Translations under genes and position numbers: made by a program | Notes under the pieces: generated by a model | What the model saw: the letters and a program-made list of their open reading frames with translations, nothing else | Told to the model about the DNA's origin: nothing | The model's database searches: none | DNA from: Limimaricola variabilis | Lineage (GTDB): Bacteria > Pseudomonadota > Alphaproteobacteria > Rhodobacterales > Rhodobacteraceae | Direction of reading: 5' to 3' | Length of the DNA: 64,000 nt | Assembly (NCBI RefSeq): GCF_014195545.1 | Contig: NZ_JACIBX010000009.1 | Coordinates: 1 to 64,000, forward strand | Shown here: positions 1 through 64,000 of the stretch, piece after piece | Layout: each line of letters begins with the position of its first letter | Position numbering within the stretch: the first letter of the stretch is position 1

Positions 1-2
1 CG

Positions 3-293
3 CTACGACAGATGCCCGAAGGTCTTCCTTTCTGCCATCGCCCTGGCCGCGACCGTCATGTTCTGGCTTTGAGGGTTAACGAGTCCTGACCCTAGTTCAG
101 CTCTCAAGGCGTTCTTCAAGATTGCCCTCTTTAGGGCGGTCTCGGCTGTCGCTATTTGCGCGAGAAACTGGCTATCAGCAATGCCTACATGTGCGCGATG
201 ATAATGCGGCTCTCCTCCAGCTATCAGAATGGCCGCGTCTTCTACGGTGTAGTGGTCTACCAGTTTCCACAAGTCGAACGCGCTCAATGTCAT
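3..293 (-). CDS. small hypothetical protein beside integrase
   Basis: A 96-residue minus-strand frame with both start and stop inside the window. It lies 10 bases downstream of the integrase gene on the same strand, so it is probably co-transcribed with it. The N-terminus (LWKLVDHYTVEDAAILIAGG) resembles the start of longer hypothetical proteins found next to integrases in genomic islands, where a short helical segment precedes a larger variable region. If so, this copy is short and may be truncated. No catalytic motif, signal peptide or membrane segment is visible. Function unknown. Confidence 0.45.
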   Translation of the reverse strand: MTLSAFDLWKLVDHYTVEDAAILIAGGEPHYHRAHVGIADSQFLAQIATAETALKRAILKNALRAELGSGLVNPQSQNMTVAARAMAERKTFGHLS

Positions 294-303
294 TTGAAGT
301 CCA

Positions 304-1608
304 CTACGTTTCCAATTCCTGTTTTGATTGGGTCAAGAAACCCGCCCACGCCGCCATGAGGTCGCGCCGTTTCTCCATCATGTCGCCACGCCGATAGGCC
401 CGTTCGACTTCCGAGCCAACCTCTTGGGCGAGGGCAATCTCGGCCATCTCGCGTGGGTAGTGCGTCCGCTCGGCGGCCCAATCGCGGAACGTCGAGCGCA
501 GCCCGTGCGGCACCGCAGGGCGGGCGCTACGGGGGTCGAGCCATCCGGGACGACTCGCCTTCTCCTCGTCCTTCTGCATTCGCCTCATGACGGCGGAAAG
601 GCTCATGTCTGAGAGAGGGCCGCCGCGCGGGGCCGGAAACACCAGCGGGTTGCCCTCCATGCGGGGGAGGGCGCGCAGGAGTGCGACCGCCTCAGCCGTC
701 AGCGGCACGCGGTGCTCGCGCTCCATCTTCATGCGCTGGGCGGGCACGGTCCAGAGCCCGGCCTCAAGGTCCACCTCGGCCCATGTCGCGCCTCTCACCT
801 CACCCGACCGGGCGGCGGTTAGCGCTAGGAACTCAAGCGCACGGGCCGAAATGCCATCGCGCTGGCGTAGATGCCCGAACCATGCGGCAGCATCATCTAT
901 CGCGAGAGCAGGCCAGTTTTCTTTCCTCGTCACGCGATCGGGCTTGGGTAGCAGGCTGTCGAGATTGCCTTTCCAGCGCGCCGGGTTGTCGCCCTGGCGG
1001 TGCCCGGCCACGGTCGCCCATGACAGCACCGCCTCGATGCGGCCCCGCACCCGCTTCGCCGTCTCGGTCTTGTCGTGCCAGATCGGTTGAACTGCGCGCA
1101 GCACGTCCTGAACTTTGATGTCGGACACCAGCATGTGCCCAAGCTGCGGCAAGGCGTAGGTCGTCAGGGTGGAGCGCCATTGTGCGGCATGTTTGACATT
1201 GCGGAACTCGGAGAGCTTCGCGTCGAGAAAGCGATCGGCAGCATCCGCGAAGCTGAGGCCCCGGCGCTGGGCGGTCATGAGCGCGGCGCGGGCGGCTTTG
1301 CGCTCTTCCACCGGGTCGATGCCCCGGCGGATGGCGTCCTTGGCCTCACGGGCGCGCTCTCTTGCCTGGGCAAGCGGCACCTCGGGATAGCCTCCGAGCC
1401 CTATCTCGCGCCGCCGGTCGCCCACGACCACGCGCAGGAGCCATGTGCGGCCACCGGTCGGAGTGATTTGCAGGTAGAGCCCAGCGACACCGCCCACCGG
1501 CAAGCAGGCGTTGTGCCCCCGGCCGGGATGCTTGAGGCGTTTGACCTCAAGGGCAGAAAGCTCTTTGGCAAGACGTGGCAAAATCGCACCCCTGTTCACA
1601 CCCACCAT
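304..1608 (-). CDS. site-specific tyrosine recombinase (island/prophage integrase)
   Basis: A 434-residue integrase of the P4-like family, which excises or integrates genomic islands. Residues about 15-100 form the DUF4102-type arm-binding domain (LAKELSALEVKRLKHPG, then GLYLQITPTGGRTWLLR); a SAM-like core-binding domain follows (about 115-215), then the catalytic domain. Catalytic residues visible are Arg267 (TAARSGEVRG), Lys294, His368 and Arg371 (HGLRSTFRDW) and the nucleophile Tyr405 (AYRRGD). The usual second histidine, in LAHxVG of relatives, is Gln395 (LAQEVG) here. The gene reads leftward, so the island probably extends to the left of the window and the core chromosome lies to the right. 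No clear ribosome binding site precedes the ATG. Confidence 0.93.
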   Translation of the reverse strand: MVGVNRGAILPRLAKELSALEVKRLKHPGRGHNACLPVGGVAGLYLQITPTGGRTWLLRVVVGDRRREIGLGGYPEVPLAQARERAREAKDAIRRGIDPVEERKAARAALMTAQRRGLSFADAADRFLDAKLSEFRNVKHAAQWRSTLTTYALPQLGHMLVSDIKVQDVLRAVQPIWHDKTETAKRVRGRIEAVLSWATVAGHRQGDNPARWKGNLDSLLPKPDRVTRKENWPALAIDDAAAWFGHLRQRDGISARALEFLALTAARSGEVRGATWAEVDLEAGLWTVPAQRMKMEREHRVPLTAEAVALLRALPRMEGNPLVFPAPRGGPLSDMSLSAVMRRMQKDEEKASRPGWLDPRSARPAVPHGLRSTFRDWAAERTHYPREMAEIALAQEVGSEVERAYRRGDMMEKRRDLMAAWAGFLTQSKQELET

Positions 1609-1626
1609 AGGATGATGGGTATAGGT

Positions 1627-1730
1627 GCAACACGATGCAACAGGTACTACATGGCAAAGGCATTTTTCCGTTAAAGTATAGCGGCTTCAGAGGGATGATG
1701 CAGGTTAGTGCAGCGGGTCGCAACACGATG
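1627..1730. repeat. 11-base direct repeat upstream of integrase
   Basis: GCAACACGATG occurs at 1627-1637 and again at 1720-1730, in the same orientation, within 125 bases of the integrase start codon. Integrase arm-type sites and att cores are often short direct repeats in this position, so this is a candidate. The length is too short to exclude chance. Confidence 0.3.
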
Positions 1731-1931
1731 ATGGCGGCCACCTCCTCCGCCAAGGATGTGCGTCACACCCGAAAACATCAGTGGCTAAGGCTTGTGCCGA
1801 AAGGGTGTACTACCCCCGCAGCCCTCCGACTCGGGTTCGGCTTAGCTAGCCTTTGCATTCGACGTATCGAGATGCGGGCGAGGGCGGCCTAGCCATCCTT
1901 GAGCTGGCGTCTCGCCTAGAAGACAAAGCGC

Positions 1932-2102
1932 TCAGCCTGCTCGTGACGAGGGGATGGTTGAAGGCATGAATTCCAACATCTTAGACCCCGGCGACAGCCT
2001 CTCTATGTGAATGCCATTCACCGCTACGTTCCACGACTCCTTAAAAAGCTTCCAGTCGTGCACGCCACGGAAAGCCTTCTCGATCAGAACTAGGGCAATC
2101 TT
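1932..2102 (-). pseudogene. possible gene remnant, no start codon
   Basis: A minus-strand open frame of 56 codons between a TGA (2103-2105) and its stop at 1932-1934. It contains a protein-like stretch (ALVLIEKAFRGVHDWKLFKE, later WNVAVNGIHIERLSPGSKML) with balanced composition, unlike the Arg/Ala/Pro-rich shadow frames elsewhere. There is no ATG near its beginning and the frame is closed upstream. It may be the tail of a decayed island gene. The family was not recognised. Confidence 0.2.
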
Positions 2103-2341
2103 TCAGGGGTATAGTCGATGTGGCCTGGCAATTAGTGTGGGCCAAGCTTTGATTCAGATACGAAAAAATCTGACACTCTCATTTCTCAGCATCACACGCT
2201 CAAACGCGGCGAGATCGCGTGAATGGCGATACTCGGCCATCCGGTGCCACCGTCAAGCGGCCGCTGGTTCAAGCGTAGTGCCGGGACTGGGCCGAGGCGA
2301 CGATCTGCATCGCCCAAGCCTGTTCTTATTCGTCCACCGTC

Positions 2342-2719
2342 TCAGGCGAGCACTTCGATGGTCACGCGGCCGACGCCGGTGTCGAGGATGCCGATATCCG
2401 CCGCCGCTTCCTTCGACAGGTCGATGACGCGGTTCTTGGCATAGGGGCCACGATCGTTGATCCGCACCACGACCGACTCGTCGGTCGCTTCATTCGTGAC
2501 GCGGACTCGCGTTCCGAAAGGCAGGTTGGGGTGGGCCGCGGTGAGGTCGTTCATGTCGTAGGTCTCGCCATTCGCGGTCTGGCGGCCATGGAAGCCGGGT
2601 CCGTACCAAGAAGCGGTTCCCTCGAAGACCTTGGTGACGCCGCCGTCATGAGCGGTTGCAAAGGGCGTCGTCGCAAGCAGACAGCCGGCCGTCAAAGCGG
2701 TTCGAAGCATGGTGGTCAT
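2342..2719 (-). CDS. RlpA-like double-psi beta-barrel protein
   Basis: A secreted 125-residue protein with a signal peptide (MTTMLRTALTAGCLLATTPF, cleaved near ATAHD) and one double-psi beta-barrel of the RlpA family. RlpA proteins are periplasmic or outer-membrane lytic transglycosylases acting on peptidoglycan denuded of stem peptides. The RlpA signatures are present: GTASWYGPGFHG, ANGETYD, AAHPNLPFGT and INDRGPY, which carry the Glu, His and Asp positions linked to activity in Pseudomonas RlpA. There is no SPOR domain and no lipobox, so this is the short form. The start was set at the ATG immediately before the signal peptide; an extension to 2749 is possible. Monocistronic. Confidence 0.85.
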   Translation of the reverse strand: MTTMLRTALTAGCLLATTPFATAHDGGVTKVFEGTASWYGPGFHGRQTANGETYDMNDLTAAHPNLPFGTRVRVTNEATDESVVVRINDRGPYAKNRVIDLSKEAAADIGILDTGVGRVTIEVLA

Positions 2720-3251
2720 CTTGATCACAGGCCCGTCCTTCAGTCCCAATATTTGCCGTGCAGCCTACCTGCCTATCGCATGCTGCATGCGCAACGTTGA
2801 TTGGCTTGCAGTTCCGATTGGAGGTAAAAGCCAGCGAGGGCCTGCCAATTTCCGTCCCCGTGGATGGCGCATATCCGCCGGAATCGAGCGCTCTCTATCC
2901 TTTGAACGGCGCGCCCCTTGAAGTGTCTCGGTGGCGCCCAATCTTGGGGCACTTGGCTTCTCGACTACTGGATCGAACCCACTATGTTCGGCTTAAGCGC
3001 TTGGTACGTCGGAGGGATTGGCGGCCGAGTTAAATACGCCTCCCAAGAATGATCGCCTCAAATGCTTTGGCCTGACCTGAATCGAGCCTGCCGGTCTGCT
3101 CCTGCGACGAGTTCCCAAGCGGTCATCTCCGGAAAAATCATGATACCTTGGCGATATCAGTCAAGCGGATCCATAGTCTGGTTTTCGCTTCATTTCCGAT
3201 TTCTGGCGACGCTCTCGATCACGCCGCCGGATTTCCAGTTAAGGGGTGGAT
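2720..3251. other. intergenic stretch without recognisable gene
   Basis: About 530 bases between the divergent RlpA-like and polysaccharide-lyase-like genes. Frames here are short, lack start sites with ribosome binding sequences and have no protein-like character. It must hold the promoters of both genes, but no convincing -35/-10 pair was identified. A motif resembling a tRNA T-arm near 2969-2982 does not fold into a tRNA. Confidence 0.5.
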
Positions 3252-4061
3252 ATGCGTTTTTCCTTTTCGATCATTCATTTGATGACCCGTGTCGTCGCGA
3301 TCGCGGTGTTGTCTTTTCCGGCACTCGCCCATGCCGAGCTTCGGGTCGAACGGAGCCTCAACGACACACCGCATGGCTTCTTGCGGGTGTCGTCGCCGGT
3401 ACGTGCCGGGCGGACCGCGCAGTATTTCGAGCTGCGCCACGGCGATTGCGGGGCGGATCGCTGGCACAGCGACTGCGCCACCGATCGCGAGCGTACCGAG
3501 GTTTGGCTGCCGGACGACCAATGGGGGCCCGGCACGCTGCAATGGATTGGCTACAGCCTCTATCTTCCGCCGGATTTCCCCGAGATCGATCCGCTGGGAA
3601 CCGTCGCGGGGCAGATCCACATGCAAGGCGGACCGACCAACATGCGCGGCGGACATCTGTCGCAGCCCGGTGTTCTGCTCATGGATCTGAACCAGTCGGG
3701 CTATACCGCCTGCGTCATCAGGCTGAGTGGACCGCGTCAGGCGGTTCAGGACGATTGCCTGCATGTGCAGATCGCCACTCTCGGTCAGATGAGGGGGAGG
3801 TGGACGGACATCCAGATCGGCCTCGACCTGCGTCGACAGGGGGGCAGCATCGAGATCTGGGCGAATGGCCGTCTCGTCAAACGCGTCGAGGGTTTCCACC
3901 GGCACATGGGGGAGCGTTATTACTTCAAATACGGCCTCTACCGGTCCTTCATCTCCCGTTATCCCGGGCGCATCCCGACGCAATGGGTGGTGTTCGACGA
4001 GGTCCGCCTCGGTCAGTCGCGCGAAGAGGTGGTCGTGCGCGAGCAGGCCCCGGTCAATTGA
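3252..4061 (+). CDS. secreted polysaccharide lyase-like protein
   Basis: A 269-residue exported protein. A signal peptide of about 28 residues ends at PALAHA before ELRVERS. The mature part looks like the heparin-lyase-like jelly-roll family (Pfam Polysacc_lyase): RTEVWLPDDQWGPGTLQWIG, YSLYLPPDFP, the histidine-containing AGQIHMQGGP, and late strands GLYRSFISRYPGRIPTQWVV and FDEVRLG. Family members cut uronate-containing polysaccharides by beta-elimination. The substrate cannot be told, and no sulfatase, transporter or glycan-utilisation neighbours are present. The ATG at 3252 was chosen because AAGGGG lies five bases upstream; an in-frame GTG sits two codons earlier. It stands alone. Confidence 0.7.
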   Translation: MRFSFSIIHLMTRVVAIAVLSFPALAHAELRVERSLNDTPHGFLRVSSPVRAGRTAQYFELRHGDCGADRWHSDCATDRERTEVWLPDDQWGPGTLQWIGYSLYLPPDFPEIDPLGTVAGQIHMQGGPTNMRGGHLSQPGVLLMDLNQSGYTACVIRLSGPRQAVQDDCLHVQIATLGQMRGRWTDIQIGLDLRRQGGSIEIWANGRLVKRVEGFHRHMGERYYFKYGLYRSFISRYPGRIPTQWVVFDEVRLGQSREEVVVREQAPVN

Positions 4062-4218
4062 GGCGGCGGCCGGGAGCGCAGGGCGTGCCGTCGCTCATGC
4101 GGCGCGGAAATGTACCAGCCCGGCACTTTCTCTGGCCTGAACGAGCCATTGCGCGTCGCGCGATGGACAAGCGCCGCTGCGCCGGTCCAGTCTGAGGCGG
4201 CAACCGAAAGGGGCTGGA

Positions 4219-5385
4219 ATGGGCAGGACCGTGGCGGAGGCCGATGGCAACGGGGCGCTCGACCTGTTGCGGATCGAGGTGCTCGCCGCGCGGATCGAGG
4301 CGCATGGGCGCGCCGACCCGGATGCAGGCAATCTGTGGCGTTCGGAAATGGCAGTGGCCGAGGCCGTCGCTTCCGTGGCGCTCGAAGGGCGGCGGCTGAG
4401 CGAGACCGACCTGCTGCCGCGCGTCGCGGGTGGCGCCGTCGCAGGCGACCCCGTGGCGGGCGAACAGGCGCTGGCGCTGATCCGGGCGCTCAAGGCGCCG
4501 GGCGATCCGATCGCGCAGCCGGCCGAGACGCTGGAGCGGCTCGAACGCCGGGTGGGCGGGCGCAACTGGAATGACGATCAGACGGAGCCGGATGCCGATG
4601 CCCCGCTCTCGGCACTGCGAGACGCTCTGGCGACCTTGCGGCCCGGGGATCCCCCGATCCTGGCTGGGCTGCGGGTCAGTGCCGCCTACGCGTTCGCCAC
4701 CGAGCGCGCGCAGCCGATGGTCGAACGGGCGCTGTTCATGGCGGTGGAGGGCGCGCGGCGCCGGGAGGCGCCCGGACCCGGCGGCGCCGTGACGCATGAG
4801 GAGGATCCGCTGCGCGGGCTCTCGGGCCGGGTCGATGCCGACTGGGTGGCGACGCCGGCGCTGGCGCTCTCGACTCATGGCTACAAGCCGTGGTCGCCAT
4901 CGAGCCCTGCCGGTCTCGCCGATCTGCTCGAGGGGCTGGGGCAGGTGCTGGGCATGGAGATCGGCCGCGTCGGCCGGGCCCGCGACTGGCTGCGCCGGGC
5001 CCGGGCCTGCGGCGAGGGGCGGCACGGCCGCTCGCGACTGGGCGACGCGGCGCAGGCCTTCGCCTCGGCGCCCTGCCTGACGGCAGGGCTTCTCGCCGAC
5101 CGGATCGGCGTGACCCCGCGTGGCGCAACCAACCTGATCGACGCGCTGGTGGCCGAGGGGCTGCTGCGCGAGATCACCCGCCGGCGGACAGCGCGGATCT
5201 GGTCGGTGCCGGGGCTGGCGGAACGGCTCGCGGCGCGCCCGCGGAAGGTGGCGACCCGGCCGCCGACCGAGGCCGTCGTGCCCGATCCGCAAGCCGGCCG
5301 GGCGGCAATGGCCCGCGCCTTTGCCGATCTCGACGCGGCGCTGGGCCGGGCCGACTTGCTGCTGGGGCGCCGTCGCGGCGGCTGA
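4219..5385 (+). CDS. DUF1612 / helix-turn-helix protein
   Basis: A 388-residue soluble protein. The N-terminal half has features of DUF1612 proteins (LWRSEMAVAEAVASVALEGR, then LALIRALKAPGDPI), and the C-terminal part (about 280-345) contains a winged-helix-like element (LTAGLLADRIGVTPRGATNL, VAEGLLREITRRRTARIW), matching the HTH partner domain of that family. Such proteins occur in alphaproteobacteria, often on plasmids or islands, and are presumed DNA-binding; the regulated target is unknown. It sits 96 bases before the stressosome-type operon on the same strand, so it could be a neighbour regulator, though no link is shown. Composition is Ala/Arg-rich. Confidence 0.65.
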   Translation: MGRTVAEADGNGALDLLRIEVLAARIEAHGRADPDAGNLWRSEMAVAEAVASVALEGRRLSETDLLPRVAGGAVAGDPVAGEQALALIRALKAPGDPIAQPAETLERLERRVGGRNWNDDQTEPDADAPLSALRDALATLRPGDPPILAGLRVSAAYAFATERAQPMVERALFMAVEGARRREAPGPGGAVTHEEDPLRGLSGRVDADWVATPALALSTHGYKPWSPSSPAGLADLLEGLGQVLGMEIGRVGRARDWLRRARACGEGRHGRSRLGDAAQAFASAPCLTAGLLADRIGVTPRGATNLIDALVAEGLLREITRRRTARIWSVPGLAERLAARPRKVATRPPTEAVVPDPQAGRAAMARAFADLDAALGRADLLLGRRRGG

Positions 5386-5481
5386 GCCCCGGCGGTGCCG
5401 TGCCGGCAGGGGCAGGCAAGGCTTTTCTTCTGCTCTGTCAACGCCTATCGATGGCGCCGCCGTGACCAGTTAGGATCCATC

Positions 5482-6360
5482 ATGACCGCAGCGATGACCG
5501 AGGTAAGCCGCCTCCTGCAGGAGGATTTCGAAGAGGTGGTCGACGCCTGGTTCGCCACGCAGAAGCGCGAGGGCGTGCGCCGGCCCGATCTGTTTTCCGA
5601 CCGCGAGAGCCGCCGACAGCTCTCGGATCTGCTGCGCGCCTTCGCCGATACGCTGGGGCGGATCGATCTGAGCCAGAGTGTCGACGTCGACGCAGAGGAG
5701 TGGTCGGACCTGCGCCTCGCGCTCTCCGAGATCACGCTGGTGCGCGCCGAGCGCGGTGTCGCGCCTTGGGAGATGACGACCTTCGTTCTGGCGCTCAAGC
5801 AGCCGGTTTTCGGCAAGCTGAACGAGCGGCTGCGCGACACGCCCGATCGGCTGTTGCAGGAGGCCGCCGATTTCGGGCGCATCGTCGATGCCTTCGCGAT
5901 GCATATCAACGAGCACTTCATCGCCGAGCGCGACGAGATCATCGAGCGTCAGCGCGCCGAGATGATGGAGCTGTCGACCCCGGTCGTGCAGCTGTGGGAG
6001 CGGGTGCTGACCATCCCGCTGATCGGCACGCTCGATTCGATGCGCGCCCAGGAAGTGATGGAAAACCTGCTCAACGCCATCGTCGAGCATCAGGCCGAAG
6101 TGGTGATCGTCGACATCACCGGCGTGCGGGTGGTGGATACCCAGGTCGCCCAGCACCTGCTGCGCACCGCCGCCGCGGTGCGGCTGATGGGTGCCGAGGC
6201 GATCATCTCGGGCATTTCGCCCAAAATCGCCCAGACCATGGTCGAGCTCGGCGTCGACGTGGGCGAGGTGACGACGCGGCCCTCGATCCGCGCGGCCTTG
6301 GCCGAGGCGTTCCGCAGGGTCGGCTTCGCCATCACCCGGGTCGAGGACACCCGTGCCTGA
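5482..6360 (+). CDS. rsbR: RsbR-like stressosome scaffold protein (N-terminal sensor + STAS)
   Basis: A 292-residue RsbR-type co-antagonist. Residues 1 to about 160 are a helical N-terminal domain of the RsbRD_N kind (WFATQKREGVRRPDLFSDRE ... INEHFIAERDEIIERQRAEM), the presumed sensory turret. After the linker (LSTPVVQLWERVLTIPLIGT) comes the STAS domain. The threonine positions expected to be phosphorylated by RsbT are kept: Thr220 in VVDTQVAQHL and Thr252 in AQTMVELGV. RsbR and RsbS build the stressosome core. The ATG at 5482 was chosen for the AGGA seven bases upstream; a longer frame starts earlier without support. First gene of an operon overlapping rsbS by eight bases. No haem or flavin motif can be read from the N-domain. 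Confidence 0.93.
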   Translation: MTAAMTEVSRLLQEDFEEVVDAWFATQKREGVRRPDLFSDRESRRQLSDLLRAFADTLGRIDLSQSVDVDAEEWSDLRLALSEITLVRAERGVAPWEMTTFVLALKQPVFGKLNERLRDTPDRLLQEAADFGRIVDAFAMHINEHFIAERDEIIERQRAEMMELSTPVVQLWERVLTIPLIGTLDSMRAQEVMENLLNAIVEHQAEVVIVDITGVRVVDTQVAQHLLRTAAAVRLMGAEAIISGISPKIAQTMVELGVDVGEVTTRPSIRAALAEAFRRVGFAITRVEDTRA

Positions 6361-6715
6361 GGCGGCCTCGATCTACAAGGTCGACAAGGTGCTGCTGGTC
6401 GCGATCCGCGACAACATCACCGACACCGACATCATCAACCTTCAGGAGGATCTGTCCGAGCGGATCGTCAGCGAAAAGGCGCGCGGTGTCGTGATCGACA
6501 TCGCGGCGCTGGAGATCGTCGACACTTTTGTCGGCCGCATCCTCGCGCAGCTCTCGGCGATATCGCGGCTGCTGGCGGCCGAGACCTACATCGTCGGCAT
6601 GCGTCCGGCGGTGGCGATGACGCTGGTCGAGCTGGGCATGGACCTGCCGGGCTCAAAGACCGCGCTGTCGCTCAGTCACGCGCTGCGCGCGCTGAAGGCC
6701 AAGGGGCTGGCGTGA
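6353..6715 (+). CDS. rsbS: RsbS-like single STAS domain stressosome protein
   Basis: A 120-residue stand-alone STAS protein with the RsbS pattern: VLLVAIRDNITDTDI, LQEDLSERIV, VVIDIAALEIVD, GMRPAVAMTLVELGMDL and LSHALRALKAKG. RsbS holds RsbT in the stressosome until phosphorylated. In Bacillus the acceptor is a serine in the IDSF motif (Ser59); here the equivalent is Thr58 (IVDTFVGRIL), a conservative change that keeps a hydroxyl. The gene starts with GTG inside the end of rsbR (eight-base overlap) and ends in GTGA with rsbT, so all three are translationally coupled. Confidence 0.93.
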   Translation: MPEAASIYKVDKVLLVAIRDNITDTDIINLQEDLSERIVSEKARGVVIDIAALEIVDTFVGRILAQLSAISRLLAAETYIVGMRPAVAMTLVELGMDLPGSKTALSLSHALRALKAKGLA

Positions 6716-7119
6716 GCGGCCCGCCGGCCGAGCCGGCGGCCCGCGTCGAGCTGCGCCAGGAGCGCGATGTGGCGGCGGCGCGGCTCGCCGTATCGCGGGT
6801 GATGGATGCGATGGGCGCGCGGGCTCTGCGCAAGACCCGTTTCGTCACCGCCGTGAGCGAGATCGCTCGCAACGCGCTCGACCATGGTGGCGGCGGGGTG
6901 ATCGAGGTCTGGCGGCTGGACCGGCCCGCGCGAATCATGATCCGCTGCCGCGACGAGGGACCCGGTATCGCCGATATCGATCAGGCGATGACCGACGGCT
7001 TCTCGACCGCGCGCAGCATGGGCAAGGGGCTGGGCGGAGCCAGACGACTGGTCGAGGCGTTCCGCATCGATAGCCGGCCCGGGGTCGGGACCACCGTCGA
7101 AATGGAGGCCAGACCATGA
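6712..7119 (+). CDS. rsbT: RsbT-like switch kinase (GHKL ATPase)
   Basis: A 135-residue single-domain GHKL serine/threonine kinase of the RsbT/RsbW group. N-box SEIARNALDHGGGG, G1 box DEGPGIADIDQAMTDGFST and G2 region GKGLGGARRLVEAF are all clear. In known stressosomes RsbT phosphorylates RsbR and RsbS, is released, and then activates a downstream output protein. Begins with GTG overlapping the rsbS stop by four bases and ends in ATGA with the next gene. Seen: domain and motifs. Inferred: its partners are the RsbR and RsbS encoded just upstream. Confidence 0.93.
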   Translation: MSGPPAEPAARVELRQERDVAAARLAVSRVMDAMGARALRKTRFVTAVSEIARNALDHGGGGVIEVWRLDRPARIMIRCRDEGPGIADIDQAMTDGFSTARSMGKGLGGARRLVEAFRIDSRPGVGTTVEMEARP

Positions 7120-8114
7120 GGCATGTCGTCGAAGTGAGCGAGCCCAGCGCCGTGGCCGAAGCCCGGCGGCTGGGGCGCAATCTGGCCGAGAACGTGGGCC
7201 TCGATGCCACCCGTACGGCCGCGCTGGCCATCGTCGTGACAGAAATGGCGACCAACCTCCTGCGGCATGCCAGGGGCGGACAGTTGATGCTGCTGGCGCA
7301 GCCTGTCGCGGGACCGCGCGTGGCGCTGGCGGCGATCGACCGCGGCCCCGGCATCCCCGATATCGAGCAGGCGCTCTCCGACGGGTTCTCGACCGGATCG
7401 AGCGCGGGGGGCGGCCTCGGTGCGATGAAGCGGCTGGCCGACAGCTTCGAGATCCAGTCGACGCCCGGGCAGGGGACCGTCACGGTCTGCGGCTTCGGCG
7501 CATCGCCGGTGCTGGCCGGGGTCGAGATCGGCGGTTTCCTGACGAACTACCCCGGTGACCGGGCCTGCGGCGATGCTTTGCATGCGCGCAATGTCGGCGG
7601 TCGGGTCGATCTCATCTCGATCGATGGGCTGGGCCATGGCGCCCGCGCGGAGGTCGCCGCCACCGAGACGCTCGACGGCTTTGCGGCGCTGAGGGGCGAC
7701 GATCCCGCGCGCCTTCTGGCCGAGCTGTCGGCCCGGCTTTCGGGCAGCCGAGGCTCTGTCGCCGCCCTGGCGCAGATCGAGGCTGCGGATGGCCGGCTCA
7801 GCCTTGCAGGTATCGGCAACATCTCGGCGCTGTTGGTGCGGCCCGGGGGGCGGATGCGGCGGTTGATCAGCCGCGAGGGCCGGCTCGGTGGAGCGGTGCG
7901 CACGCCGCCGATCGAAACCGAGACGATGACGCTGGGTGACGTGCTGATCCTGCACAGCGACGGGCTTTCGACGCTGCGCAGCCCGGCCGATCTGCCGGAG
8001 CTTGCAGGCATGAGCTGCGCGATGATCGCGGCGCAACTCATTCGAGACCGGGCGAAAGGGCGCGACGACTGCTGCGCGCTGGTTGCCCGGCTTGCCCCGG
8101 AGGAGGCGGCATGA
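7116..8114 (+). CDS. RsbT-like ATPase fused to SpoIIE/RsbX-type phosphatase
   Basis: A 332-residue two-domain protein. Residues 1 to about 125 are a second GHKL ATPase of RsbT/RsbW type (VTEMATNLLRHARGG, DRGPGIPDIEQALSDGFSTG, GGGLGAMKRLADSFEI). Residues about 135-330 are a PP2C/SpoIIE phosphatase like RsbX, with acidic metal-binding motifs PGDRACGDALH, ISIDGLGHGARAE and LILHSDGLSTL near the end. RsbX resets the stressosome by dephosphorylating RsbR and RsbS. Carrying a switch-kinase-like domain on the same chain is the notable feature; fusions of this kind are known in proteobacterial stressosome loci, but their mechanism is poorly understood. Overlaps both neighbours by ATGA. Confidence 0.88.
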   Translation: MRHVVEVSEPSAVAEARRLGRNLAENVGLDATRTAALAIVVTEMATNLLRHARGGQLMLLAQPVAGPRVALAAIDRGPGIPDIEQALSDGFSTGSSAGGGLGAMKRLADSFEIQSTPGQGTVTVCGFGASPVLAGVEIGGFLTNYPGDRACGDALHARNVGGRVDLISIDGLGHGARAEVAATETLDGFAALRGDDPARLLAELSARLSGSRGSVAALAQIEAADGRLSLAGIGNISALLVRPGGRMRRLISREGRLGGAVRTPPIETETMTLGDVLILHSDGLSTLRSPADLPELAGMSCAMIAAQLIRDRAKGRDDCCALVARLAPEEAA

Positions 8115-9277
8115 GGATCACGACGCTTAAGATCGAGGCCGATGACGACATCGTGCGCCTGCGCATGGTCGGTCAGGAGGTGGCGCGGCGCTGTGGCTTC
8201 GGCAAGTTTGCCGAGACCCGCATCGTCACCGCGCTGCTCGAGCTGGGCAGGAACATCGTCCAGCATGGCGGTGGCGGCCGGATGATCCTGACGCTCGAGC
8301 CGCGCGACGCCGGCCTCGACCTCGTGGCCGAGGCGATCGACCATGGTCCGGGCATCTCCGATCTCGACGCCCGGCTCTCGGCCGCTGGGCCGCTGCCGGG
8401 CACCAATGGCGGACCCGCTGCGGGCCTTGGCCTCGGACTGCGCGGTGTCAGGCGGATCGCTGACCGGATGGATGTGGATACCGGCCCGGAAGGGACTCGG
8501 ATCCGGGTGATCTTCGCCACCTCGTGCGGGGCAGGTGAGGCGGCCGCGCTGGGCAGCGAGATCGGCGAGGCGCTGGCGGTGCTGCGACGGGCCGACCCGG
8601 CCGCGATGCTCGCCCAGCAGAACCGTGATCTGCTCGATGCGCTCGAGGAGCGCGACCTGCTGATGGCCGAGGTGCACCATCGCACCAAGAACAACCTCGC
8701 CCTCGTGACCGGGTTGATGCGGTTGTCGCGCAGCGCGGCCAAGACCGAAGAAACTCGCGAGGTGCTGCGCGACCTCGAACTGCGGGTGAAGGCGATCACG
8801 GCGCTGCACGACCGGTTGCAGCGCGCCGCCGGAGCGGACAGCACGCCGCTGCTGCCGTTGTTGCGCGACGTGGCGGAGCAGACGCGGCAAGCCTTCTCGA
8901 CGCCGGATCAGGAGGTCGCGGTCGCAGTAACGGGTGAGGCCCTGAGCCTGTCGGGCAATGCCGCGACCGATCTTGCGCTGGCGGCCGGCGAGCTGATGAC
9001 CAACGCCTGCAAGCATGCCTTTGCCGGTCGCGACAAGGGCCGGCTGCACGTGGCGCTGGCGCGGGAGGAGGGGATGCTCAAGCTCACCGTCGCGGATGAC
9101 GGATGCGGTCTGGCACCGGGGATGGAGCGTCCCGAACGCTCGGACTCGTTGGGCTGGCGGATGATTCGCACCATGGTTCAGAAGCATGGCGGCTTCGTGC
9201 GCACCTCTGGCGGCTCGACCGGCCTGACGGTGGAGCTGGGCTTTGGCGAGGCGCAGTTGGGCCTGCGCGAGGACTGA
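8111..9277 (+). CDS. hybrid RsbT-like / HisKA_2 sensor histidine kinase
   Basis: A 388-residue kinase. Residues 1 to about 140 are a third RsbT-like GHKL domain (LLELGRNIVQHGGGGR, DHGPGISDLDARLS, GLGLGLRGVRRIADRM). After a coiled linker (MLAQQNRDLLDALEERDLLM) comes a HisKA_2 dimerisation motif, EVHHRTKNNLALVTGLMRLS, with His190 as the likely phospho-acceptor. The second ATPase domain has N-box AAGELMTNACKHAF and G-box VADDGCGLAPG. There are no membrane segments, PAS or GAF domains, so the N-terminal ATPase domain is the only visible input. HWE/HisKA_2 kinases in alphaproteobacteria often feed response regulators of the PhyR type; none is encoded nearby. Last gene of the operon, followed by a terminator. 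Confidence 0.88.
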   Translation: MRITTLKIEADDDIVRLRMVGQEVARRCGFGKFAETRIVTALLELGRNIVQHGGGGRMILTLEPRDAGLDLVAEAIDHGPGISDLDARLSAAGPLPGTNGGPAAGLGLGLRGVRRIADRMDVDTGPEGTRIRVIFATSCGAGEAAALGSEIGEALAVLRRADPAAMLAQQNRDLLDALEERDLLMAEVHHRTKNNLALVTGLMRLSRSAAKTEETREVLRDLELRVKAITALHDRLQRAAGADSTPLLPLLRDVAEQTRQAFSTPDQEVAVAVTGEALSLSGNAATDLALAAGELMTNACKHAFAGRDKGRLHVALAREEGMLKLTVADDGCGLAPGMERPERSDSLGWRMIRTMVQKHGGFVRTSGGSTGLTVELGFGEAQLGLRED

Positions 9278-9298
9278 ATCAGTATCCCGGAAAAGAGA

Positions 9299-9340
9299 AA
9301 GGCGGCGGCGCCCGGGAGGAGAGGTGCCGCCGCCTTGTTA
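9299..9340 (+). terminator. rho-independent terminator of the stressosome operon
   Basis: Inverted repeat AAGGCGGCGGCGCC (9299-9312) and GGTGCCGCCGCCTT (9323-9336) with one internal mismatch, followed by the T-rich GTTATAT. It lies 22 bases after the stop of the histidine kinase gene. Confidence 0.85.
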
Positions 9341-9421
9341 TATAGACGGTGAGGGAGGAGGGCCGTCATGTACCGCCCAACCCCCTAGACCCGGAAAAGA
9401 TCCGCGCCGGATGGCGAAAAC

Positions 9422-9622
9422 TCAGCCGCGGCGCGCCGACTGGCGGGCGATCTCTTCGATCATCGAACGATGGATGCCCAGATCGGCCAGCTCGCGCTCG
9501 CTCAGCGCGGAGAGTTCGCGGCGGGTGGTGCCGTAGGCGCGGGCGCTGGCCCGCCAGGCGGTCAGGCGGCCAATGAGACGGGCGAGGGGAGAGGTGGGGC
9601 GGGTGGCGACGAGCGTGGTCAT
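9422..9622 (-). CDS. DUF1127 small basic protein
   Basis: A 66-residue arginine-rich protein ending in the DUF1127 (YjiS-like) motif, TRRELSALSERELADLGIHR followed by SMIEEIAR. DUF1127 proteins are small; some in alphaproteobacteria act in RNA turnover or phosphate and stress responses, but most are uncharacterised. The start at MTTLVATRPT was chosen because the upstream extension has no coding character. It is transcribed toward the stressosome terminator and away from the LacI gene, whose stop lies about 175 bases upstream. A LacI-type palindrome lies in that gap. Confidence 0.82.
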   Translation of the reverse strand: MTTLVATRPTSPLARLIGRLTAWRASARAYGTTRRELSALSERELADLGIHRSMIEEIARQSARRG

Positions 9623-9778
9623 TGGCTTTGGTCCTTGGGCTTGTGCGACGGGCGGCACGCCGTCGACCGGAGCGGCACCCCTGTGGCGCCGTTGAGCCTC
9701 ATCTGGCGTTTCACGGCGTCGGTGACCATGGCCGAAAGCGCCGCAGCGACTTGCGCTCACCGCATGGCGCGGTGAAAG

Positions 9779-9792
9779 CCGAACCGTTTCGG
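9779..9792. promoter_or_regulatory. LacI-type operator-like palindrome, site 2
   Basis: CCGAACCGTTTCGG, fitting the same pattern CCGAANCGNTTCGG as the site in the repressor/alpha-glucosidase promoter region. It lies four bases beyond the stop codon of the LacI-family gene and about 155 bases upstream of the DUF1127 start. LacI-family operators typically have a central CG like this. It could serve DNA looping with site 1, about 1.08 kb away, or control the DUF1127 gene. Confidence 0.6.
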
Positions 9793-9796
9793 GGTT

Positions 9797-10828
9797 TCAC
9801 TCCACCAAAGGCGAAGACACTGATCCTGCCTCGATCACCTCGAAATCACCCAGCCGCTGCAGATCCGCGAGCGGCTGCCCCTCGATCGCGCCGATCAGCC
9901 CTTGGGCCAGCGGCTCCCAGCTGAGCGACAGCGCCGAGCGGGTGCCCGAACAGGGCGGCAGCGCCAGCAGGTCCTCGCCCGGAAGCGCGTCGTCATGCGC
10001 CACTACCGAGACATCATGCGGCACCCGCAGGCCGAGCATCGCGAGCGCATTGTGGATGCCCTTGGCGATCAGCATGTTGCCGGCAATGAGCGCGCTCGGG
10101 CGGGGGCCATCGCTGGACATCATTCTCAACGTGGCAAGGGCGCCGTGGCTTTCGGTCATCTGGCCGTGTTCGTGGAGGGCAGGGTCGGCGGGCAGCCCGG
10201 CCGCCTCCAGCGCCCGCTCCCAACCGAGGCGGCGATGATCGGCATAGCACATCTCGGCAAGCCCGTTGATGAAGCCGATCTTGCGATGACCGGCGCGCAG
10301 CAGCATCTCCGTCAGCGTCCTGCCGACCGCCAGGTTGTCGATGTCGTAATAGGGATAGTCGGGCGCGTCGCTGCCACGACCATGCATCACCAGCGGCACG
10401 CCCCGCCCCTGCAGATAGGTCACGCGGCGGTCGTCCCGTTCCGGCTCGATCAGCACGAAGCCGTCGAGCGACCCGCCATCGATCAGCCTGCGATGTACCG
10501 CCACCACGTCCTCGCCCTCTTCGGCGGCGTGCAGCACGAACAGTCGGCCGCGCCGCGAGAAGGCCCCCGACAGCCCCCGCACCATCTCCACGAAGAGGCT
10601 GTCGCGCGGTGTCCGGTCGAGCGGCGGCAGCACCAGTCCGACGATGTGGGAGCGACCGGAAGCCAGCTTGCGCGCTGAAAGATTCGGGCTGTAGTTCAGG
10701 GCCTTAGCTGCTTTTCTCACCCGGATCTTGGTTTCGGCGCTGACATCGGCGTGGTCGTTCAACGCACGGCTCACCTGCGTGACCGACAGCCCTGTGCTGG
10801 CCGCGATGTCCTTGAGTGTCGCCGACAT
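9797..10828 (-). CDS. LacI-family transcriptional repressor
   Basis: A 343-residue regulator. The N-terminal HTH is TLKDIAASTGLSVTQVSRAL followed by the hinge SPNLSARKLASGRS; the periplasmic-binding-like sugar domain fills residues about 60-340 (VGLVLPPLDRTPRD, GRTLTEMLLRAGHRKIGFIN, VSVVAHDD). It is divergent from an alpha-glucosidase gene with 99 bases between the starts, and a LacI-type palindrome lies in that gap, so the simplest reading is an alpha-glucoside-responsive repressor like AglR of rhizobia and rhodobacters. The inducer is inferred from the neighbour only. Confidence 0.9.
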   Translation of the reverse strand: MSATLKDIAASTGLSVTQVSRALNDHADVSAETKIRVRKAAKALNYSPNLSARKLASGRSHIVGLVLPPLDRTPRDSLFVEMVRGLSGAFSRRGRLFVLHAAEEGEDVVAVHRRLIDGGSLDGFVLIEPERDDRRVTYLQGRGVPLVMHGRGSDAPDYPYYDIDNLAVGRTLTEMLLRAGHRKIGFINGLAEMCYADHRRLGWERALEAAGLPADPALHEHGQMTESHGALATLRMMSSDGPRPSALIAGNMLIAKGIHNALAMLGLRVPHDVSVVAHDDALPGEDLLALPPCSGTRSALSLSWEPLAQGLIGAIEGQPLADLQRLGDFEVIEAGSVSSPLVE

Positions 10829-10863
10829 GATCTCTCCCGGGTTTGCCGCGGCACCTTGTCAAA

Positions 10864-10877
10864 CCGAAACGCTTCGG
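10864..10877. promoter_or_regulatory. LacI-type operator-like palindrome, site 1
   Basis: CCGAAACGCTTCGG, a near-perfect 14-base palindrome with central CG, placed between the divergent LacI-family repressor (start 10828) and alpha-glucosidase (start 10928). It suits a site that would control both genes. Confidence 0.75.
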
Positions 10878-10927
10878 GCAAGCCTGCCCGTGACCCGATG
10901 GCACCCCTGGGACGAAAGGATTCGAGG

Positions 10928-12517
10928 ATGAGCAAGGCGAATTGGTGGAAGGGTGCGGTGATCTACCAGATCTATCCGCGCTCCTATCAGGACGGCAATG
11001 GCGACGGCATCGGCGATCTCAAGGGGATCACGGCGCGGCTGCCCCATATCGCCGATCTCGGCGTCGACGCGGTTTGGCTGTCGCCGATCTTCACCTCGCC
11101 CATGGCCGACATGGGTTACGACGTGTCGAACTACACCGACATCGACCCGACCTTCGGCACGCTCGCGGATTTCGACGAGATGGTCGCCCGCGCGCACGAG
11201 CTCGGGCTCAAGGTGATGATCGACCAGGTGCTGTCGCACAGCTCGGACAAACATTCCTTCTTCGAGGAGAGCCGGCAGAGCCGCGACAACCCCAAGTCCG
11301 ACTGGTACGTCTGGGCCGATCCCAAGCATGACGGCTCAGCCCCCAACAACTGGCAGGCCATCTTCGGCGGCATCGCCTGGGAGTGGGAGCCGCGCCGTCG
11401 GCAGTACTACTTCCACAACTTCCTAAAGGAGCAGCCCGACTTCAACTTCCACAATCCGGAAGTGCAGGACTGGCTCTTGGACACGATGCGCTTCTGGCTC
11501 GATCGCGGCGTTGACGGCTTCCGTCTCGACACCGTGAACTTCTACTTCCACGACAAGCATCTGCGCGACGACCCGGCCGATTTCCGTCTGAACGGCACCC
11601 AGGCGGTCAAGCCCTACGACATGCAGTACCACATCTTCTCGAAGAACCAGCCGGACAACATCGCCTTCCTCGAGAAGATGCGCCGGCTGATGGACGAGTA
11701 TGACGACCGCACTCTGGTGGGCGAGGTCGGCGAGAGCCACCACCCTATCGAGATCATGGGCGAGTACACCTCGGCGAACCGTCTGCACATGGCTTACAGC
11801 TTCGAGATGCTGGGGCCGAACTTCACCGCCGAGCACTTCCGTCACCAGATCGACCAGTTCTTCAAGCACGCGCCGAAGGGCTGGCCGTGCTGGGCGCTCT
11901 CGAACCACGACGTGCCGCGCCACGTGACCCGCTGGGCCGAGCATGGCGACCAGGAGGCGGTCGCCAAGCTCGCCGCGGCGATGCTGTTGTCGATGGAAGG
12001 CTCGATCTGCGTCTATCAGGGCGAAGAGCTGGGCCAGACCGAGACCGAGCTGGAATTCGAGGAGCTGACCGACCCGCAGGGCATCAACTTCTGGCCCGCC
12101 GACAAGGGCCGCGACGGCTGCCGCACGCCGATGGTCTGGGAGCGGAGCGCGCCCAATGCCGGCTTCTCCGACAGTGACAAGCCGTGGCTGCCGGTCAAGG
12201 CACCGCAGGCGGCGCGTGCCGTCGATACCCAGAAGGGCGTCGACGGCTCGGTGCTCGAGACCTACCGCGCGCTACTGAAGCTGCGGCGCGAGACTCCGGA
12301 CCTGCGCGAGGGCCGCACCATGTTCGCCGAGACCGAGGAGCCGGTGCTGGCCTTCCATCGCGGCGAGAAGACCGTCTGCGCCTTCAATCTTTCGGCCACG
12401 CCGCAGGAAATCGAGCTGCCGGGGATCACCGAAACCCTCTTCGCGCTCTCGGCCGAGAGCGCGGATGGCAAGGTCTGGCTCGGTCCGAACGGCGCGCTGA
12501 TCGCACGGCTCGGCTGA
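10928..12517 (+). CDS. aglA: alpha-glucosidase, GH13 family
   Basis: A 529-residue cytoplasmic alpha-amylase-family enzyme that hydrolyses alpha-glucosides such as maltose, sucrose, trehalose or isomaltose. The (beta/alpha)8 barrel starts at WWKGAVIYQIYPRSYQD. GH13 motifs are complete: MIDQVLSHSS (region I), DGFRLDTVNFY with nucleophile Asp201, LVGEVGE with acid/base Glu266, and ALSNHDVPRH with Asp328. A C-terminal beta domain follows (EEPVLAFHRGEKTVCAFNLS). The ATG at 10928 was chosen for the beginning of the conserved fold. In rhizobia the homologous gene sits in aglEFGAK with an ABC transporter; here no transporter gene is adjacent. Exact substrate preference cannot be read from the sequence. 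Confidence 0.93.
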   Translation: MSKANWWKGAVIYQIYPRSYQDGNGDGIGDLKGITARLPHIADLGVDAVWLSPIFTSPMADMGYDVSNYTDIDPTFGTLADFDEMVARAHELGLKVMIDQVLSHSSDKHSFFEESRQSRDNPKSDWYVWADPKHDGSAPNNWQAIFGGIAWEWEPRRRQYYFHNFLKEQPDFNFHNPEVQDWLLDTMRFWLDRGVDGFRLDTVNFYFHDKHLRDDPADFRLNGTQAVKPYDMQYHIFSKNQPDNIAFLEKMRRLMDEYDDRTLVGEVGESHHPIEIMGEYTSANRLHMAYSFEMLGPNFTAEHFRHQIDQFFKHAPKGWPCWALSNHDVPRHVTRWAEHGDQEAVAKLAAAMLLSMEGSICVYQGEELGQTETELEFEELTDPQGINFWPADKGRDGCRTPMVWERSAPNAGFSDSDKPWLPVKAPQAARAVDTQKGVDGSVLETYRALLKLRRETPDLREGRTMFAETEEPVLAFHRGEKTVCAFNLSATPQEIELPGITETLFALSAESADGKVWLGPNGALIARLG

Positions 12518-12526
12518 TACTCTGCA

Positions 12527-12548
12527 GGCACGGCCTCCGGGCCGTGCC
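12527..12548 (+). terminator. hairpin after alpha-glucosidase gene
   Basis: Perfect nine-base stem GGCACGGCC / GGCCGTGCC with a four-base loop, ten bases after the stop codon. There is no T-run after it, so termination efficiency is uncertain. Confidence 0.6.
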
Positions 12549-12625
12549 GCACCCCCTTCAAGCTGCCTTTTGGCGCCCCCTCAAAGCTGCTAGGAGGCAC
12601 TGACCGGCGTGAAGGAGCTGAGCCC

Positions 12626-14125
12626 ATGAGACCCAAGGAGTATGCCCGTACCGGGGTGCCAGGGCTCGACGATGTTCTGGCGGGCGGGCTGACCCGCCGC
12701 CATGTCTTCTTGGTCGAGGGCGCGCCCGGCACCGGCAAGACCACCACCGCGATGCGCTTTCTCTTGGAAGGCGCCGAGCGCGGCGAGACCTGTCTCTACG
12801 TGACCTTGTCGGAGACCGAGGAAGAGCTGCGCGACAGCGCCGCCTCGCATGGCTGGACCTTGGACGAACGCGTTTCCGTCTTCGAGGTCGTCCCCGCCGA
12901 AAGCCTGCTCGATGCAGATCAGCAGCAAAGCCTGCTCTATTCCTCTGATCTGGAGCTGGGCGAGGCGACCCGCCAGATCTTCGACGCCTTCGAGCGGATC
13001 CGCCCCCAGCGGGTGGTGATCGACAGCCTCTCGGAGATCCGGCTGCTGGCACAGGGCTCTCTGCGCTACCGCCGCCAGATCCTTGCCATGAAGCACTACT
13101 TCGCGCGGCAGGACGCCACCGTGCTGATGCTCGACGATCTCACCGCCGAGGCGCATGACCGCACCGTGCACAGCGTCGTGCACGGGGTGATCCAGCTCGA
13201 AGAGCTGGCGCCAGAATACGGGGCCGAGCGGCGTCGCCTCCGGGTCACCAAGTATCGGGGCCAGCGCTACCGCGGCGGCTACCACGACTTCGCCATCAAG
13301 ACCGGCGGCATCGAGGTGTTCCCGCGCCTCGTGGCGCTCGAGCACCGCACCGATTTCGACCGCAGCCCGCGCGGCAGCGGCATCCCCGAGCTCGACAAGC
13401 TGCTCGGCGGTGGCGTCGAGCAGGGGTCGAGCACGCTTGTGCTGGGACCCTCGGGCACCGGCAAGAGCCTGCTCGCGCTGCAGTTCGCGCTGGCCGCGAT
13501 CGAGCGGGGCGAGCGTGCCGCGTTCTTTGTCTTCGACGAGGAGCTGAGCCAGCTCGAGGCGCGATTGGTCAAGATGGGCATCGACCTGCCGTCGCTGCGC
13601 GAAAGCGGCGCCTTGCTGGTCGAGCAGATTGACGCCGCGGAGATGTCGCCCGGCGAGTTCTCGCAGAAGGTCCGCGACTGCGTGGCGACGCTGGGCGTGC
13701 GCACCGTAGTGATCGATAGCATGAATGGCTACCAGGCCGCGATGCCGCAGGAGAACGCGCTGATCCTGCACATCCATGAGCTCCTGCAGTTCCTCAATCG
13801 GCAGGGTGCCTCGACCTTCCTGACCGTGGCGCAGCACGGGCTGGTGGGCGACATGCGGTCGCCACTCGATCTGACCTACCTGGCCGATACCGTCGTGCTG
13901 CTGCGCTATTTCGAGGCGATGGGTCAGGTCCGCCGCGCGGTCTCGATCATCAAGAAGCGCACCGGCGCGCATGAGGACACCATCCGCGAATACCGGATCG
14001 GCGGCGAAGGGCTTGAGCTCGGCGCACCGCTGCGTGGCTTCCAGGGCGTGTTGCGCGGCGTGCCGGACTTCATTGGCTCCGCCGGGCCGCTGATGGGGAT
14101 GGATGCCGACAATGCCGGGAGCTGA
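12626..14125 (+). CDS. KaiC-like double RecA-fold ATPase
   Basis: A 499-residue tandem KaiC-domain protein. CI domain Walker A is GAPGTGKTT (residues 32-39), CII Walker A is GPSGTGKSL (274-281), with Walker B-like VVIDSLSEI and VVIDSMNGY. In cyanobacterial KaiC the CII autophosphorylation pair is Ser431-Thr432; the aligned stretch here is DLTYLADTVVLLRYFE, giving Thr-Tyr, as in the non-cyanobacterial KaiC2-type group. There is no kaiA or kaiB nearby. The following kinase gene overlaps it by 23 bases, so the two are translationally linked. Proteobacterial KaiC-like proteins are tied to stress or light responses in only a few cases; a clock function should not be assumed. Confidence 0.9.
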   Translation: MRPKEYARTGVPGLDDVLAGGLTRRHVFLVEGAPGTGKTTTAMRFLLEGAERGETCLYVTLSETEEELRDSAASHGWTLDERVSVFEVVPAESLLDADQQQSLLYSSDLELGEATRQIFDAFERIRPQRVVIDSLSEIRLLAQGSLRYRRQILAMKHYFARQDATVLMLDDLTAEAHDRTVHSVVHGVIQLEELAPEYGAERRRLRVTKYRGQRYRGGYHDFAIKTGGIEVFPRLVALEHRTDFDRSPRGSGIPELDKLLGGGVEQGSSTLVLGPSGTGKSLLALQFALAAIERGERAAFFVFDEELSQLEARLVKMGIDLPSLRESGALLVEQIDAAEMSPGEFSQKVRDCVATLGVRTVVIDSMNGYQAAMPQENALILHIHELLQFLNRQGASTFLTVAQHGLVGDMRSPLDLTYLADTVVLLRYFEAMGQVRRAVSIIKKRTGAHEDTIREYRIGGEGLELGAPLRGFQGVLRGVPDFIGSAGPLMGMDADNAGS

Positions 14126-16142
14126 ACCGGCACGCGCGCTGATCCTCGCGCCCGGCGGGCGGGACGCGCGGCTCGCATCGGCATTGCTCGCGGAAATCGG
14201 CCAGCCTTCGATCATCTGCGACGACATGCCCTCCTTCGTTACGGCGCTGGGCGAGGGCACGGCCTTCTGCCTGCTGACCGAGGAGACGGTCCAGCATGCC
14301 GATCTCGCCGCTCTCGCGACAGCGGTCGAGGCTCAGCCAAGCTGGTCGGCGCTGCCTTTCATCATCCTGACCCGGCATGGCGGTGGGCCCGAGCGTAACC
14401 CGGAGGCGGCGCGGCTCTCCGAAATCCTGGGCAACGTCACCTTCCTCGAACGGCCCTTCCACGCCACCACCTTTGCAAGTGTCGCGCGCAGCGCCCTGCG
14501 CGGCCGCGAGCGGCAGTTCGAGGCACGCGCCGCGGTCGAGCAGCTCAATCGCAGCGACGAGATGTTGCGTACCGCGCTAACGGCCGGGCGGCTCGGAGCA
14601 TGGAAGCTGCGGCCCTCGACCGGTGAACTGGTCACCTCGCCGCTATTGCGGGCGATCTTCGGCCGGCAAGAGGCCGAGGGGCTGACCTATGAGGAATTCA
14701 TCGCCGGCCTGCATCCCGACGATGTCGAAAGGGTAAGCGCCACCATCGCCAATGCGGTCCGCGACGGGACCGAGTATCGCGCCCAGTTCCGAGTTGTCTG
14801 GCCCGATGGCAGCCAGCGCTGGGCCGAGGCGGTGGCGCGGACCGAGCGCGAGCCTGACGGCGAAATCCAGCTCGTTGGCGTGACCTCCGACATCACCGAC
14901 CGCAAGCGGGCCGAGGCCGACCAGCGCGAACAGACCGAGGAACTGGAACGGCGCGTGGCCCAGCGCACCGCCGAGCTGGAAAGCGCACATGCGCGCGTGC
15001 TCGAGGAAATCCGCCAGCGCGAACGCACCGAGGGCCAGCTGCTGCAAAGCCAGAAGATGGAAGCGATCGGGCAGCTTACCGGCGGCGTGGCGCATGACTT
15101 CAACAACCTGCTGATGGCGGTGCTGAGCAATCTCGATCTGTTATCGCGCCATGTCGCGGGTGATGCGCGCGCCGCCAGGCTGATCGACGGCGCGATCCAA
15201 GGGGCGCAACGCGGTGCCGCGCTGACCCAGCGCCTGCTCGCCTTCGCGCGCAAGCAGGAGCTGGAGGTCGCGCCGCGCGACCTAGCCGGGCTCGTGCGCG
15301 AGTCCGAGGAGCTGCTGCGCCGATCGCTGGGAGACGGGATCGAGCTGCAGATTTCGCTGCCCGAGGGTCTGCCGGCGGCGCAGGTCGACGGTCCCCAGTT
15401 CGACCTCGCGCTGCTGAACCTCGTGGTCAACGCGCGCGACGCGATGCCGGGCGGCGGCCGGATCGCCATTTCGCTCGAAGAAGCTGCGGCCGCGAATGCG
15501 CCCGACCTCGCGGATGGCCGGTACCTGCGGCTGATCGTCGGCGACACCGGCATCGGCATGGACGCCGCGACGCTCGATCAGGCGACGCAGCCCTTCTTCT
15601 CGACCAAGGAGCTCGGCAAGGGCACCGGCTTGGGCCTGTCTATGATCCATGGGCTGGCGCAGCAGCTGGGCGGCGCGCTGCGGCTGTCGAGCCGGGTCGG
15701 AGAAGGCACCCGGGCCGAGCTATGGCTTCCGGTGGCGACGGGCGTGGCCATGGCGGCGATCGAAGCGCCGGCCAGCAGCACGACGCCGGGCGCGCCACTG
15801 CGGATCCTGTTCGTCGACGACGACGCGCTGATCGCGATGAGCAGCGTGGAGCTACTGGAGGATCTGGGTCACGAGGTGACCGAGGCTAATTCGGCGGCGC
15901 AGGCGCTGGGCCTGCTCGAAGGTGGGGCGGAAATCGATCTGCTGATCACCGATTTCTCGATGCCCCGGATGAACGGCGGCGAGCTGGCGCGCCGGGCCCG
16001 CGCTTTGCGGCCCGATCTGCCGGTGCTGCTCGCCACCGGCTATGCCGAGCTGCCCGAGGGCGACGCGCTCGATCTGCCGCGCCTCGCCAAGCCCTACATG
16101 CAGCGACAGCTCTCAGACGCGATCGCCCGGCTCGGTCTCTGA
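14103..16142 (+). CDS. PAS hybrid sensor histidine kinase with receiver domain
   Basis: A 679-residue cytoplasmic hybrid kinase. Residues 1 to about 130 form a receiver-like domain without an obvious phospho-Asp motif. A PAS domain (about 155-270: GAWKLRPSTGELVTSPLLRA ... ITDRKRAE) and a coiled coil (ELERRVAQRTAELESAHARV) lead to HisKA with His331 (GGVAHDFNNLL). HATPase boxes follow: NLVVNARDAMPGG, GDTGIGM, GKGTGLGLSM. A C-terminal receiver carries Asp617 (LLITDFSMPRMNG). It is coupled to the KaiC-like gene; such pairs recur in alphaproteobacteria, so the KaiC protein is a likely partner. ATGs at 14103 and 14112 are both possible starts. No haem or flavin-binding signature stands out in the PAS domain. 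Confidence 0.9.
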   Translation: MPTMPGAEPARALILAPGGRDARLASALLAEIGQPSIICDDMPSFVTALGEGTAFCLLTEETVQHADLAALATAVEAQPSWSALPFIILTRHGGGPERNPEAARLSEILGNVTFLERPFHATTFASVARSALRGRERQFEARAAVEQLNRSDEMLRTALTAGRLGAWKLRPSTGELVTSPLLRAIFGRQEAEGLTYEEFIAGLHPDDVERVSATIANAVRDGTEYRAQFRVVWPDGSQRWAEAVARTEREPDGEIQLVGVTSDITDRKRAEADQREQTEELERRVAQRTAELESAHARVLEEIRQRERTEGQLLQSQKMEAIGQLTGGVAHDFNNLLMAVLSNLDLLSRHVAGDARAARLIDGAIQGAQRGAALTQRLLAFARKQELEVAPRDLAGLVRESEELLRRSLGDGIELQISLPEGLPAAQVDGPQFDLALLNLVVNARDAMPGGGRIAISLEEAAAANAPDLADGRYLRLIVGDTGIGMDAATLDQATQPFFSTKELGKGTGLGLSMIHGLAQQLGGALRLSSRVGEGTRAELWLPVATGVAMAAIEAPASSTTPGAPLRILFVDDDALIAMSSVELLEDLGHEVTEANSAAQALGLLEGGAEIDLLITDFSMPRMNGGELARRARALRPDLPVLLATGYAELPEGDALDLPRLAKPYMQRQLSDAIARLGL

Positions 16143-16283
16143 ACGACCGCGGCGGTTGCGCGACAGGTGACGGCGCATGTCTCGCGGCCATGGCTTGCGT
16201 TCGCGCTTTGTGCTAGGGATCGGAAAAACCACGTAGAACAAGGGCCGGGGCGGAGAGCAGCCGCGATCGGCGAATGGGGGCAC

Positions 16284-16805
16284 ATGCGAGTCATCGGGAT
16301 CGATCCGGGTCTGCGGAATCTCGGCTGGGGCGTGATCGAGGCGCAAGGCGCCCGCCTGCGCCATGTCGCCAACGGCACCTGCCATTCCGAAGGGGACGAT
16401 CTGGCCGAGCGCCTGCTGTCGCTGGCCCACCAGCTGCGCGCGGTGATCGCGCTGCATGCGCCGCAGGCCGCTGCCGTAGAGCACGTCTTCGTCAACTCCG
16501 ACGGCGCCGGCACGCTCAAGCTCGGTCAGGCGCGCGGCATCGCGCTGATGATTCCGGCCGAGGCGGGGCTGGCGGTGGGCGAATACATGCCCTCGACCAT
16601 CAAGAAGGCCGTGGTCGGCAACGGCGCTGCCGCCAAGGCGCAGGTGCAGCACATGGTGAAGCTGCAGCTTCCCGGCGTAAAGCTCGACAGTGCCGACGCC
16701 GCCGACGCGCTGGCCGTCGCGATCTGCCATGCCCATCACCTGCAATCCGCGGGCCACCTTGCGGCCGCTGTCGCGCGGGCCGAAACGACGAGGGCGCGGG
16801 CATGA
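16284..16805 (+). CDS. ruvC: Holliday junction resolvase RuvC
   Basis: A 173-residue endonuclease that cuts Holliday junctions during recombinational repair, working with RuvAB. Catalytic acidic residues are visible in [13 protein letters not shown] (Asp7), AVEHVFVN (Glu) and [15 protein letters not shown] (two Asp). The ATG at 16284 begins exactly at the conserved RVIGIDPG start; longer frames upstream are not supported. It overlaps ruvA by four bases (ATGA) and opens the ruvCAB operon. Confidence 0.97.
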
Positions 16806-17491
16806 TCGGCCGCATCGCGGGACGGCTCGAATACCGGGCCACCGATCACGTGCTGATCGACGTGCGCGGCGTGGGCTATGTCGTCTATGTCTCCGACCGG
16901 GTGCTCGCGCAGTTGCCGGGGCCGGGGGAGGCCGTGGCGCTCTATACCGAGCTACTGGTGCGCGAGGACATCCTTCAGCTCTTCGGCTTTCCGACGCTGG
17001 TGGAAAAGGAATGGCACCGGCTGTTGCTCACCGTGCAGGGCATTGGCGCCAAGGCGTCCCTGGCGATCTTGGGCGCGCTCGGCGCCGACGGGCTGAGCCG
17101 CGCCATCGCGCTTGCCGACTGGTCGGCCGTGGCCCGCGCCAAGGGGGTCGGCCCCAAGACTGCGCAGCGCGTGGTCAACGAGCTCAAGGACAAGGCGCCG
17201 TCGATCATGGCGATGGGCGCACAGCCGGCCGCGATGCGTATGGACGACGCCGAGGCAGTGATCGAGGATGCGCCCGCCGCCGCGCCCGCGCCGAAACGGC
17301 AGGCTGCCAAGAAGAAGGACGAGGGCAATGCCGCGGCGCAGGCCGAGGCGCTCTCGGCGCTGGGCAATCTCGGCTATGGCCTGTCGGAAGCCGCGGGCGC
17401 CGTGGCAGAGGCCGCGCATGAGACGCCCGAGGCCGACACGGCGGGACTGATCCGCGCGGCGCTGCGTAAGCTCGCACCCAAGGAGCGGTGA
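16802..17491 (+). CDS. ruvA: Holliday junction branch migration protein RuvA
   Basis: A 229-residue DNA-binding subunit that targets RuvB to four-way junctions. The OB-fold domain I begins [11 protein letters not shown]; the helix-hairpin-helix motifs are [20 protein letters not shown] and [19 protein letters not shown]. The RuvB-contacting domain III is at the C-terminus ([20 protein letters not shown]). A lysine/alanine-rich linker ([12 protein letters not shown]) makes it somewhat longer than the E. coli protein (203 residues). Starts in the overlap with ruvC. Confidence 0.97.
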
Positions 17492-17540
17492 GATGCCGCG
17501 CTGCCTTACAATGTTGCCCTGCGATGCTTAGGACTGGACG

Positions 17541-18575
17541 ATGACCGACGCTCCCGATCCCGCGCTGCGCCCTGAGCGGCTTCCCGAAGACCACGATCGC
17601 GCGCTGCGGCCGCAGGGTCTCGACGAGTTCATCGGCCAGGCCGAGGCCCGCGCCAACCTGCGCATCTTCATCGAAAGCGCGCGGATCCGTGGCGAGGCGA
17701 TGGACCACACGCTGTTCCATGGCCCGCCGGGTCTCGGCAAGACGACGCTGGCGCAGATCATCTCCCGCGAGCTGGGCGTGGGATTCCGCATGACCTCCGG
17801 GCCAGTGCTGGCCAAGGCGGGCGATCTCGCCGCCATTCTCACCAATCTCGAACCGCGCGACGTGCTCTTCATCGACGAGATCCACCGTCTGAACCCGGCG
17901 GTCGAGGAGGTGCTCTACCCGGCGCTTGAGGATTACGCGCTCGATCTGGTGATCGGCGAGGGTCCGGCCGCGCGCACCGTGCGGATCGAGCTGCAGCCCT
18001 TCACGCTGGTCGGCGCGACGACCCGGCTCGGCCTGCTCACCACGCCGTTGCGCGACCGCTTCGGAATCCCGACGCGGCTGCAGTTCTACACAGTCGACGA
18101 GCTGCACGAGATCGTCACCCGCAATGCCCGGCTGCTGGGCACCCCCGCCGATGATGACGGCGCGCGCGAGATCGCGCGTCGGGCGCGCGGCACCCCGCGC
18201 ATCGCCGGGCGGCTGCTGCGCCGGGTCGTCGATTTCGCGGTGGTTGAGGGCGACGGGCGGGTCACCCGGGAGCTGGCCGACAGCGCGCTGACCCGGCTCG
18301 GCGTCGACGATCTCGGCCTCGACGGGGCCGACCGGCGCTACCTGCGGCTCATCGCAGAGGCCTATGGCGGCGGGCCGGTGGGGATCGAGACGCTGTCGGC
18401 GGCGCTGTCGGAAAGCCGGGATGCGCTGGAGGAGGTGATCGAGCCCTTCCTGCTGCAGCAGGGGCTGATCCAGCGCACGCCGCGCGGACGGATGCTGGCC
18501 CATGCTGCATGGCGGCATCTCGGCCTCGCTGTGCCGCGCGCGCCCGAATCGGGGCAGGGCGTCCTGTTCGATTGA
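17541..18575 (+). CDS. ruvB: Holliday junction branch migration helicase RuvB
   Basis: A 344-residue AAA+ motor. Walker [13 protein letters not shown], Walker [16 protein letters not shown], sensor 1 [19 protein letters not shown] and the C-terminal winged helix ([20 protein letters not shown]) are complete. It drives branch migration with RuvA before RuvC cleavage. Forty-nine bases separate it from ruvA, so it belongs to the same operon but is not translationally coupled. Confidence 0.98.
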
Positions 18576-18636
18576 TCCCCCGCGCTTGCCCGACAGGGCC
18601 GCGACGCGTATCCCGGCCCAAACAGGAGGACCGGCG

Positions 18637-19296
18637 ATGTTGGATGCAAAAGCCGTCGAGGCGATGTTCACCCGGGGCGATGGCGGCTATATGTGCGCGC
18701 GCTGGGGCCGGCCGATCGTGCCGGTGGTGTTCGGGGTCGAGGACGAAACGCTCGGCGTGATGAAATCGGCGCTGCAGGCGCTGTGCCGCCTCGCCGATCA
18801 CGACATGGCCGAAACCGATCCCGAGCTGGGCGTGAACCTGCTGGTTTTCTTCTGTCGCGAATGGGACGAACTCGCGGCCGTGCCCGATCTCGACAAGCTG
18901 GTACCGGGCCTGCCGGAACTGCTGGCGAAACTGGCGGAGAACGATGCCAGCCAGTACCGCGCCTTCCGCTTCGAGCCGGATGGTGCAATCCGGGCCGGCA
19001 TCGTCTTTCTGCGCATGAAGGGCGAAGCGGCCGAGGTGCCCGCCGACGTGTTGGCGCTGAGCCAGGCGGTGCTGTCCATGCTGACTTGGTCGGAGAGCGC
19101 TTTCGACGCGACCTCGCCGCTCGCCTCCGCCCCGGATGGCACGGTCGTGCTCAAGCCCGAGATCGCGGCGCTGATCCGCGCCGCATACGACCCGGTGTTG
19201 CCGGCGGCTTCGGACGACCCGGCCACGGCGTTGCGGCTCGCCGCGCGTATCCGTGCGGGAGAGGGCGGCGCGGCGGCGGCTCCGGACGAGGCATGA
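18637..19296 (+). CDS. conserved hypothetical protein between ruvB and ybgC
   Basis: A 219-residue soluble protein with no recognised domain. The start at 18637 has AGGAGG eight bases upstream. Features: acidic composition, motif RWGRPIVPVVFGVEDETLGV near the N-terminus, LLVFFCREWDELAAVPDLDK in the middle and a low-complexity Ala/Gly-rich C-terminal tail. It sits between the ruv and tol genes, all on the same strand, and is probably co-transcribed with them, but nothing in the sequence identifies a role in repair or envelope function. No signal peptide or membrane segment. Confidence 0.75.
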   Translation: MLDAKAVEAMFTRGDGGYMCARWGRPIVPVVFGVEDETLGVMKSALQALCRLADHDMAETDPELGVNLLVFFCREWDELAAVPDLDKLVPGLPELLAKLAENDASQYRAFRFEPDGAIRAGIVFLRMKGEAAEVPADVLALSQAVLSMLTWSESAFDATSPLASAPDGTVVLKPEIAALIRAAYDPVLPAASDDPATALRLAARIRAGEGGAAAAPDEA

Positions 19297-19348
19297 ACGG
19301 CGCCGTGTCCGAAATGCCCCTCGTACTCTATCGCGCCGAAGGCCACGC

Positions 19349-19744
19349 ATGACGCATCGTTTCGACATCCGTGTCTACTATGAGGACACCGATCTCGCCG
19401 GGATCGTCTATTACGCCAATTACCTGAAATTCATCGAGAGGGCCCGCACCGAGTGGGTGCGGAGCCTGGGCGTCGATCAGGCCCGTCTCAAGGCGGAGGA
19501 AGGCATCGTCTTTGCGGTCCGGCGGGTCGAGGCCGACTACCTCGTTCCTGCGCGCTTCGATGACGTTCTGACGGTGGAGACCAAACTCGAAGAACTCGGC
19601 GGCGCACGGATCACTCTGTCTCAGGCGGTGCGGCGGGGCGAGACGGCATGCTTCGCGGCGCAGGTGCAACTCGTGGCGCTGTCGGAAGCGGGGCGGCCGA
19701 TGCGACTGCCGGCCGGGCTGCGCGCCGCGCTGGCGGCAGGCTAG
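19349..19744 (+). CDS. ybgC: acyl-CoA thioesterase YbgC (Tol-Pal associated)
   Basis: A 131-residue hotdog-fold thioesterase of the 4-hydroxybenzoyl-CoA thioesterase family, normally the first gene of tol-pal operons. The signature YYEDTDLAGIVYYANYLKFI includes the catalytic Asp, followed by ERARTEWVRSLG. Its substrate in bacteria is debated (short-chain acyl-CoA or phospholipid-related acyl carriers). The ATG at 19349 was chosen because it immediately precedes the conserved RFDIRVYYEDTD strand. Confidence 0.94.
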   Translation: MTHRFDIRVYYEDTDLAGIVYYANYLKFIERARTEWVRSLGVDQARLKAEEGIVFAVRRVEADYLVPARFDDVLTVETKLEELGGARITLSQAVRRGETACFAAQVQLVALSEAGRPMRLPAGLRAALAAG

Positions 19745-19903
19745 GGTGGCGGAGTTCCGCCGACGACGCCATGGGGGTGTCGGCGGGGCTGTCCCCTCTC
19801 ACCGCACCGTGCAAAGCGCGAAGTGGATTTCGCCTTGAGGATCGGGTATGCGCCCCCCTAGCGGCCCGGCAGAGGCCGCGCGCGCGTCACAAAGAGCAGG
19901 CAG

Positions 19904-20578
19904 ATGGATCAGGTAGTAGACTTCTCGATGTGGGGGTTGTTCGCCCGCGCGACGATCACCGTCAAATTCGTCATGATCGCTCTGATCCTGGCTTCGATCT
20001 GGTGCTGGGCCGTGATCGTCGACAAGGTCATCCAGTACCGCGCTGCGCGCAGCGAGGCCGCGCGATTCGACCGCGCTTTCTGGTCCGGCGAACCGCTCGA
20101 CCAGCTCTTCGACGAGATCGGTGCCAACCCGCGCGGCGCCTCCGAGAGGATCTTCGCCGCCGGCATGACCGAGTGGCGCCGCTCGCATCGTCAGGATGGC
20201 GGGCTGATCGCCGGTGCTCAGGCACGGATCGACCGGGGCATGGATGTGGCCATCGCCAAGGAGGCATCGCGGCTGCAACGCGGCCTGCCGGTGCTGGCCA
20301 CGACCGGTTCGACCGCGCCCTTCGTCGGCCTGTTCGGCACCGTGTTCGGCATCATGAACGCCTTCATCGAGATCGCCGAGGCGCAGAACACCAACCTCGC
20401 CGTCGTGGCGCCGGGCATCGCCGAGGCGCTGCTCGCCACGGGTCTCGGCCTCATGGCCGCGATCCCGGCCGTGATCTTCTACAACAAGCTGTCGGCCGAT
20501 GCCGACCGGCTGATCGGCGGCTACGAGGCCTTCGCCGACGAATTCTCGACCATCCTGTCGCGCCAGCTGGATAGCTGA
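19904..20578 (+). CDS. tolQ: Tol-Pal system proton channel subunit TolQ
   Basis: A 224-residue inner-membrane protein of the MotA/TolQ/ExbB family. There are three membrane segments: near the N-terminus (LFARATITVKFVMIALILAS), and two in the C-terminal half (PFVGLFGTVFGIMNAFIEIA; GIAEALLATGLGLMAAIPAV). With TolR it forms the proton-driven motor that energises TolA, keeping the outer membrane invaginated at division. It is separated from ybgC by about 160 bases and from tolR by one base. Confidence 0.96.
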   Translation: MDQVVDFSMWGLFARATITVKFVMIALILASIWCWAVIVDKVIQYRAARSEAARFDRAFWSGEPLDQLFDEIGANPRGASERIFAAGMTEWRRSHRQDGGLIAGAQARIDRGMDVAIAKEASRLQRGLPVLATTGSTAPFVGLFGTVFGIMNAFIEIAEAQNTNLAVVAPGIAEALLATGLGLMAAIPAVIFYNKLSADADRLIGGYEAFADEFSTILSRQLDS

Positions 20579-20579
20579 G

Positions 20580-21074
20580 ATGGGCGCTGGGGTCATGAAA
20601 TCGGGCGGAGGCGGCAATCGCCGCGGACGCCGCCGGGGCCGGGCGCAGCCGATGGCCGAGATCAACATCACGCCCTTCGTGGACGTGATGCTGGTGCTGC
20701 TGATCATCTTCATGGTCGCGGCGCCGCTGATGACCGTGGGCATCCCGGTGGAGCTGCCGCAGACCGCGGCCGCGGCACTGCCCTCCGACGAGGAGGAGCC
20801 GCTGACCGTGACCGTGACCGCCGAAGGCGGGCTGATGATCCAGACCACCGAGGTGCCGCAGGGCGAGCTGATCGGCCGGCTGCAGGCGATCGCGTCCGAG
20901 CGCAGCTCGAACCGCATCTTCCTGCGCGCTGACGGCGCCAATGCCTGGAACCGGGTCGCCGAGGTGATGGGCGCGCTCAACGCCGGCGGCTTCTCGAATA
21001 TCGGCCTGGTTACGGATGTGGGCGGGTCTGATTTCGGGGCGGGCGCGCCGACCGCGCTGCCCTCGGGCGGCTGA
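20580..21074 (+). CDS. tolR: Tol-Pal system protein TolR
   Basis: A 164-residue ExbD/TolR protein. A basic Gly/Arg-rich N-terminus precedes MAEINITPFVDVMLVLLIIF, which contains the conserved membrane aspartate used in proton transfer, followed by a periplasmic domain. The C-terminus ends in a short Gly/Ala/Ser-rich tail. A second possible start (Met6) has no stronger signal. It partners TolQ upstream and TolA downstream. Confidence 0.96.
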   Translation: MGAGVMKSGGGGNRRGRRRGRAQPMAEINITPFVDVMLVLLIIFMVAAPLMTVGIPVELPQTAAAALPSDEEEPLTVTVTAEGGLMIQTTEVPQGELIGRLQAIASERSSNRIFLRADGANAWNRVAEVMGALNAGGFSNIGLVTDVGGSDFGAGAPTALPSGG

Positions 21075-21084
21075 GGCCCTTGCT

Positions 21085-22284
21085 ATGAGCACCGGCGGCT
21101 ATATTTCGGGCATCGGCCACGCCGGCCTGCTGCTCTGGCTCGTCATGGGCTGGGGTTTCGACGCCGAACCGCTGGATTTCGAGGTCGCGCCCGTGTCCGT
21201 CGTCTCCGGCGAGGAATATGCCGCCCTCGTCGCCGCAACCTCGCCGCAGCCGCAGACCGAGCAGCCGCCCGCCCCCGAGGCGCCCGTGGTCGAGGAGACC
21301 CCGCCCGCGCCCGAGACGCCGCAGGAGCCCCCGGCCGAGCCGGCCCCGCCGCCGCCCGCCCCGGCGGCCCCGGCCGAGGAAACCCCGCCGCCGCCCGCCC
21401 CGGAGCCGTTGCCCGAGCCACCCGCCGAGGCGGTCGAGGAGATCGCACCGCCGCCGGCGCCTCCCGCCGCCGCGCCGCCGCCGGTGCCGGAGCTGCCGAA
21501 CATCTCCGAGCGCCCCGTGCCCCGCCCCGCGCCCCGCGTGGCGCCGGAGGCCGTCGCGCCGCCGCCGCCCGATGCGCAGGTGGCCGATGCCGTGCGCGAG
21601 GCCGCGACGCCCGATGCCGAAAGCGCCGAGGTGGCCGAGATCGAGGAGGAGGCAACCGCCCCCGAGGAGGCCACGACCGAGATCGTGACCGAGGCCGAGG
21701 AGCCCGCCAGCGCGCCCGAGACGCCGCCCGCCCCGCAGGTCGCGGCGCTTGCGCCGCCCTCGGCGCCGCGTCCGCCATCGCGTCCGGCCCGCCGCGATCC
21801 AGCTCCGGCGCCTGCGCCCGAAACGCCTGCCGAGACGCAGAGCGCTTCATCGCAGGAGGCCGAGCCCACGCCCGCCCCGGTCGACACCAGCGACGCCGTG
21901 GCCGACGCGCTGGCCGCTGCACTGGCCTCCACGCCCGCTCCGGCCGCGCCCGCCGCCAATCCCGGCCCGCCGATGACCGGGGCCGAGCAGGACGCCTTCC
22001 GTGTCGCGGTGCAGCAGTGCTGGAACGTCGATGTCGGCTCCGAGGCGGCACGGGTGACGCTGACCGTGGCTTTCGATCTCGACCCGCAGGGCCGGGTGCA
22101 GGGCGACGTGCGGCGGATCTCCGGTGAAGGCGGCAGCGACGGCGCGATCGAGGCGGCCTTCCAGGCAGCGCGGCGCGCGATCCTGCGCTGCCAGCGCGAC
22201 GGCTACGTGCTGCCCGCCGACAAGTACGAGCAGTGGAAGGAGGTCGAGATGACCTTCGACCCCTCGGGCATGAGAATGCGCTGA
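21085..22284 (+). CDS. tolA: TolA-like envelope protein with Pro/Ala/Glu-rich stalk
   Basis: A 399-residue protein in the tolA position. One N-terminal membrane segment ([20 protein letters not shown]) is followed by a long low-complexity region rich in Pro, Ala and Glu (about residues 50-295). The C-terminal globular domain ([56 protein letters not shown]) matches the TolA/TonB C-terminal fold, with two cysteines likely in a disulfide. In E. coli the stalk is Ala/Lys/Glu-rich helix; here it is proline-rich and acidic, more like TonB. The ATG at 21085 was chosen at the membrane-anchor start. Confidence 0.92.
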
Positions 22285-22403
22285 TGTTTCGGCGCGCTCA
22301 CGAAACCGTTGAACCCGCGCGCCCGAAGGGGCGTTGCCCAAACACACGCCGCTGCGCACAAAGGGGCGCCAGACCCCCGCGGCCTGACGGAACGAGGACC
22401 AAG

Positions 22404-23735
22404 ATGCTGACCAGAACCATCGCGCTTCTGCTGGCGCCGCTCGTCGCGGCGACCGTGCTTCCCGCCCCGGTGACCGCCCAGAGCGGCCCGTTGCGGATCA
22501 CCATCTCTGAAGGCGTGATCGAGCCGCTGCCCTTCGCGGTGCCGATGTTCCAGGCCGAGACCGGCGGCGCCGAGCAGATCGCCGCCGACATCACCCGCGT
22601 GGTGGCGCAGGACCTGACCGGCACCGGCCTGTTCCGCGAGATCCCGGCCTCGTCCTTCATCTCGACGCCCGCGAGCTTTGCCAGCCCGGTAGCCTACCCG
22701 GACTGGCGCGCGATCAACGCGCAGGCGCTGATCACCGGTGCGGTCGCCGTGAACGGCAACCAGCTCACCGTGAAGTTCCGCCTGTTCGACGTCTTCACCG
22801 GCGCCGAGCTGGGTGAGGGGCTGCAGTTCGCCGGTACCACCGGCGGCTGGCGTCGCATGGGTCACAAGGTGGCCGACGCGGTCTATTCGCGCATCACTGG
22901 CGAGAGCGGCTATTTCGACAGCCGCGTCGTGTTCGTCGCGGAAAGCGGCCCCAAGGACAACCGCGCCCGTCGTCTGGGCATCATGGATTACGACGGCGAG
23001 AACCGGCAGTTCCTGACCGACAGCAACAGCCTCGTCCTCGCCCCGCGCTTCTCGCCCAATGGCGACCGGGTGCTCTACACCAGCTATGAGAGCGGCTTCC
23101 CGCGGATCAGCCTGCTCGACGTGGCCAGCGTCGGCCGGCGGCAGATCACCACCGTCGAGGGCGAGATGGCCTTCTCGCCGCGTTTCTCCAAGGATGGCAG
23201 CGCGGTGATCTACTCGGTCTCCACCGGCGGCAACACCGACATCTACCGCACCGACCTCGGCTCCGGTTCGCATAGCCGCCTGACCTCGGCGCCCTCGATC
23301 GAGACATCGCCCTCGCTGTCGCCCGATGGCAGCCGCATCGTCTTCGAGAGCGACCGTTCTGGCACCCAGCAGCTCTACGTCATGTCCGCCTCCGGCGGTG
23401 AGCCGCAGCGCATTTCCTTCGGCGAGGGCCGCTACGGCTCTCCGGTGTGGTCGCCGCGCGGCGACCTGATCGCCTTCACCAAGCAGAATGCGGGCCGGTT
23501 CCATATCGGCGTGATGCGCACCGATGGCTCCGAGGAGCGGCTGCTCACCTCGTCCTTCCTGGACGAAAGCCCGACTTGGGCGCCGAACGGCCGCGTGCTG
23601 ATGTTCACCCGCGAGACGCAGGGCGCCTCGGGCGGCCCGCAGATCTACTCGGTCGACATCTCGGGTCGCAATCTCAAGCAGGTGCCGACCGGTGGCTTTG
23701 CCTCGGATCCGTCCTGGGGACCGCTGCAACAGTAA
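22404..23735 (+). CDS. tolB: Tol-Pal system beta-propeller protein TolB
   Basis: A 443-residue periplasmic protein with a signal peptide ([20 protein letters not shown], cut near VTAQ). The N-terminal TolB domain ([20 protein letters not shown]) precedes a six-bladed propeller with repeated [14 protein letters not shown]- and [15 protein letters not shown]-type WD40-like strands. TolB binds Pal and TolA. The ATG at 22404 is preceded by GAGGACC; the frame extends much further upstream without a coding signal. It follows tolA by about 120 bases. Confidence 0.97.
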
Positions 23736-23811
23736 GGACCCGGCGTTTGCACGGGGGCGACCCCGTGCTAGGCATTTTAACGAACACTCCTCGAGGGGCA
23801 GGACCAATTTC

Positions 23812-24363
23812 ATGAACAAGTATCTCACCGTATCCATCCTCGTCGGCGCGCTGGCGCTCTCTGCCTGTACCCGGCCCGACCGCTTCGGTGCGGGTGCCGG
23901 TGCTGGCGCGGACGGCATGGGCGTCGGGGCGGGCGCCGGCGCGGGCTTCGATCAGGCTGGTATCGGCCAGAGCGGCCTCGGCGCCGGCAATCCCAACAGC
24001 CCCGAATACTTCCAGCAGACCATCGGTGACCGCGTGCTCTTCGCGGTCGACCAGTCGACGCTGAGTGCGGAGGCGATGGCGACGCTGGACGGACAGGCGC
24101 AATGGCTGCAGGCCAACAGCGATTACCTCGCGGTGATCGAAGGCCATGCCGACGAGCAGGGCACCCGCGAATACAACGTCGCGCTGGGCGCGCGGCGGGC
24201 CAACGCGGCGCGCGAATACCTGATCTCGCGCGGCGTGCCGGCGAACCGGCTGCGCACCATCTCCTACGGCAAGGAGCGTCCGATCGCGACCTGCTCCGAT
24301 CCGAGCTGCTATGCGCAGAACCGTCGCGCCGTCACCGTGATCGCGGCCGGGGCGCTGAGCTGA
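23812..24363 (+). CDS. pal: peptidoglycan-associated lipoprotein Pal
   Basis: A 183-residue outer-membrane lipoprotein. The lipobox is LSAC (MNKYLTVSILVGALALSACT), cleaved before the cysteine. A Gly/Ala-rich linker (about 25-60) leads to the OmpA-like peptidoglycan-binding domain: VLFAVDQSTLSAEAMATLDG, VIEGHADEQGTREYNVALGA, RRANAAREYL and ISYGKERPIA. It anchors the outer membrane to diaminopimelate in peptidoglycan. The stop TGA overlaps the ATG of cpoB by one base. Confidence 0.97.
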   Translation: MNKYLTVSILVGALALSACTRPDRFGAGAGAGADGMGVGAGAGAGFDQAGIGQSGLGAGNPNSPEYFQQTIGDRVLFAVDQSTLSAEAMATLDGQAQWLQANSDYLAVIEGHADEQGTREYNVALGARRANAAREYLISRGVPANRLRTISYGKERPIATCSDPSCYAQNRRAVTVIAAGALS

Positions 24364-25196
24364 TGAAGGCCCCCCTGCGCAGCCTCGCGCTCCTGTGCGC
24401 CCTTGCGGCTCCGGCCGTGGGCAATGCGCAGGGGCAGTCCCAGACCCTAGCCGACATCCGGCAGGAGCTGTCGGTGCTCTATGGCGACATCCAGTCGCTC
24501 CGCCGCGAGCTCGACACCACCGGCGCCACGCCGCAGGCGGTCGGCGGAAACTCGGCGCTGGAACGCCTCAACGCCATCGAAGCGCAGCTTCAGGGCCTGA
24601 CCTCCAAGACCGAGGAGCTGGAGTTCCGGATCAACCGGATCACCACCGACGGCACCAACCGGGTCGGCGATCTCGAATTCCGGATCTGCGAGCTTGAGTC
24701 CGATTGCGACATCAGCCAGCTCGGCGACACGCCGAGCCTCGGCGGCGTCGACAGCGCGTCTTCCGTACCCACCCCTGCGGCCCCGGCTCCGACCGGGTCC
24801 GGCCCCGCTCTCGCCGTCGGCGAGAAGGCGGATTTCGAGCGGGCGTCGGAGGTGCTCGCCCAAGGTGACTTTCGCAGCGCCGCTGACCAGTTTGCGGCCT
24901 ATCTCCAGGCCTACCCAGGCGGCGCGCTGAGCTCTGAGGCACTGTTCGGTCGCGGCGAAGCGTTGACCGGGCTGGGTGACAGCGCCGGCGCGGCGCGGGC
25001 CTATCTCGACAGCTTCTCCGGCGATCCCGACGGCAAGGTCGCACCACAGGCGCTGCTTAAGCTCGGCCAGTCGCTCGCGGCGCTGGGTCAGGTGCCCGAC
25101 GCTTGCGTGACGCTGGGCGAGGTCGGGACCCGCTTTCCGGGCGACCCGGCAGCGACCGAGGCGCAGACCGCGATGCGAAACCTGTCCTGCCAGTGA
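24363..25196 (+). CDS. cpoB: cell division coordinator CpoB / YbgF-type TPR protein
   Basis: A 277-residue periplasmic protein with a signal peptide (LRSLALLCALAAPAVGNAQG). The N-terminal half is a coiled coil (LADIRQELSVLYGDIQSLRR; AIEAQLQGLTSKTEELEFRI), used for trimerisation in relatives, and the C-terminal half has TPR repeats (GDFRSAADQFAAYLQAYPGG, ALFGRGEALTGLGDSAGAAR). CpoB links Tol energy state to PBP1B-dependent septal peptidoglycan synthesis. It starts in the pal stop and overlaps tilS by GTGA. Confidence 0.92.
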   Translation: MKAPLRSLALLCALAAPAVGNAQGQSQTLADIRQELSVLYGDIQSLRRELDTTGATPQAVGGNSALERLNAIEAQLQGLTSKTEELEFRINRITTDGTNRVGDLEFRICELESDCDISQLGDTPSLGGVDSASSVPTPAAPAPTGSGPALAVGEKADFERASEVLAQGDFRSAADQFAAYLQAYPGGALSSEALFGRGEALTGLGDSAGAARAYLDSFSGDPDGKVAPQALLKLGQSLAALGQVPDACVTLGEVGTRFPGDPAATEAQTAMRNLSCQ

Positions 25197-26446
25197 CCAC
25201 GCGGCCCGATCCGCCGGGTGCGGTGGTCGCGAGTTTCTTCGAGACGTTCGAGACCGAGCTCCGCGAGGGGTTCGGTCTCGCCGTATCGGGGGGCGGGGAT
25301 TCCATGGCGCTGCTGCACCTCATGACGCGTGAGGCGCAGGCTCGTGGCATCCCTTGCCGCGCGGCGACGGTCGATCACGGGCTGCGCCCCGAGGCCAGGG
25401 CCGAGGCGATGCGCGTGGCCAGTGCCTGTATGGAATTGGGCGTGCCGCACGAGATTCTTCACTGGACCGGTTGGGACCGCAGGGGGAATCTGCAGGACGC
25501 CGCCCGCCACGCGCGGCAACGCCTGCTCGGGAACTGGGCCGCGTGCCATGGGCTCGGCACGGTGGCACTGGGACACACGCTGGATGATCAGGCCGAAACG
25601 GTGCTGATGCGGCTGGCGCGCGGCTCCGGCGTCGACGGGCTGTCGGGGATGGCTCAGGCGCGGCGCGAAGGCGGGTTCACATGGCTGCGGCCATTGCTCG
25701 GTCTGCGTCGGGATGCGTTGCGTGACTGGCTGCAGGAACGGGGTATCGCGTGGGACGAGGATCCCTCCAACGCCGATCCGCGGTTCCAGCGGGTTCGCGC
25801 CCGGGACGCGCTTGCGCAGCTCGAACCGGTCGGCATCGATGCGCAGGGGTTGGCCGAGACCGCGGAGCGCATGGCGATGGCGCGGGAGGCGCTGGATCAC
25901 CTTGCAGGCGACCTCTCCGCCCGCGCGCTGCGGCTTGCAGGCGGCGCGGTCCGGATCGACGCCGTTGCGCTGCGCGAGGCCCCGGAGGAGACGCGACTGC
26001 GGCTGGTGTCGGCGGCGCTGCGCTGGATTGGCGGGGCGGCCTATCGTCCAAGGCTCGACAGCTTGCGCCGCGCGCTCGACCAAGCGGCGGCTGGGCAATG
26101 GCGCAGCCTGTCAGGGGTGCTGTTGGGCGAGAGGGCAGGGCAGCTGTGGCTGTGCCGCGAACCCGCACGGGTCGGACCGGATGTGGCGCCCGATGCCCTC
26201 TGGGACGGGCGCTGGCGGCTCGAGACCGCGCCCAGGGAGGCGGGGCTGCGACTCGGGGCGCTGGGCACCGCCGGGCTCGCGCACTGTCCGGATTGGCGTG
26301 ACACCGGACTGCCGCGACCCGCCTTGCTCGCCAGCCCGGCGCTGTGGCGCGGCGAAACGCTCCTCGCGGCGCCGATCGCCGGATGTGGGAACGATTCCGG
26401 CGCGCGGATTGTCGCGGAGTTCCCTTATCCGGCGCTTCCGCATTGA
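25193..26446 (+). CDS. tilS: tRNA(Ile)-lysidine synthetase TilS
   Basis: A 417-residue ATP-dependent enzyme that adds lysine to C34 of tRNA-Ile2 (CAU), changing its decoding to AUA. The PP-loop is AVSGGGDSMALLHLM; GHTLDDQAETVLMRLARGSG and FTWLRPLLGLRRDALRDWL follow. The conserved start region suggests the GTG at 25193, which overlaps the cpoB stop; longer starts would intrude into cpoB. The C-terminal part is variable, as usual. Confidence 0.93.
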   Translation: MTTRPDPPGAVVASFFETFETELREGFGLAVSGGGDSMALLHLMTREAQARGIPCRAATVDHGLRPEARAEAMRVASACMELGVPHEILHWTGWDRRGNLQDAARHARQRLLGNWAACHGLGTVALGHTLDDQAETVLMRLARGSGVDGLSGMAQARREGGFTWLRPLLGLRRDALRDWLQERGIAWDEDPSNADPRFQRVRARDALAQLEPVGIDAQGLAETAERMAMAREALDHLAGDLSARALRLAGGAVRIDAVALREAPEETRLRLVSAALRWIGGAAYRPRLDSLRRALDQAAAGQWRSLSGVLLGERAGQLWLCREPARVGPDVAPDALWDGRWRLETAPREAGLRLGALGTAGLAHCPDWRDTGLPRPALLASPALWRGETLLAAPIAGCGNDSGARIVAEFPYPALPH

Positions 26447-26528
26447 AGATGCCACGGCAATCTCTATCTTGATTTCACGGTCCTCGCGCCGATAAGCGCG
26501 GACTGATCTATTTTTCGGAGGAAATCCC

Positions 26529-28445
26529 TTGGGCAACGCGCGCAACATCGCCTTCTGGGTCGTGCTCTTCTTGCTGATCCTGGCGCTGTTCAACCTGTTC
26601 AGCGGCGGGCAGTCCACGCTCCAGTCGAATTCCCGCAATTATTCCGACTTCGTCGAGGCGGTGGAGACGGGCAATGTCGCGCAGGTGACGCTCGACGGCG
26701 AAGAGGTCCGCTACCGCGGCACCGACGGTCGTGACTACGTCACCATCAAGCCCGAGGATGCCGAGGTCACGCAGCTGCTGATCGAACGCGACATCCCCGT
26801 GAGCGCGCGCAGCCAGGAGCAGTCGGGTTTCACCACCTTCCTGCTGTCGCTGCTGCCCTTCCTGCTGCTGATCGGTGTCTGGATCTACTTCATGAACCGG
26901 ATGCAGGGCGGCGGACGCGGCGGCGCCATGGGCTTTGGCAAGAGCCGGGCCAAGCTGCTGACGGAAAAGCATGGCCGCGTCACCTTCGACGACGTCGCCG
27001 GCATCGACGAGGCCAAGGACGAGCTCGAGGAGATCGTCGAATTCCTGCGCAACCCGCAGAAGTTCTCGCGCCTTGGCGGCAAGATCCCCAAGGGCGCGCT
27101 GCTCGTGGGCCCTCCGGGCACCGGTAAGACGCTGCTGGCACGTGCCATCGCGGGCGAAGCGGGCGTGCCCTTCTTCACCATCTCGGGCTCCGACTTTGTC
27201 GAGATGTTCGTGGGCGTCGGCGCCAGCCGCGTGCGCGACATGTTCGAGCAGGCCAAGAAGAACGCACCCTGCATCGTCTTCATCGACGAGATCGACGCCG
27301 TGGGTCGGTCGCGTGGCGTGGGCTATGGCGGCGGCAACGACGAGCGCGAGCAGACGCTGAACCAGCTTCTGGTCGAGATGGACGGCTTCGAGGCGAACGA
27401 GGGCATCATCATCGTCGCGGCGACCAACCGTCCTGACGTGCTCGACCCCGCGCTGCTGCGCCCGGGCCGTTTCGACCGCCAGGTGCAGGTGCCGAACCCT
27501 GACATCAAGGGCCGCGAGAAGATCCTCGGCGTGCATGCCCGCAAGGTGCCGCTTGGCCCGGATGTCGATCTGCGCATCATCGCGCGTGGCACCCCCGGTT
27601 TCTCGGGCGCGGATCTCGCCAACCTCGTCAACGAGGCGGCGCTGATGGCCGCGCGCGTCGGCCGCCGGTTCGTGACGATGATCGATTTCGAGAACGCCAA
27701 GGACAAGGTCATGATGGGCTCGGAGCGTCGCTCCATGGTCATGACCGAGGACGAGAAGAAGCTGACTGCCTATCACGAGGCCGGTCACGCCATCGTCGGC
27801 CTCAACGTTCCGCAGCATGACCCGATCCACAAGGCGACCATCATCCCGCGTGGCCGGGCCCTTGGTCTGGTGCTAAGCTTGCCCGAGCGCGACCAGCTCT
27901 CGGTCACCTACACCAAGTACAAGTCCAAGATCGCCATGGCGATGGGCGGCAAGGTCGCCGAGGAGCTGATCTTCGGCAAGGAGAACGTGACCTCGGGCGC
28001 CACCTCGGACATCCAGCAGGTGACCAAGATCGCCCGTGCGATGGTCACGCAGTTCGGCTTCTCGGACAAGATCGGCCATATCGACTACGCCAACGAGCAG
28101 CAGAGCTATCTCGGCTCCTACTCCGGCGGGGCGAGCCACTCGGCCGAGACCCAGAAGATCATCGACGAAGAAGTCCGCCGGATCATCGACGAGGGTTACG
28201 AGACCGCCAAGCGCATCCTGACCGAGCGGCGCGAGGATCTCGAGCGTCTGGCGCAGGGTCTCCTGGAGTACGAGACGCTGACCGGCAACGAGATCACCCG
28301 CGTTATCGCCGGCGAGCCGCTCAACAGGGGCGACGATGACGACCACCAGAAGCCCGAGCAGGGCGGCGGCGCGTCGATCACCGCGATCCCCAAGACGCGC
28401 AAGCCCAAGGCGCCCGATGGCGGGCTGCCCGAGCCCAGCGCCTGA
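26529..28445 (+). CDS. ftsH: ATP-dependent zinc metalloprotease FtsH
   Basis: A 638-residue membrane-anchored AAA protease. Two membrane segments ([20 protein letters not shown] near the N-terminus; [20 protein letters not shown] about residues 98-121) bracket a periplasmic domain. Walker [21 protein letters not shown], the aromatic pore-loop region around [15 protein letters not shown], the second region of homology ([20 protein letters not shown]) and zinc site HEAGH are all present. The start is a TTG at 26529 with GGAGG eight bases upstream. A low-start codon and strong ribosome site are the only oddities. It degrades misassembled membrane proteins and regulators. Confidence 0.98.
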
Positions 28446-28473
28446 GCGCCACGTTCCACGTGAATCGATATCG

Positions 28474-28503
28474 GCCCCGGCCCCGCAAGGCGCCGGGGCT
28501 TTT
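28474..28503 (+). terminator. rho-independent terminator after ftsH
   Basis: GCCCCGGC (28474-28481) and GCCGGGGC (28492-28499) form an eight-base perfect stem followed by TTTT. It lies about 30 bases after the ftsH stop and closes the tol/tilS/ftsH transcription unit. Confidence 0.9.
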
Positions 28504-28566
28504 CATGTGCGCTTGAGCGAGGCGGAACCTGCTGGCATGAGGAGTGCAACCAATGCAGGAATCGCC

Positions 28567-29166
28567 ATGCCCGCGCTTGCCCCTACCGAATTCACCGGAT
28601 GCATCACCTGGCTCGGCCGTGTTCCGCACCGCAACGAAGCGCCGATCGAAACGCTGGCGCTCGAAAAGATGGAGCTCGGTTTCGGTGGCATGGATGGCGA
28701 GGTTCATGCCGGCCTGACCCGTCCCTCCTGCTCGCGCGTCACCTCGCAGCATCCCAAGGGGACCGAGATCCGTAACACCCGTCAGCTCAGCCTTGTGGGC
28801 GCAGAGGAGCTCGACGAGATCGCGAAACGGCTCGACCTCGAGGCGGTCGATCCCGCTTGGCTCGGCGCCTCGGTGGTGATCGCCGGTCTGCCGGATTTCA
28901 GCCACCTGCCGCCCTCGGCGCGCCTGCAGGGGCCAGACGGCTGCACCCTGGTCATCGATATGCAGAACCGGCCCTGCCAGTTCCCCGCCATGACCATCGA
29001 GACGGCACGGCCGGGCCATGGCAAGGCGTTCAAATCTGCCTCCAAGGGGCTGCGCGGCGTCACGGCATGGGTCGAACGCCCCGGCACATTGCGGTCGGGC
29101 GATACGCTTCGCCTGCATCTGCCGGATCAGCGGGCGTGGCGTCCCGTTGCCGCAGGCGACGCATAA
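28567..29166 (+). CDS. MOSC domain-containing protein
   Basis: A 199-residue MOSC-domain protein. MOSC domains (molybdenum cofactor sulfurase C-terminal) handle persulfide or sulfur carried on a conserved cysteine, or bind Mo-cofactor ligands. The pattern ITWLGRVPHRNEAPIETLAL, VHAGLTRPSCSRVTSQHPKG and NTRQLSLVGAEELDEIAKRL fits, with the cysteine in RPSCSRV a candidate active residue; a second Cys is in NRPCQFP. The ATG at 28567 was chosen for the start of the fold. Substrate unknown. It is separated from ftsH by a terminator. Confidence 0.85.
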   Translation: MPALAPTEFTGCITWLGRVPHRNEAPIETLALEKMELGFGGMDGEVHAGLTRPSCSRVTSQHPKGTEIRNTRQLSLVGAEELDEIAKRLDLEAVDPAWLGASVVIAGLPDFSHLPPSARLQGPDGCTLVIDMQNRPCQFPAMTIETARPGHGKAFKSASKGLRGVTAWVERPGTLRSGDTLRLHLPDQRAWRPVAAGDA

Positions 29167-29247
29167 GGGCCGCGATGGGTCGCCTGGGCGCGGGACAGCG
29201 CGGCCGGGCGGGTGAGGCTGGGGTCAGGACAGGGGGGAACTAGGCGC

Positions 29248-30924
29248 ATGGCACAGAAATCCGACATCGAGATCGCCCGCGCGGCGGACAAGCTGCCGAT
29301 CCGCGAGATCGGCGCACGGCTGGGCATTCCCGAAGCCGACCTGCTGCCCTATGGGCACGACAAGGCCAAGATCTCCCAACGCTTCATCGACGGGCTGAAG
29401 GATCGCCCTTCGGGCAGGCTGATCCTCGTCACCGCCATCAACCCGACCCCGGCCGGCGAGGGCAAGACCACGACGACCGTGGGGCTGGGCGATGCGATCA
29501 ACCGGATCGGCCGCAAGGCCGCGATCTGCATCCGCGAGGCGTCCCTCGGACCGAATTTCGGCATGAAGGGCGGCGCCGCTGGTGGCGGTTATGCGCAGAT
29601 CGTGCCGATGGAGGAGATGAACCTTCATTTCACCGGCGATTTCCACGCGATCACCAGTGCCCACAACCTGCTCGCCGCGATGATCGACAACCACATCTAT
29701 TGGGGCAACGAGCTCGACATCGACACCCGCCGCATCACATGGCGCCGGGTGATCGACATGAACGACCGAGCGTTGCGGCAGATCACCGCGAGCCTGGGCG
29801 GCGTGACCAACGGCTTTCCGCGCGAAGCGGGGTTCGACATCACCGTCGCGTCCGAAGTCATGGCGATCCTCTGCCTCGCCACCGATCTGCGCGATCTGCA
29901 AAGGCGGCTGGGCGACATGATCGTGGCCTACAGACGTGACAGGTCGCCGGTCTTTGCCCGCGATCTCAAGGCGGATGGCGCGATGACGGTGCTGCTGCGC
30001 GACGCGATGCAGCCCAACCTCGTGCAGACGCTCGAGAACAACCCCGCCTTCGTCCATGGCGGCCCTTTCGCCAACATCGCGCATGGCTGCAACTCGGTCA
30101 TCGCCACCACCACGGCGCTCAAGCTCGCCGATTTCGTGGTGACAGAAGCCGGTTTCGGCGCCGATCTGGGCGCCGAGAAGTTCTTTGACATCAAGTGTCG
30201 CAAGGCCGGGCTGCACCCCGATGCGGCGGTGCTCGTGGCGACGATCCGGGCGCTGAAGATGAATGGCGGCACCGCTAAGGAGGATCTCGGCACCCCGGAT
30301 GCGGAAGCCGTCTCGCGCGGCTGCGCCAATCTCGGGCGGCACCTCGCCAACCTCAAGGGCTTCGGCGTGCCGGTGATCGTCGCGATCAATCATTTCGCAG
30401 GTGACAGCGAGGCCGAGATCGCCGCCGTGACGGACTATGTCCACCAGCACGGCTCCGAGGCGGTGCTGTGCCGGCATTGGGCCGAGGGCGGCAAGGGCGC
30501 CGAGGCGTTGGCCGAGCGGGTCGTGAAGCTGGCCGAGAGCGGCGCCTCCTCATTCGCGCCGCTCTACGAGGACGAGATGGGCCTCTTCGACAAGATCGAC
30601 ACCATCGCCCGGCGCATCTACCACGCCGATCAGGCCATCGCGGATGCCAAGATCCGCGACCAGCTCCATGCATGGGAGGCGCAGGGCTACGGCCATCTGC
30701 CGGTCTGCATGGCCAAGACGCAGTATTCCTTCACCACCGATCCCACCCGGCGCGGCGCCCCTACCGGCCACGACGTGCCGGTCCGCGAGGTCCGGCTCTC
30801 GGCTGGGGCGGGCTTCGTCGTCGCGGTCTGCGGGGAGATCATGACCATGCCCGGCCTACCGAGCCGTCCTGCAGCAGAGAAGATTCGGCTATGCGATGCC
30901 GGTCATGTCGAGGGTCTGTTCTAG
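29248..30924 (+). CDS. fhs: formate-tetrahydrofolate ligase
   Basis: A 558-residue enzyme that makes 10-formyl-THF from formate, THF and ATP. The ATP-binding loop [40 protein letters not shown] and LTGDFHAI-like [14 protein letters not shown] are characteristic. It feeds formyl groups into purine synthesis and C1 flow with FolD, encoded just downstream. The start at [20 protein letters not shown] matches family N-termini; the track extends upstream without support. In methylotrophic or formate-using rhodobacters, fhs and folD commonly lie together. Confidence 0.98.
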
Positions 30925-30946
30925 GCCGTCGCACTGTGGGAAAAGG

Positions 30947-30969
30947 CCCCCGAACGAGCTTTCGGAGGG
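30947..30969 (+). promoter_or_regulatory. hairpin overlapping the ribosome binding site of the chorismate-mutase-like gene
   Basis: CCCCCGAA (30947-30954) can pair with TTCGG-A-GGG (30961-30969), leaving a one-base bulge (A66) and a six-base loop. The right arm contains GGAGGG, the ribosome binding sequence of the gene starting at 30976. When folded, the site would be hidden. It may regulate translation of this gene and folD, or may act only as a weak processing or pause site; there is no T-run. Confidence 0.45.
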
Positions 30970-30975
30970 TTTCGA

Positions 30976-31281
30976 ATGACGGCAGCGGCCGAAATCGGCG
31001 ACATGGCGGCGCTCAGGCGCGAGATCGACGCGATCGACGCGGAGCTGGTGCGGCTTCTGGCGCACCGCTCCACGATGATCGAACGCGCGATCGAGCTGAA
31101 GCCGCGCGAGGGGTTGCCCGCCCGGATCGAAAGCCGGGTGCAGGACGTGCTCGACAAGGTGATCGCCCGCGCCCATGCCGAAGGTCTCGACATCGGCCTG
31201 ACCGAGCGGCTGTGGCGCGAGATGATGGAGCATTTCATCGCGCGCGAGGAAGAGGTTCTGGGCAAGGGAGACGCCGAATGA
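30976..31281 (+). CDS. chorismate mutase-like (AroQ-fold) protein
   Basis: A 101-residue all-helical protein of the AroQ/PchB class. Residues aligned with the E. coli chorismate mutase active site are visible: Arg in [13 protein letters not shown] (Arg11), Arg in LLAHRSTM (Arg28), Lys in IELKPRE (Lys39) and Arg in IESRVQDV (Arg51); the Gln88 position appears as Glu (MMEHFIARE). It could make prephenate, or be an isochorismate pyruvate-lyase-like or non-enzymatic relative. It lies between fhs and folD and overlaps folD by ATGA. Why an aromatic-pathway enzyme sits in a folate operon is unclear. Confidence 0.8.
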
Positions 31282-32171
31282 GCGCCACCATCATCGACGG
31301 CAAGGCGTTTGCCGCCGACATTCGCGGCCGCGTGGCCGAGCAGGTCGCGACCCTGAAGGAAGCGCATGGCATCACCCCCGGCCTGGCCGTGGTTCTGGTC
31401 GGCGCCGACCCGGCCTCAGAGGTCTATGTCCGCTCCAAGGGGCGGATGACGGTCGAGGTCGGGATGGAGAGCTTCGAGCACCGCCTGTCCGAAGACACCT
31501 CCGAGGCCGATCTGATGGCGCTGGTGAACAAGCTCAATGCCGACCCGAAGGTACATGGCATCCTCGTGCAGCTGCCGCTGCCCAAGCACATGAACTCAGA
31601 CGCTGTCATCAACGCCATCGATCCGGCCAAGGACGTGGACGGCTTTCATATCTCCAATGTCGGTCTTCTGGGCACCGGACAGAAGGCGATGGTGCCCTGC
31701 ACGCCGCTGGGCTGTCTCATGATGCTGCGCGATCATCTCGGCGACATGTCCGGCAAGGAAGCGGTGGTGATCGGCCGCTCCAACATCGTCGGCAAGCCGA
31801 TGGCCCATCTGCTGTTGGGCGAGAGCTGCACGGTGAGCATCGCCCATAGCCGCACCAAGGACATCGCCGATGTCGTGCGCCGTGCCGATATCGTGGTCGC
31901 GGCGGTTGGCCGTCCGAAGATGGTCAAGGGTGACTGGATCAAGCCCGGCGCGACCGTGATCGACGTCGGCATCAACCGGGTCGAGGCCCAGGGCGGCAAG
32001 ACGCGGCTGGTGGGCGATGTCGACTTCGACGCGGCGAAGGAGGTTGCGGGCGCGATCACCCCGGTCCCCGGCGGCGTCGGCCCGATGACCATCGCCTGCC
32101 TGCTGGCCAACACGCTCACGGCTGCCTGCCGCGCCAATGGCCTGCCCGAGCCCGAAGGGCTCACCGTCTAG
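31278..32171 (+). CDS. folD: bifunctional methylene-THF dehydrogenase / methenyl-THF cyclohydrolase
   Basis: A 297-residue FolD enzyme interconverting 5,10-methylene-, methenyl- and 10-formyl-THF with NADP. Motifs: [18 protein letters not shown] (contains the catalytic Lys of the YxxxK motif), [33 protein letters not shown], and nucleotide-binding [15 protein letters not shown], plus [15 protein letters not shown]. The start overlaps the preceding stop (ATGA). Its TAG stop shares a CTAG with the convergent pdeM gene, so no terminator lies between them. Confidence 0.98.
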
Positions 32172-32857
32172 AACCGCCTGCGACCTCGCCCCGCGCCTGC
32201 GCGCGCGGGGTAGGGAACGAGCAAGGGCTTCGATCCGGTCAGCACCGCGAAGCCGGGGCTGCCGATCAACGCGCGCAGCTCCGGCGCGGTGGCGGGCATG
32301 CCGCCGGTATAGGCCCCGTAGGCGGGCAGGATCATCCGGGTCGCGTCGAAGAGCAGGCAGGCCCGCGCCTCGCCACAGCCGGGCAGGCCGAGCTTGGGGT
32401 GGTAATGTCCCGACAATTCGCCCTGCGCGCCCGGCTCGGCGATATGACGGAAGGTGAGCGGGCCCATGACCAGCTCGGCATGATGCACGCCGGGCAGCCC
32501 CGCCGGGCCGGGATCGTGGTTGCCCTCGACCCAATGCCATGCCCGCCCTTCGATCAACGAGACCAGATGCGCGCGGTCCTGCGGCTCCAGACCGGTCGCC
32601 GCGTCGAGATCGTCGAAACTGTCGCCCAGGCAAAGCACGCCATTCGCGCCCGTCGCGGCGAGATCGGCCTCCAGCCGCTCGAGCGTCGCGCGGGTCTCGT
32701 AGGGCGGCAGCATGGTGCCACGCCGCCGCGCGATGCGCTCGGACTTGCCCAAGTGTAGGTCCGACACGATCAACAGGTCGCGCGCGCGCCAAAGCAGCGC
32801 GCCCGAGGCCAACGCGCAAAGCGTCTCGCCTTGGAAGGGAATCTCGATGGCGTTCAT
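32168..32857 (-). CDS. pdeM: PdeM-type metallophosphoesterase (DNA repair associated)
   Basis: A 229-residue calcineurin-like phosphoesterase of the ligase-associated DNA damage response group. Metal-binding motifs are [11 protein letters not shown]-like ([12 protein letters not shown]), [15 protein letters not shown] and SGHYHPKLG, all complete. These proteins are encoded with a DEXH helicase, often with an ATP-dependent DNA ligase and exonuclease; here only the helicase partner is adjacent (50 bases upstream). The start at [20 protein letters not shown] was chosen because the preceding extension is low-complexity and overlaps the helicase stop. Confidence 0.85.
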
Positions 32858-32906
32858 GGAACGTCCCCATGCCCGCGCAGGCCGCGCCATGCAAGCGGGC
32901 GGTCCC

Positions 32907-35339
32907 TCACACCCCCGCGACGGTGGGCGCGCCGAAGGCCGCAAGGCCTGACTCCTTCAACAGACGTGCCGCCTCCTGCTCGGCCAGCCGTTCGCGCCCG
33001 GCGCCCGCCACAGGCACCCGGTCCCGTTCCAGCAGCATCGCAGCGGCAAGCGGGGTGGGGCGGGCGGCGCGGACCAGATCGACCCGGCCCTTGGTACGCT
33101 CGAGCATCTCCTCGACCCGGGCGAAATCGACGAGGCCGCGCATCGCCTCATCGCGGGTCACGCGCAGGATCAGATGGTCGGGATCGTATTTCGCCAGCGT
33201 GTCATAGAGGATGTCGGACGAGAACGTCGCCTGCTTGCCGGTCTTGCGGACCTGCGGCAGATTCTTCTCGATCAGCCCCGCAATACTGGCGACCCCTCTG
33301 AAGGTCCGCTTCATCACCGCGTTCGAGGTCAACCACCCCTCCAGCCCCTCGCGCAACTCATGCGCCTCGAACAGCGGCGCCGGATCGGTGAGCTCGTCGA
33401 GCCCCCATACCAGTGTCGCGTAGTCCGTGCCGACGAAGCCCAGCGGGTGCAGGCCGAGCGTCTCCATCCGACGGGTCAGCAGCAGGCCGAGCGTCTGCTG
33501 GGCGTGCCTGCCCGCGAAGGTGTGGAAGCAGGCATGGTGGCGCCCGTCATGTTCGAAGGTCTCGACGAGGATGCGGCCCCGCTCGGGCATCTTCGACACC
33601 TCGCGCTGGAGATGCAGCCAGTCGCGCGTATGGCGCGGCAGCTCGGGCCAGTCGGGACGCTGCAGGTCGTCGAGAATGCGGTGCGCGAGTTGTGCCGAGG
33701 TCGGCATCTTGGCGCCCGCATAGGTAGCGATGCGCGGCTCGCGGTCGGCGCGGCGGGTGACCTCCACCGTCATTTCGCGCAGCGTCTCGTAGCGCACGAC
33801 CTGTCCGCCGATGAGGAAGGTGTCGCCGGGGGTGAGCGAGGAGGCGAAGCCTTCCTCGACCTCGCCCAGTGGCCGGCCGCCGCCACCGCGCATCCGCACC
33901 TTGAGCATGTCGGCATCCTGGATCGTGCCGATATTCATGCGGATGCGCAGGGCGGAGCGCGGGTCACGCAGCTGCCACAGCCCGTCGGGTCGCTGCAGCA
34001 GTCGTTTCCACTTGTCATAGGCGCGCAACGCATAGCCGCCGGTGGCGACGAAATCGAGGCAGTCGTCGAACTGCGCCCGACTGATCCCGGCATAGGGGCC
34101 GACGGTCTTCACCTCGGCGAAGAGCGCATCCTCGTCGAAGGGTCCGGCACAGGCGGTGATCATGATGTGCTGGCACAGCACGTCGAGCGGTCCGGGCCCG
34201 CGGGGCGAGCCGTCGAGCTCGTGCGCCTTCACCGCCTCCAGCGCGGCCATGCATTCGACCACCTCGAAACGGTTGGCTGGCACCAGAAGCGCCTTGGAGG
34301 GGGCGTTGTAGCGGTGGTTGGCCCGGCCGATCCGCTGCACGAGCCGTTTCACGTTCTTGGGCGCGCCGATCTGAATCACGAGGTCGACGTCGCCCCAATC
34401 GATGCCGAGATCGAGGCTGCCGGTGCAGACGATGGCCTTGAGCTCGCCCGCCACCATTGCTGCCTCGACATTGGCACGGACCTGCCGGCTCAGGCTGCCG
34501 TGATGGATGCCGATCGGCAGGTCGTCCTCGTTGGCGAGCCAGAGCTTGTGAAAGAAGATCTCGGCCTGCGCGCGGGTGTTGTGAAAGATCAGCGTCGTCT
34601 TGTGCTTCTTGACCTGCTCGAGCACCTCTCGGACGGCGTAGCCGCCGCCGGCCCCCGCCCAGGGCGGCGGTGCCTCGGTGCGCAGCATGGAGATGTCGGG
34701 ATCGGGGCCAGGATCGGCCTCGATGATCTCGCAAGGCTCGGGATGCTTCGCGAGTAGAGAGGCCAGCGCCTCAGGGTCCTCGACCGTGGCCGAAAGGCCG
34801 ACCCGGCGCAGGCCGGGCGCGAGGGTTTCCAGCCGTCCGAGGCTCAGCATCAGTTGATCGCCGCGCTTGCCCTCCATCAGCGCGTGAATCTCGTCCACCA
34901 CGATGCGCTTGAGCCCCGCGAAGATGCGCGGTGCATCCTCGTAGGATATCATCAAGGCGAGGCTTTCGGGCGTGGTCAGCAGGATATGCGGCGGATCGGC
35001 GCGCTGCCGTTTCTTGGCCGTCTGCTTGGTATCGCCGGTGCGGTCCTCGATCCGGATCGGCAGGCCCATTTCCTCGACCGGGATGGTGAGGTTGCGCCGG
35101 ATGTCGGTGGCCAGTGCCTTCAGGGGCGAGACGTAGAGCGTGTGCAACCCCTTGTGGCTGCCATCCGCCAGCTCGGCCAGCGTCGGCAGGAACCCGGCGA
35201 GGGTCTTGCCGCCCCCGGTGGGCGCGATCAGCATCAGGGCCGGAGCGTCGGCGCGTGCGAGCATCTCGCGCTGATGCGGATGGATGCTCCAGCCGCGCTT
35301 GGCGAACCAGTCGTCGAAGAGGGGGGGCAGCGCGGTCAT
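32907..35339 (-). CDS. ligase-associated DEXH-box helicase (Lhr-like)
   Basis: An 810-residue SF2 helicase. Motifs: I TGGGKTLAGFLP, Ia-like LYVSPLKALATD, II VDEIHAL, III LSATV, IV-VI LIFHNTRAQAE, ICTGSLDLGIDWGDVDLVIQ and QRIGRANHR. The C-terminal half has the DUF4442-like Lhr extension. It translocates on single-stranded DNA and is assigned to DNA damage repair by family. Start MTALPPLFDDWFAKRGW matches relatives. Together with PdeM it forms a small minus-strand operon. Confidence 0.92.
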   Translation of the reverse strand: MTALPPLFDDWFAKRGWSIHPHQREMLARADAPALMLIAPTGGGKTLAGFLPTLAELADGSHKGLHTLYVSPLKALATDIRRNLTIPVEEMGLPIRIEDRTGDTKQTAKKRQRADPPHILLTTPESLALMISYEDAPRIFAGLKRIVVDEIHALMEGKRGDQLMLSLGRLETLAPGLRRVGLSATVEDPEALASLLAKHPEPCEIIEADPGPDPDISMLRTEAPPPWAGAGGGYAVREVLEQVKKHKTTLIFHNTRAQAEIFFHKLWLANEDDLPIGIHHGSLSRQVRANVEAAMVAGELKAIVCTGSLDLGIDWGDVDLVIQIGAPKNVKRLVQRIGRANHRYNAPSKALLVPANRFEVVECMAALEAVKAHELDGSPRGPGPLDVLCQHIMITACAGPFDEDALFAEVKTVGPYAGISRAQFDDCLDFVATGGYALRAYDKWKRLLQRPDGLWQLRDPRSALRIRMNIGTIQDADMLKVRMRGGGGRPLGEVEEGFASSLTPGDTFLIGGQVVRYETLREMTVEVTRRADREPRIATYAGAKMPTSAQLAHRILDDLQRPDWPELPRHTRDWLHLQREVSKMPERGRILVETFEHDGRHHACFHTFAGRHAQQTLGLLLTRRMETLGLHPLGFVGTDYATLVWGLDELTDPAPLFEAHELREGLEGWLTSNAVMKRTFRGVASIAGLIEKNLPQVRKTGKQATFSSDILYDTLAKYDPDHLILRVTRDEAMRGLVDFARVEEMLERTKGRVDLVRAARPTPLAAAMLLERDRVPVAGAGRERLAEQEAARLLKESGLAAFGAPTVAGV

Positions 35340-35370
35340 CCGCTTGATCTAGGGCGACCGGCCCTCCGTT

Positions 35371-35976
35371 TCAAAGCGTGGCGAGGTGCTGCGCCAGTTC
35401 GTCGCGCAGCCGGGCGATTCGGTCCTCGAGCCCCGCCTCGTCGGCGGTGGCGCCGCTCTCGGACCAGTGCGAGAATCGCTCCAGAAGCGGCAGCAGCGTC
35501 TCGCGCTCATCCGGCGTCCAGTCCGACAGGAAACCGCCGAGCAGCAGGAACTTGTAGCGTCGCACAGCCTCGACCATGGCCTGTCCCGACGGCGTCAGCG
35601 TCACGATGCTGCGGCGCGCATCGGCGCGGCTGGTGGCGCGCGCGGCGAGGCCGCGGCCGATCAGGTCGGTGACGATCCGACTGGCCCGCGACGGGTCGAT
35701 GTTGAGGCGCTGAGCCACGGTGGAGACCATGGTCTCCTCGGCCGGGTCGTCGGCGAACTCGTTGGCCGGGGCGTGGATCGCGATCATCACGTCGAGTTGG
35801 GCGAGATCGAGCGGCAACCCAAGCTCGTCGAGCGCCCGATGCCCCAGCTCGCGGGTGCGCACGCGTCGCCGCCACCGCTGCAGCACCGCGTCGAATGCCA
35901 GCGCCGCCCGGGTGACCTCCGGCGCGATCCCGGCCCGCGCCATGTCCCCGATCAGCTCCTCGTCGCGTTCGGCCAT
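35371..35976 (-). CDS. MarR-family transcriptional regulator
   Basis: A 201-residue winged-helix regulator. The DNA-binding part is VAQRLNIDPSRASRIVTDLI plus the wing ATSRADARRSIVTLTPSGQA, preceded by dimerisation helices. It is longer than most MarR proteins (about 145 residues), with extra C-terminal helices (WTPDERETLLPLLERFSHW). Target and ligand are unknown. It is 31 bases upstream of the helicase gene, so could be cotranscribed, and about 120 bases downstream of the AAA ATPase. The start at MAERDEELIGDMARAG was chosen for the clean N-terminus. Confidence 0.88.
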   Translation of the reverse strand: MAERDEELIGDMARAGIAPEVTRAALAFDAVLQRWRRRVRTRELGHRALDELGLPLDLAQLDVMIAIHAPANEFADDPAEETMVSTVAQRLNIDPSRASRIVTDLIGRGLAARATSRADARRSIVTLTPSGQAMVEAVRRYKFLLLGGFLSDWTPDERETLLPLLERFSHWSESGATADEAGLEDRIARLRDELAQHLATL

Positions 35977-36097
35977 GTTCCGCCCTTCGGTTCCCGTGTC
36001 GTGCCGCCGGGCCATCGGCCCGCCGTTCGACCTGATAGCCCATGCGGCCACGAGATTGCCACAGCGGATGAGGAAGGACGTTCCGTCGCGGTCGCGC

Positions 36098-37408
36098 CTA
36101 GTGGACCACCATGCCGTCGCGCACGAACATGTTGTCCCAGGCGCGATCGACCAGTTCGGGGGTCATCTGGTAGGGGATGCCTTCGAACTCGCAGATCGCG
36201 ATCATCTGGTCGATCAGGAAGATCGGCTGGTAGTTGGCGAAGACGTTGCCGATGCTCGGATACTTGACCTTGAGCAGGTGAAGCATCGCCGCCTGGTCGA
36301 GCGGCATCTTTCTCTTGCGGGCGACCATGGCGAAGATCTTCAGGAAATCTTCCTGGCTCGGCCCGTCGATCCGGATCTTGTAGAAGATCCGGCGCAGCGC
36401 GGCCTGGTCGAAGATCTCGTTCGGGTGAAAGTTGGTCGAGAAGATTACCAGCGTATCGAAGGGCACCTCGAACTTCTCGCCCGACTGCAGCGAGAGGATG
36501 TCGCGGTTTTCCTCGAGCGGCACGATCCAGCGGTTGACGAGCTTCTGGGGGGGCTCCGCCTGGCGGCCAAGGTCGTCGACGATGAAGATACCGCCGGTCG
36601 CCTTGAGCTGAAGCGGCGCCTGATAGGTCCGGGCCACCGGGTTGTAGACCAGGTCGAGCATGTCGAGCGACAGCTCGCCCCCGGTCACCACCGTGGGACG
36701 TTCGCAGCGCACGTAGCGTGGATCGAACCGCATCCCGGCGCGGCGCAGCGCGCTGGGCGCGTCCTCGTTGTCCTCGACGCTGGCATGGATGATCGGGTCG
36801 TAGACGGTGATCACCTGACCGCCATATTCGAGCGCGCGGGGCACGTAGACCAGATCGCCCAAGGCGTCGCGGATGCCGTTGGAGATCGAGGATTTGCCGT
36901 TGCCGGGCGGACCATACATCAGGATCGAACGACCGGCTCCGATGGCCGGGCCGAGCTGGCCGAGCAAGGCGTTGGGCAGCACGAGATGCCCCATCGCCGC
37001 GTCCAGCCGATCGCGGGTCATGGTCAGGTTGCGCACCGATTGGCGGGCCACTTGCTCGCGATAGGTGGCAAGCGGCACCGGCATCGCGCCGAAATATTCG
37101 GATTGCGCCAGCGCATCGAGCGCCCGCGCCCGGCCGGTATCGGTGAGCTGGTAGGGCATCTCGGTGCCGGGATCGATGCCGTTCAGCGTGCCCATCGCCT
37201 CGAGCAGCTTCTGGCCGCGAAGCGCGTCGATCAGCTCCTGCGCGACATTGACCGGCAGGCACAGTGCCCGGCCGATCTCGCTCGGCAGCCGGACATTGGT
37301 GCGAAAGATGGTCTTGAGCGCGATGTCACGCATCATGACCGGCGGCAGCCCCGCCGCCTCGAGGCTGCGCGGGACCTGCGGCGCGGCCGTGCCGACCTGC
37401 ATGTTCAT
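36098..37408 (-). CDS. AAA family ATPase at the end of the tad gene cluster
   Basis: A 436-residue cytoplasmic ATPase. Residues 30-105 look like a winged-helix domain (LPSEIGRALCLPVNVAQELI, MPYQLTDTGRARALDAL). Walker A is GPPGNGKSS (166-174), Walker B GGIFIVDDLGRQ, with RIFYKIRIDG in the sensor region. It follows the tadD-type genes on the same strand, with 99 bases between. Related ATPases have been noted beside tad loci, but their substrate is not known and no pilus role can be shown from sequence. It may be an accessory motor or an independent gene. Confidence 0.7.
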   Translation of the reverse strand: MNMQVGTAAPQVPRSLEAAGLPPVMMRDIALKTIFRTNVRLPSEIGRALCLPVNVAQELIDALRGQKLLEAMGTLNGIDPGTEMPYQLTDTGRARALDALAQSEYFGAMPVPLATYREQVARQSVRNLTMTRDRLDAAMGHLVLPNALLGQLGPAIGAGRSILMYGPPGNGKSSISNGIRDALGDLVYVPRALEYGGQVITVYDPIIHASVEDNEDAPSALRRAGMRFDPRYVRCERPTVVTGGELSLDMLDLVYNPVARTYQAPLQLKATGGIFIVDDLGRQAEPPQKLVNRWIVPLEENRDILSLQSGEKFEVPFDTLVIFSTNFHPNEIFDQAALRRIFYKIRIDGPSQEDFLKIFAMVARKRKMPLDQAAMLHLLKVKYPSIGNVFANYQPIFLIDQMIAICEFEGIPYQMTPELVDRAWDNMFVRDGMVVH

Positions 37409-37507
37409 GGATCACTCCGCTACGGCGATCGGTGTCCTCCCGACCTGACGCGGCCAAGTTGCACGATCATTGTGGCGGCAAGTGGGAGCGAGCCCGGCAG
37501 TACGGCG

Positions 37508-38350
37508 TCAGCCGCCGTCGAGTGCGCGCAACGCGCGCGCCGCTTCCTCGAAATGCTGGGGATGGGTATCGACGGCGTCGCGCAGAAGCTCCTTGCCGAT
37601 CGTCACGTCGTTCTGCTTGATCGCCGTGAGCGCCAGCGTATAGAGCAGCTGCGCCCGTTCGGTCTGGGTCATCGGCATGACTGGCAGCTTGTAGTTGCGC
37701 TGGGCGCCGCGGGCGAGGACGAGGTTGTTCTTGGCGGTGAACAGCCCCGGCTGCTGGCGCAGCGCATCGGTGAAGAGCCGCTCGGCGGCGCGGTAATCGC
37801 CGCGGGTCAGCTTGGAGTAGCCCCAGTTGTTGAGCACGCCGCCCGGCGTGGTCGTCAGCCCCGCGGCGGTTTCGTAGAAACTGTCGGCCCGGGCCCATTC
37901 CTCGTTGCTGTCGGCGACCATCGCCTCGAGCCGGTAGCGCTGGAAGGTCTCGTAGGTGGGCGGGATGGCATCGAGCACGCGCTCGGCCTCGTCCCATTCG
38001 TTGACCCGGATCAGCGCGTCGGCCAGCTCGACCGAATCTTCGGGCTCTGCTTCGGGATGCGCCGTCACCTTGCGCCAGGCGGCCACCCCTTCGGCGCCGC
38101 GCTTGGCGCGCACCAGCGAGGTGGCGAGACCGCGCTGCGGCGTGATGGCTTCCGGTTCGGCGGTGGCGAGCCGTTCGAAATAGGCGACGCTCTCGGCGGG
38201 TTCGGCCACGGTCAGCATGATCTCGTTGAGATCGGCATCACGCGCCTCACGCAGGTCGTCGACCGCGCGCGACACCTTGCCGTCGGACGTGCTGCAGGCC
38301 GCGAGCGCAAGCGCGGCCGCGAAGACGCAATAACGGGCCGGAAGGCGCAT
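37508..38350 (-). CDS. tadD: TadD-like tetratricopeptide lipoprotein
   Basis: A 280-residue lipoprotein. The lipobox is LAAC in RYCVFAAALALAACSTSDGK. TPR-type helices run from about 60 to 270 (ITPQRGLATSLVRAKRGAEG, WGYSKLTRGDYRAAERLFTD, LRQQPGLFTAKNNLVLARGA). TadD is the pilotin-like TPR protein of Flp pilus systems, needed for secretin assembly or location. The ATG at 38350 has AAAGGA six bases upstream, better than the earlier TTG or ATG at 38380/38374. Confidence 0.8.
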   Translation of the reverse strand: MRLPARYCVFAAALALAACSTSDGKVSRAVDDLREARDADLNEIMLTVAEPAESVAYFERLATAEPEAITPQRGLATSLVRAKRGAEGVAAWRKVTAHPEAEPEDSVELADALIRVNEWDEAERVLDAIPPTYETFQRYRLEAMVADSNEEWARADSFYETAAGLTTTPGGVLNNWGYSKLTRGDYRAAERLFTDALRQQPGLFTAKNNLVLARGAQRNYKLPVMPMTQTERAQLLYTLALTAIKQNDVTIGKELLRDAVDTHPQHFEEAARALRALDGG

Positions 38351-38376
38351 GAGGGGTCCTTTGCTGCTCGTCATCC

Positions 38377-38934
38377 TCAAAGCGCGGTCAGGATCGCGTA
38401 TTCACTCGGTCCGCGCCGCACCAGTTGGAACTCTTGTGGTTCCTCCTCGCCAGCATAGAGGGCGGCATCGCGCTTGGCGATAGCCCGGCGGAGGTTGTCG
38501 CGGACGCTGTCATCATTGCCATCCACCAGCGCGAAGGCGCGCAGGAAGCTCTCGGCCGCCTCGGGGGCGCGGTCGGTCTCCATCAGCACCACGCCGAGGT
38601 TGTTCCAGGCCGGCGCGAATTCGGGGTCGAGTTCGACCGCGCGGCGCAGCAGCCGTTCAGCTTGGCCCAGACGCCCGAGCCGCAGGTTGGCCGATCCCAT
38701 CGCCGAGAGCGTGTCGACACCCATGCCCTGCTCTGCTGCCGCGCGGCCATAGGCGGCAAGCGCCAACTCGGCCTCGTTCGCAGCCATCAGCCGGTGGCCG
38801 ACGATCAGACCATCGACATCGGGGGCGCCGGACGGGCCGGGCGCATAGACCCCACCTGCGGATTCGGACAGGCCGCCCGCGTCGGAGCAGGCGGCCGCAA
38901 GCAGGACCACGAAAAGCAGGAGCGGTGGGCGCAT
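38377..38934 (-). CDS. second TPR lipoprotein, tad cluster
   Basis: A 185-residue lipoprotein (MRPPLLLFVVLLAAACSDAG; lipobox AAAC) with a short TPR region (SANLRLGRLGQAERLLRRAV, ELDPEFAPAWNNLGVVLMET). It lies between tadC and tadD; two TPR lipoproteins are common in alphaproteobacterial tad loci. Ends 27 bases before the chosen tadD start, so translation may be coupled. The start at MRPPLLL was chosen because it directly precedes the signal peptide. Confidence 0.8.
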   Translation of the reverse strand: MRPPLLLFVVLLAAACSDAGGLSESAGGVYAPGPSGAPDVDGLIVGHRLMAANEAELALAAYGRAAAEQGMGVDTLSAMGSANLRLGRLGQAERLLRRAVELDPEFAPAWNNLGVVLMETDRAPEAAESFLRAFALVDGNDDSVRDNLRRAIAKRDAALYAGEEEPQEFQLVRRGPSEYAILTAL

Positions 38935-38944
38935 GTCGGTCGCG

Positions 38945-39934
38945 TCAGTTCCCCGAAGCCCCGCCGCCAAGGGTCATGTAGATGTCGAGAAGCGACGGCC
39001 CGATCAGGATGATGAGCAGCGGCGGCACCGTCAACATCATCGTCGCCAGCGTCATCTTCGTCGGCAAGGTGTTGGCCTTTTCCTCGGCCCGCATCACCCG
39101 CTTGTCGCGCATCTCGGCCGAGAAGACCCGCAGCGCGTCGGCGATCGAGGTGCCGAATTGCTGGCTCTGCACCAGCACGGTCACGAAGCTCGAGATGTCG
39201 GTCACGCCGCAGCGCTCGGACAGGTCGCGCAGCACCTGCGTCTTTTCCTTGCCCGCCTTCATCTCATGCGCCACCTGGCCGTATTCCCAAGCCAGATCCG
39301 GATAGCCCGCGCGCAGCTCGTGGCTGACGCGGATGATCGACTGGTCAAGCGACTGGCCCGCCTCGACGCAGACCAGCATCATGTCGAGGCTGTCGGGAAA
39401 GCCGTCGGTGATCTGCTGGCGCCGCGCTTCGCGCCGCCGGGTCACCCAGTAGCGCGGCAGCAGATAGCCGATCGCCGCCGGAATAAGGGTGGGGGCGATC
39501 AGGTCGGTGGCCCCCTCGGCGCCTTGGCTCAGCACGTAGGTCAGCCCGCCGATCAGCGACACGATGCCCAGCGCGAACTGTGAGAAGTGGAAGATCCGGA
39601 CGGCATGGCGCGACCGGTAGCCGGCCTGCATCAGCTGCAACCGGATCGCCGAGAATTCCTTGGCGTTCTGCGGCTCGAGGAAGGTGGCGTAGCGTTCCAG
39701 CTTGTCGGCGGCCGAGGGGGTGCGCAGCCGCGCCGACTTGGCGGCATCGGCCGGTGCGACCGCGCCGTTGCCGTTCTGCGCTTTGAGCTTGTCGAGCGGG
39801 TCCTCGCGGCGGTGGAGCAGCGAAGGCAACGTCAGCAGGATCAGCACGATCCCGATCAGCCCGAGGGCGAGAACCGGTCCCGCGGGTCCGAAGCGCTCGA
39901 CGAGCATGGCCTGGATCTGTTGCAGTTGGAGCAT
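38945..39934 (-). CDS. tadC: Flp pilus platform protein TadC
   Basis: A 329-residue inner-membrane protein of the GSPII_F/TadC class. Membrane segments are near the N-terminus (VLALGLIGIVLILLTLPSLL), around FHFSQFALGIVSLIGGLTYV and the C-terminus (ATMMLTVPPLLIILIGPSLL). The F-domain motif FPDSLDMMLVCVEAGQSLDQ is clear. With TadB it forms the platform on which TadA/CpaF acts. Ten bases from the next gene. Confidence 0.92.
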   Translation of the reverse strand: MLQLQQIQAMLVERFGPAGPVLALGLIGIVLILLTLPSLLHRREDPLDKLKAQNGNGAVAPADAAKSARLRTPSAADKLERYATFLEPQNAKEFSAIRLQLMQAGYRSRHAVRIFHFSQFALGIVSLIGGLTYVLSQGAEGATDLIAPTLIPAAIGYLLPRYWVTRRREARRQQITDGFPDSLDMMLVCVEAGQSLDQSIIRVSHELRAGYPDLAWEYGQVAHEMKAGKEKTQVLRDLSERCGVTDISSFVTVLVQSQQFGTSIADALRVFSAEMRDKRVMRAEEKANTLPTKMTLATMMLTVPPLLIILIGPSLLDIYMTLGGGASGN

Positions 39935-39937
39935 CGG

Positions 39938-40906
39938 TCAGACCTTGATGTTTACGAGGGCGCGCATGACGATGATGTTGATGATCAGAAAGGCCGCGAC
40001 GGCGAAGCAGGCCGGAATGAACACCGACGTCTGGCTGACTTCATCGTAGTAGTTCGGGTCCATCAGGTTGATGCCGATCAACGCGGCGATCGGAAACCCC
40101 GACAGGAACATGCCCGACCACTTGGCCTCGGCGGTGATCGCCTTGACCCGCCGGAACAGCCGGAAACGCGCCCGCACAACTTTTGCCAGGCCGTCGAGGA
40201 TTTCGGCCAAGTTGCCGCCCGACTGGCGCTGGATCGTCACCGCCACCGCCAGGAAGCGCAGATCCTGCATGTCGAGCCGTTCGGCCATCGACTTGAGGCT
40301 ATCGCTCATATCGCGGCCATAGGCGGCCTCGTCGGCGATCACCCCCATCTCGGAGCCCAGCGGGTCGGGGACCTCGCGCGCGACGATGCCGATCGCCGAG
40401 GAAAACGGGTGGCCGACGCGCAGCGAGCGCACCATCAGTTCGATCGCCTCGGGCAGTTGCGCCTCGATCAGGTCGATCCGCTTCTTGGCCTTGTTGCTGA
40501 CCCAGACATAGACGCCGCCCACCCCCATCGCGGCGGCGACCGCGATGCGGATCGGCAGACCGGCCCCGGTTCCGAGCGTCAGCCCGGCGAAGGCCACGCA
40601 GCCCAGCCCCGCCATCAGCATGACGAGCTGGGCCGGGCTGAAGGCGATGTTGGCCTTCTGCGCCTTGTGCGCCAGCAGGGCATAGAGCGGAACCCGGCGG
40701 GCCTTGAGATGCTGCGTCATCTCCTTGCGCAGCTGCTCGAGAACCTCCTCGCGCCGCGTGCCCTTCTCAAGCAGGGTCAGCCGGCGGTTGACCCGGCTGT
40801 TGAGGCTGATCGAGCGGCCGAAGATGGTGAGATACACCCCTTCGACCAGCACGAGCACGGCGATGAAGACGAGGCCGTAGATGACCGGTTCGGCGCTGAG
40901 GTTCAT
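39938..40906 (-). CDS. tadB: Flp pilus platform protein TadB
   Basis: A 322-residue membrane protein, paralogue of TadC. N-terminal membrane segment VIYGLVFIAVLVLVEGVYLT, further pairs around ALGCVAFAGLTLGTGAGLPI-like sequence and at the C-terminus (FIPACFAVAAFLIINIIVM). The F-domain motif LPEAIELMVRSLRVGHPFSS is followed by the internal SGGNLAEILDGLAKVVRARF. The gene is three bases upstream of tadC in transcription order. Confidence 0.92.
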   Translation of the reverse strand: MNLSAEPVIYGLVFIAVLVLVEGVYLTIFGRSISLNSRVNRRLTLLEKGTRREEVLEQLRKEMTQHLKARRVPLYALLAHKAQKANIAFSPAQLVMLMAGLGCVAFAGLTLGTGAGLPIRIAVAAAMGVGGVYVWVSNKAKKRIDLIEAQLPEAIELMVRSLRVGHPFSSAIGIVAREVPDPLGSEMGVIADEAAYGRDMSDSLKSMAERLDMQDLRFLAVAVTIQRQSGGNLAEILDGLAKVVRARFRLFRRVKAITAEAKWSGMFLSGFPIAALIGINLMDPNYYDEVSQTSVFIPACFAVAAFLIINIIVMRALVNIKV

Positions 40907-40909
40907 GCG

Positions 40910-42385
40910 TCACTTCCCTCCTACGGGTTCGAACACCGAGGCGGGCAGGTCGTAGCCCCAGAGCCGGAACCGCTCCGAAAAATGGCTGCGGACGCCGGTC
41001 GCAGTGAAGTGGCCGATGATGCTGTTGTCGGGATTCAGTCCGACCCGGCGGTAACGGAAGATCTCCTGCATCGAGATCACGTCGCCCTCCATGCCGGTGA
41101 TCTCGGTGATCGAGGTCATCCGGCGGGAGCCGTCCTGAAGGCGGCTGGCCTGGACGATCAGGTGGACGGCGCTGGCGATCTGGCTGCGCACCGCCTTGAT
41201 CGGCATTTCGAGCCCGGCCATGGCGATCATGTTCTCGAGTCGGCTCACGCCATCGCGGGCCGAGTTGGCGTGGATCGTGGTCATCGAGCCGTCATGGCCG
41301 GTGTTCATCGCCTGCAGCATGTCGATCACTTCCTCGCCGCGGGTTTCGCCGACGATGATCCGGTCGGGTCGCATCCGCAGCGCGTTCTTGAGGCAGTCGC
41401 GCTGGCTCACGGCCCCCTTGCCCTCGACGTTGGGGGGGCGGCTCTCCATGCGGCCGACATGGGTCTGCTGCAGCTGCAGTTCGGCGGTATCCTCGATGGT
41501 CAGGATCCGTTCGTTATCGGCGATGAAGGAGGACAGCGCGTTGAGCGTGGTGGTCTTGCCCGAGCCGGTGCCCCCCGACACGATGATGTTCAGCCGCGTC
41601 GCCACCGCCGCCTCGAGATAGGCGGCCATTTCCTCGGACATCGCGCCGAAGCGGATCAGGTCGTCGATGCCGAGCTTGTCCTTCTTGAACTTGCGGATCG
41701 AGACCAGGCTGCCATCCACCGCGATCGGTCCGACCATGGCGTTGAAGCGCGAGCCATCGGCAAGGCGGGCGTCGACATAGGGGTTGGATTCGTCGACACG
41801 CCGACCCACGGCCGAGACGATCTTGTCGATGATCCGGAGCAGGTGGCGCTCGTCCTTGAAGGTGATGTCGGTGAGTTGCAGCTTGCCGTCGCGCTCGACG
41901 AAGATCTGGTGCGGGCCGTTGACGAGGATGTCGTTGACGCTGTCATCCTTGAGCAGGGTTTCGAGCGGGCCGAGCCCGGTCACCTCGAAATACAGGTCCT
42001 GCCCAAGCCCGGCGCGTTCCTCGCGGGTGAGCGACACCCCCATCTGGTCCAGCGTCTCGCTGGCGATGGCGTTGATCTCGTTGCGCAGATCCTGCTCGCT
42101 GGCTTTGTCGAGCGCGGCGAGGTTGAGGGTGTCGAGCAGCGCCTTGTGTACCTCGAGCTTGATCTCGGCGAGGCGCTCCTTGCGGCGCCGCTCTTTCTCG
42201 GCGGGGCCTGCTTCGGCGGCGCGGCGCGCGGTCTCCGCACTGGCCGTCGCAGCCCGGCGCGCGGCGGCGGTCGGCGGAGGCAGGGCGGCCGCAGCTGTGG
42301 CCGGGGAGGCCGGCGCGTTGGCAGGAGCGGTCTGCGGGGCGGCCACGGGCTGGCCTGGCTCTGGCTTTCGGAACTTCGAGAACAT
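40910..42385 (-). CDS. cpaF: Flp pilus assembly ATPase CpaF / TadA
   Basis: A 491-residue secretion ATPase. A low-complexity Ala/Pro N-terminus (about 1-70) is followed by the N-domain and ATPase: Walker [21 protein letters not shown], Asp box [17 protein letters not shown], His box [20 protein letters not shown] and Walker [20 protein letters not shown]. It energises pilus extension and retraction through TadB and TadC. The start at [12 protein letters not shown] was chosen; the frame extends upstream without coding signal. Belongs to the tad operon. Confidence 0.96.
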
Positions 42386-42407
42386 GGGTCGCGCTCCCTT
42401 CGGGGCG

Positions 42408-43649
42408 TCAGGCGGGGGCCCGCGCCTCGGACATGTTGACCTTGTGGACCGAGCGGGCGAGCTTGGCGATCTCGCGGCGCAGCGCGTTCTTGCCCGCACC
42501 CTCGGCCAGCGGCGTGCCGTGATCGGCGCTCTGGGTCACCGCGCGGCCGCCGTCGGGCATCTGCAGCTCGATCGAGATCCCGAGCGAATCCGCGAGCCGC
42601 TTGGCCCGGCTCTTGCCGGACAGGTCGGTGAAGCCCGGCGCGCGGTTGAGCACGAAGCGCAGCTTCTCGAAGGGCAACTCCTCGGATTGCAGCGCCCGCT
42701 TCATCCGCATCGTGTTCTGGGCCGAGCGCATGTCGAGTTCGAGCGTCGAGAAGTAGACATGCGCCGCCTGCAGCACCGTCGCGGACCAGTCGACGAGGCT
42801 CGAGGGCATGTCGATCACGACGTAGTCGAAATTGACCCGGGCCATCTCGATCAGCCGCTCCACCTCCGAGGGGCCGATCAGGTCGAGCGGCACCAGTTCG
42901 GCCGGCGAGGTGAGCACCTGCAGCCGGTCCTGGTAGGGGACCATGGCGGTCATCAGCCGCTCGCCCTCGGCGGTGGCGAGGTCGCTCAGGAACTCCAGCA
43001 CGGCCTCGCGGCGCGGCAGGTCGAGATAGGTGGCGACCGAGCCGAATTGCAGGTCGAGATCGATCAGGCAGACCTTCGGCGGCGCCTTGCGGTCGACGTT
43101 GGCCAGCTCCCAGGCGAGGTTGACCGCGAGCGTCGTCGCGCCGCTGCCGCCGGACAGACCTTGGACCGGGATCACCACGCCCGAGCGGTCATTGGTGACC
43201 TTGGGCGGCGCGGCTTGCTGTTCGGGAAGGATCGGTCCGGCCCCCGAGCGGAGCCGCTCGATCGCCTGCGCCAGCTCGCCCTCGGGCAGCGGGTAGGGGA
43301 CGAACTCGTCGCCGCCCTCGCGCAGCAGCTGGTGCAGCGCGCCGGGGCTGACCTCGTCGGCGATCAACACCACCTTGATGCCGCGTCGCTTGGCATGGGC
43401 GATGATGTCGGCGATCAGCGGCAGATCGCGCTCGTCTTCCTTGCTCAGCGCGACGGCGATGAATTCCAGCTCCTCCGCCTCGGGCTGTTCGAGAAAGGCC
43501 AGGGCGTCGGCAAAGCCGAGATCGCCCCAGTTCTCGCCCATCGCGGCCTCCATGTCCTCGATCAGCAGGTCGAATTCCTGCACGTCACGACTGATCGTGC
43601 AGGCTGCGATCGGCTGGGGCTCGGGTTGCAGGGGGGCCGTGCTGTTCAT
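42408..43649 (-). CDS. cpaE: Flp pilus localisation ATPase CpaE / TadZ
   Basis: A 413-residue ParA/MinD-like protein. The N-terminal 130 residues form a receiver-like pseudo-domain. The ATPase part has the deviant Walker A of this family (LSGGSGATTLAVNLAWELAN, lacking the usual lysine pair), then CLIDLDLQFGSVATYLDLP and YVVIDMPSSLVDWSATVLQA. CpaE positions the pilus machine, usually at a pole. The ATG at 43649 was used; the TTG at 43658 is an alternative. Confidence 0.92.
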   Translation of the reverse strand: MNSTAPLQPEPQPIAACTISRDVQEFDLLIEDMEAAMGENWGDLGFADALAFLEQPEAEELEFIAVALSKEDERDLPLIADIIAHAKRRGIKVVLIADEVSPGALHQLLREGGDEFVPYPLPEGELAQAIERLRSGAGPILPEQQAAPPKVTNDRSGVVIPVQGLSGGSGATTLAVNLAWELANVDRKAPPKVCLIDLDLQFGSVATYLDLPRREAVLEFLSDLATAEGERLMTAMVPYQDRLQVLTSPAELVPLDLIGPSEVERLIEMARVNFDYVVIDMPSSLVDWSATVLQAAHVYFSTLELDMRSAQNTMRMKRALQSEELPFEKLRFVLNRAPGFTDLSGKSRAKRLADSLGISIELQMPDGGRAVTQSADHGTPLAEGAGKNALRREIAKLARSVHKVNMSEARAPA

Positions 43650-43843
43650 GCCTTCCAATCCTCTGTCATGCGGGAGGGCCTCGCCGGGGCGAAGCGTGCG
43701 ATCCGTGGGACGAACCCTCGGGGCCGCTCCTCCACACTACGAGTCTTGCCGTTCAATGATGGCTGCAATGGGGCTGAAAAGCTGAAATTGTTGGAACGGT
43801 GGCAACGATCAAGGCATGGTTCGACGCTTTGTCGCCACGCGAC

Positions 43844-44494
43844 TCAGGGCTCCGCCGTGCCGCCACCAAGCGCGCTCTGGCCTGCCGCGACGGCGCTGTC
43901 CGGGGCGGCGCTGGCGACGTAGCCCGAGAACACGACGGCCGCGTATTTTCCATTGAGCAGGTTGGGATGGCCCTGAACGAAGCCCGACACCTCTGTGACG
44001 GTGCGGCGGTTGGCACGCTCCGGGTCGGTGGTGGCGATGAGCGGCCGCGTCTCGCCGAAGGAGGCCACCGCCTTGAGACGGCGCGCGTCGAGACCCTGAG
44101 AGACCAGATAGGCGACCGCGGCGCGGGCCCGGCGCAGGCCGAGCGCCTGATTGTAGGCTTCGGAGCCGACGAGGTCGGTGTGACCATAGACCCGGAACCG
44201 CAGTTCGGGGTAGCGGCGGATCCAGGCGGCCTGGCGCTGCAGGGCGGCGCGGGCGGCGGTGTCGAGCGCATCCGAATCAAAGGCGAAGGTGATCGTGGTA
44301 TCGACCTCGGCCGCGAATTGCCGGGCGAGATCCACGCGCAGCCCTTCCGAGGCCCCGCTTTGAGCGAGGGTGTTGGTCCGAGTCGCCGTGCCGAAGCTCG
44401 GATGGACCAGCCCTGCCTCCTGATCGAAGCCGGGCGGGGCGGTGCAGGCCGCGAGCGCGAGCGCGCAGCCGCATGAGGTCAGAAGGCGGCGCAT
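43844..44494 (-). CDS. OmpA-domain lipoprotein in the tad cluster (CpaD position)
   Basis: A 216-residue outer-membrane lipoprotein (MRRLLTSCGCALALAACTAP; lipobox LAAC). The OmpA-like peptidoglycan-binding region is TFAFDSDALDTAARAAL, RVYGHTDLVGSEAYNQALGL and RRARAAVAYLVSQGLDARRL. In rhodobacterial tad loci an OmpA-type lipoprotein often replaces or complements CpaD. It lies between cpaC and cpaE. A C-terminal tail rich in Ala/Gly (ASAAPDSAVAAGQSALGG) follows. Confidence 0.8.
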   Translation of the reverse strand: MRRLLTSCGCALALAACTAPPGFDQEAGLVHPSFGTATRTNTLAQSGASEGLRVDLARQFAAEVDTTITFAFDSDALDTAARAALQRQAAWIRRYPELRFRVYGHTDLVGSEAYNQALGLRRARAAVAYLVSQGLDARRLKAVASFGETRPLIATTDPERANRRTVTEVSGFVQGHPNLLNGKYAAVVFSGYVASAAPDSAVAAGQSALGGGTAEP

Positions 44495-44507
44495 CTCGGA
44501 TCTCCTC

Positions 44508-45929
44508 TCAGTCCATCACGTAGCCGTAGGAGCCCGAGAAGTCCTGGCGCGCGATTTCCCCGGCGCTTCCGCTCTGGGGCGCGCGGTCGGCGGCGACGCG
44601 GCCGAACAGGAACAGTTCGCGCTCCGAAGGGGGGCGGACCCGGTCGGTCGGCATGGCCAGCGTCTCACCACGCGTCGGCGTCACCAGGTGCGGCGTGATG
44701 ATGATCACCAACTCGGTCTGCTGGCGGGAATACTCGGCCGACCGGAACAGCGCGCCCAGCACCGGGACGTCGCCGAGCCACGGCACCTGGCCCTTGAGGT
44801 CACGGAAGTCATCCGAGAGCAGCCCGGCGATGGCAAAGCTTTCGCCGTCGCGCATCTCGACCGTGGTCGAGGTCTCGCGGCGGCTGAAGGCGTCGACGGT
44901 GAAGCCATTGGAGGTGAAGCCGTTGGTCGGATCGATCGAGCTGACGGCGGCCTTGAGTTCGAGGTTGATCAGGTCGCCCTCGACCACTCGGGGCACGAAC
45001 TGAAGCTCGACCCCGAACGGCTTGTAGTCGATCGAGATGTTGCCGTTCTCCTGGCTCACCGGGACCGGGTATTCGCCACCCGCTAGGAAGCTCGCTTCCT
45101 GCCCCGACAGAGCGGTCAGGTTGGGTTCGGCCAGGGTGCGTACCACGCCGCGGCTCTCCAGCGCCTCGAGCAGCAGACCGACCTCGACGCCTCCGGCATT
45201 GAAGCCGAACAGCGTCGAGGCATTGGCGGTGCCTGCAGCGGGCAACGAGCCGCTCAAGGCGGTACCCAGGCCACCTGAGTTGTTCAGGGAATTGGTGCCG
45301 ATGGCCAACCCGAGGTCGTTGCCCCGCGCCGTGCCGCGCGCACCGAGCGAGGCCGAGAGCGATTTGCTCACCGAGCGCTGCATCTCCGAGAAGCGGACCT
45401 TGAGCATCACCTGCTGGGTGCCGCCGACGCTCATCAGGTTCGACACGCGTTCGGGCGCGTAGCGCTGCGCAAGCTCCAGCGCGCGGTCGAGCTTGGCGAT
45501 CGAGCTGACCACGCCCGACAGCACGATGCCGTCATTGGCGGTCCGCACCTCGATCGGCTCGCCCGGCAGGATCTGCTCCAGCCGTTCCTTGAATTCGGCG
45601 ATGTCGGGGGTGACCTGTACCTCGACATTGCTGATCAGCCGCCCGTTCTCGCCCAGCACGGTCAGTGTCGTGCGCCCCGGCGCCTTGCCCAGCACATAGA
45701 TGGTCCGGTCGGTGAGCGATGAGATGTCGGCGATGCCGGGATTGGCGATCGACAGTTCGACGAAGGGAATGTCGCTCTCGACCACAACGGCGCGGTTCAT
45801 CGGCACCTGCAGCGCCGCCGAGGGCGACCCGGCGAGGATGCGCAGCGGTTGGGCCGTCGCGGCGCCCGGCAGGGCGAGCCCGAGGGCGAGCCCGGCCAGC
45901 CCGGCCCGGAAGATGCTTGGGATGTTCAT
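44508..45929 (-). CDS. cpaC: Flp pilus outer-membrane secretin CpaC / RcpA
   Basis: A 473-residue secretin subunit with a signal peptide (SIFRAGLAGLALGLALPGAA). The N-terminal pilus assembly domain and BON-like domain (VESDIPFVELSIANPGIADI, VSSIAKLDRALELAQRYAPE) precede the secretin core: VMLKVRFSEMQRSVSKSLSA, EPNLTALSGQEASFLAGGEY, VPRVVEGDLINLELKAAVSS, VPWLGDVPVLGALFRS and LVIIITPHLVTP. It forms the pilus outer-membrane channel. The ATG at 45929 was chosen at the signal peptide; 45956 is an alternative. Confidence 0.95.
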   Translation of the reverse strand: MNIPSIFRAGLAGLALGLALPGAATAQPLRILAGSPSAALQVPMNRAVVVESDIPFVELSIANPGIADISSLTDRTIYVLGKAPGRTTLTVLGENGRLISNVEVQVTPDIAEFKERLEQILPGEPIEVRTANDGIVLSGVVSSIAKLDRALELAQRYAPERVSNLMSVGGTQQVMLKVRFSEMQRSVSKSLSASLGARGTARGNDLGLAIGTNSLNNSGGLGTALSGSLPAAGTANASTLFGFNAGGVEVGLLLEALESRGVVRTLAEPNLTALSGQEASFLAGGEYPVPVSQENGNISIDYKPFGVELQFVPRVVEGDLINLELKAAVSSIDPTNGFTSNGFTVDAFSRRETSTTVEMRDGESFAIAGLLSDDFRDLKGQVPWLGDVPVLGALFRSAEYSRQQTELVIIITPHLVTPTRGETLAMPTDRVRPPSERELFLFGRVAADRAPQSGSAGEIARQDFSGSYGYVMD

Positions 45930-46089
45930 CGTGCCGCCTCGCTGCAGGTCCTGCATCGGGGTCTTGCAACGCCCCGTCCGGCCGAAGCCTGCCCGACGGG
46001 GGCAGGCAATGCAACGCGCGTGGCCCATGCGGCCCGACCCCCGGACCTCGTTTGTGGGCGCCCGGCCACAGGCCGCGCGCCCAGTCGGT

Positions 46090-46959
46090 TCAGTTCGTGC
46101 AGGGAATCGGGATCTCGACCACCTCGGCTCCGCGACGGGTGCGGACCGAACAGACCTGCGGCGCGGGGGCAGGGGCCGCGACCACCTGCGGTTCGGGTGC
46201 CTCCTCCTCGACGATGCCGAGCAGGCTGCGCTGGTCGACCTGAACCGCGCCGGCCACGGCGTCGTCGCTAAGGCCCACCAGCGACAGGGCCAGCGTTCCG
46301 GTCGACTGTGCCTGCGCCAGCTTGGCGACCTGCTGCGGCGTGGCCTGCACCGTCACGGTGCGCGCGATCATCGCCTCGGACCGACCCTTGTCGGCGGTCT
46401 GGTCGACGCCGACGAGCTCCAGCCCGGTTTCGATCAGCTTGGTCACCTCGCGGGCCTCGCCCTTCATCGAGACCGAGCCGGTCCAGTAGACATCGACCCG
46501 GTCGCCCGGCCGCAGGAAGCCCGAGACGCCGCTGGTGGCGTTGACAGAGATTGCAAAGGCCCGCATGCCGGCATCGAGCCGCGTGCTGATGCCCGCATCG
46601 CCGCCCGGCGCGGTGATCTTGGAGGCCAGCACCGGCTCGTTCGGCTCCATCGGCCGCAGCACGATGCGGGGCACGTCCTCGCCTTCGGGGAAAAGCTCCT
46701 CGAGGCCGGGGAAGGTGCCCTCCGGCAGGAAGGCTTCGGTGTACTGGATCGGCTTGAGATCGGCGCGGGTGATCACCGTGCCGTAGGGCAGCGGGTTCTT
46801 CACGCCCACCACCTCGACCGTGGGCAGCCTCTGCGCGGCCGCTGCGCGTTCGGCGGCGAGCGCGGCCTGCTGCTGGTCGAAATAGCCTTTGACCATGTAG
46901 ACGGCGAAGCCAGCGAGCCCGAGGCCCAGGGCGAAAACCAGTCCGAATACTGCTCTCAT
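46090..46959 (-). CDS. cpaB: Flp pilus assembly protein CpaB / RcpC
   Basis: A 289-residue protein with an N-terminal membrane segment (VFGLVFALGLGLAGFAVYMV) and a SAF domain (PLPYGTVITRADLKPIQYTE; MRAFAISVNATSGVSGFLRP; GDRVDVYWTG). CpaB is thought to modulate the secretin or bind peptidoglycan through the SAF fold. The C-terminus contains a Cys pair (QVCSVRTRRG, IPCTN), possibly a disulfide. Between cpaC and the small pilin-like gene. Confidence 0.93.
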   Translation of the reverse strand: MRAVFGLVFALGLGLAGFAVYMVKGYFDQQQAALAAERAAAAQRLPTVEVVGVKNPLPYGTVITRADLKPIQYTEAFLPEGTFPGLEELFPEGEDVPRIVLRPMEPNEPVLASKITAPGGDAGISTRLDAGMRAFAISVNATSGVSGFLRPGDRVDVYWTGSVSMKGEAREVTKLIETGLELVGVDQTADKGRSEAMIARTVTVQATPQQVAKLAQAQSTGTLALSLVGLSDDAVAGAVQVDQRSLLGIVEEEAPEPQVVAAPAPAPQVCSVRTRRGAEVVEIPIPCTN

Positions 46960-46984
46960 CTCGTGTCTCCTTGCGCGTCGGGCA

Positions 46985-47179
46985 TCATGGGGTCGGGGCG
47001 GTATCGTCCCGCAATTCGGTCTCGACCGTGCTCTTCAGATCCGCCAGCATCTTGGTCGCGACCTCGCTGAAGGCCGCGCCCGCGAGAAGTGCCAGCGCAA
47101 CGGAGCCAGCCAGCAACGCGCTCCATTCGGTGACGGACCCATCCTGATCGGACTGGATCCTGAATTTTCGACGCTTCAT
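46985..47179 (-). CDS. small Flp-like pilin candidate
   Basis: A 64-residue protein: basic N-terminus (MKRRKFRIQSDQDG), then a hydrophobic segment (SVTEWSALLAGSVALALLAG, then AAF), then a short polar tail. It resembles Flp prepilins, with a Gly followed by a stretch containing Glu-Trp, but Flp-type sites have Glu at +5 and here Glu is at +4. It is 25 bases upstream of cpaB in transcription order and about 220 bases after flp. It may be a minor pilin or an unrelated small membrane protein. Confidence 0.6.
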   Translation of the reverse strand: MKRRKFRIQSDQDGSVTEWSALLAGSVALALLAGAAFSEVATKMLADLKSTVETELRDDTAPTP

Positions 47180-47342
47180 CCGGTCGACCCTGTTGTGGGC
47201 AAGAGGCCCGCGTTTTCATGTTGCTTCGACACTGTCGGCCGATTGTGGCGCGGCCATGGATGCGTGGCGTCAAGGGCGGGGCGTCTGTCTGGTGCCGAAG
47301 GTGCAAGACGATCGATTGACCATTGCTACTGCCGCCCGCCCA

Positions 47343-47378
47343 AAACAAAGCGGGGGCCGCACTAGAATGCGGCCCCCG
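47343..47378 (-). terminator. terminator or attenuator after the pilin gene
   Basis: GGGGGCCGCA (47352-47361) and TGCGGCCCCC (47368-47377) form a perfect ten-base stem with a six-base loop. Read on the minus strand it is followed by GCTTTGTTTTG. It lies between the flp stop and the small pilin-like gene. Strong expression of the pilin with partial read-through to the assembly genes would fit. Confidence 0.82.
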
Positions 47379-47401
47379 GGAGCTTAGAAAATCACGTACC
47401 T

Positions 47402-47605
47402 TTAGTAGGTGCCGCCATCGCCTGCGCCCATGATGGTAGTCGTCGAAAGCTCGGTGCTGATCGCGCCGGCCATCGACTTGGTGCCGGTGGCGACCTGGCC
47501 CATGATGGCGACGCCGAGGCCCACTACAGCGGCGGTCAGGACGACCCAGTCAACGGTCACGGCGCCAGCTTCGTCACGGGCGAAGGTCTTGATGAAGTTC
47601 AGCAT
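47402..47605 (-). CDS. flp: Flp-type type IVb pilin subunit
   Basis: A 67-residue prepilin: MLNFIKTFARDEAGAVTVDW followed by a hydrophobic helix (VVLTAAVVGLGVAIMGQVAT) and a short C-terminus. The processing motif is G-AVTV-DW, with Asp-Trp in place of the usual Glu-Tyr after the cleavage glycine. Processed pilin would polymerise through the helix into the Flp filament, used in surface attachment. The start at 47605 was chosen for the exact pilin N-terminus; AGGAGGGATCTGAC precedes it. No tadV prepilin peptidase or tadE/F/G genes are in the window, so they are encoded elsewhere. Confidence 0.9.
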   Translation of the reverse strand: MLNFIKTFARDEAGAVTVDWVVLTAAVVGLGVAIMGQVATGTKSMAGAISTELSTTTIMGAGDGGTY

Positions 47606-47885
47606 GTCAGATCCCTCCTGGGGGGTGGTAGGTATACGCTTGCCTCTGCGGGTCCGTGTGTTGGCTGTGTACCCGTCCATCGCAGTGGATGAGCCCATAT
47701 GGCCGTCGGAATGGGGCGGGAGTTTGTCCCGGTTGGAGCGATTTCACAGCGGCTGACGCCGGCCGCTATACGAAAGGAAGTGGCGTATTCTCACCATCTG
47801 CAAAATCCTCGCCGGAGGGGGGCATCGTTGCGCGATCGGCATCGCTACTCTCGGGAGGGAATCGGACGAAAACGGGCGGTGAGGC

Positions 47886-48728
47886 ATGGCGTTGGGCAGG
47901 GGAATCGCCGGCACGGTGTTGCTGGCCGCGCTGATTCTCGGCCCTGCGATGCCGGTGATGGCGGAGCGGATCGGCACCGACTTCACCTATCGCCGGATCG
48001 CGGTCCCCAAGCCCGGCGCGCGTCGGATCACCGTCCAGATAGACCCCGCGGCGCCGCGTGCACCGGCCGCGCCCCCGGCGGCGGGGCAGGGCGGCCAGCC
48101 TACAGGCGCGGCTTCTTCGGGAAAATCACAAGGCGCGACGACGGCGGCCTGGTTCTGGGAGGCGGTGTCGCCCCGGCTCGCCGATGGCGGCCCGGGTCGG
48201 CTCGAACCGGCGCTGGCCGCGCTGCGTGCGGCACCGCCGGGGGCGGCCGTCGCGCCGCGGCTGCAGCAGTTACAGGAGATCGCCCGCATCCACGGCCCCG
48301 ACATCATGCGCGCCACCATCGGTACCCGCGTCTCGCCGGCGCTGGCGCTCGCGGTGATCTCGGTCGAAAGCGCGGGGCGCGCCGATGCGGTGAGCTCGGC
48401 GGGGGCGCAGGGGTTGATGCAACTCATGCCCGCCACCGCCGCCCGTTTCGGCGTACGCGACCGGGCCGTGGCCCCCGACAACATCCGCGGCGGCATCGCC
48501 TATCTCGACTGGTTGATGGGACATTTCGACCGCGACCCCATTCTGGCGCTCGCGGGCTACAACGCGGGCGAAGGGGCTGTGCGCGACAATGGAGGGGTGC
48601 CGCCCTATGCGGAAACCCGCGCCTACGTGCCCAAGGTGCTCGCGGCCTGGGGCGTGGCGCGGGGGCTGTGCATCACGCCGCCCGTGTTGATGAGCGACGG
48701 CTGTGTCTTCGGCGTCAACAATCTCTAG
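47886..48728 (+). CDS. lytic transglycosylase (SLT family)
   Basis: A 280-residue secreted enzyme with a signal peptide (VLLAALILGPAMPVMAERIG). The transglycosylase SLT domain (about 135-270) shows LALAVISVESAGRADAVSSA, with catalytic Glu161, and GAQGLMQLMPATAARFGVRD, then GYNAGEGAVRDNGGVPPYAE and ETRAYVPKV. It cleaves peptidoglycan glycan strands. Divergent from flp, with about 280 bases between the starts, so it may open the wall for pilus assembly. Its TAG stop shares CTAG with the convergent GNAT gene. Confidence 0.9.
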   Translation: MALGRGIAGTVLLAALILGPAMPVMAERIGTDFTYRRIAVPKPGARRITVQIDPAAPRAPAAPPAAGQGGQPTGAASSGKSQGATTAAWFWEAVSPRLADGGPGRLEPALAALRAAPPGAAVAPRLQQLQEIARIHGPDIMRATIGTRVSPALALAVISVESAGRADAVSSAGAQGLMQLMPATAARFGVRDRAVAPDNIRGGIAYLDWLMGHFDRDPILALAGYNAGEGAVRDNGGVPPYAETRAYVPKVLAAWGVARGLCITPPVLMSDGCVFGVNNL

Positions 48729-49012
48729 ACGAAATGCGTCGCCGCCTCGGGGTGCCTGCGCGCCCAGAGCGCGACGTAGGAGCAGGCGGGAACGATGCGA
48801 AAGCCTTCGGATTTCGCATCCTCGACCATAGCCGCGACGAGGGCCGCGGCGTGACCGCGCCCCTCGAATGCGCGCGGCACGCCGGTATAGGTGGCGATGC
48901 GGGTGTCGCCCCGCGCTACCCAGGTGAGCTCCGCCTCCGCCCCACCGCCGAGATCGAGCGCGTAGCGGCCCCTGTCGGGGCCGCCTTCGCGACGGATCTC
49001 GCGATCAGACAA
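48725..49012 (-). CDS. small GNAT-like acetyltransferase
   Basis: A 95-residue one-domain protein of the short GCN5-related type (Pfam Acetyltransf_CG): [40 protein letters not shown] and [20 protein letters not shown], which cover the acetyl-CoA-binding core. Substrate unknown. It overlaps the CoA-transferase subunit B gene by eight bases and is likely in the same transcript. Confidence 0.85.
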
Positions 49013-49631
49013 TGGTCGCCTCGGTCGCGTCGCGGATTTCCTGCTCGGTCACGCCCGGGGCGCATTCAACGATCCTGAGCCCGCCCTCGACCACGTCGAG
49101 AACGCCGAGATTGGTGATCACCCGGTCGACCACGCCTTTGCCGGTGAGCGGCAGGGTGCATTCTCTCAGCAGCTTGCTCTCGCCATGCTTGGAGGTGTGG
49201 TCCATGACCACGACGACGCGGCCGACGCCCGCGACGAGGTCCATGGCGCCGCCCATGCCCTTGACCAGCTTGCCCGGGATCATCCAGTTCGCGAGGTCGC
49301 CGTTCTCGGCCACTTCCATCGCGCCGAGGATCGCCATCGCGATCTTGCCGCCGCGGATCATCCCGAAGCTGGTGGCGCTGTCGAAATAGGCGGTGTGCGG
49401 CAGCTCCGTGATGGTCTGCTTGCCCGCGTTGATGAGGTCGGGGTCGATCTCGTCCTCGGTCGGGAAGGGGCCCATGCCCAGCATCCCGTTCTCAGACTGG
49501 AGCGTCACGTGAACACCTTCGGGGATGTAGTTGGGCACCAGGGTCGGGATGCCGATCCCCAAATTGACATAGGTGCCGTCCTCGAGCTCGCGCGCCGCGC
49601 GTGCCGCCATCTGCTTGCGGTCCCAGCCCAT
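49005..49631 (-). CDS. scoB: 3-oxoacid CoA-transferase subunit B
   Basis: A 208-residue beta subunit with the start [20 protein letters not shown]. The catalytic glutamate is in [20 protein letters not shown]. It transfers CoA from succinyl-CoA to acetoacetate or a related 3-oxoacid, letting ketone bodies enter the TCA cycle. It follows subunit A by two bases. Family members differ in acyl specificity, so succinyl-CoA:acetoacetate is the most likely but not certain. Confidence 0.93.
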
Positions 49632-49633
49632 GT

Positions 49634-50329
49634 TCAGCCCTCCCTCACGGTGCGTTGCTCGATGCGCTTCTCGTGCTCGCCTTGGATCAGCCGGTGCACG
49701 TAGATGCCGGGCAGGTGGATGTGGTCGGGATCGAGGCTGCCGGCCGGAACGATCTCTTCGACTTCGGCCACGCAGATCCGGCCGCACATCGCCGCCGGCG
49801 GGTTGAAGTTGCGGGCCGTCTTGCGGAACACGAGGTTGCCGGTCTCGTCGGCCTTCCAGGCCTTGACGATCGACAGGTCGGCGACGATGCCTCGCTCGAG
49901 GATGTAGGTCTCGCCGTCGAAGACCTTCTCCTCCTTGCCCTCGGCCACCTTGGTGCCGACGCCGGTCTTGGTGTAGAAGCCCGGGATGCCCGAGCCGCCT
50001 GCGCGCATGCGCTCCGCGAGCGTGCCCTGCGGCGTGAATTCCAGCTCGAGCTCGCCGCTCAGATACTGGCGCATGAACTCGGCGTTCTCGCCCACATAGG
50101 ACGAGATCATCTTCTTCACCTGCCGGGTCTGCAGCAGCAGCCCGAGCCCGAAATCGTCGACGCCGGCGTTGTTCGAGGCGAAGGTGAGATCCTTGACGCC
50201 TGCATCGCGAATGGCGGCGATCAGCAGCTCGGGAATGCCGCACAGGCCGAAGCCTCCGGCGGCGATCAGCATCCCGTCGGACAGAAGCCCGTCGAGCGCG
50301 GCAGCCGCGTCCGGATAGGTCTTTTTCAT
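49634..50329 (-). CDS. scoA: 3-oxoacid CoA-transferase subunit A
   Basis: A 231-residue alpha subunit. The glycine-rich CoA-binding region is [60 protein letters not shown] and [20 protein letters not shown] follow. It forms the heteromeric enzyme with subunit B. The gene lies about 95 bases downstream of topA and starts a two- or three-gene unit; no binding site for a regulator is obvious. Confidence 0.94.
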
Positions 50330-50382
50330 CGCTCTCCCCCTGTTGTCACGGAGGGGAGCCTTGCGCCGAGCGGGCGCGAAGT

Positions 50383-50417
50383 CAATGGAAATGCCGCGCC
50401 GCAGCGGGCGGCGCGGC
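50383..50417 (-). terminator. hairpin terminator downstream of topA
   Basis: GCCGCGCCG (50393-50401) and CGGCGCGGC (50409-50417) form a perfect nine-base stem with a seven-base loop. On the minus strand it lies just after the topA stop (50426) and is followed by ATTTCCATT. Confidence 0.7.
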
Positions 50418-50425
50418 TTCCAGCC

Positions 50426-53101
50426 TCATTCGGCCGCGTCGGCGGCCTTTTTCGTGGTTTTCTTGGCCGGGGCCTTCTTGGTCGCGGTCTTGGCCTTGGC
50501 CGTAGTCTTCTTGGCTGCGGGCTTCTTCGCCGCCGCCTTCTTGGCCGGAGCCTTCTTGCCTCCCTTGGCCGCCTTTTCGTCGACCAGAGCGATCGCCTGC
50601 TCCAGCGTCACCGCTTCGGGCTCCACGTCCTTGGGCAGGGTGGCGTTGACCTTTTCCCATTTCACATAGGGCCCGTAACGCCCTGGCATCACCGAGATCG
50701 CGCCGCCCGAAGGGTGCTCGCCCAGCTCCTTGAGCGCCTTGGCGGCCGCGCCGCGGCCACCGCGCCCGGCGGCTTTCTGGGCCAGTACCTCGACCGCGCG
50801 GTTCATGCCGATCTCGAAGACCTCGTCGACCTCCTTGAGGTTGGCATAGAGCTTGCCGTGCTTGACGAAGGGGCCGAAGCGGCCGAGCCCGGCCTCGACC
50901 GGCTCGCCATCCTCGGGGTGGTGACCGACGAGGCGCGGCAGCGACAGGAGCGTCAGCGCCTTGTCGAGATCCATCGCATCGGCCTGCCACCCCTTCGGCA
51001 GCGAGGCGCGCGGCGGCTTGGGCTGGTCCTCGGTCGGCTCACCCCGCTGGACATAGGGACCGAAGCGCCCGGTCTTGAGCCAGATCTCGTCGCCGCCATC
51101 CTCGCCCAGCACCCGATCGGCGCCGGTGTCGGCGCCGTCACCGCCGATCGGGCGGGTGTAGCGGCATTCGGGATAGTTGCCGCAGCCGACGAAGCCGCCG
51201 GTGCGCGAAGTCTTCAGATGCAGTTTGCCGGTGCCGCATTGCGGGCAGATGCGCGGATCGGAGCCATCCTCGCGCGGCGGGTAGAGCTGCGGCGCCAACG
51301 CCTCGTCGAGCACGTCGAGCACCTCGGTGATGCGCAGCTCCGAGGTTTCGGCGATGGCGGCCGAGAAGTCGCGCCAGAACTGGGCCAGCAGCTCCTTGTA
51401 ATCCGCCTTGCCGGCCGAGACGTCGTCGAGCTGCTCCTCGAGCTCGGCGGTGAAGTCGTATTCGACGTAGCGCTTGAAGAAGTTCAGCAGGAAGATCGTG
51501 ACGATCCGCCCCTTGTCCTGGGGGATCAGCCGGTTCTTGTCCTTGGTGACGTATTCGCGGTCCTGGATCGTGCCGATGACGCTGGCATAGGTCGAGGGAC
51601 GGCCGATGCCGAGCTCTTCCATGCGCTTGACCAGCGTCGCCTCGGTGTAGCGCGGCGGCGGCTGGGTGTGGTGCTGCAGTGCCAGCACGGCATCGGGGCC
51701 GCCGAGAACGGCCGCGTCCTTGTTCTCCTCGGTCGCCTTGGCGAAGGCACCCTTGAGCGTGCCGGAGGCGAACTTGGCGGCCTCGCCCTGATGGATCTGC
51801 GGCAGGCGGCGGTCGTCATCGCTTTCGACGTCGTCGCGGCCCTCTTCATAGACCTTGAGGAAGCCGTCGAAGAGCACGACCTGGCCGGTGGCACGCAGCA
51901 CGACCTGCTCGTCCCGGCTGGCGATGTCGACGGTGGTGCGCTCCATCCGCGCGGCTTCCATCTGGCAGGCCAGCGTCCGCTTCCAGATCAGGTCGTAGAG
52001 CTTGCGCTGGTCCGCCTCCAGCCGCGCCAGCTTCGAGGCGTCGCGCGACATGTCGGTGGGCCGGATGCACTCGTGGGCTTCCTGCGCGTTCTTGGCCTTG
52101 TTCTTGTACATGCGCGGGCTCTTGGGCACGTAGGCCTCGCCGTAGCGCGACTTGATCTCGTCACGCGCGGCCATCACCGCTTCGGGCGCCATGTCGATGC
52201 CGTCGGTCCGCATATAGGTGATGTAGCCCGCCTCGTAGAGGCGCTGGGCGGCCGACATCGTGGCGCGCGCGCCCATGCCGAACTTGCGGCTGGCTTCTTG
52301 CTGCAGCGTCGAGGTCATGAAAGGCGCGGAGGGGTTGCGCGACGCCGGCTTCGCCTCGACCGAAGATACCGTGAGATCGCGCGAGGCCACGGCCTGCACG
52401 GCCATCTCGGCTTGGGTCCGGTCGGCGATGTCGAAGCGGTCGAGCTTCTTGCCGGCCAGCACGGTGAGGCGCGCTTCGTATTCCTGGCCACGCGGCGTGA
52501 CCAGCTGCGCCTTCACGCTCCAGTATTCGCGAGGCTTGAACGCCTCGATCTCCATCTCGCGCTCGACGATGAGCCGCAGGCAGACCGACTGCACGCGGCC
52601 GGCGGATTTCGCGCCGGGCAGCTTGCGCCACAGCACGGGCGACAGGTTGAAGCCCACGAGATAGTCGAGCGCGCGGCGCGCCAGATAGGCGTGCACCAAG
52701 GGCGCGTCGACCTCGCGCGGGTTCTTCATCGCCTCGGTGACGGCGGCCTTGGTGATCGCGTTGAACACGACCCGCGACACCGGTGTGTCCTTCTTGAGCA
52801 CCTTGCGCGCGGTCAGCGCCTCCTGAAGGTGCCAAGAGATCGCCTCGCCTTCGCGATCAGGGTCGGTGGCGAGGATCAGATTCGGGTCGTTCTTGAGCGC
52901 GTCGGCAATCGCCTTGACGTGCTTGCGGCTGTCGGCTCCGACCTCCCAGCGCATGTCGAAATCGTTCTCAGTGTCGACCGAGCCGTCCTTGGGCGGCAGG
53001 TCGCGCACATGCCCGTAGGAGGCGAGGACGGTGTAGTCCGACCCGAGATAAGTGTTGATCGTCTTGGCCTTGGCCGGAGATTCGACGACGACGACGGGCA
53101 T
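50426..53101 (-). CDS. topA: DNA topoisomerase I
   Basis: An 891-residue type IA topoisomerase that relaxes negative supercoils. TOPRIM starts at PVVVVESPAKAKTINTYLGS, DPDREGEAISWHL supplies the acidic metal residues, and the active-site region is YITYMRTDGIDM with the catalytic tyrosine. A zinc ribbon (CPQCGTGKLHLK ... CGNYPECRYTRP) and further C-terminal domains (GRFGPYVQRG, GRFGPFVKHG, GRYGPYVKWE repeats) end in a Lys/Ala-rich tail. The start at MPVVVVESPAK is the family start. Confidence 0.97.
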   Translation of the reverse strand: MPVVVVESPAKAKTINTYLGSDYTVLASYGHVRDLPPKDGSVDTENDFDMRWEVGADSRKHVKAIADALKNDPNLILATDPDREGEAISWHLQEALTARKVLKKDTPVSRVVFNAITKAAVTEAMKNPREVDAPLVHAYLARRALDYLVGFNLSPVLWRKLPGAKSAGRVQSVCLRLIVEREMEIEAFKPREYWSVKAQLVTPRGQEYEARLTVLAGKKLDRFDIADRTQAEMAVQAVASRDLTVSSVEAKPASRNPSAPFMTSTLQQEASRKFGMGARATMSAAQRLYEAGYITYMRTDGIDMAPEAVMAARDEIKSRYGEAYVPKSPRMYKNKAKNAQEAHECIRPTDMSRDASKLARLEADQRKLYDLIWKRTLACQMEAARMERTTVDIASRDEQVVLRATGQVVLFDGFLKVYEEGRDDVESDDDRRLPQIHQGEAAKFASGTLKGAFAKATEENKDAAVLGGPDAVLALQHHTQPPPRYTEATLVKRMEELGIGRPSTYASVIGTIQDREYVTKDKNRLIPQDKGRIVTIFLLNFFKRYVEYDFTAELEEQLDDVSAGKADYKELLAQFWRDFSAAIAETSELRITEVLDVLDEALAPQLYPPREDGSDPRICPQCGTGKLHLKTSRTGGFVGCGNYPECRYTRPIGGDGADTGADRVLGEDGGDEIWLKTGRFGPYVQRGEPTEDQPKPPRASLPKGWQADAMDLDKALTLLSLPRLVGHHPEDGEPVEAGLGRFGPFVKHGKLYANLKEVDEVFEIGMNRAVEVLAQKAAGRGGRGAAAKALKELGEHPSGGAISVMPGRYGPYVKWEKVNATLPKDVEPEAVTLEQAIALVDEKAAKGGKKAPAKKAAAKKPAAKKTTAKAKTATKKAPAKKTTKKAADAAE

Positions 53102-53192
53102 GGGGAATCCTCGGGACAGGGGAGGGGCGCTTTGGGCGCGCAACATGTGGCGGCCGCCGCCGCAATGTCAATCCGCCCTCTGTCGCCCCGTT

Positions 53193-54335
53193 TCAGCCGG
53201 TCCGGGCAAGGTCCCGGCGCACCAGCAGCCCCCCGGGCTGCCGCTCGACCCGGCCCGAGAGTTCGAGGTCGACCAGCGTCGGGGCCACCTGCGCCGCCGG
53301 AAGGCCAAGGTCGCGCAGCAGCTGGTCCTCGGCCAGCGGCGCGGCAGAAAGGGCCGAGAGGATGCGCCCCTCCAGTCCCTCGACCGGAGCATCCGGCGGC
53401 CGGGGCGTCGGACGCTCGGCGATGATCGGCGCAGCCGCGGCAGGCGTGCCAAGGATGTCCAGCACGTCACGCGCACCGCGCAGCAGCGTCGCGCCGTCGC
53501 GGATCAGCGCGTTGCAGCCGCCGGCGCGGGCGTCGAAGGGGTGTCCGGGGACGGCCATCACCTCGCGGCCCGCCTCGAGTGCTGCGCGGGCGGTGATCAG
53601 GCTGCCGGAGCGGGGCGCGGCCTCGACTACGATGGTGGCCCGAGCGAGCCCGGCGACGATGCGGTTGCGGGCCGGGAAGTGCCGCCCCTGCGGCGCGAGG
53701 CCCATGGGTTGCTCCGACAGGATCAGCCCATCATGGGCGATGCGGTCGGACAGCTTCGCGTTTTCGGGCGGATAGGTCACGTCGACGCCACCAGCGGTCA
53801 CCGCGATCGTGCCGCCGCCGAGCGCGGCCTCATGCGCCTGGGCGTCGATGCCGCGCGCCAGCCCCGATACCACGACCCAGCCCGCCTCCGACAGATCCGC
53901 CGCCATGCGCCGCGCCATGCGCAACCCGAGAGACGAGGCGTTGCGCGCGCCGACCACGGCCAGCAGCGGACGGCGCAGCAGTGCCGCGCGGCCGCGCATC
54001 CACAGCAGCGGGGGCGCGTCGGGCAGGGCGGCAAGGTCAGAGGGGTAGAGGGGATCGCCATGCGCCAGCAACCGCGCCCCGAGCCGCGCGGCGGCCGCCA
54101 TTTCGGCGCGCGCGGCCTCGGGTGGGCAGGGGACGTAATTCTCGATCCCGGCGGCGCGGGCGATGTCGGGCAGCGCCGCAAGCGCGCCGCGTGCGCAGCG
54201 ATGCTCGGCCATCAGGCGCCAGTAGGTGACGATACCCACGCGGCGGGAGCGCAACAGGCGCAGGCGGGACAGCGTGTCTTCTTCCGAGGTGGGTGGGAGT
54301 GGGGGGTGAGCGGAAGAAGTCGGGTTCTGGGCCAT
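53193..54335 (-). CDS. dprA: DNA processing protein DprA
   Basis: A 380-residue recombination mediator that loads RecA on incoming single-stranded DNA. The Rossmann-like core shows LAVVGARNASSLGLRMARRM, WVVVSGLARGIDAQAHEAAL, GTIAVTAGGVDVTYPPENAK, HFPARNRIVAGLARATIVVE and AAPRSGSLITARAALEAGRE. A C-terminal winged-helix domain follows (GRILSALSAAPLAEDQLLRD). Downstream of tldD by 69 bases and upstream of topA by 91, all minus strand, so co-transcription is possible. Confidence 0.96.
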   Translation of the reverse strand: MAQNPTSSAHPPLPPTSEEDTLSRLRLLRSRRVGIVTYWRLMAEHRCARGALAALPDIARAAGIENYVPCPPEAARAEMAAAARLGARLLAHGDPLYPSDLAALPDAPPLLWMRGRAALLRRPLLAVVGARNASSLGLRMARRMAADLSEAGWVVVSGLARGIDAQAHEAALGGGTIAVTAGGVDVTYPPENAKLSDRIAHDGLILSEQPMGLAPQGRHFPARNRIVAGLARATIVVEAAPRSGSLITARAALEAGREVMAVPGHPFDARAGGCNALIRDGATLLRGARDVLDILGTPAAAAPIIAERPTPRPPDAPVEGLEGRILSALSAAPLAEDQLLRDLGLPAAQVAPTLVDLELSGRVERQPGGLLVRRDLARTG

Positions 54336-54404
54336 CCGCGCCTCGCCTGTTGCCCGACCAGAACTAGGGCGACTCGGTTAACAGCGCGTAAATCAAAAGG
54401 CGTA

Positions 54405-55838
54405 TCAGCTGCCCGATCCGCCCACCGTCAGGCCACCGATCATCAGGGAAGGCTGGCCCACGCCGACCGGCACCCATTGACCCGCCTTGCCGCAATTGCC
54501 GATGCCGGGGTCGAGCGCGAGGTCATTGCCGATGGCGCGGATCTTCTTGAGGGCCGTGGCGCCGTCGCCGATCAACGTGGCGCCCTTGACCGGCGCGCCG
54601 ACCTTGCCGTTCTTCACCCGGTAGGCCTCGGTGCAGGAGAAGACGAACTTGCCGGAGGTGATGTCGACCTGCCCGCCGCCAAAGCCCACCGCCCAGATCC
54701 CGTCCTTGAGATCGGCGACCATGGCTTCGGGATCGTCATTGCCCGCCAGCATGTAGGTGTTGGTCATGCGCGGCATCGGCGTGTGGGCAAAGCTCTCGCG
54801 CCGGCCGTTGCCGGTCGGCGCGACGCCCATCAGCCGCGCGTTCTGCCGGTCCTGCATGTAGCCCACCAGTTTGCCATCCTCGATCAGCGTGGTGCGGTTC
54901 GAGGGCGTGCCCTCGTCGTCGAAGGTGATCGAGCCCCGGCGATCCGGAATCGTGCCGTCATCGAGTACGGTGACGCCGCGCGCGGCGACCTCGCTGCCCA
55001 TCAGCCCCGAAAAGGCAGAGGAACCCTTGCGGTTGAAATCGCCCTCGAGGCCGTGGCCCACCGCCTCGTGCAGTAGGATGCCGGGCCAGCCCGGCCCGAG
55101 CACCACGTCCATGACCCCGGCGGGCGCTGCCTCGGCGTCGAGGTTGACCAGCGCGATCCTCAGTGCCTCGCGCAGCACCGGCTCCCAGTGGTCGCGCGCC
55201 ATCAGCCCGTCGAGGCCGAAACGTCCACCGCCGCCCATGTGACCGCTCTCGCGGCGCCCGTCCTTCTCGACGATCACGCCGATCGAGATCCGGGCCATCG
55301 GGCGGATATCGGTATAGAGCGCGTCCTCGGGCCGCAGGATCGCCACCTCCTGATGCGAGGCGGCGAGGCTGGCAGTCACCTGCACCACCCGCGGGTCGAG
55401 CGCGCGCGCCACCGCGTCGATCTCGCGCAGGATGTCGACCTTGGCGCCGAAGCTCGCGCCCATGATCGGGTCGGCATCGGTATAAAGGTGGCGGTTGGTG
55501 CGCGCCGGCGCTTCGGCCAGCGTGCCGCCGCCATCGCCCACGGCGAGCCGGGCCGTGGCGACGGCGCGGGCCACTGCCGCTTCGTCGATCGTGGTCGAAT
55601 GGGCGTAGCCGGCGGTCTCGCCACGCACCGCGCGCAGCCCGAAGCCCTCGGCCGCGTCGAAATTGGCGTGCTTGAGCCGCCCGTCATCGAAGCCCAGCAC
55701 CTCGGAACGGCGACGCTCGAGAAACAGCTCGCCATCATCGGCGCCCGCCACCGCCTCGCGCAGGAGCCGCAGCGCCGCGGCGCGGTCGAGATGTGTGGCA
55801 AAGGGGTCGAAGGCGGGTTCGGCCTGGCGTGCGGTCAT
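54405..55838 (-). CDS. tldD: metalloprotease TldD
   Basis: A 477-residue subunit of the TldD/TldE heterodimer, a zinc protease that removes peptide leaders (microcin B17) and unstructured peptides. The zinc motif [18 protein letters not shown] (HExxxH) is complete; [20 protein letters not shown] and [17 protein letters not shown] are typical C-terminal signatures. tldE is not in the window. The start was set at [12 protein letters not shown]; the frame continues upstream over the ctaC promoter side without coding signal. Confidence 0.94.
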
Positions 55839-56018
55839 CTGGCGTCCTCGGCGGGTGGGAAAGGGGCGCCGGGGCAGGTAGGGCGAGCGTCCCTTTGCCG
55901 CAACCCGACAGCTTGTTCTGCGCGACAGTTTATGGGAATAGACCCGCGGACGACAGGGGATTCCGCCCGCGCGGGGGCCTCGGGGCGCCGGATTACGCCA
56001 CACATGCAAGGTAGAGAC

Positions 56019-56876
56019 ATGCACCTCACAAAGCCCCTCGCCATGCTCGGGACCATCGCCGCCAGCCTGACGGCGGGCGCGGTTTCGGCACAGGAGACGA
56101 TCGCCGAGCTGCCGATCATCGGCCGTCCGGTTGACGGGGCCGTGGGCTGGCAGCCCGCCGCGACCAAGCTGGCGCGCGACATCCACTGGCTCGACGGCAT
56201 GCTGCTGGTGATCATCACCGCGATCACGCTCTTCGTTACCGGCCTGCTGGCCTTCGTGATCCTGCGCTACAACCGCAAATCCAATCCGAAGCCCGCGACC
56301 TTCACCCACAACTCGCCGCTCGAGATCGCCTGGACCGTTGTGCCGATCGTGATCCTGATCTTCATCGGCGCCTTCTCCCTGCCGGTGCTGTTCGACCAGC
56401 AGGAGATCCCCGAGGGTGATGTCCGGATCAAGGTGACCGGCTTCCAGTGGTACTGGGGCTACGAGTATGTCGACGAGGAAGTCGCCTTCGAGAGCTTCAT
56501 GATCGGTGCCGGCATGGGCAACCTCAACGAGGAGATCCTGGCCGAGCTGAACGAAGCCGGCTACGGCGCCGACGAGTTCAAGCTGGCGACCGACACCGCC
56601 GTGGTGGTGCCGGTGGGCGCGACCGTGGTGATGGACGTCACCGGTGCCGACGTGATCCATTCCTGGACCATCCCCGCCTTCGGCGTGAAGCAGGACGCGG
56701 TGCCGGGCCGGATCGCCCAGCTGTGGTTCGAGGCCGAGCAGGAGGGCGTCTATTTCGGCCAGTGCTCGGAGCTGTGCGGCAAGGACCACGCCTACATGCC
56801 GATCACCGTCAAGGTGGTGAGCCCCGAGGCCTACGAGCAGTGGCTCGCCGGCGCCAAGGAAGAGTTCCCGGCCTGA
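56019..56876 (+). CDS. ctaC: cytochrome c oxidase subunit II
   Basis: A 285-residue CuA subunit with a signal peptide ([20 protein letters not shown]). Two membrane helices ([40 protein letters not shown]) anchor the periplasmic cupredoxin domain with [16 protein letters not shown] and [18 protein letters not shown] (CuA Cys and His ligands). [13 protein letters not shown] carries the electron-entry tryptophan. The ATG at 56019 starts at MHLTKP; a start at 56004 is possible. It heads the oxidase assembly operon; subunit I is not in the window. Confidence 0.97.
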
Positions 56877-56899
56877 CCCGGGACGTGGCTGACGGGGCA

Positions 56900-56974
56900 G
56901 GGCGCGCAGGCGCCCGCCCGACGAGGCGGCATCGCCGCCATTCGACATGACGACCGGCCGGGACCGCCCGGCCG
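56900..56974 (+). repeat. three consecutive GC-rich hairpins between ctaC and ctaB
   Basis: Hairpin 1: GGGCGC/GCGCCC (56900-56905, 56910-56915). Hairpin 2: GGCGGC/GCCGCC (56925-56930, 56934-56939). Hairpin 3: CGGCCGGG/CCCGGCCG (56955-56962, 56967-56974). They lie in the 172-base gap after the ctaC stop. No T-run follows, so classic termination is unlikely; they may stabilise the ctaC message or reduce read-through. Confidence 0.55.
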
Positions 56975-57048
56975 CGACGGCGGGGTCGACGCGCCCCGCA
57001 ACCGCGCCAGCAGCGACGGCGGATGATGACCGCCGGACGGGAGCCCGC

Positions 57049-58017
57049 ATGACCGATGCCAGCATGACCGACCTGAGCTATCCCGGGGCCCCCGAGGCGG
57101 GACTCAAGGACTACTTCGCGCTGCTCAAGCCGCGGGTGATGTCGCTGGTGGTCTTCACCGCGCTGGTCGGCCTCGTGGTCGCGCCGGTTCAGGTCAATCC
57201 CTTCATCGGTTTTGTGGCGATCCTGTGCATCGCGGTCGGTGGCGGTGCCTCCGGCGCGCTCAACATGTGGTGGGACGCCGACATCGACGCGATCATGCGC
57301 CGCACCAAGTCGCGCCCGATCCCGTCGGGCAAGACGACGCCGGGCGATGCACTGGCGCTGGGTCTGGCGCTGTCGGGCTTTTCGGTGGTGGTGCTGTTCC
57401 TCGCCGCCGGGCCGCTGGCCGCTGGCCTGCTGGCCTTCACCATCTTCTTCTACGCCGTGGTCTACACGATGTGGCTCAAGCGCTCGACGCCGCAGAACAT
57501 CGTCATCGGCGGCGCCGCCGGCGCCTTCCCTCCGATGATCGGCTGGGCCGCCGCGACCGGCGACATCGCCGTCGAGAGCGTGCTGATGTTCGCGCTGACC
57601 TTCATGTGGACGCCGCCGCATTTCTGGGCGCTGGCGCTGTTCGTGAAATCGGATTACGGCGACGCGGGCGTGCCGATGCTGACCGAGACGCATGGCCGCC
57701 GCTCCACCCGCCGCCACATCCTCGCCTATACGCTGCTGCTGCTGCCGGTGGCGCTGGGCCTTGGCTTCACCTCGATCGGCGGGCCGATCTACCTCGCCAT
57801 CGCGGTCGTGCTGAACCTACAGTTCCTGGGCGGCGCCTGGAAGCTGCTGCGCCGCGACGAGGCGCAGGCGGAGGCCGATGGCTACGCCGCCGAGAAGAAG
57901 GTCTTCAAGATCTCGCTCGGCTATCTTTTCCTGCATTTCGGCGCGCTTCTGATCGAGGCGGCGCTGCGTCCCTGGGGCGGCTCCTGGCAGATCCTGTCGG
58001 GCCTGTTCGGGGCATAA
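57049..58017 (+). CDS. ctaB: protoheme IX farnesyltransferase (heme O synthase)
   Basis: A 322-residue polytopic UbiA-family prenyltransferase converting heme b to heme o. Conserved motifs are [40 protein letters not shown] (first Asp-rich site) and [20 protein letters not shown]. About eight hydrophobic segments are visible. The ATG at 57049 was chosen because GGGAG lies six bases upstream and the preceding 34 codons are low-complexity; 56947 is the longer alternative. Confidence 0.95.
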
Positions 58018-58029
58018 GGAGACATGTCC

Positions 58030-58230
58030 ATGCGTGTCGAACATGAGATCCACCAGCGCCGCAAGGGCCGCAACTGGGGCGTCGGGCTGCTGCTCGTGGC
58101 CTTCGTCGCGCTGATCTTCGGCCTGACCGTGGTCAAGACGCTGAGCCTCGGCAACATCGTCGAGCTCGAGCGCTTCGACCACGTCGCCCGGCCCCAGCTC
58201 GTTCCGCAGGAGGAGGCGCCGGCGCAATGA
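58030..58230 (+). CDS. small membrane protein between ctaB and ctaG
   Basis: A 66-residue protein with a basic N-terminus (MRVEHEIHQRRKGRNWGVGL), one membrane helix (LLVAFVALIFGLTVVKTLSL) and a polar tail (GNIVELERFDHVARPQLVPQ). Comparable small proteins occupy this position in other rhodobacterial oxidase operons and are annotated as oxidase assembly or CoxF-type proteins, but no function is proved by sequence. The start at 58030 puts AAGGAG eight bases upstream; 58024 is too close to it. It overlaps ctaG by ATGA. Confidence 0.75.
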   Translation: MRVEHEIHQRRKGRNWGVGLLLVAFVALIFGLTVVKTLSLGNIVELERFDHVARPQLVPQEEAPAQ

Positions 58231-58841
58231 TCGATCGGGATCGCAGACTGCGCCGCACGGCGCTGCAGATGGTCGGCGTGGTCGTGGTGATGGGCGCGCT
58301 CGCCTGGGCCGCCGTGCCCTTCTATTCCTGGTTCTGCCGCGTGACCGGCTTCGGAGGTGCCACCTCGGTGGCGGAGGCCGCCTCGGACACCGTGCTCGAC
58401 GAGACCATCACCGTGCGCTTCGACGCCTCGCTCGATCGCGGCATGCCCTGGACCTTCAAGCCGGTCGAGCGGCAGATGATGCTCAAGATCGGCGAAACCG
58501 GGCTGGCCTTCTACGAGGCTCACAACCCGACCGATCGGCCGGTGGCGGGGCAGGCGGCCTACAACGTCGCGCCCTATGCGGCCGGTGGCTTCTTCGAGAA
58601 GATCGACTGCTTCTGCTTCACCGAGCAGGTGCTGCAGCCCGGCGAGACGGTGCTGATGCCGGTGAGCTTCTACGTCGATCCCGAGATCGTGGAGCATCGT
58701 GAGGCGAAGTATGTCCACGAGATCACGCTGAGCTACACTTTCTACGAGATCGACCTGCCCGAGGACACGGAGACGGCGGCGCTGGCGCCGGGCAACGAGT
58801 CTTTGACACGAACCGCCGTGCAGGCGATAGACACGAACTGA
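58227..58841 (+). CDS. ctaG: cytochrome c oxidase assembly protein CtaG / Cox11
   Basis: A 204-residue copper chaperone that delivers CuB to subunit I. The N-terminal membrane segment ([20 protein letters not shown]) precedes the periplasmic domain with [15 protein letters not shown] (copper Cys) and [20 protein letters not shown] (CFCF motif binding Cu). [13 protein letters not shown] follows. It overlaps the small membrane protein gene by four bases. Confidence 0.96.
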
Positions 58842-58866
58842 ACGAAAGGCCCGAGGGACCGACGCA

Positions 58867-59667
58867 ATGGCGCATGAGAAGAACCACGACTACCACATCC
58901 TGGCCCCGTCCATCTGGCCGCTCATCTCCGCCGGTGGCGCCTTCGCGATGCTGTTCGGCGCTGTCGTCTGGATGCATGGCTCGGGCCCCTGGCTGTTCCT
59001 GATCGGCCTCGCCGCCGTGCTCTACAGCATGTATGGCTGGTGGGCCGACGTGGTCGGCGAAAGCCGGGTCGGCGATCACACCCCGGTGGTGCAGATCGGC
59101 CTGCGCTACGGCGTCATCATGTTCATCATGTCCGAGGTGATGTTCTTCGCGGCCTGGTTCTGGGCCTTCTTCAAGAACGCGCTCTACCCGATGGGCCCCG
59201 AAAGCCCGATGGTCGACGGCGTCTGGCCGCCCGAGGGCATCACCACCTTCGACCCGTGGCACCTGCCGCTGATCAACACGCTGATCCTGCTGTGCTCGGG
59301 CGCGGCGGCCACCTGGGCGCACCACGCGCTGGTGCATGAGAACAACCGCAAGGACATGCGCAATGGCCTGATCATCGCCGTCGTTCTCGGCCTGATCTTC
59401 ACCGGCTTCCAGGCACTGGAATACTGGGAAGCGCCCTTCAGCTTCGGCGGCAACGTCTATGGCGGCGTGTTCTTCATGGCGACCGGCTTCCACGGCGCGC
59501 ATGTGATCATCGGCACGATCTTCCTGCTGGTCTGCCTGATCCGCCTCGAGCGCGGCCATTTCACCCCCGAGAAGCATGTCGGCTTCGAGGCGGCGGCTTG
59601 GTACTGGCACTTCGTCGACGTGGTCTGGCTCTTCCTGTTCTTCGCGATCTACGTCTGGGGCAGCTGA
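58867..59667 (+). CDS. ctaE: cytochrome c oxidase subunit III
   Basis: A 266-residue polytopic subunit (seven hydrophobic segments) of aa3-type oxidase. Family motifs include [40 protein letters not shown] (Glu in the subunit), [40 protein letters not shown] and [20 protein letters not shown]. Preceded by ctaG with 25 bases between. Confidence 0.97.
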
Positions 59668-59710
59668 GCGGTCGGGGCGAGACCGCCCGCCACATGGCCC
59701 ACCGATTCAC

Positions 59711-59745
59711 GGACGCGCGGGGCCTCCTCGCGCGTCCTTACGTTT
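59711..59745 (+). terminator. hairpin between ctaE and surf1
   Basis: GGACGCGCG (59711-59719) and CGCGCGTCC (59729-59737) form a perfect nine-base stem with a nine-base loop followed by TTACGTTT. Incomplete T-run; partial termination after ctaE seems likely, with surf1 expression reduced. Confidence 0.6.
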
Positions 59746-59756
59746 CCGGAGACGAG

Positions 59757-60425
59757 ATGCGCCGTACGATCCTTCCCCTGCTCATGGGTCTCATGGGCTG
59801 CGCCATCCTGCTCGGCCTCGGTGTCTGGCAGGTGCAGCGCCTGTCGTGGAAGACCGCGATCCTTGCCGATCTCGACTCGCGCATCCTCGCGGCCCCGGTG
59901 CCGCTATCAGGCGTGTCGAGCGCCGACCCGCAGGCCCAGCGCTACCTGCCGGTGGTGGCCCAAGGCCGGCTGACCGGCGAAGAGATCCACGTGCTGAGCG
60001 CAGCGGATGGCCCCGGCTTTCGGGTGATCGGCGTGCTCGACACCGGCGGTCGCCGGGTGATGATCGATCTCGGCTTCGTGCCCCTGGAGGCCAAGGAGCG
60101 CGGCCGCGCCGCGCTCGACGTGATGGTCACCGGCAACCTGCACTGGCCGCAGGAAGCCGACGAATGGACCCCGCCCGCCGACACGGCCGCCAATATCTGG
60201 TACGCGCGCGACGTCGGGCCGATGGCCGCCGCGCTCGGGACCCGCCCGCTTCTGGTGGTGGCACGACGGATCAGCCCGTCGGTCGGCACCATCCCCATGC
60301 CGCTTGACAGCGGCGCCGTGCCGAACGACCACCTCGGCTACGCGATCACCTGGTTCTCGCTGGCCGCCGTCTGGGCCGTGATGACCGGATTTTTCCTGTG
60401 GCGCGGCCGCCGCGCCGCGTCCTGA
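59757..60425 (+). CDS. surf1: SURF1-family oxidase assembly protein
   Basis: A 222-residue protein with membrane helices at both ends (LPLLMGLMGCAILLGLGVWQ and YAITWFSLAAVWAVMTGFFL). SURF1 signatures are GVWQVQRLSWKTAILADLDS near the N-terminus and NDHLGYAITWFSLAAVWAVM at the end. It helps supply heme a to subunit I. The ATG at 59757 follows CGGAGACG; longer starts overlap ctaE. It is the last oxidase gene of the block. Confidence 0.92.
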   Translation: MRRTILPLLMGLMGCAILLGLGVWQVQRLSWKTAILADLDSRILAAPVPLSGVSSADPQAQRYLPVVAQGRLTGEEIHVLSAADGPGFRVIGVLDTGGRRVMIDLGFVPLEAKERGRAALDVMVTGNLHWPQEADEWTPPADTAANIWYARDVGPMAAALGTRPLLVVARRISPSVGTIPMPLDSGAVPNDHLGYAITWFSLAAVWAVMTGFFLWRGRRAAS

Positions 60426-60442
60426 CCACGAAGGACCGATCC

Positions 60443-61831
60443 ATGCGCTACGTCTCGACCCGGGGCCAGGCCCCGAGCCTCTCCTTCGAAGAGGCGATGC
60501 TCACCGGTCTGGCCCGCGACGGCGGCCTCTACGTCCCCGAGACGGTGCCGATGTTCGACCGCGCCCAGATCGCGGCGATGGCGGGCCAGCCCTACGAGGA
60601 GGTGGCCTTCCGGGTGATGCGCCCCTTCATCGGCGACGCCTTCACCGATGACGAATTCCGCGAGCTGATCGCGCGGGCCTATGCGGGCTTTGCCCATCCC
60701 GCCCGCGCGCCGCTCAAGCAGCTCGGCCCGAACCACCACCTGCTGGAGCTGTTCCACGGGCCGACGCTGGCCTTCAAGGACTTCGCCATGCAGCTGATCG
60801 GTCAGCTGTTCCAGGCCTCGCTGGAGCGTTCGGGGCGGCGCATTACCATCGTCGGCGCGACCTCCGGCGATACCGGCTCGGCGGCGATCGAGGCTTTCCG
60901 CGGGCTCGCCAATGTCGACGTGGTGATCCTCTACCCGCATGAGCGGATTTCCGAGGTGCAGCGCCGGCAGATGACCACGCCGTCGGAGGAGAACGTCCAC
61001 ACCCTCGCGGTGAGCGGCGATTTCGACGATTGCCAGGCCGCGCTCAAGGACATGTTCAACGATTTCGGCTTCCGCGACGAGGTCGGGCTGGCGGGGGTGA
61101 ACTCGATCAACTGGGGCCGGGTGCTGGCGCAGGTGGTGTACTACTTCACCGCCGCCACCACGCTCGGCGCGCCGCATCGCGACATCGACTTCACCGTGCC
61201 GACCGGCAATTTCGGCGACATCTACGCCGGTGACATCGCGCGGCGCATGGGGCTCAGCATCGGGCGGCTGGTGATCGCCACCAACCGCAACGACATCCTG
61301 CACCGCACCATCGAGAGCGGCGAGCACCGCAAGGCGGGCGTCACGCCGACCATCAGCCCGTCGATGGACATCCAGGTGTCGTCGAACTTCGAGCGGGCGC
61401 TCTGGGATGCCTATGGACGTGACGGCGCGGCGGTGACCCAGCTGATGAACGAACTCAAACGCGAAGGCGGCTTCGCGGTGAGCCAGGGCGCGATCGGCCG
61501 GCTGCGTGACAGCTTCGCCTCGGGCCGGGCTTCCGAGGAGGAGACGCGGGACACCATCCGCCGTCTCCACGCCGAGACCGGCGAGCTCCTGTGTCCGCAT
61601 TCCGCGGTCGGCGTGCACGTGGCCGAGGCGCATCTGGGCGACAACCCGATGGTGACGCTCGCCACCGCGCATCCCGCGAAGTTCCCCGACGCGGTCGAGG
61701 CCGCCACCACGGTCCGGCCGCCCCTTCCCACCCGGATGGCAGGGCTGTATGACCGCCCGGAGCGGGTGACGCGGGTCGAGAATGACCTCGCCGCCCTGCA
61801 ATCCGTCATCCGGGAGAAGATCGCACGGTGA
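60443..61831 (+). CDS. thrC: threonine synthase
   Basis: A 462-residue PLP enzyme producing threonine from O-phosphohomoserine. The PLP lysine is Lys112 in FHGPTLAFKDFAMQLIGQLF; GATSGDTGSAAIEAFRGLAN and VPTGNFGDIYAGDIARRMGL bind cofactor and phosphate. N-terminus MRYVSTRGQAPSLSFEEAML is the family start. It is 17 bases after surf1 and overlaps the M16 peptidase gene by GTGA, an arrangement conserved in rhodobacters. Confidence 0.97.
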   Translation: MRYVSTRGQAPSLSFEEAMLTGLARDGGLYVPETVPMFDRAQIAAMAGQPYEEVAFRVMRPFIGDAFTDDEFRELIARAYAGFAHPARAPLKQLGPNHHLLELFHGPTLAFKDFAMQLIGQLFQASLERSGRRITIVGATSGDTGSAAIEAFRGLANVDVVILYPHERISEVQRRQMTTPSEENVHTLAVSGDFDDCQAALKDMFNDFGFRDEVGLAGVNSINWGRVLAQVVYYFTAATTLGAPHRDIDFTVPTGNFGDIYAGDIARRMGLSIGRLVIATNRNDILHRTIESGEHRKAGVTPTISPSMDIQVSSNFERALWDAYGRDGAAVTQLMNELKREGGFAVSQGAIGRLRDSFASGRASEEETRDTIRRLHAETGELLCPHSAVGVHVAEAHLGDNPMVTLATAHPAKFPDAVEAATTVRPPLPTRMAGLYDRPERVTRVENDLAALQSVIREKIAR

Positions 61832-63093
61832 GTGTCCAGCTGCATACCCTGTCCAACGGCTTCCGCATCGCCACCGAGCGGATGCCGGGGCTGCAATCGG
61901 CCTCGATCGGCATCTGGGTGCTGGCTGGCGGACGCCACGAGACCGAGGACCAGAACGGCATCGCCCATTTCCTCGAGCACATGGCGTTCAAGGGCACGGC
62001 GAAGCGCTCGGCGCTGGCCATCGCCGAGGCGATCGAGGACGTGGGCGGCTACATCAACGCCTATACCTCGCGCGAGATGACCGCCTATTACGCCCGGGTG
62101 CTGGGGCAGGACGTGGACCTCGCGCTCGACGTGATCTCCGACATCCTGCTGAACCCGGTCTTCTCGCCCGAGGAAATCGAGGTCGAGCGCGGCGTGATCC
62201 TGCAGGAGATCGGCCAGGCGCTGGACACGCCCGACGACATCATCTTCGATTGGCTCCAGGAAGAGGCCTATCCGGGCCAGTCGCTGGGCCGCACCATCCT
62301 CGGCCCCGCCGAGCGGGTGGCGCGCTTCAGCCGCGCCGATCTAGAGGCCTTTACCCAGGCCCACTACGGCCCGGGCCAGCTAATCCTGTCGGCGGCGGGC
62401 GATGTCGATCACGAGGCCATCGTGGCCGCGGCCGAACGGCTGTTCGGCGGGCTGGCGCCGCGCGTCACCGCACCGATCCAGCCGCCTGCGCGTTTCCTCG
62501 GCGGCGAGAGGCGGGTGATCAAACCGCTTGAGCAGGTGCATTTCGCGATGGCGCTCGAAGGCCCGCATTACCGCGATCCGGCGATCTACACGGCGCAGAT
62601 CTACGCGACCGCTTTGGGCGGCGGCATGTCGTCCCGGCTGTTCCAGAAGATCCGCGAGGATCGGGGCCTGTGCTACACCATCTTTGCGCAGGCCGGGGCC
62701 TATGAGGACACCGGCATGACCACGATTTATGCCGGGACCTCGGCCGAGGAGATCGGCGATCTGGCGCGGCTCACCATCGACGAGATGAAGCGCGCGGCCG
62801 ACGACATGAGCGAGGCCGAGGTCGCCCGGGCCCGCGCGCAGATGAAGGCCGGGATGCTGATGGGGCTGGAAAGCCCGTCGAACCGGGCCGAGCGCCTGGC
62901 GCGGATGCTGGCGATCTGGGGCCGGGTGCCGGGCATCGAGGAGGCGGTCGAGAAGATCGACGCCGTCACCGTCGAGGATGTCCGCGCCTTCGCCGCGCAT
63001 GCGGCGGGCGGCGCCGGCAGTGCGCTGGCGCTCTACGGCCCGGCGGAAAAGGCGCCGCGTCTCGACGAGCTGAAGGAAAGGCTCGCCGCCTGA
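61828..63093 (+). CDS. M16-family zinc peptidase (processing peptidase-like)
   Basis: A 421-residue peptidase related to the mitochondrial processing peptidase beta subunit. The inverted zinc motif is HFLEH (His47, Glu50, His51) in NGIAHFLEHMAFKGTAKRSA; the second zinc glutamate is expected in the following helix. GGGMSSRLFQKIREDRGLCY is typical of the C-terminal half. Substrates in bacteria are unknown. Begins with GTG in the thrC stop; ends sharing TGATG with the next gene. Confidence 0.93.
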   Translation: MSVQLHTLSNGFRIATERMPGLQSASIGIWVLAGGRHETEDQNGIAHFLEHMAFKGTAKRSALAIAEAIEDVGGYINAYTSREMTAYYARVLGQDVDLALDVISDILLNPVFSPEEIEVERGVILQEIGQALDTPDDIIFDWLQEEAYPGQSLGRTILGPAERVARFSRADLEAFTQAHYGPGQLILSAAGDVDHEAIVAAAERLFGGLAPRVTAPIQPPARFLGGERRVIKPLEQVHFAMALEGPHYRDPAIYTAQIYATALGGGMSSRLFQKIREDRGLCYTIFAQAGAYEDTGMTTIYAGTSAEEIGDLARLTIDEMKRAADDMSEAEVARARAQMKAGMLMGLESPSNRAERLARMLAIWGRVPGIEEAVEKIDAVTVEDVRAFAAHAAGGAGSALALYGPAEKAPRLDELKERLAA

Positions 63094-63677
63094 TGCTCGG
63101 CCAGCGGCGGCGGGTCCAGATCGAGACCGAGCGGCTGACCCTGCGCCCGCCCGTGCATGGCGATTACCGGGCCTGGGCGGCGCTGCGCGAGGACTCGGCG
63201 GATTTCCTGACCCGCTGGGAGCCGACTTGGGCGGCCGACCACCTGACCCGCCGCGCCTTCACCAACCGCGTCTACTGGGCGCAGCGCTCGATCGCCCAGA
63301 ACACCGCGCTGCCGCTGTTTCTGATCCGCCGCGCCGACCAGATGCTGCTGGGGGCCATTACCCTCGACAACATCCGCCGCGGCCCAGCACAGGCGGGCAC
63401 GACCGGCTACTGGATCGGCAAACCCTTCGCCCGCGCGGGCTACATGCGCGAAGCGGTGCTGGCGGTGGTGCACCACGCCTTCAACGTCATGGATCTCAGC
63501 CGCATCGAGGCGGGATGCCTGCCGGAAAACACCCCCTCGCGCCGCCTGCTCGAAAGCTGCGGCTACAAGTATGAGGGCGTGGCGCAGAGTTACCTGCAGA
63601 TAGACGGACGCTGGCGCAACCATGTGCTCTACGCCAATCTGCGGGCCGACCGGCGCGGTCGCGCCGAGACTGGCTAG
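63093..63677 (+). CDS. RimJ/RimL-type GNAT acetyltransferase
   Basis: A 194-residue GNAT protein. The N-terminal IETERLTLRPPVHGDYRAWA and core TTGYWIGKPFARAGYMREAV, MDLSRIEAGCLPENTPSRRL and LLESCGYKYEGVAQSYLQID match the ribosomal-protein alanine N-acetyltransferase (RimJ) group, commonly next to the M16 gene in rhodobacters. The ATG overlaps the M16 stop by one base. The real acceptor is unknown. Confidence 0.92.
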   Translation: MLGQRRRVQIETERLTLRPPVHGDYRAWAALREDSADFLTRWEPTWAADHLTRRAFTNRVYWAQRSIAQNTALPLFLIRRADQMLLGAITLDNIRRGPAQAGTTGYWIGKPFARAGYMREAVLAVVHHAFNVMDLSRIEAGCLPENTPSRRLLESCGYKYEGVAQSYLQIDGRWRNHVLYANLRADRRGRAETG

Positions 63678-63691
63678 GGAGGAGACCTGCC

Positions 63692-64000
63692 ATGCTGAAC
63701 CCCGCCACGCCTGCATTCCTCGACACGCTCCGCGCGCACCTGCCCGCGGCCACGTTCCGCGAGGCGGGGCCGGAACATCTGCAGGAGCCGAGGGGCCGCT
63801 ACACGGGGCAGGGGCTGCTGCTGGCACCGAACTCGACCGAGGAGGTGGCCACGATCCTGCGGGCCTGCCACGCGGCGCGCGTCGGCGTGGTGCCGCATGG
63901 CGGCGGTACCGGCCTCGTGGGCGGGCAGGTGATGCAGGATGGCGCGGCGCCGGTGATCCTGTCGCTGGCCCGGATGGACGCGATCCGCGCGGTCCACCCC
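63692..64000 (+). CDS. FAD-linked oxidase, 5' part only
   Basis: The first 103 codons of a gene cut by the window end. The start (MLNPATPAFLDTLRAHLP) has GGAGG eight bases upstream. The visible part begins an FAD-binding (PCMH-type) oxidase related to GlcD or D-2-hydroxyglutarate dehydrogenase: TGQGLLLAPNSTEEVATILR, AARVGVVPHGGGTGLVGGQV and ILSLARMDAIRAVHP are the FAD-pyrophosphate-binding motif region. Substrate cannot be assigned. Confidence 0.85.
   Translation, partial: MLNPATPAFLDTLRAHLPAATFREAGPEHLQEPRGRYTGQGLLLAPNSTEEVATILRACHAARVGVVPHGGGTGLVGGQVMQDGAAPVILSLARMDAIRAVHP

Follow-up and report, generated by a model that had tools for sequence, protein, structure and literature searches.

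We give an about even chance to the reading that the marine bacterium Limimaricola variabilis encodes, within a single five-gene operon, a minimal stressosome that signals through a histidine kinase and is thereby wired to the PhyR-NepR-σEcfG pathway. The operon was found at positions 5482-9277 of the window, i.e., the whole 64,000-nucleotide stretch of DNA that was analysed (contig NZ_JACIBX010000009.1, positions 1 to 64,000), and its anatomy (five genes, their domains, motifs and order) is firm. To our knowledge, an output has been assigned to only a minority of Gram-negative stressosomes. If true, a stressosome releasing a histidine kinase onto PhyR would provide alphaproteobacteria with a hub of cytoplasmic sensing that controls their general stress response; it would also explain a stressosome working without SigB, and the two best-known bacterial general stress response designs would be joined into a single pathway.

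Anatomy of the operon

The region comprises five open frames on the forward strand, in the order RsbR, RsbS, RsbT, TX and TK, with consecutive overlaps of 8, 4, 4 and 4 bp. Their identities were assigned with the open reading frame list and Pfam domain calls judged against curated cut-offs, which all domains listed here exceeded. Both the overlaps of four to eight bases and the five gene identities claimed in the preliminary description of this DNA were thereby confirmed.

The first gene (5482..6360) encodes an RsbR-type co-antagonist with RsbRD_N (64.2 bits) and C-terminal STAS (55.2 bits) domains, matching the solved chain 7o0i_B (3.6e-37); its predicted structure is of low confidence (mean pLDDT of 56.4), and the sensor domain is assigned by Pfam RsbRD_N alone. 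The second (6353..6715) encodes an RsbS-type STAS antagonist (40.1 bits; match to the solved chain 2vy9_A, 1e-23), and the adjacent third gene (6712..7119) an RsbT-type GHKL switch kinase (HATPase_c, 45.6 bits), which has the N, G1 and G2 boxes. The phospho-sites named earlier, i.e., Thr220 and Thr252 of RsbR and Thr58 of RsbS, are all present. The two RsbR residues, which are predicted and expected to be the targets of RsbT, are unchanged across a six-row Limimaricola alignment, and the VDT and AQT motifs were kept in 28/28 loci. The phospho-acceptor position of RsbS is Thr58 (motif IVDTF), a position occupied by Ser in the solved chains 2vy9 and 6qcm with which it was aligned; across the 28 loci, Thr was found in 20 and Ser in 8. 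These observations bear on the question whether a stressosome is formed at all, as the proteins might instead work by partner switching in a small set that builds no large (megadalton) particle. This we find quite improbable, given that RsbR and RsbS match chains of the multi-copy RsbR/RsbS entries 7o0i, 6qcm and 7b0u (which we take to be stressosome particles) and keep the phospho-sites.

The fourth gene, TX (7116..8114), encodes an RsbT-like GHKL domain (HATPase_c_2, 54.1 bits) fused to a SpoIIE/PP2C phosphatase (52.5 bits), an assignment made by Pfam and the tree. It is thus not of the single-domain RsbX type, and we consider it a putative RsbX-like reset phosphatase tethered by its RsbT-like domain. 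The last gene, TK (8111..9277), encodes an RsbT-like GHKL adaptor followed by a HisKA_2 kinase (Pfam, motifs and structural model).

In agreement with the preliminary description, no sigma-factor, anti-sigma, GGDEF (diguanylate cyclase) or receiver (response regulator) genes were seen at positions 4219-9277 in the open reading frame list and domain scans. No gene following TK was common to all of the 21 loci listed (as judged from mechanical gene calls, some of them plainly spurious), and TK is the last conserved gene of the operon, which encodes no response regulator. A scan for promoters and terminators gave no usable site. A KaiC-like ATPase and a hybrid kinase (12626-16142), encoded on the same strand 3.3 kb downstream, might receive the output instead, and a receiver-matching hybrid kinase does occur at a similar distance in 4/6 other Limimaricola loci. 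However, an opposite-strand gene (9797-10828) intervenes between TK and the KaiC-like ATPase, and neither a KaiC-like ATPase nor a hybrid kinase is annotated downstream at four plasmid loci of other genera, which makes this route hardly probable at all.

Distribution of the operon

TK was identified in all eight Limimaricola genomes, in 10/394 genomes of the family and in 60 plasmid records; in Phaeobacter, the operon is plasmid-borne. The search for the same layout in relatives, suggested in the preliminary description, revealed an identical five-gene order in all ten TK-bearing family genomes and at 4/4 plasmid loci that were opened, and therefore the layout exceeds chance; conserved order and motifs together rule out mis-annotation as well. 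Rather than being peculiar to this genome, the layout recurs among roseobacters as an operon. Modules in which a stressosome has a histidine-kinase/receiver output have been published as a category (passages of PMC9237108). The kinase fusion is unusual.

TK as the probable output

Within TK, the Pfam search indicated HATPase_c_2 (82.8 bits, in two stretches), HisKA_2 (56.4 bits; cut-off 22.3 bits) and HWE_HK (33.1 bits), arranged as an RsbT-like adaptor (approximately residues 1-135), a long helix, HisKA_2 with the EVHHRTKNNL motif (187-196) and a C-terminal ATPase. The structural model (mean pLDDT of 75.9, built with seven close sequences) has the EL346 kinase domain (4r39) as its best match. 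Compared with the PhyK equivalog NF051872, TK scored 82.9 bits in the kinase part only, far below the curated cut-off of 750. The preliminary description was right that the operon contains no sigma or c-di-GMP output. It called the output side not obvious, but this side is less obscure than that, since the last of the five genes encodes a protein of output type, a HisKA_2 histidine kinase with an RsbT-like domain at the sensor position. TK is probably the output of the operon. It belongs to the module, since it follows TX in all ten TK-bearing family genomes and its divergence tracks that of RsbR, RsbS, RsbT and TX (r from 0.935 to 0.968, compared with 0.385 for the best of 1000 permutations; 23 of 28 loci, leaving out L108, L069, L076, L023 and L050).

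Phylogenetic analysis showed that the N-terminal domains of TK form one clade distinct from RsbT and TX (98/98; 98% of bootstraps), spanning both HisKA_2 and HisKA fusions, and this clade persisted when Deinococcus was added (91/89; 94% of bootstraps; tree without the TK of L076). RsbT itself was not monophyletic in these trees (4% and 0% of bootstraps). As the adaptor forms its own clade and also occurs in modules with other histidine kinases, including that of Deinococcus, it resembles a docking adaptor on which one kinase can be exchanged for another. The kinase domains behave differently: those of the roseobacter TK and of the TK of G155 and g314 (a genus of another order, discussed below) were recovered as one clade in 0% of 200 bootstraps, although in this tree, which has many long branches and was built without L108, L069, L076, L020, L050, L104 and L105, the strongly supported branches alone do not contradict a single clade. 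One origin of the HisKA_2 fusion is thus unsupported by the kinase-domain tree, only the N-terminal adaptor being one clade, and the phyR-linked kinase of g314 and the roseobacter TK kinase are therefore probably separate fusions.

Both ATPase domains of TK retain the N, G1 and G2 boxes in nearly all printed alignment rows, which would suit another role of the protein, in which TK mainly counteracts PhyR, as a phosphatase, a sink or a brake, or in which its RsbT-like domain is a working second Ser/Thr kinase tuned by the histidine-kinase part. LovK, a member of the same kinase family, restrains the Caulobacter response (PMC5964349). Such a role is, however, unlikely in view of the E-x-[HY]-H-R phospho-acceptor motif, intact in 25/25 HisKA_2 rows, and of the kinase part varying by lineage on an adaptor that forms a single clade, as would suit a kinase part acting as the effector.

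Linkage and co-occurrence with PhyR and NepR

HWE/HisKA2 kinases are known activators of PhyR, and phosphotransfer was shown for the Rubellimicrobium RT-HK (passages of PMC12148442). In 5/5 genomes of g314, a gap of 15-16 bp (taking the first start codon) separates rsbR from an upstream phyR gene of the same strand, and the G408 copy of this PhyR scored 309 bits against NF006623 (cut-off 240). Each of the five genomes encodes two further full-length PhyRs, which rules out the operon PhyR as the sole one of the genus. Full-length PhyR was detected in 22/22 genomes with the HisKA_2 fusion vs. 4/9 RST genomes without it (Fisher test ignoring phylogeny, p of 0.0007 by genome and 0.008 by genus). 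This comparison was drawn up after the phyR linkage had been seen; of 14 genomes of the class with RsbS, it leaves aside G238 and G265, whose contigs end 0.6 and 0.9 kb past TX, and G156, which has a PAS/HisKA hybrid output, and it includes the added G024 and G613. The contig of G024 stops after RsbT and shows no output gene; without this genome, the non-fusion count is 4/8 (p of 0.003 by genome and 0.018 by genus).

NepR was present in 10/10 TK genomes vs. 173/384 others of the family sample (one-sided Fisher test ignoring phylogeny, 4e-4), in 16/16 roseobacter TK genomes and in 21/22 fusion genomes; it was not detected in G155, which carries the HisKA_2 fusion and PhyR, and in g314 (5/5 genomes) its scores were barely above the cut-off. 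In the host genome, contig C23 carries together phyR, nepR, a HisKA_2 kinase gene and a putative EcfG-like sigma gene, while the operon is located on a different contig. The phyR gene was absent from the fetched flanks of 19/19 roseobacter loci and of L070. The EcfG consensus is GGAAC-N15-18-CGTT, and neither this nor a looser form was found within 350 bp upstream of any of 25 loci, which speaks against EcfG autoregulation of the operon; in the control, a site was found upstream of the host phyR and none upstream of the host nepR. It should also be stressed that in G334, where the RsbT-like/HisKA kinase gene is followed by a receiver-HisKA_2 kinase as the next operon gene, no PhyR was found (the genome is 89% complete), so that a HisKA_2 kinase encoded within an RST operon does not necessarily point to PhyR.

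TK might pass its phosphate to single-domain receivers rather than directly to PhyR, which we regard as a real but minor possibility. MrrA of Caulobacter receives input from at least six kinases, and PhyK works as a phosphotransferase (PMC5964349). At a Salipiger locus, a single-domain receiver, instead of phyR, is encoded 0.5 kb upstream of rsbR, and in the host genome a short receiver match (G000:C1:491864-492220) adjoins a HisKA_2 kinase at C1:491269. A lone short gene matching that receiver was found, however, in the fetched flanks of only 1/25 HisKA_2-type loci, whereas phyR stands beside all five g314 loci. Direct transfer to PhyR as the target of TK we regard as finely balanced. The linkage of phyR in another order and the co-occurrence with PhyR and NepR, neither of them noted in the preliminary description, make this a testable output, and the plasmid-borne operon of Phaeobacter and the operon phyR of g314 render the PhyR wiring directly accessible to experiment.

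Proposed mechanism

RsbR and RsbS would build a STAS scaffold used by three RsbT-type GHKL domains: the free switch kinase RsbT, the tether of the TX phosphatase and the tether of the TK kinase. In the unstressed cell, the RsbT-like domain would keep TK on the scaffold. Upon stress sensed by the N-terminal domain of RsbR, RsbT would phosphorylate Thr220 and Thr252 of RsbR and Thr58 of RsbS, after which TK may be freed or re-oriented and would autophosphorylate. Its phosphate would be received by a response regulator whose gene lies outside the operon; PhyR is the likeliest candidate, and would remove NepR from σEcfG and thus switch on the general stress response, while TX would reset the scaffold by dephosphorylation. 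More broadly, the adaptor may be an RsbT-derived docking domain for exchanged histidine kinases, in which an alphaproteobacterial HisKA_2 kinase, probably acquired twice, wires the stressosome directly to PhyR-NepR-σEcfG; for this broader reading our confidence falls somewhat short of even.

Comparison with known systems

Among the matches listed, passages of PMC9237108, PMC3999984, PMC4598750, PMC4976288, PMC12148442, PMC5964349 and PMC6530869 contain no link between the stressosome and PhyR; subscription works, such as the 2005 RST review, lie outside this scope. The "PhyR" matches in the passages of PMC4976288 refer to the program Phyre2.

The sigmaB operon of Bacillus subtilis likewise has an RST upstream sensing unit and a reset phosphatase (in part after passages of PMC9237108), but the Limimaricola operon is devoid of RsbU, RsbV, RsbW and SigB genes. 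Closer in layout are RsbRSTX modules of Vibrio vulnificus and other Gram-negative bacteria, in which R, S and T are also followed directly by a PP2C phosphatase and then by a signalling gene; passages of the same paper (PMC9237108) describe this phosphatase as single-domain and the outputs as with RsbU_N or, mostly, without it. In Limimaricola, by contrast, an RsbT-like domain is present in both the phosphatase and the kinase, the latter being of the HisKA_2 type, and there is no receiver gene. RSTX modules with an RsbT-like/HisKA hybrid kinase were found in Deinococcus radiodurans (MP1 28062-29795), on a Sphingomonas aliaeris plasmid, and in G120 and G334. They have the gene order, the RsbT-like/SpoIIE phosphatase and the kinase adaptor clade in common with the Limimaricola operon, and differ from it in their classical HisKA with receiver domains. 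Finally, the HWE/HisKA2 kinases PhyK, LOV-HK and RT-HK, which belong to the general stress response of alphaproteobacteria, share the HisKA_2 and ATPase core with TK, in which an RsbT-like GHKL domain stands in place of their sensor domain.

Organization of the stressosome-type operon

The operon is located on the plus strand (window positions 5482-9277) in the order RsbR, RsbS, RsbT, TX (the RsbT-like/SpoIIE phosphatase fusion) and TK (the RsbT-like/HisKA_2 kinase fusion), with neighbouring genes overlapping by 8, 4, 4 and 4 bp in turn, which reproduces the five-gene layout, coordinates and overlaps of the preliminary description. The phospho-sites named there (Thr220 and Thr252 of RsbR, Thr58 of RsbS) are present, and it was also right that no sigma factor, anti-sigma factor, cyclase or receiver gene occurs within the operon. 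The Pfam domains expected for the five proteins all exceeded their cut-offs, and the RsbR and RsbS proteins matched solved RsbR/RsbS chains. Within the window and 27 related loci, the RsbS phospho-acceptor (window 6515-6529) is Thr in the 19 roseobacter loci and in locus L070, and Ser in the other 8. By sequence, the operon appears to be a member of the stressosome family. A tRNA-Pro predicted by ARAGORN at window 7710-7795 falls inside the TX frame, a conserved protein gene, and is most likely a false positive.

A phage-integrase-type tyrosine recombinase gene (window 304-1608) lies upstream of the operon, close to the contig start. On the other side, a KaiC-like double ATPase gene is followed, with a 23-base overlap, by that of a PAS/HisKA/REC hybrid kinase (window 12626-16142); at a similar distance, four of six other Limimaricola loci encode a hybrid kinase that matches it in the receiver.

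Residues ~1-135 of TK form an RsbT-type GHKL domain, beyond which the sequence and structure model indicated a long helix, a HisKA_2 domain bearing the phospho-acceptor motif, and another ATPase domain. The top structural match of the model was the EL346 HWE-type kinase domain (4r39), and no PAS or LOV domain was found in TK with Pfam. The RsbT-like domain occupies the position expected of a sensor.

Distribution and conservation of the operon

The nearest relatives of the source genome are Limimaricola, and TK was present in all eight Limimaricola genomes (split over two contigs in one) and in none of 93 other relatives (E 1e-30). In a spread sample of the family, it was found in 10 of 394 genomes (E 1e-40), all ten with the R-S-T-TX-TK order; exactly these ten encoded RsbS of at least 60% identity, and two others (G024 and G613) had a distant RsbS and no TK match. 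Moreover, 60 plasmid records (58 of Phaeobacter, one each of Alloyangia and Salipiger) carry TK with a coverage of 80% or more, and 14 others gave partial matches. The same operon was present at all four plasmid neighbourhoods inspected, with flanks varying among the three genera. On the Salipiger plasmid, a single-domain response regulator gene (L109:3454-3822) is placed 0.5 kb upstream of rsbR. Because the gene order is kept, the plasmid copies match and no gene downstream of TK is shared across the loci checked, this is a conserved roseobacter operon, plasmid-borne in some genera, of which TK is the last conserved gene. Pairwise distances of TK track those of RsbR, RsbS, RsbT and TX (r 0.935-0.968 in 23 loci; best of 1000 permutations 0.385). 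Shared ancestry contributes to this correlation, which nonetheless makes clear that the five genes move as a unit.

Proposed docking domain with exchanged kinases

A phylogeny of 54 GHKL domains placed the N-terminal domains of TK in a single clade (98/98), separate from RsbT and the TX N-domains; this clade takes in six domains from other lineages, three of them with a classical HisKA kinase. After addition of Deinococcus MP1 the clade was retained (91/89; 94% of bootstraps); RsbT did not form one clade in either tree. In the kinase-domain tree the pattern was different: the 17 roseobacter TK rows formed one group (100/100), which joined the TK of g314 (a genus of another order) and G155 (a further HisKA_2-fusion genome) in 0 of 200 bootstraps, while the strongly supported branches alone permit one origin. 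The simplest reading is that TK consists of a conserved, predicted docking domain carrying exchanged kinases.

PhyR as a candidate target

PhyR of alphaproteobacteria is activated by HWE/HisKA2 kinases, and Rubellimicrobium RT-HK transfers phosphate to PhyR in vitro (PMC12148442). In all five g314 genomes, phyR sits 15-16 bp ahead of rsbR in the same orientation, NepR was found in 10/10 TK genomes versus 173/384 others of the family sample, and full-length PhyR in 22/22 fusion genomes versus 4/9 RST genomes without the fusion (4/8 minus G024, whose output gene was not seen), all of these being small tests, uncorrected for descent and partly post hoc.

Several findings count against PhyR. The phyR-linked kinase of g314 is probably an independent fusion, judging from the kinase-domain tree, and each g314 genome has two further PhyRs. 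At the 19 roseobacter loci and in G155, phyR was not found in the flanks of the operon, and NepR was not detected in G155. An EcfG promoter was found upstream of the operon at 0 of 25 loci; such a match precedes phyR in the window's own genome (locus L067, before the minus-strand gene whose start is near 5655), as expected for autoregulation. Of 16 HisKA_2 matches in the genome, one adjoins its phyR/nepR locus on contig C23, and therefore PhyR already has a neighbour kinase. The RST operon of G334, a genome without a PhyR match, includes a receiver-HisKA_2 gene. The main rival to PhyR is that the first phosphate acceptor of TK would be a single-domain receiver.

Comparison with other RST modules

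The outputs of the other RST modules inspected were RsbT-like/HisKA hybrids (G120, G334, a Sphingomonas plasmid and Deinococcus), RsbU_N/HisKA (G306 and G415), a protein matching RsbU_N below the cut-off (G613), GGDEF-EAL (G244), PAS/HisKA (G156) and HisKA (G242 and G343). Plasmid MP1 of Deinococcus radiodurans (L157:2220-8024) has the R-S-T-TX-TK order with a HisKA hybrid as the kinase, and a second receiver-kinase gene comes next. In G334 (L076:6083-9207), the gene of a receiver-HisKA_2 kinase comes directly after that of the hybrid kinase, the two overlapping by 4 bases. Among the matches listed from the open-licence literature, none linked a stressosome to PhyR. A type of RSTX module whose output is a histidine kinase or a receiver has already been published (PMC9237108), and a comparable fusion may be drawn there; the modules described there have a single-domain phosphatase, from which TX differs.
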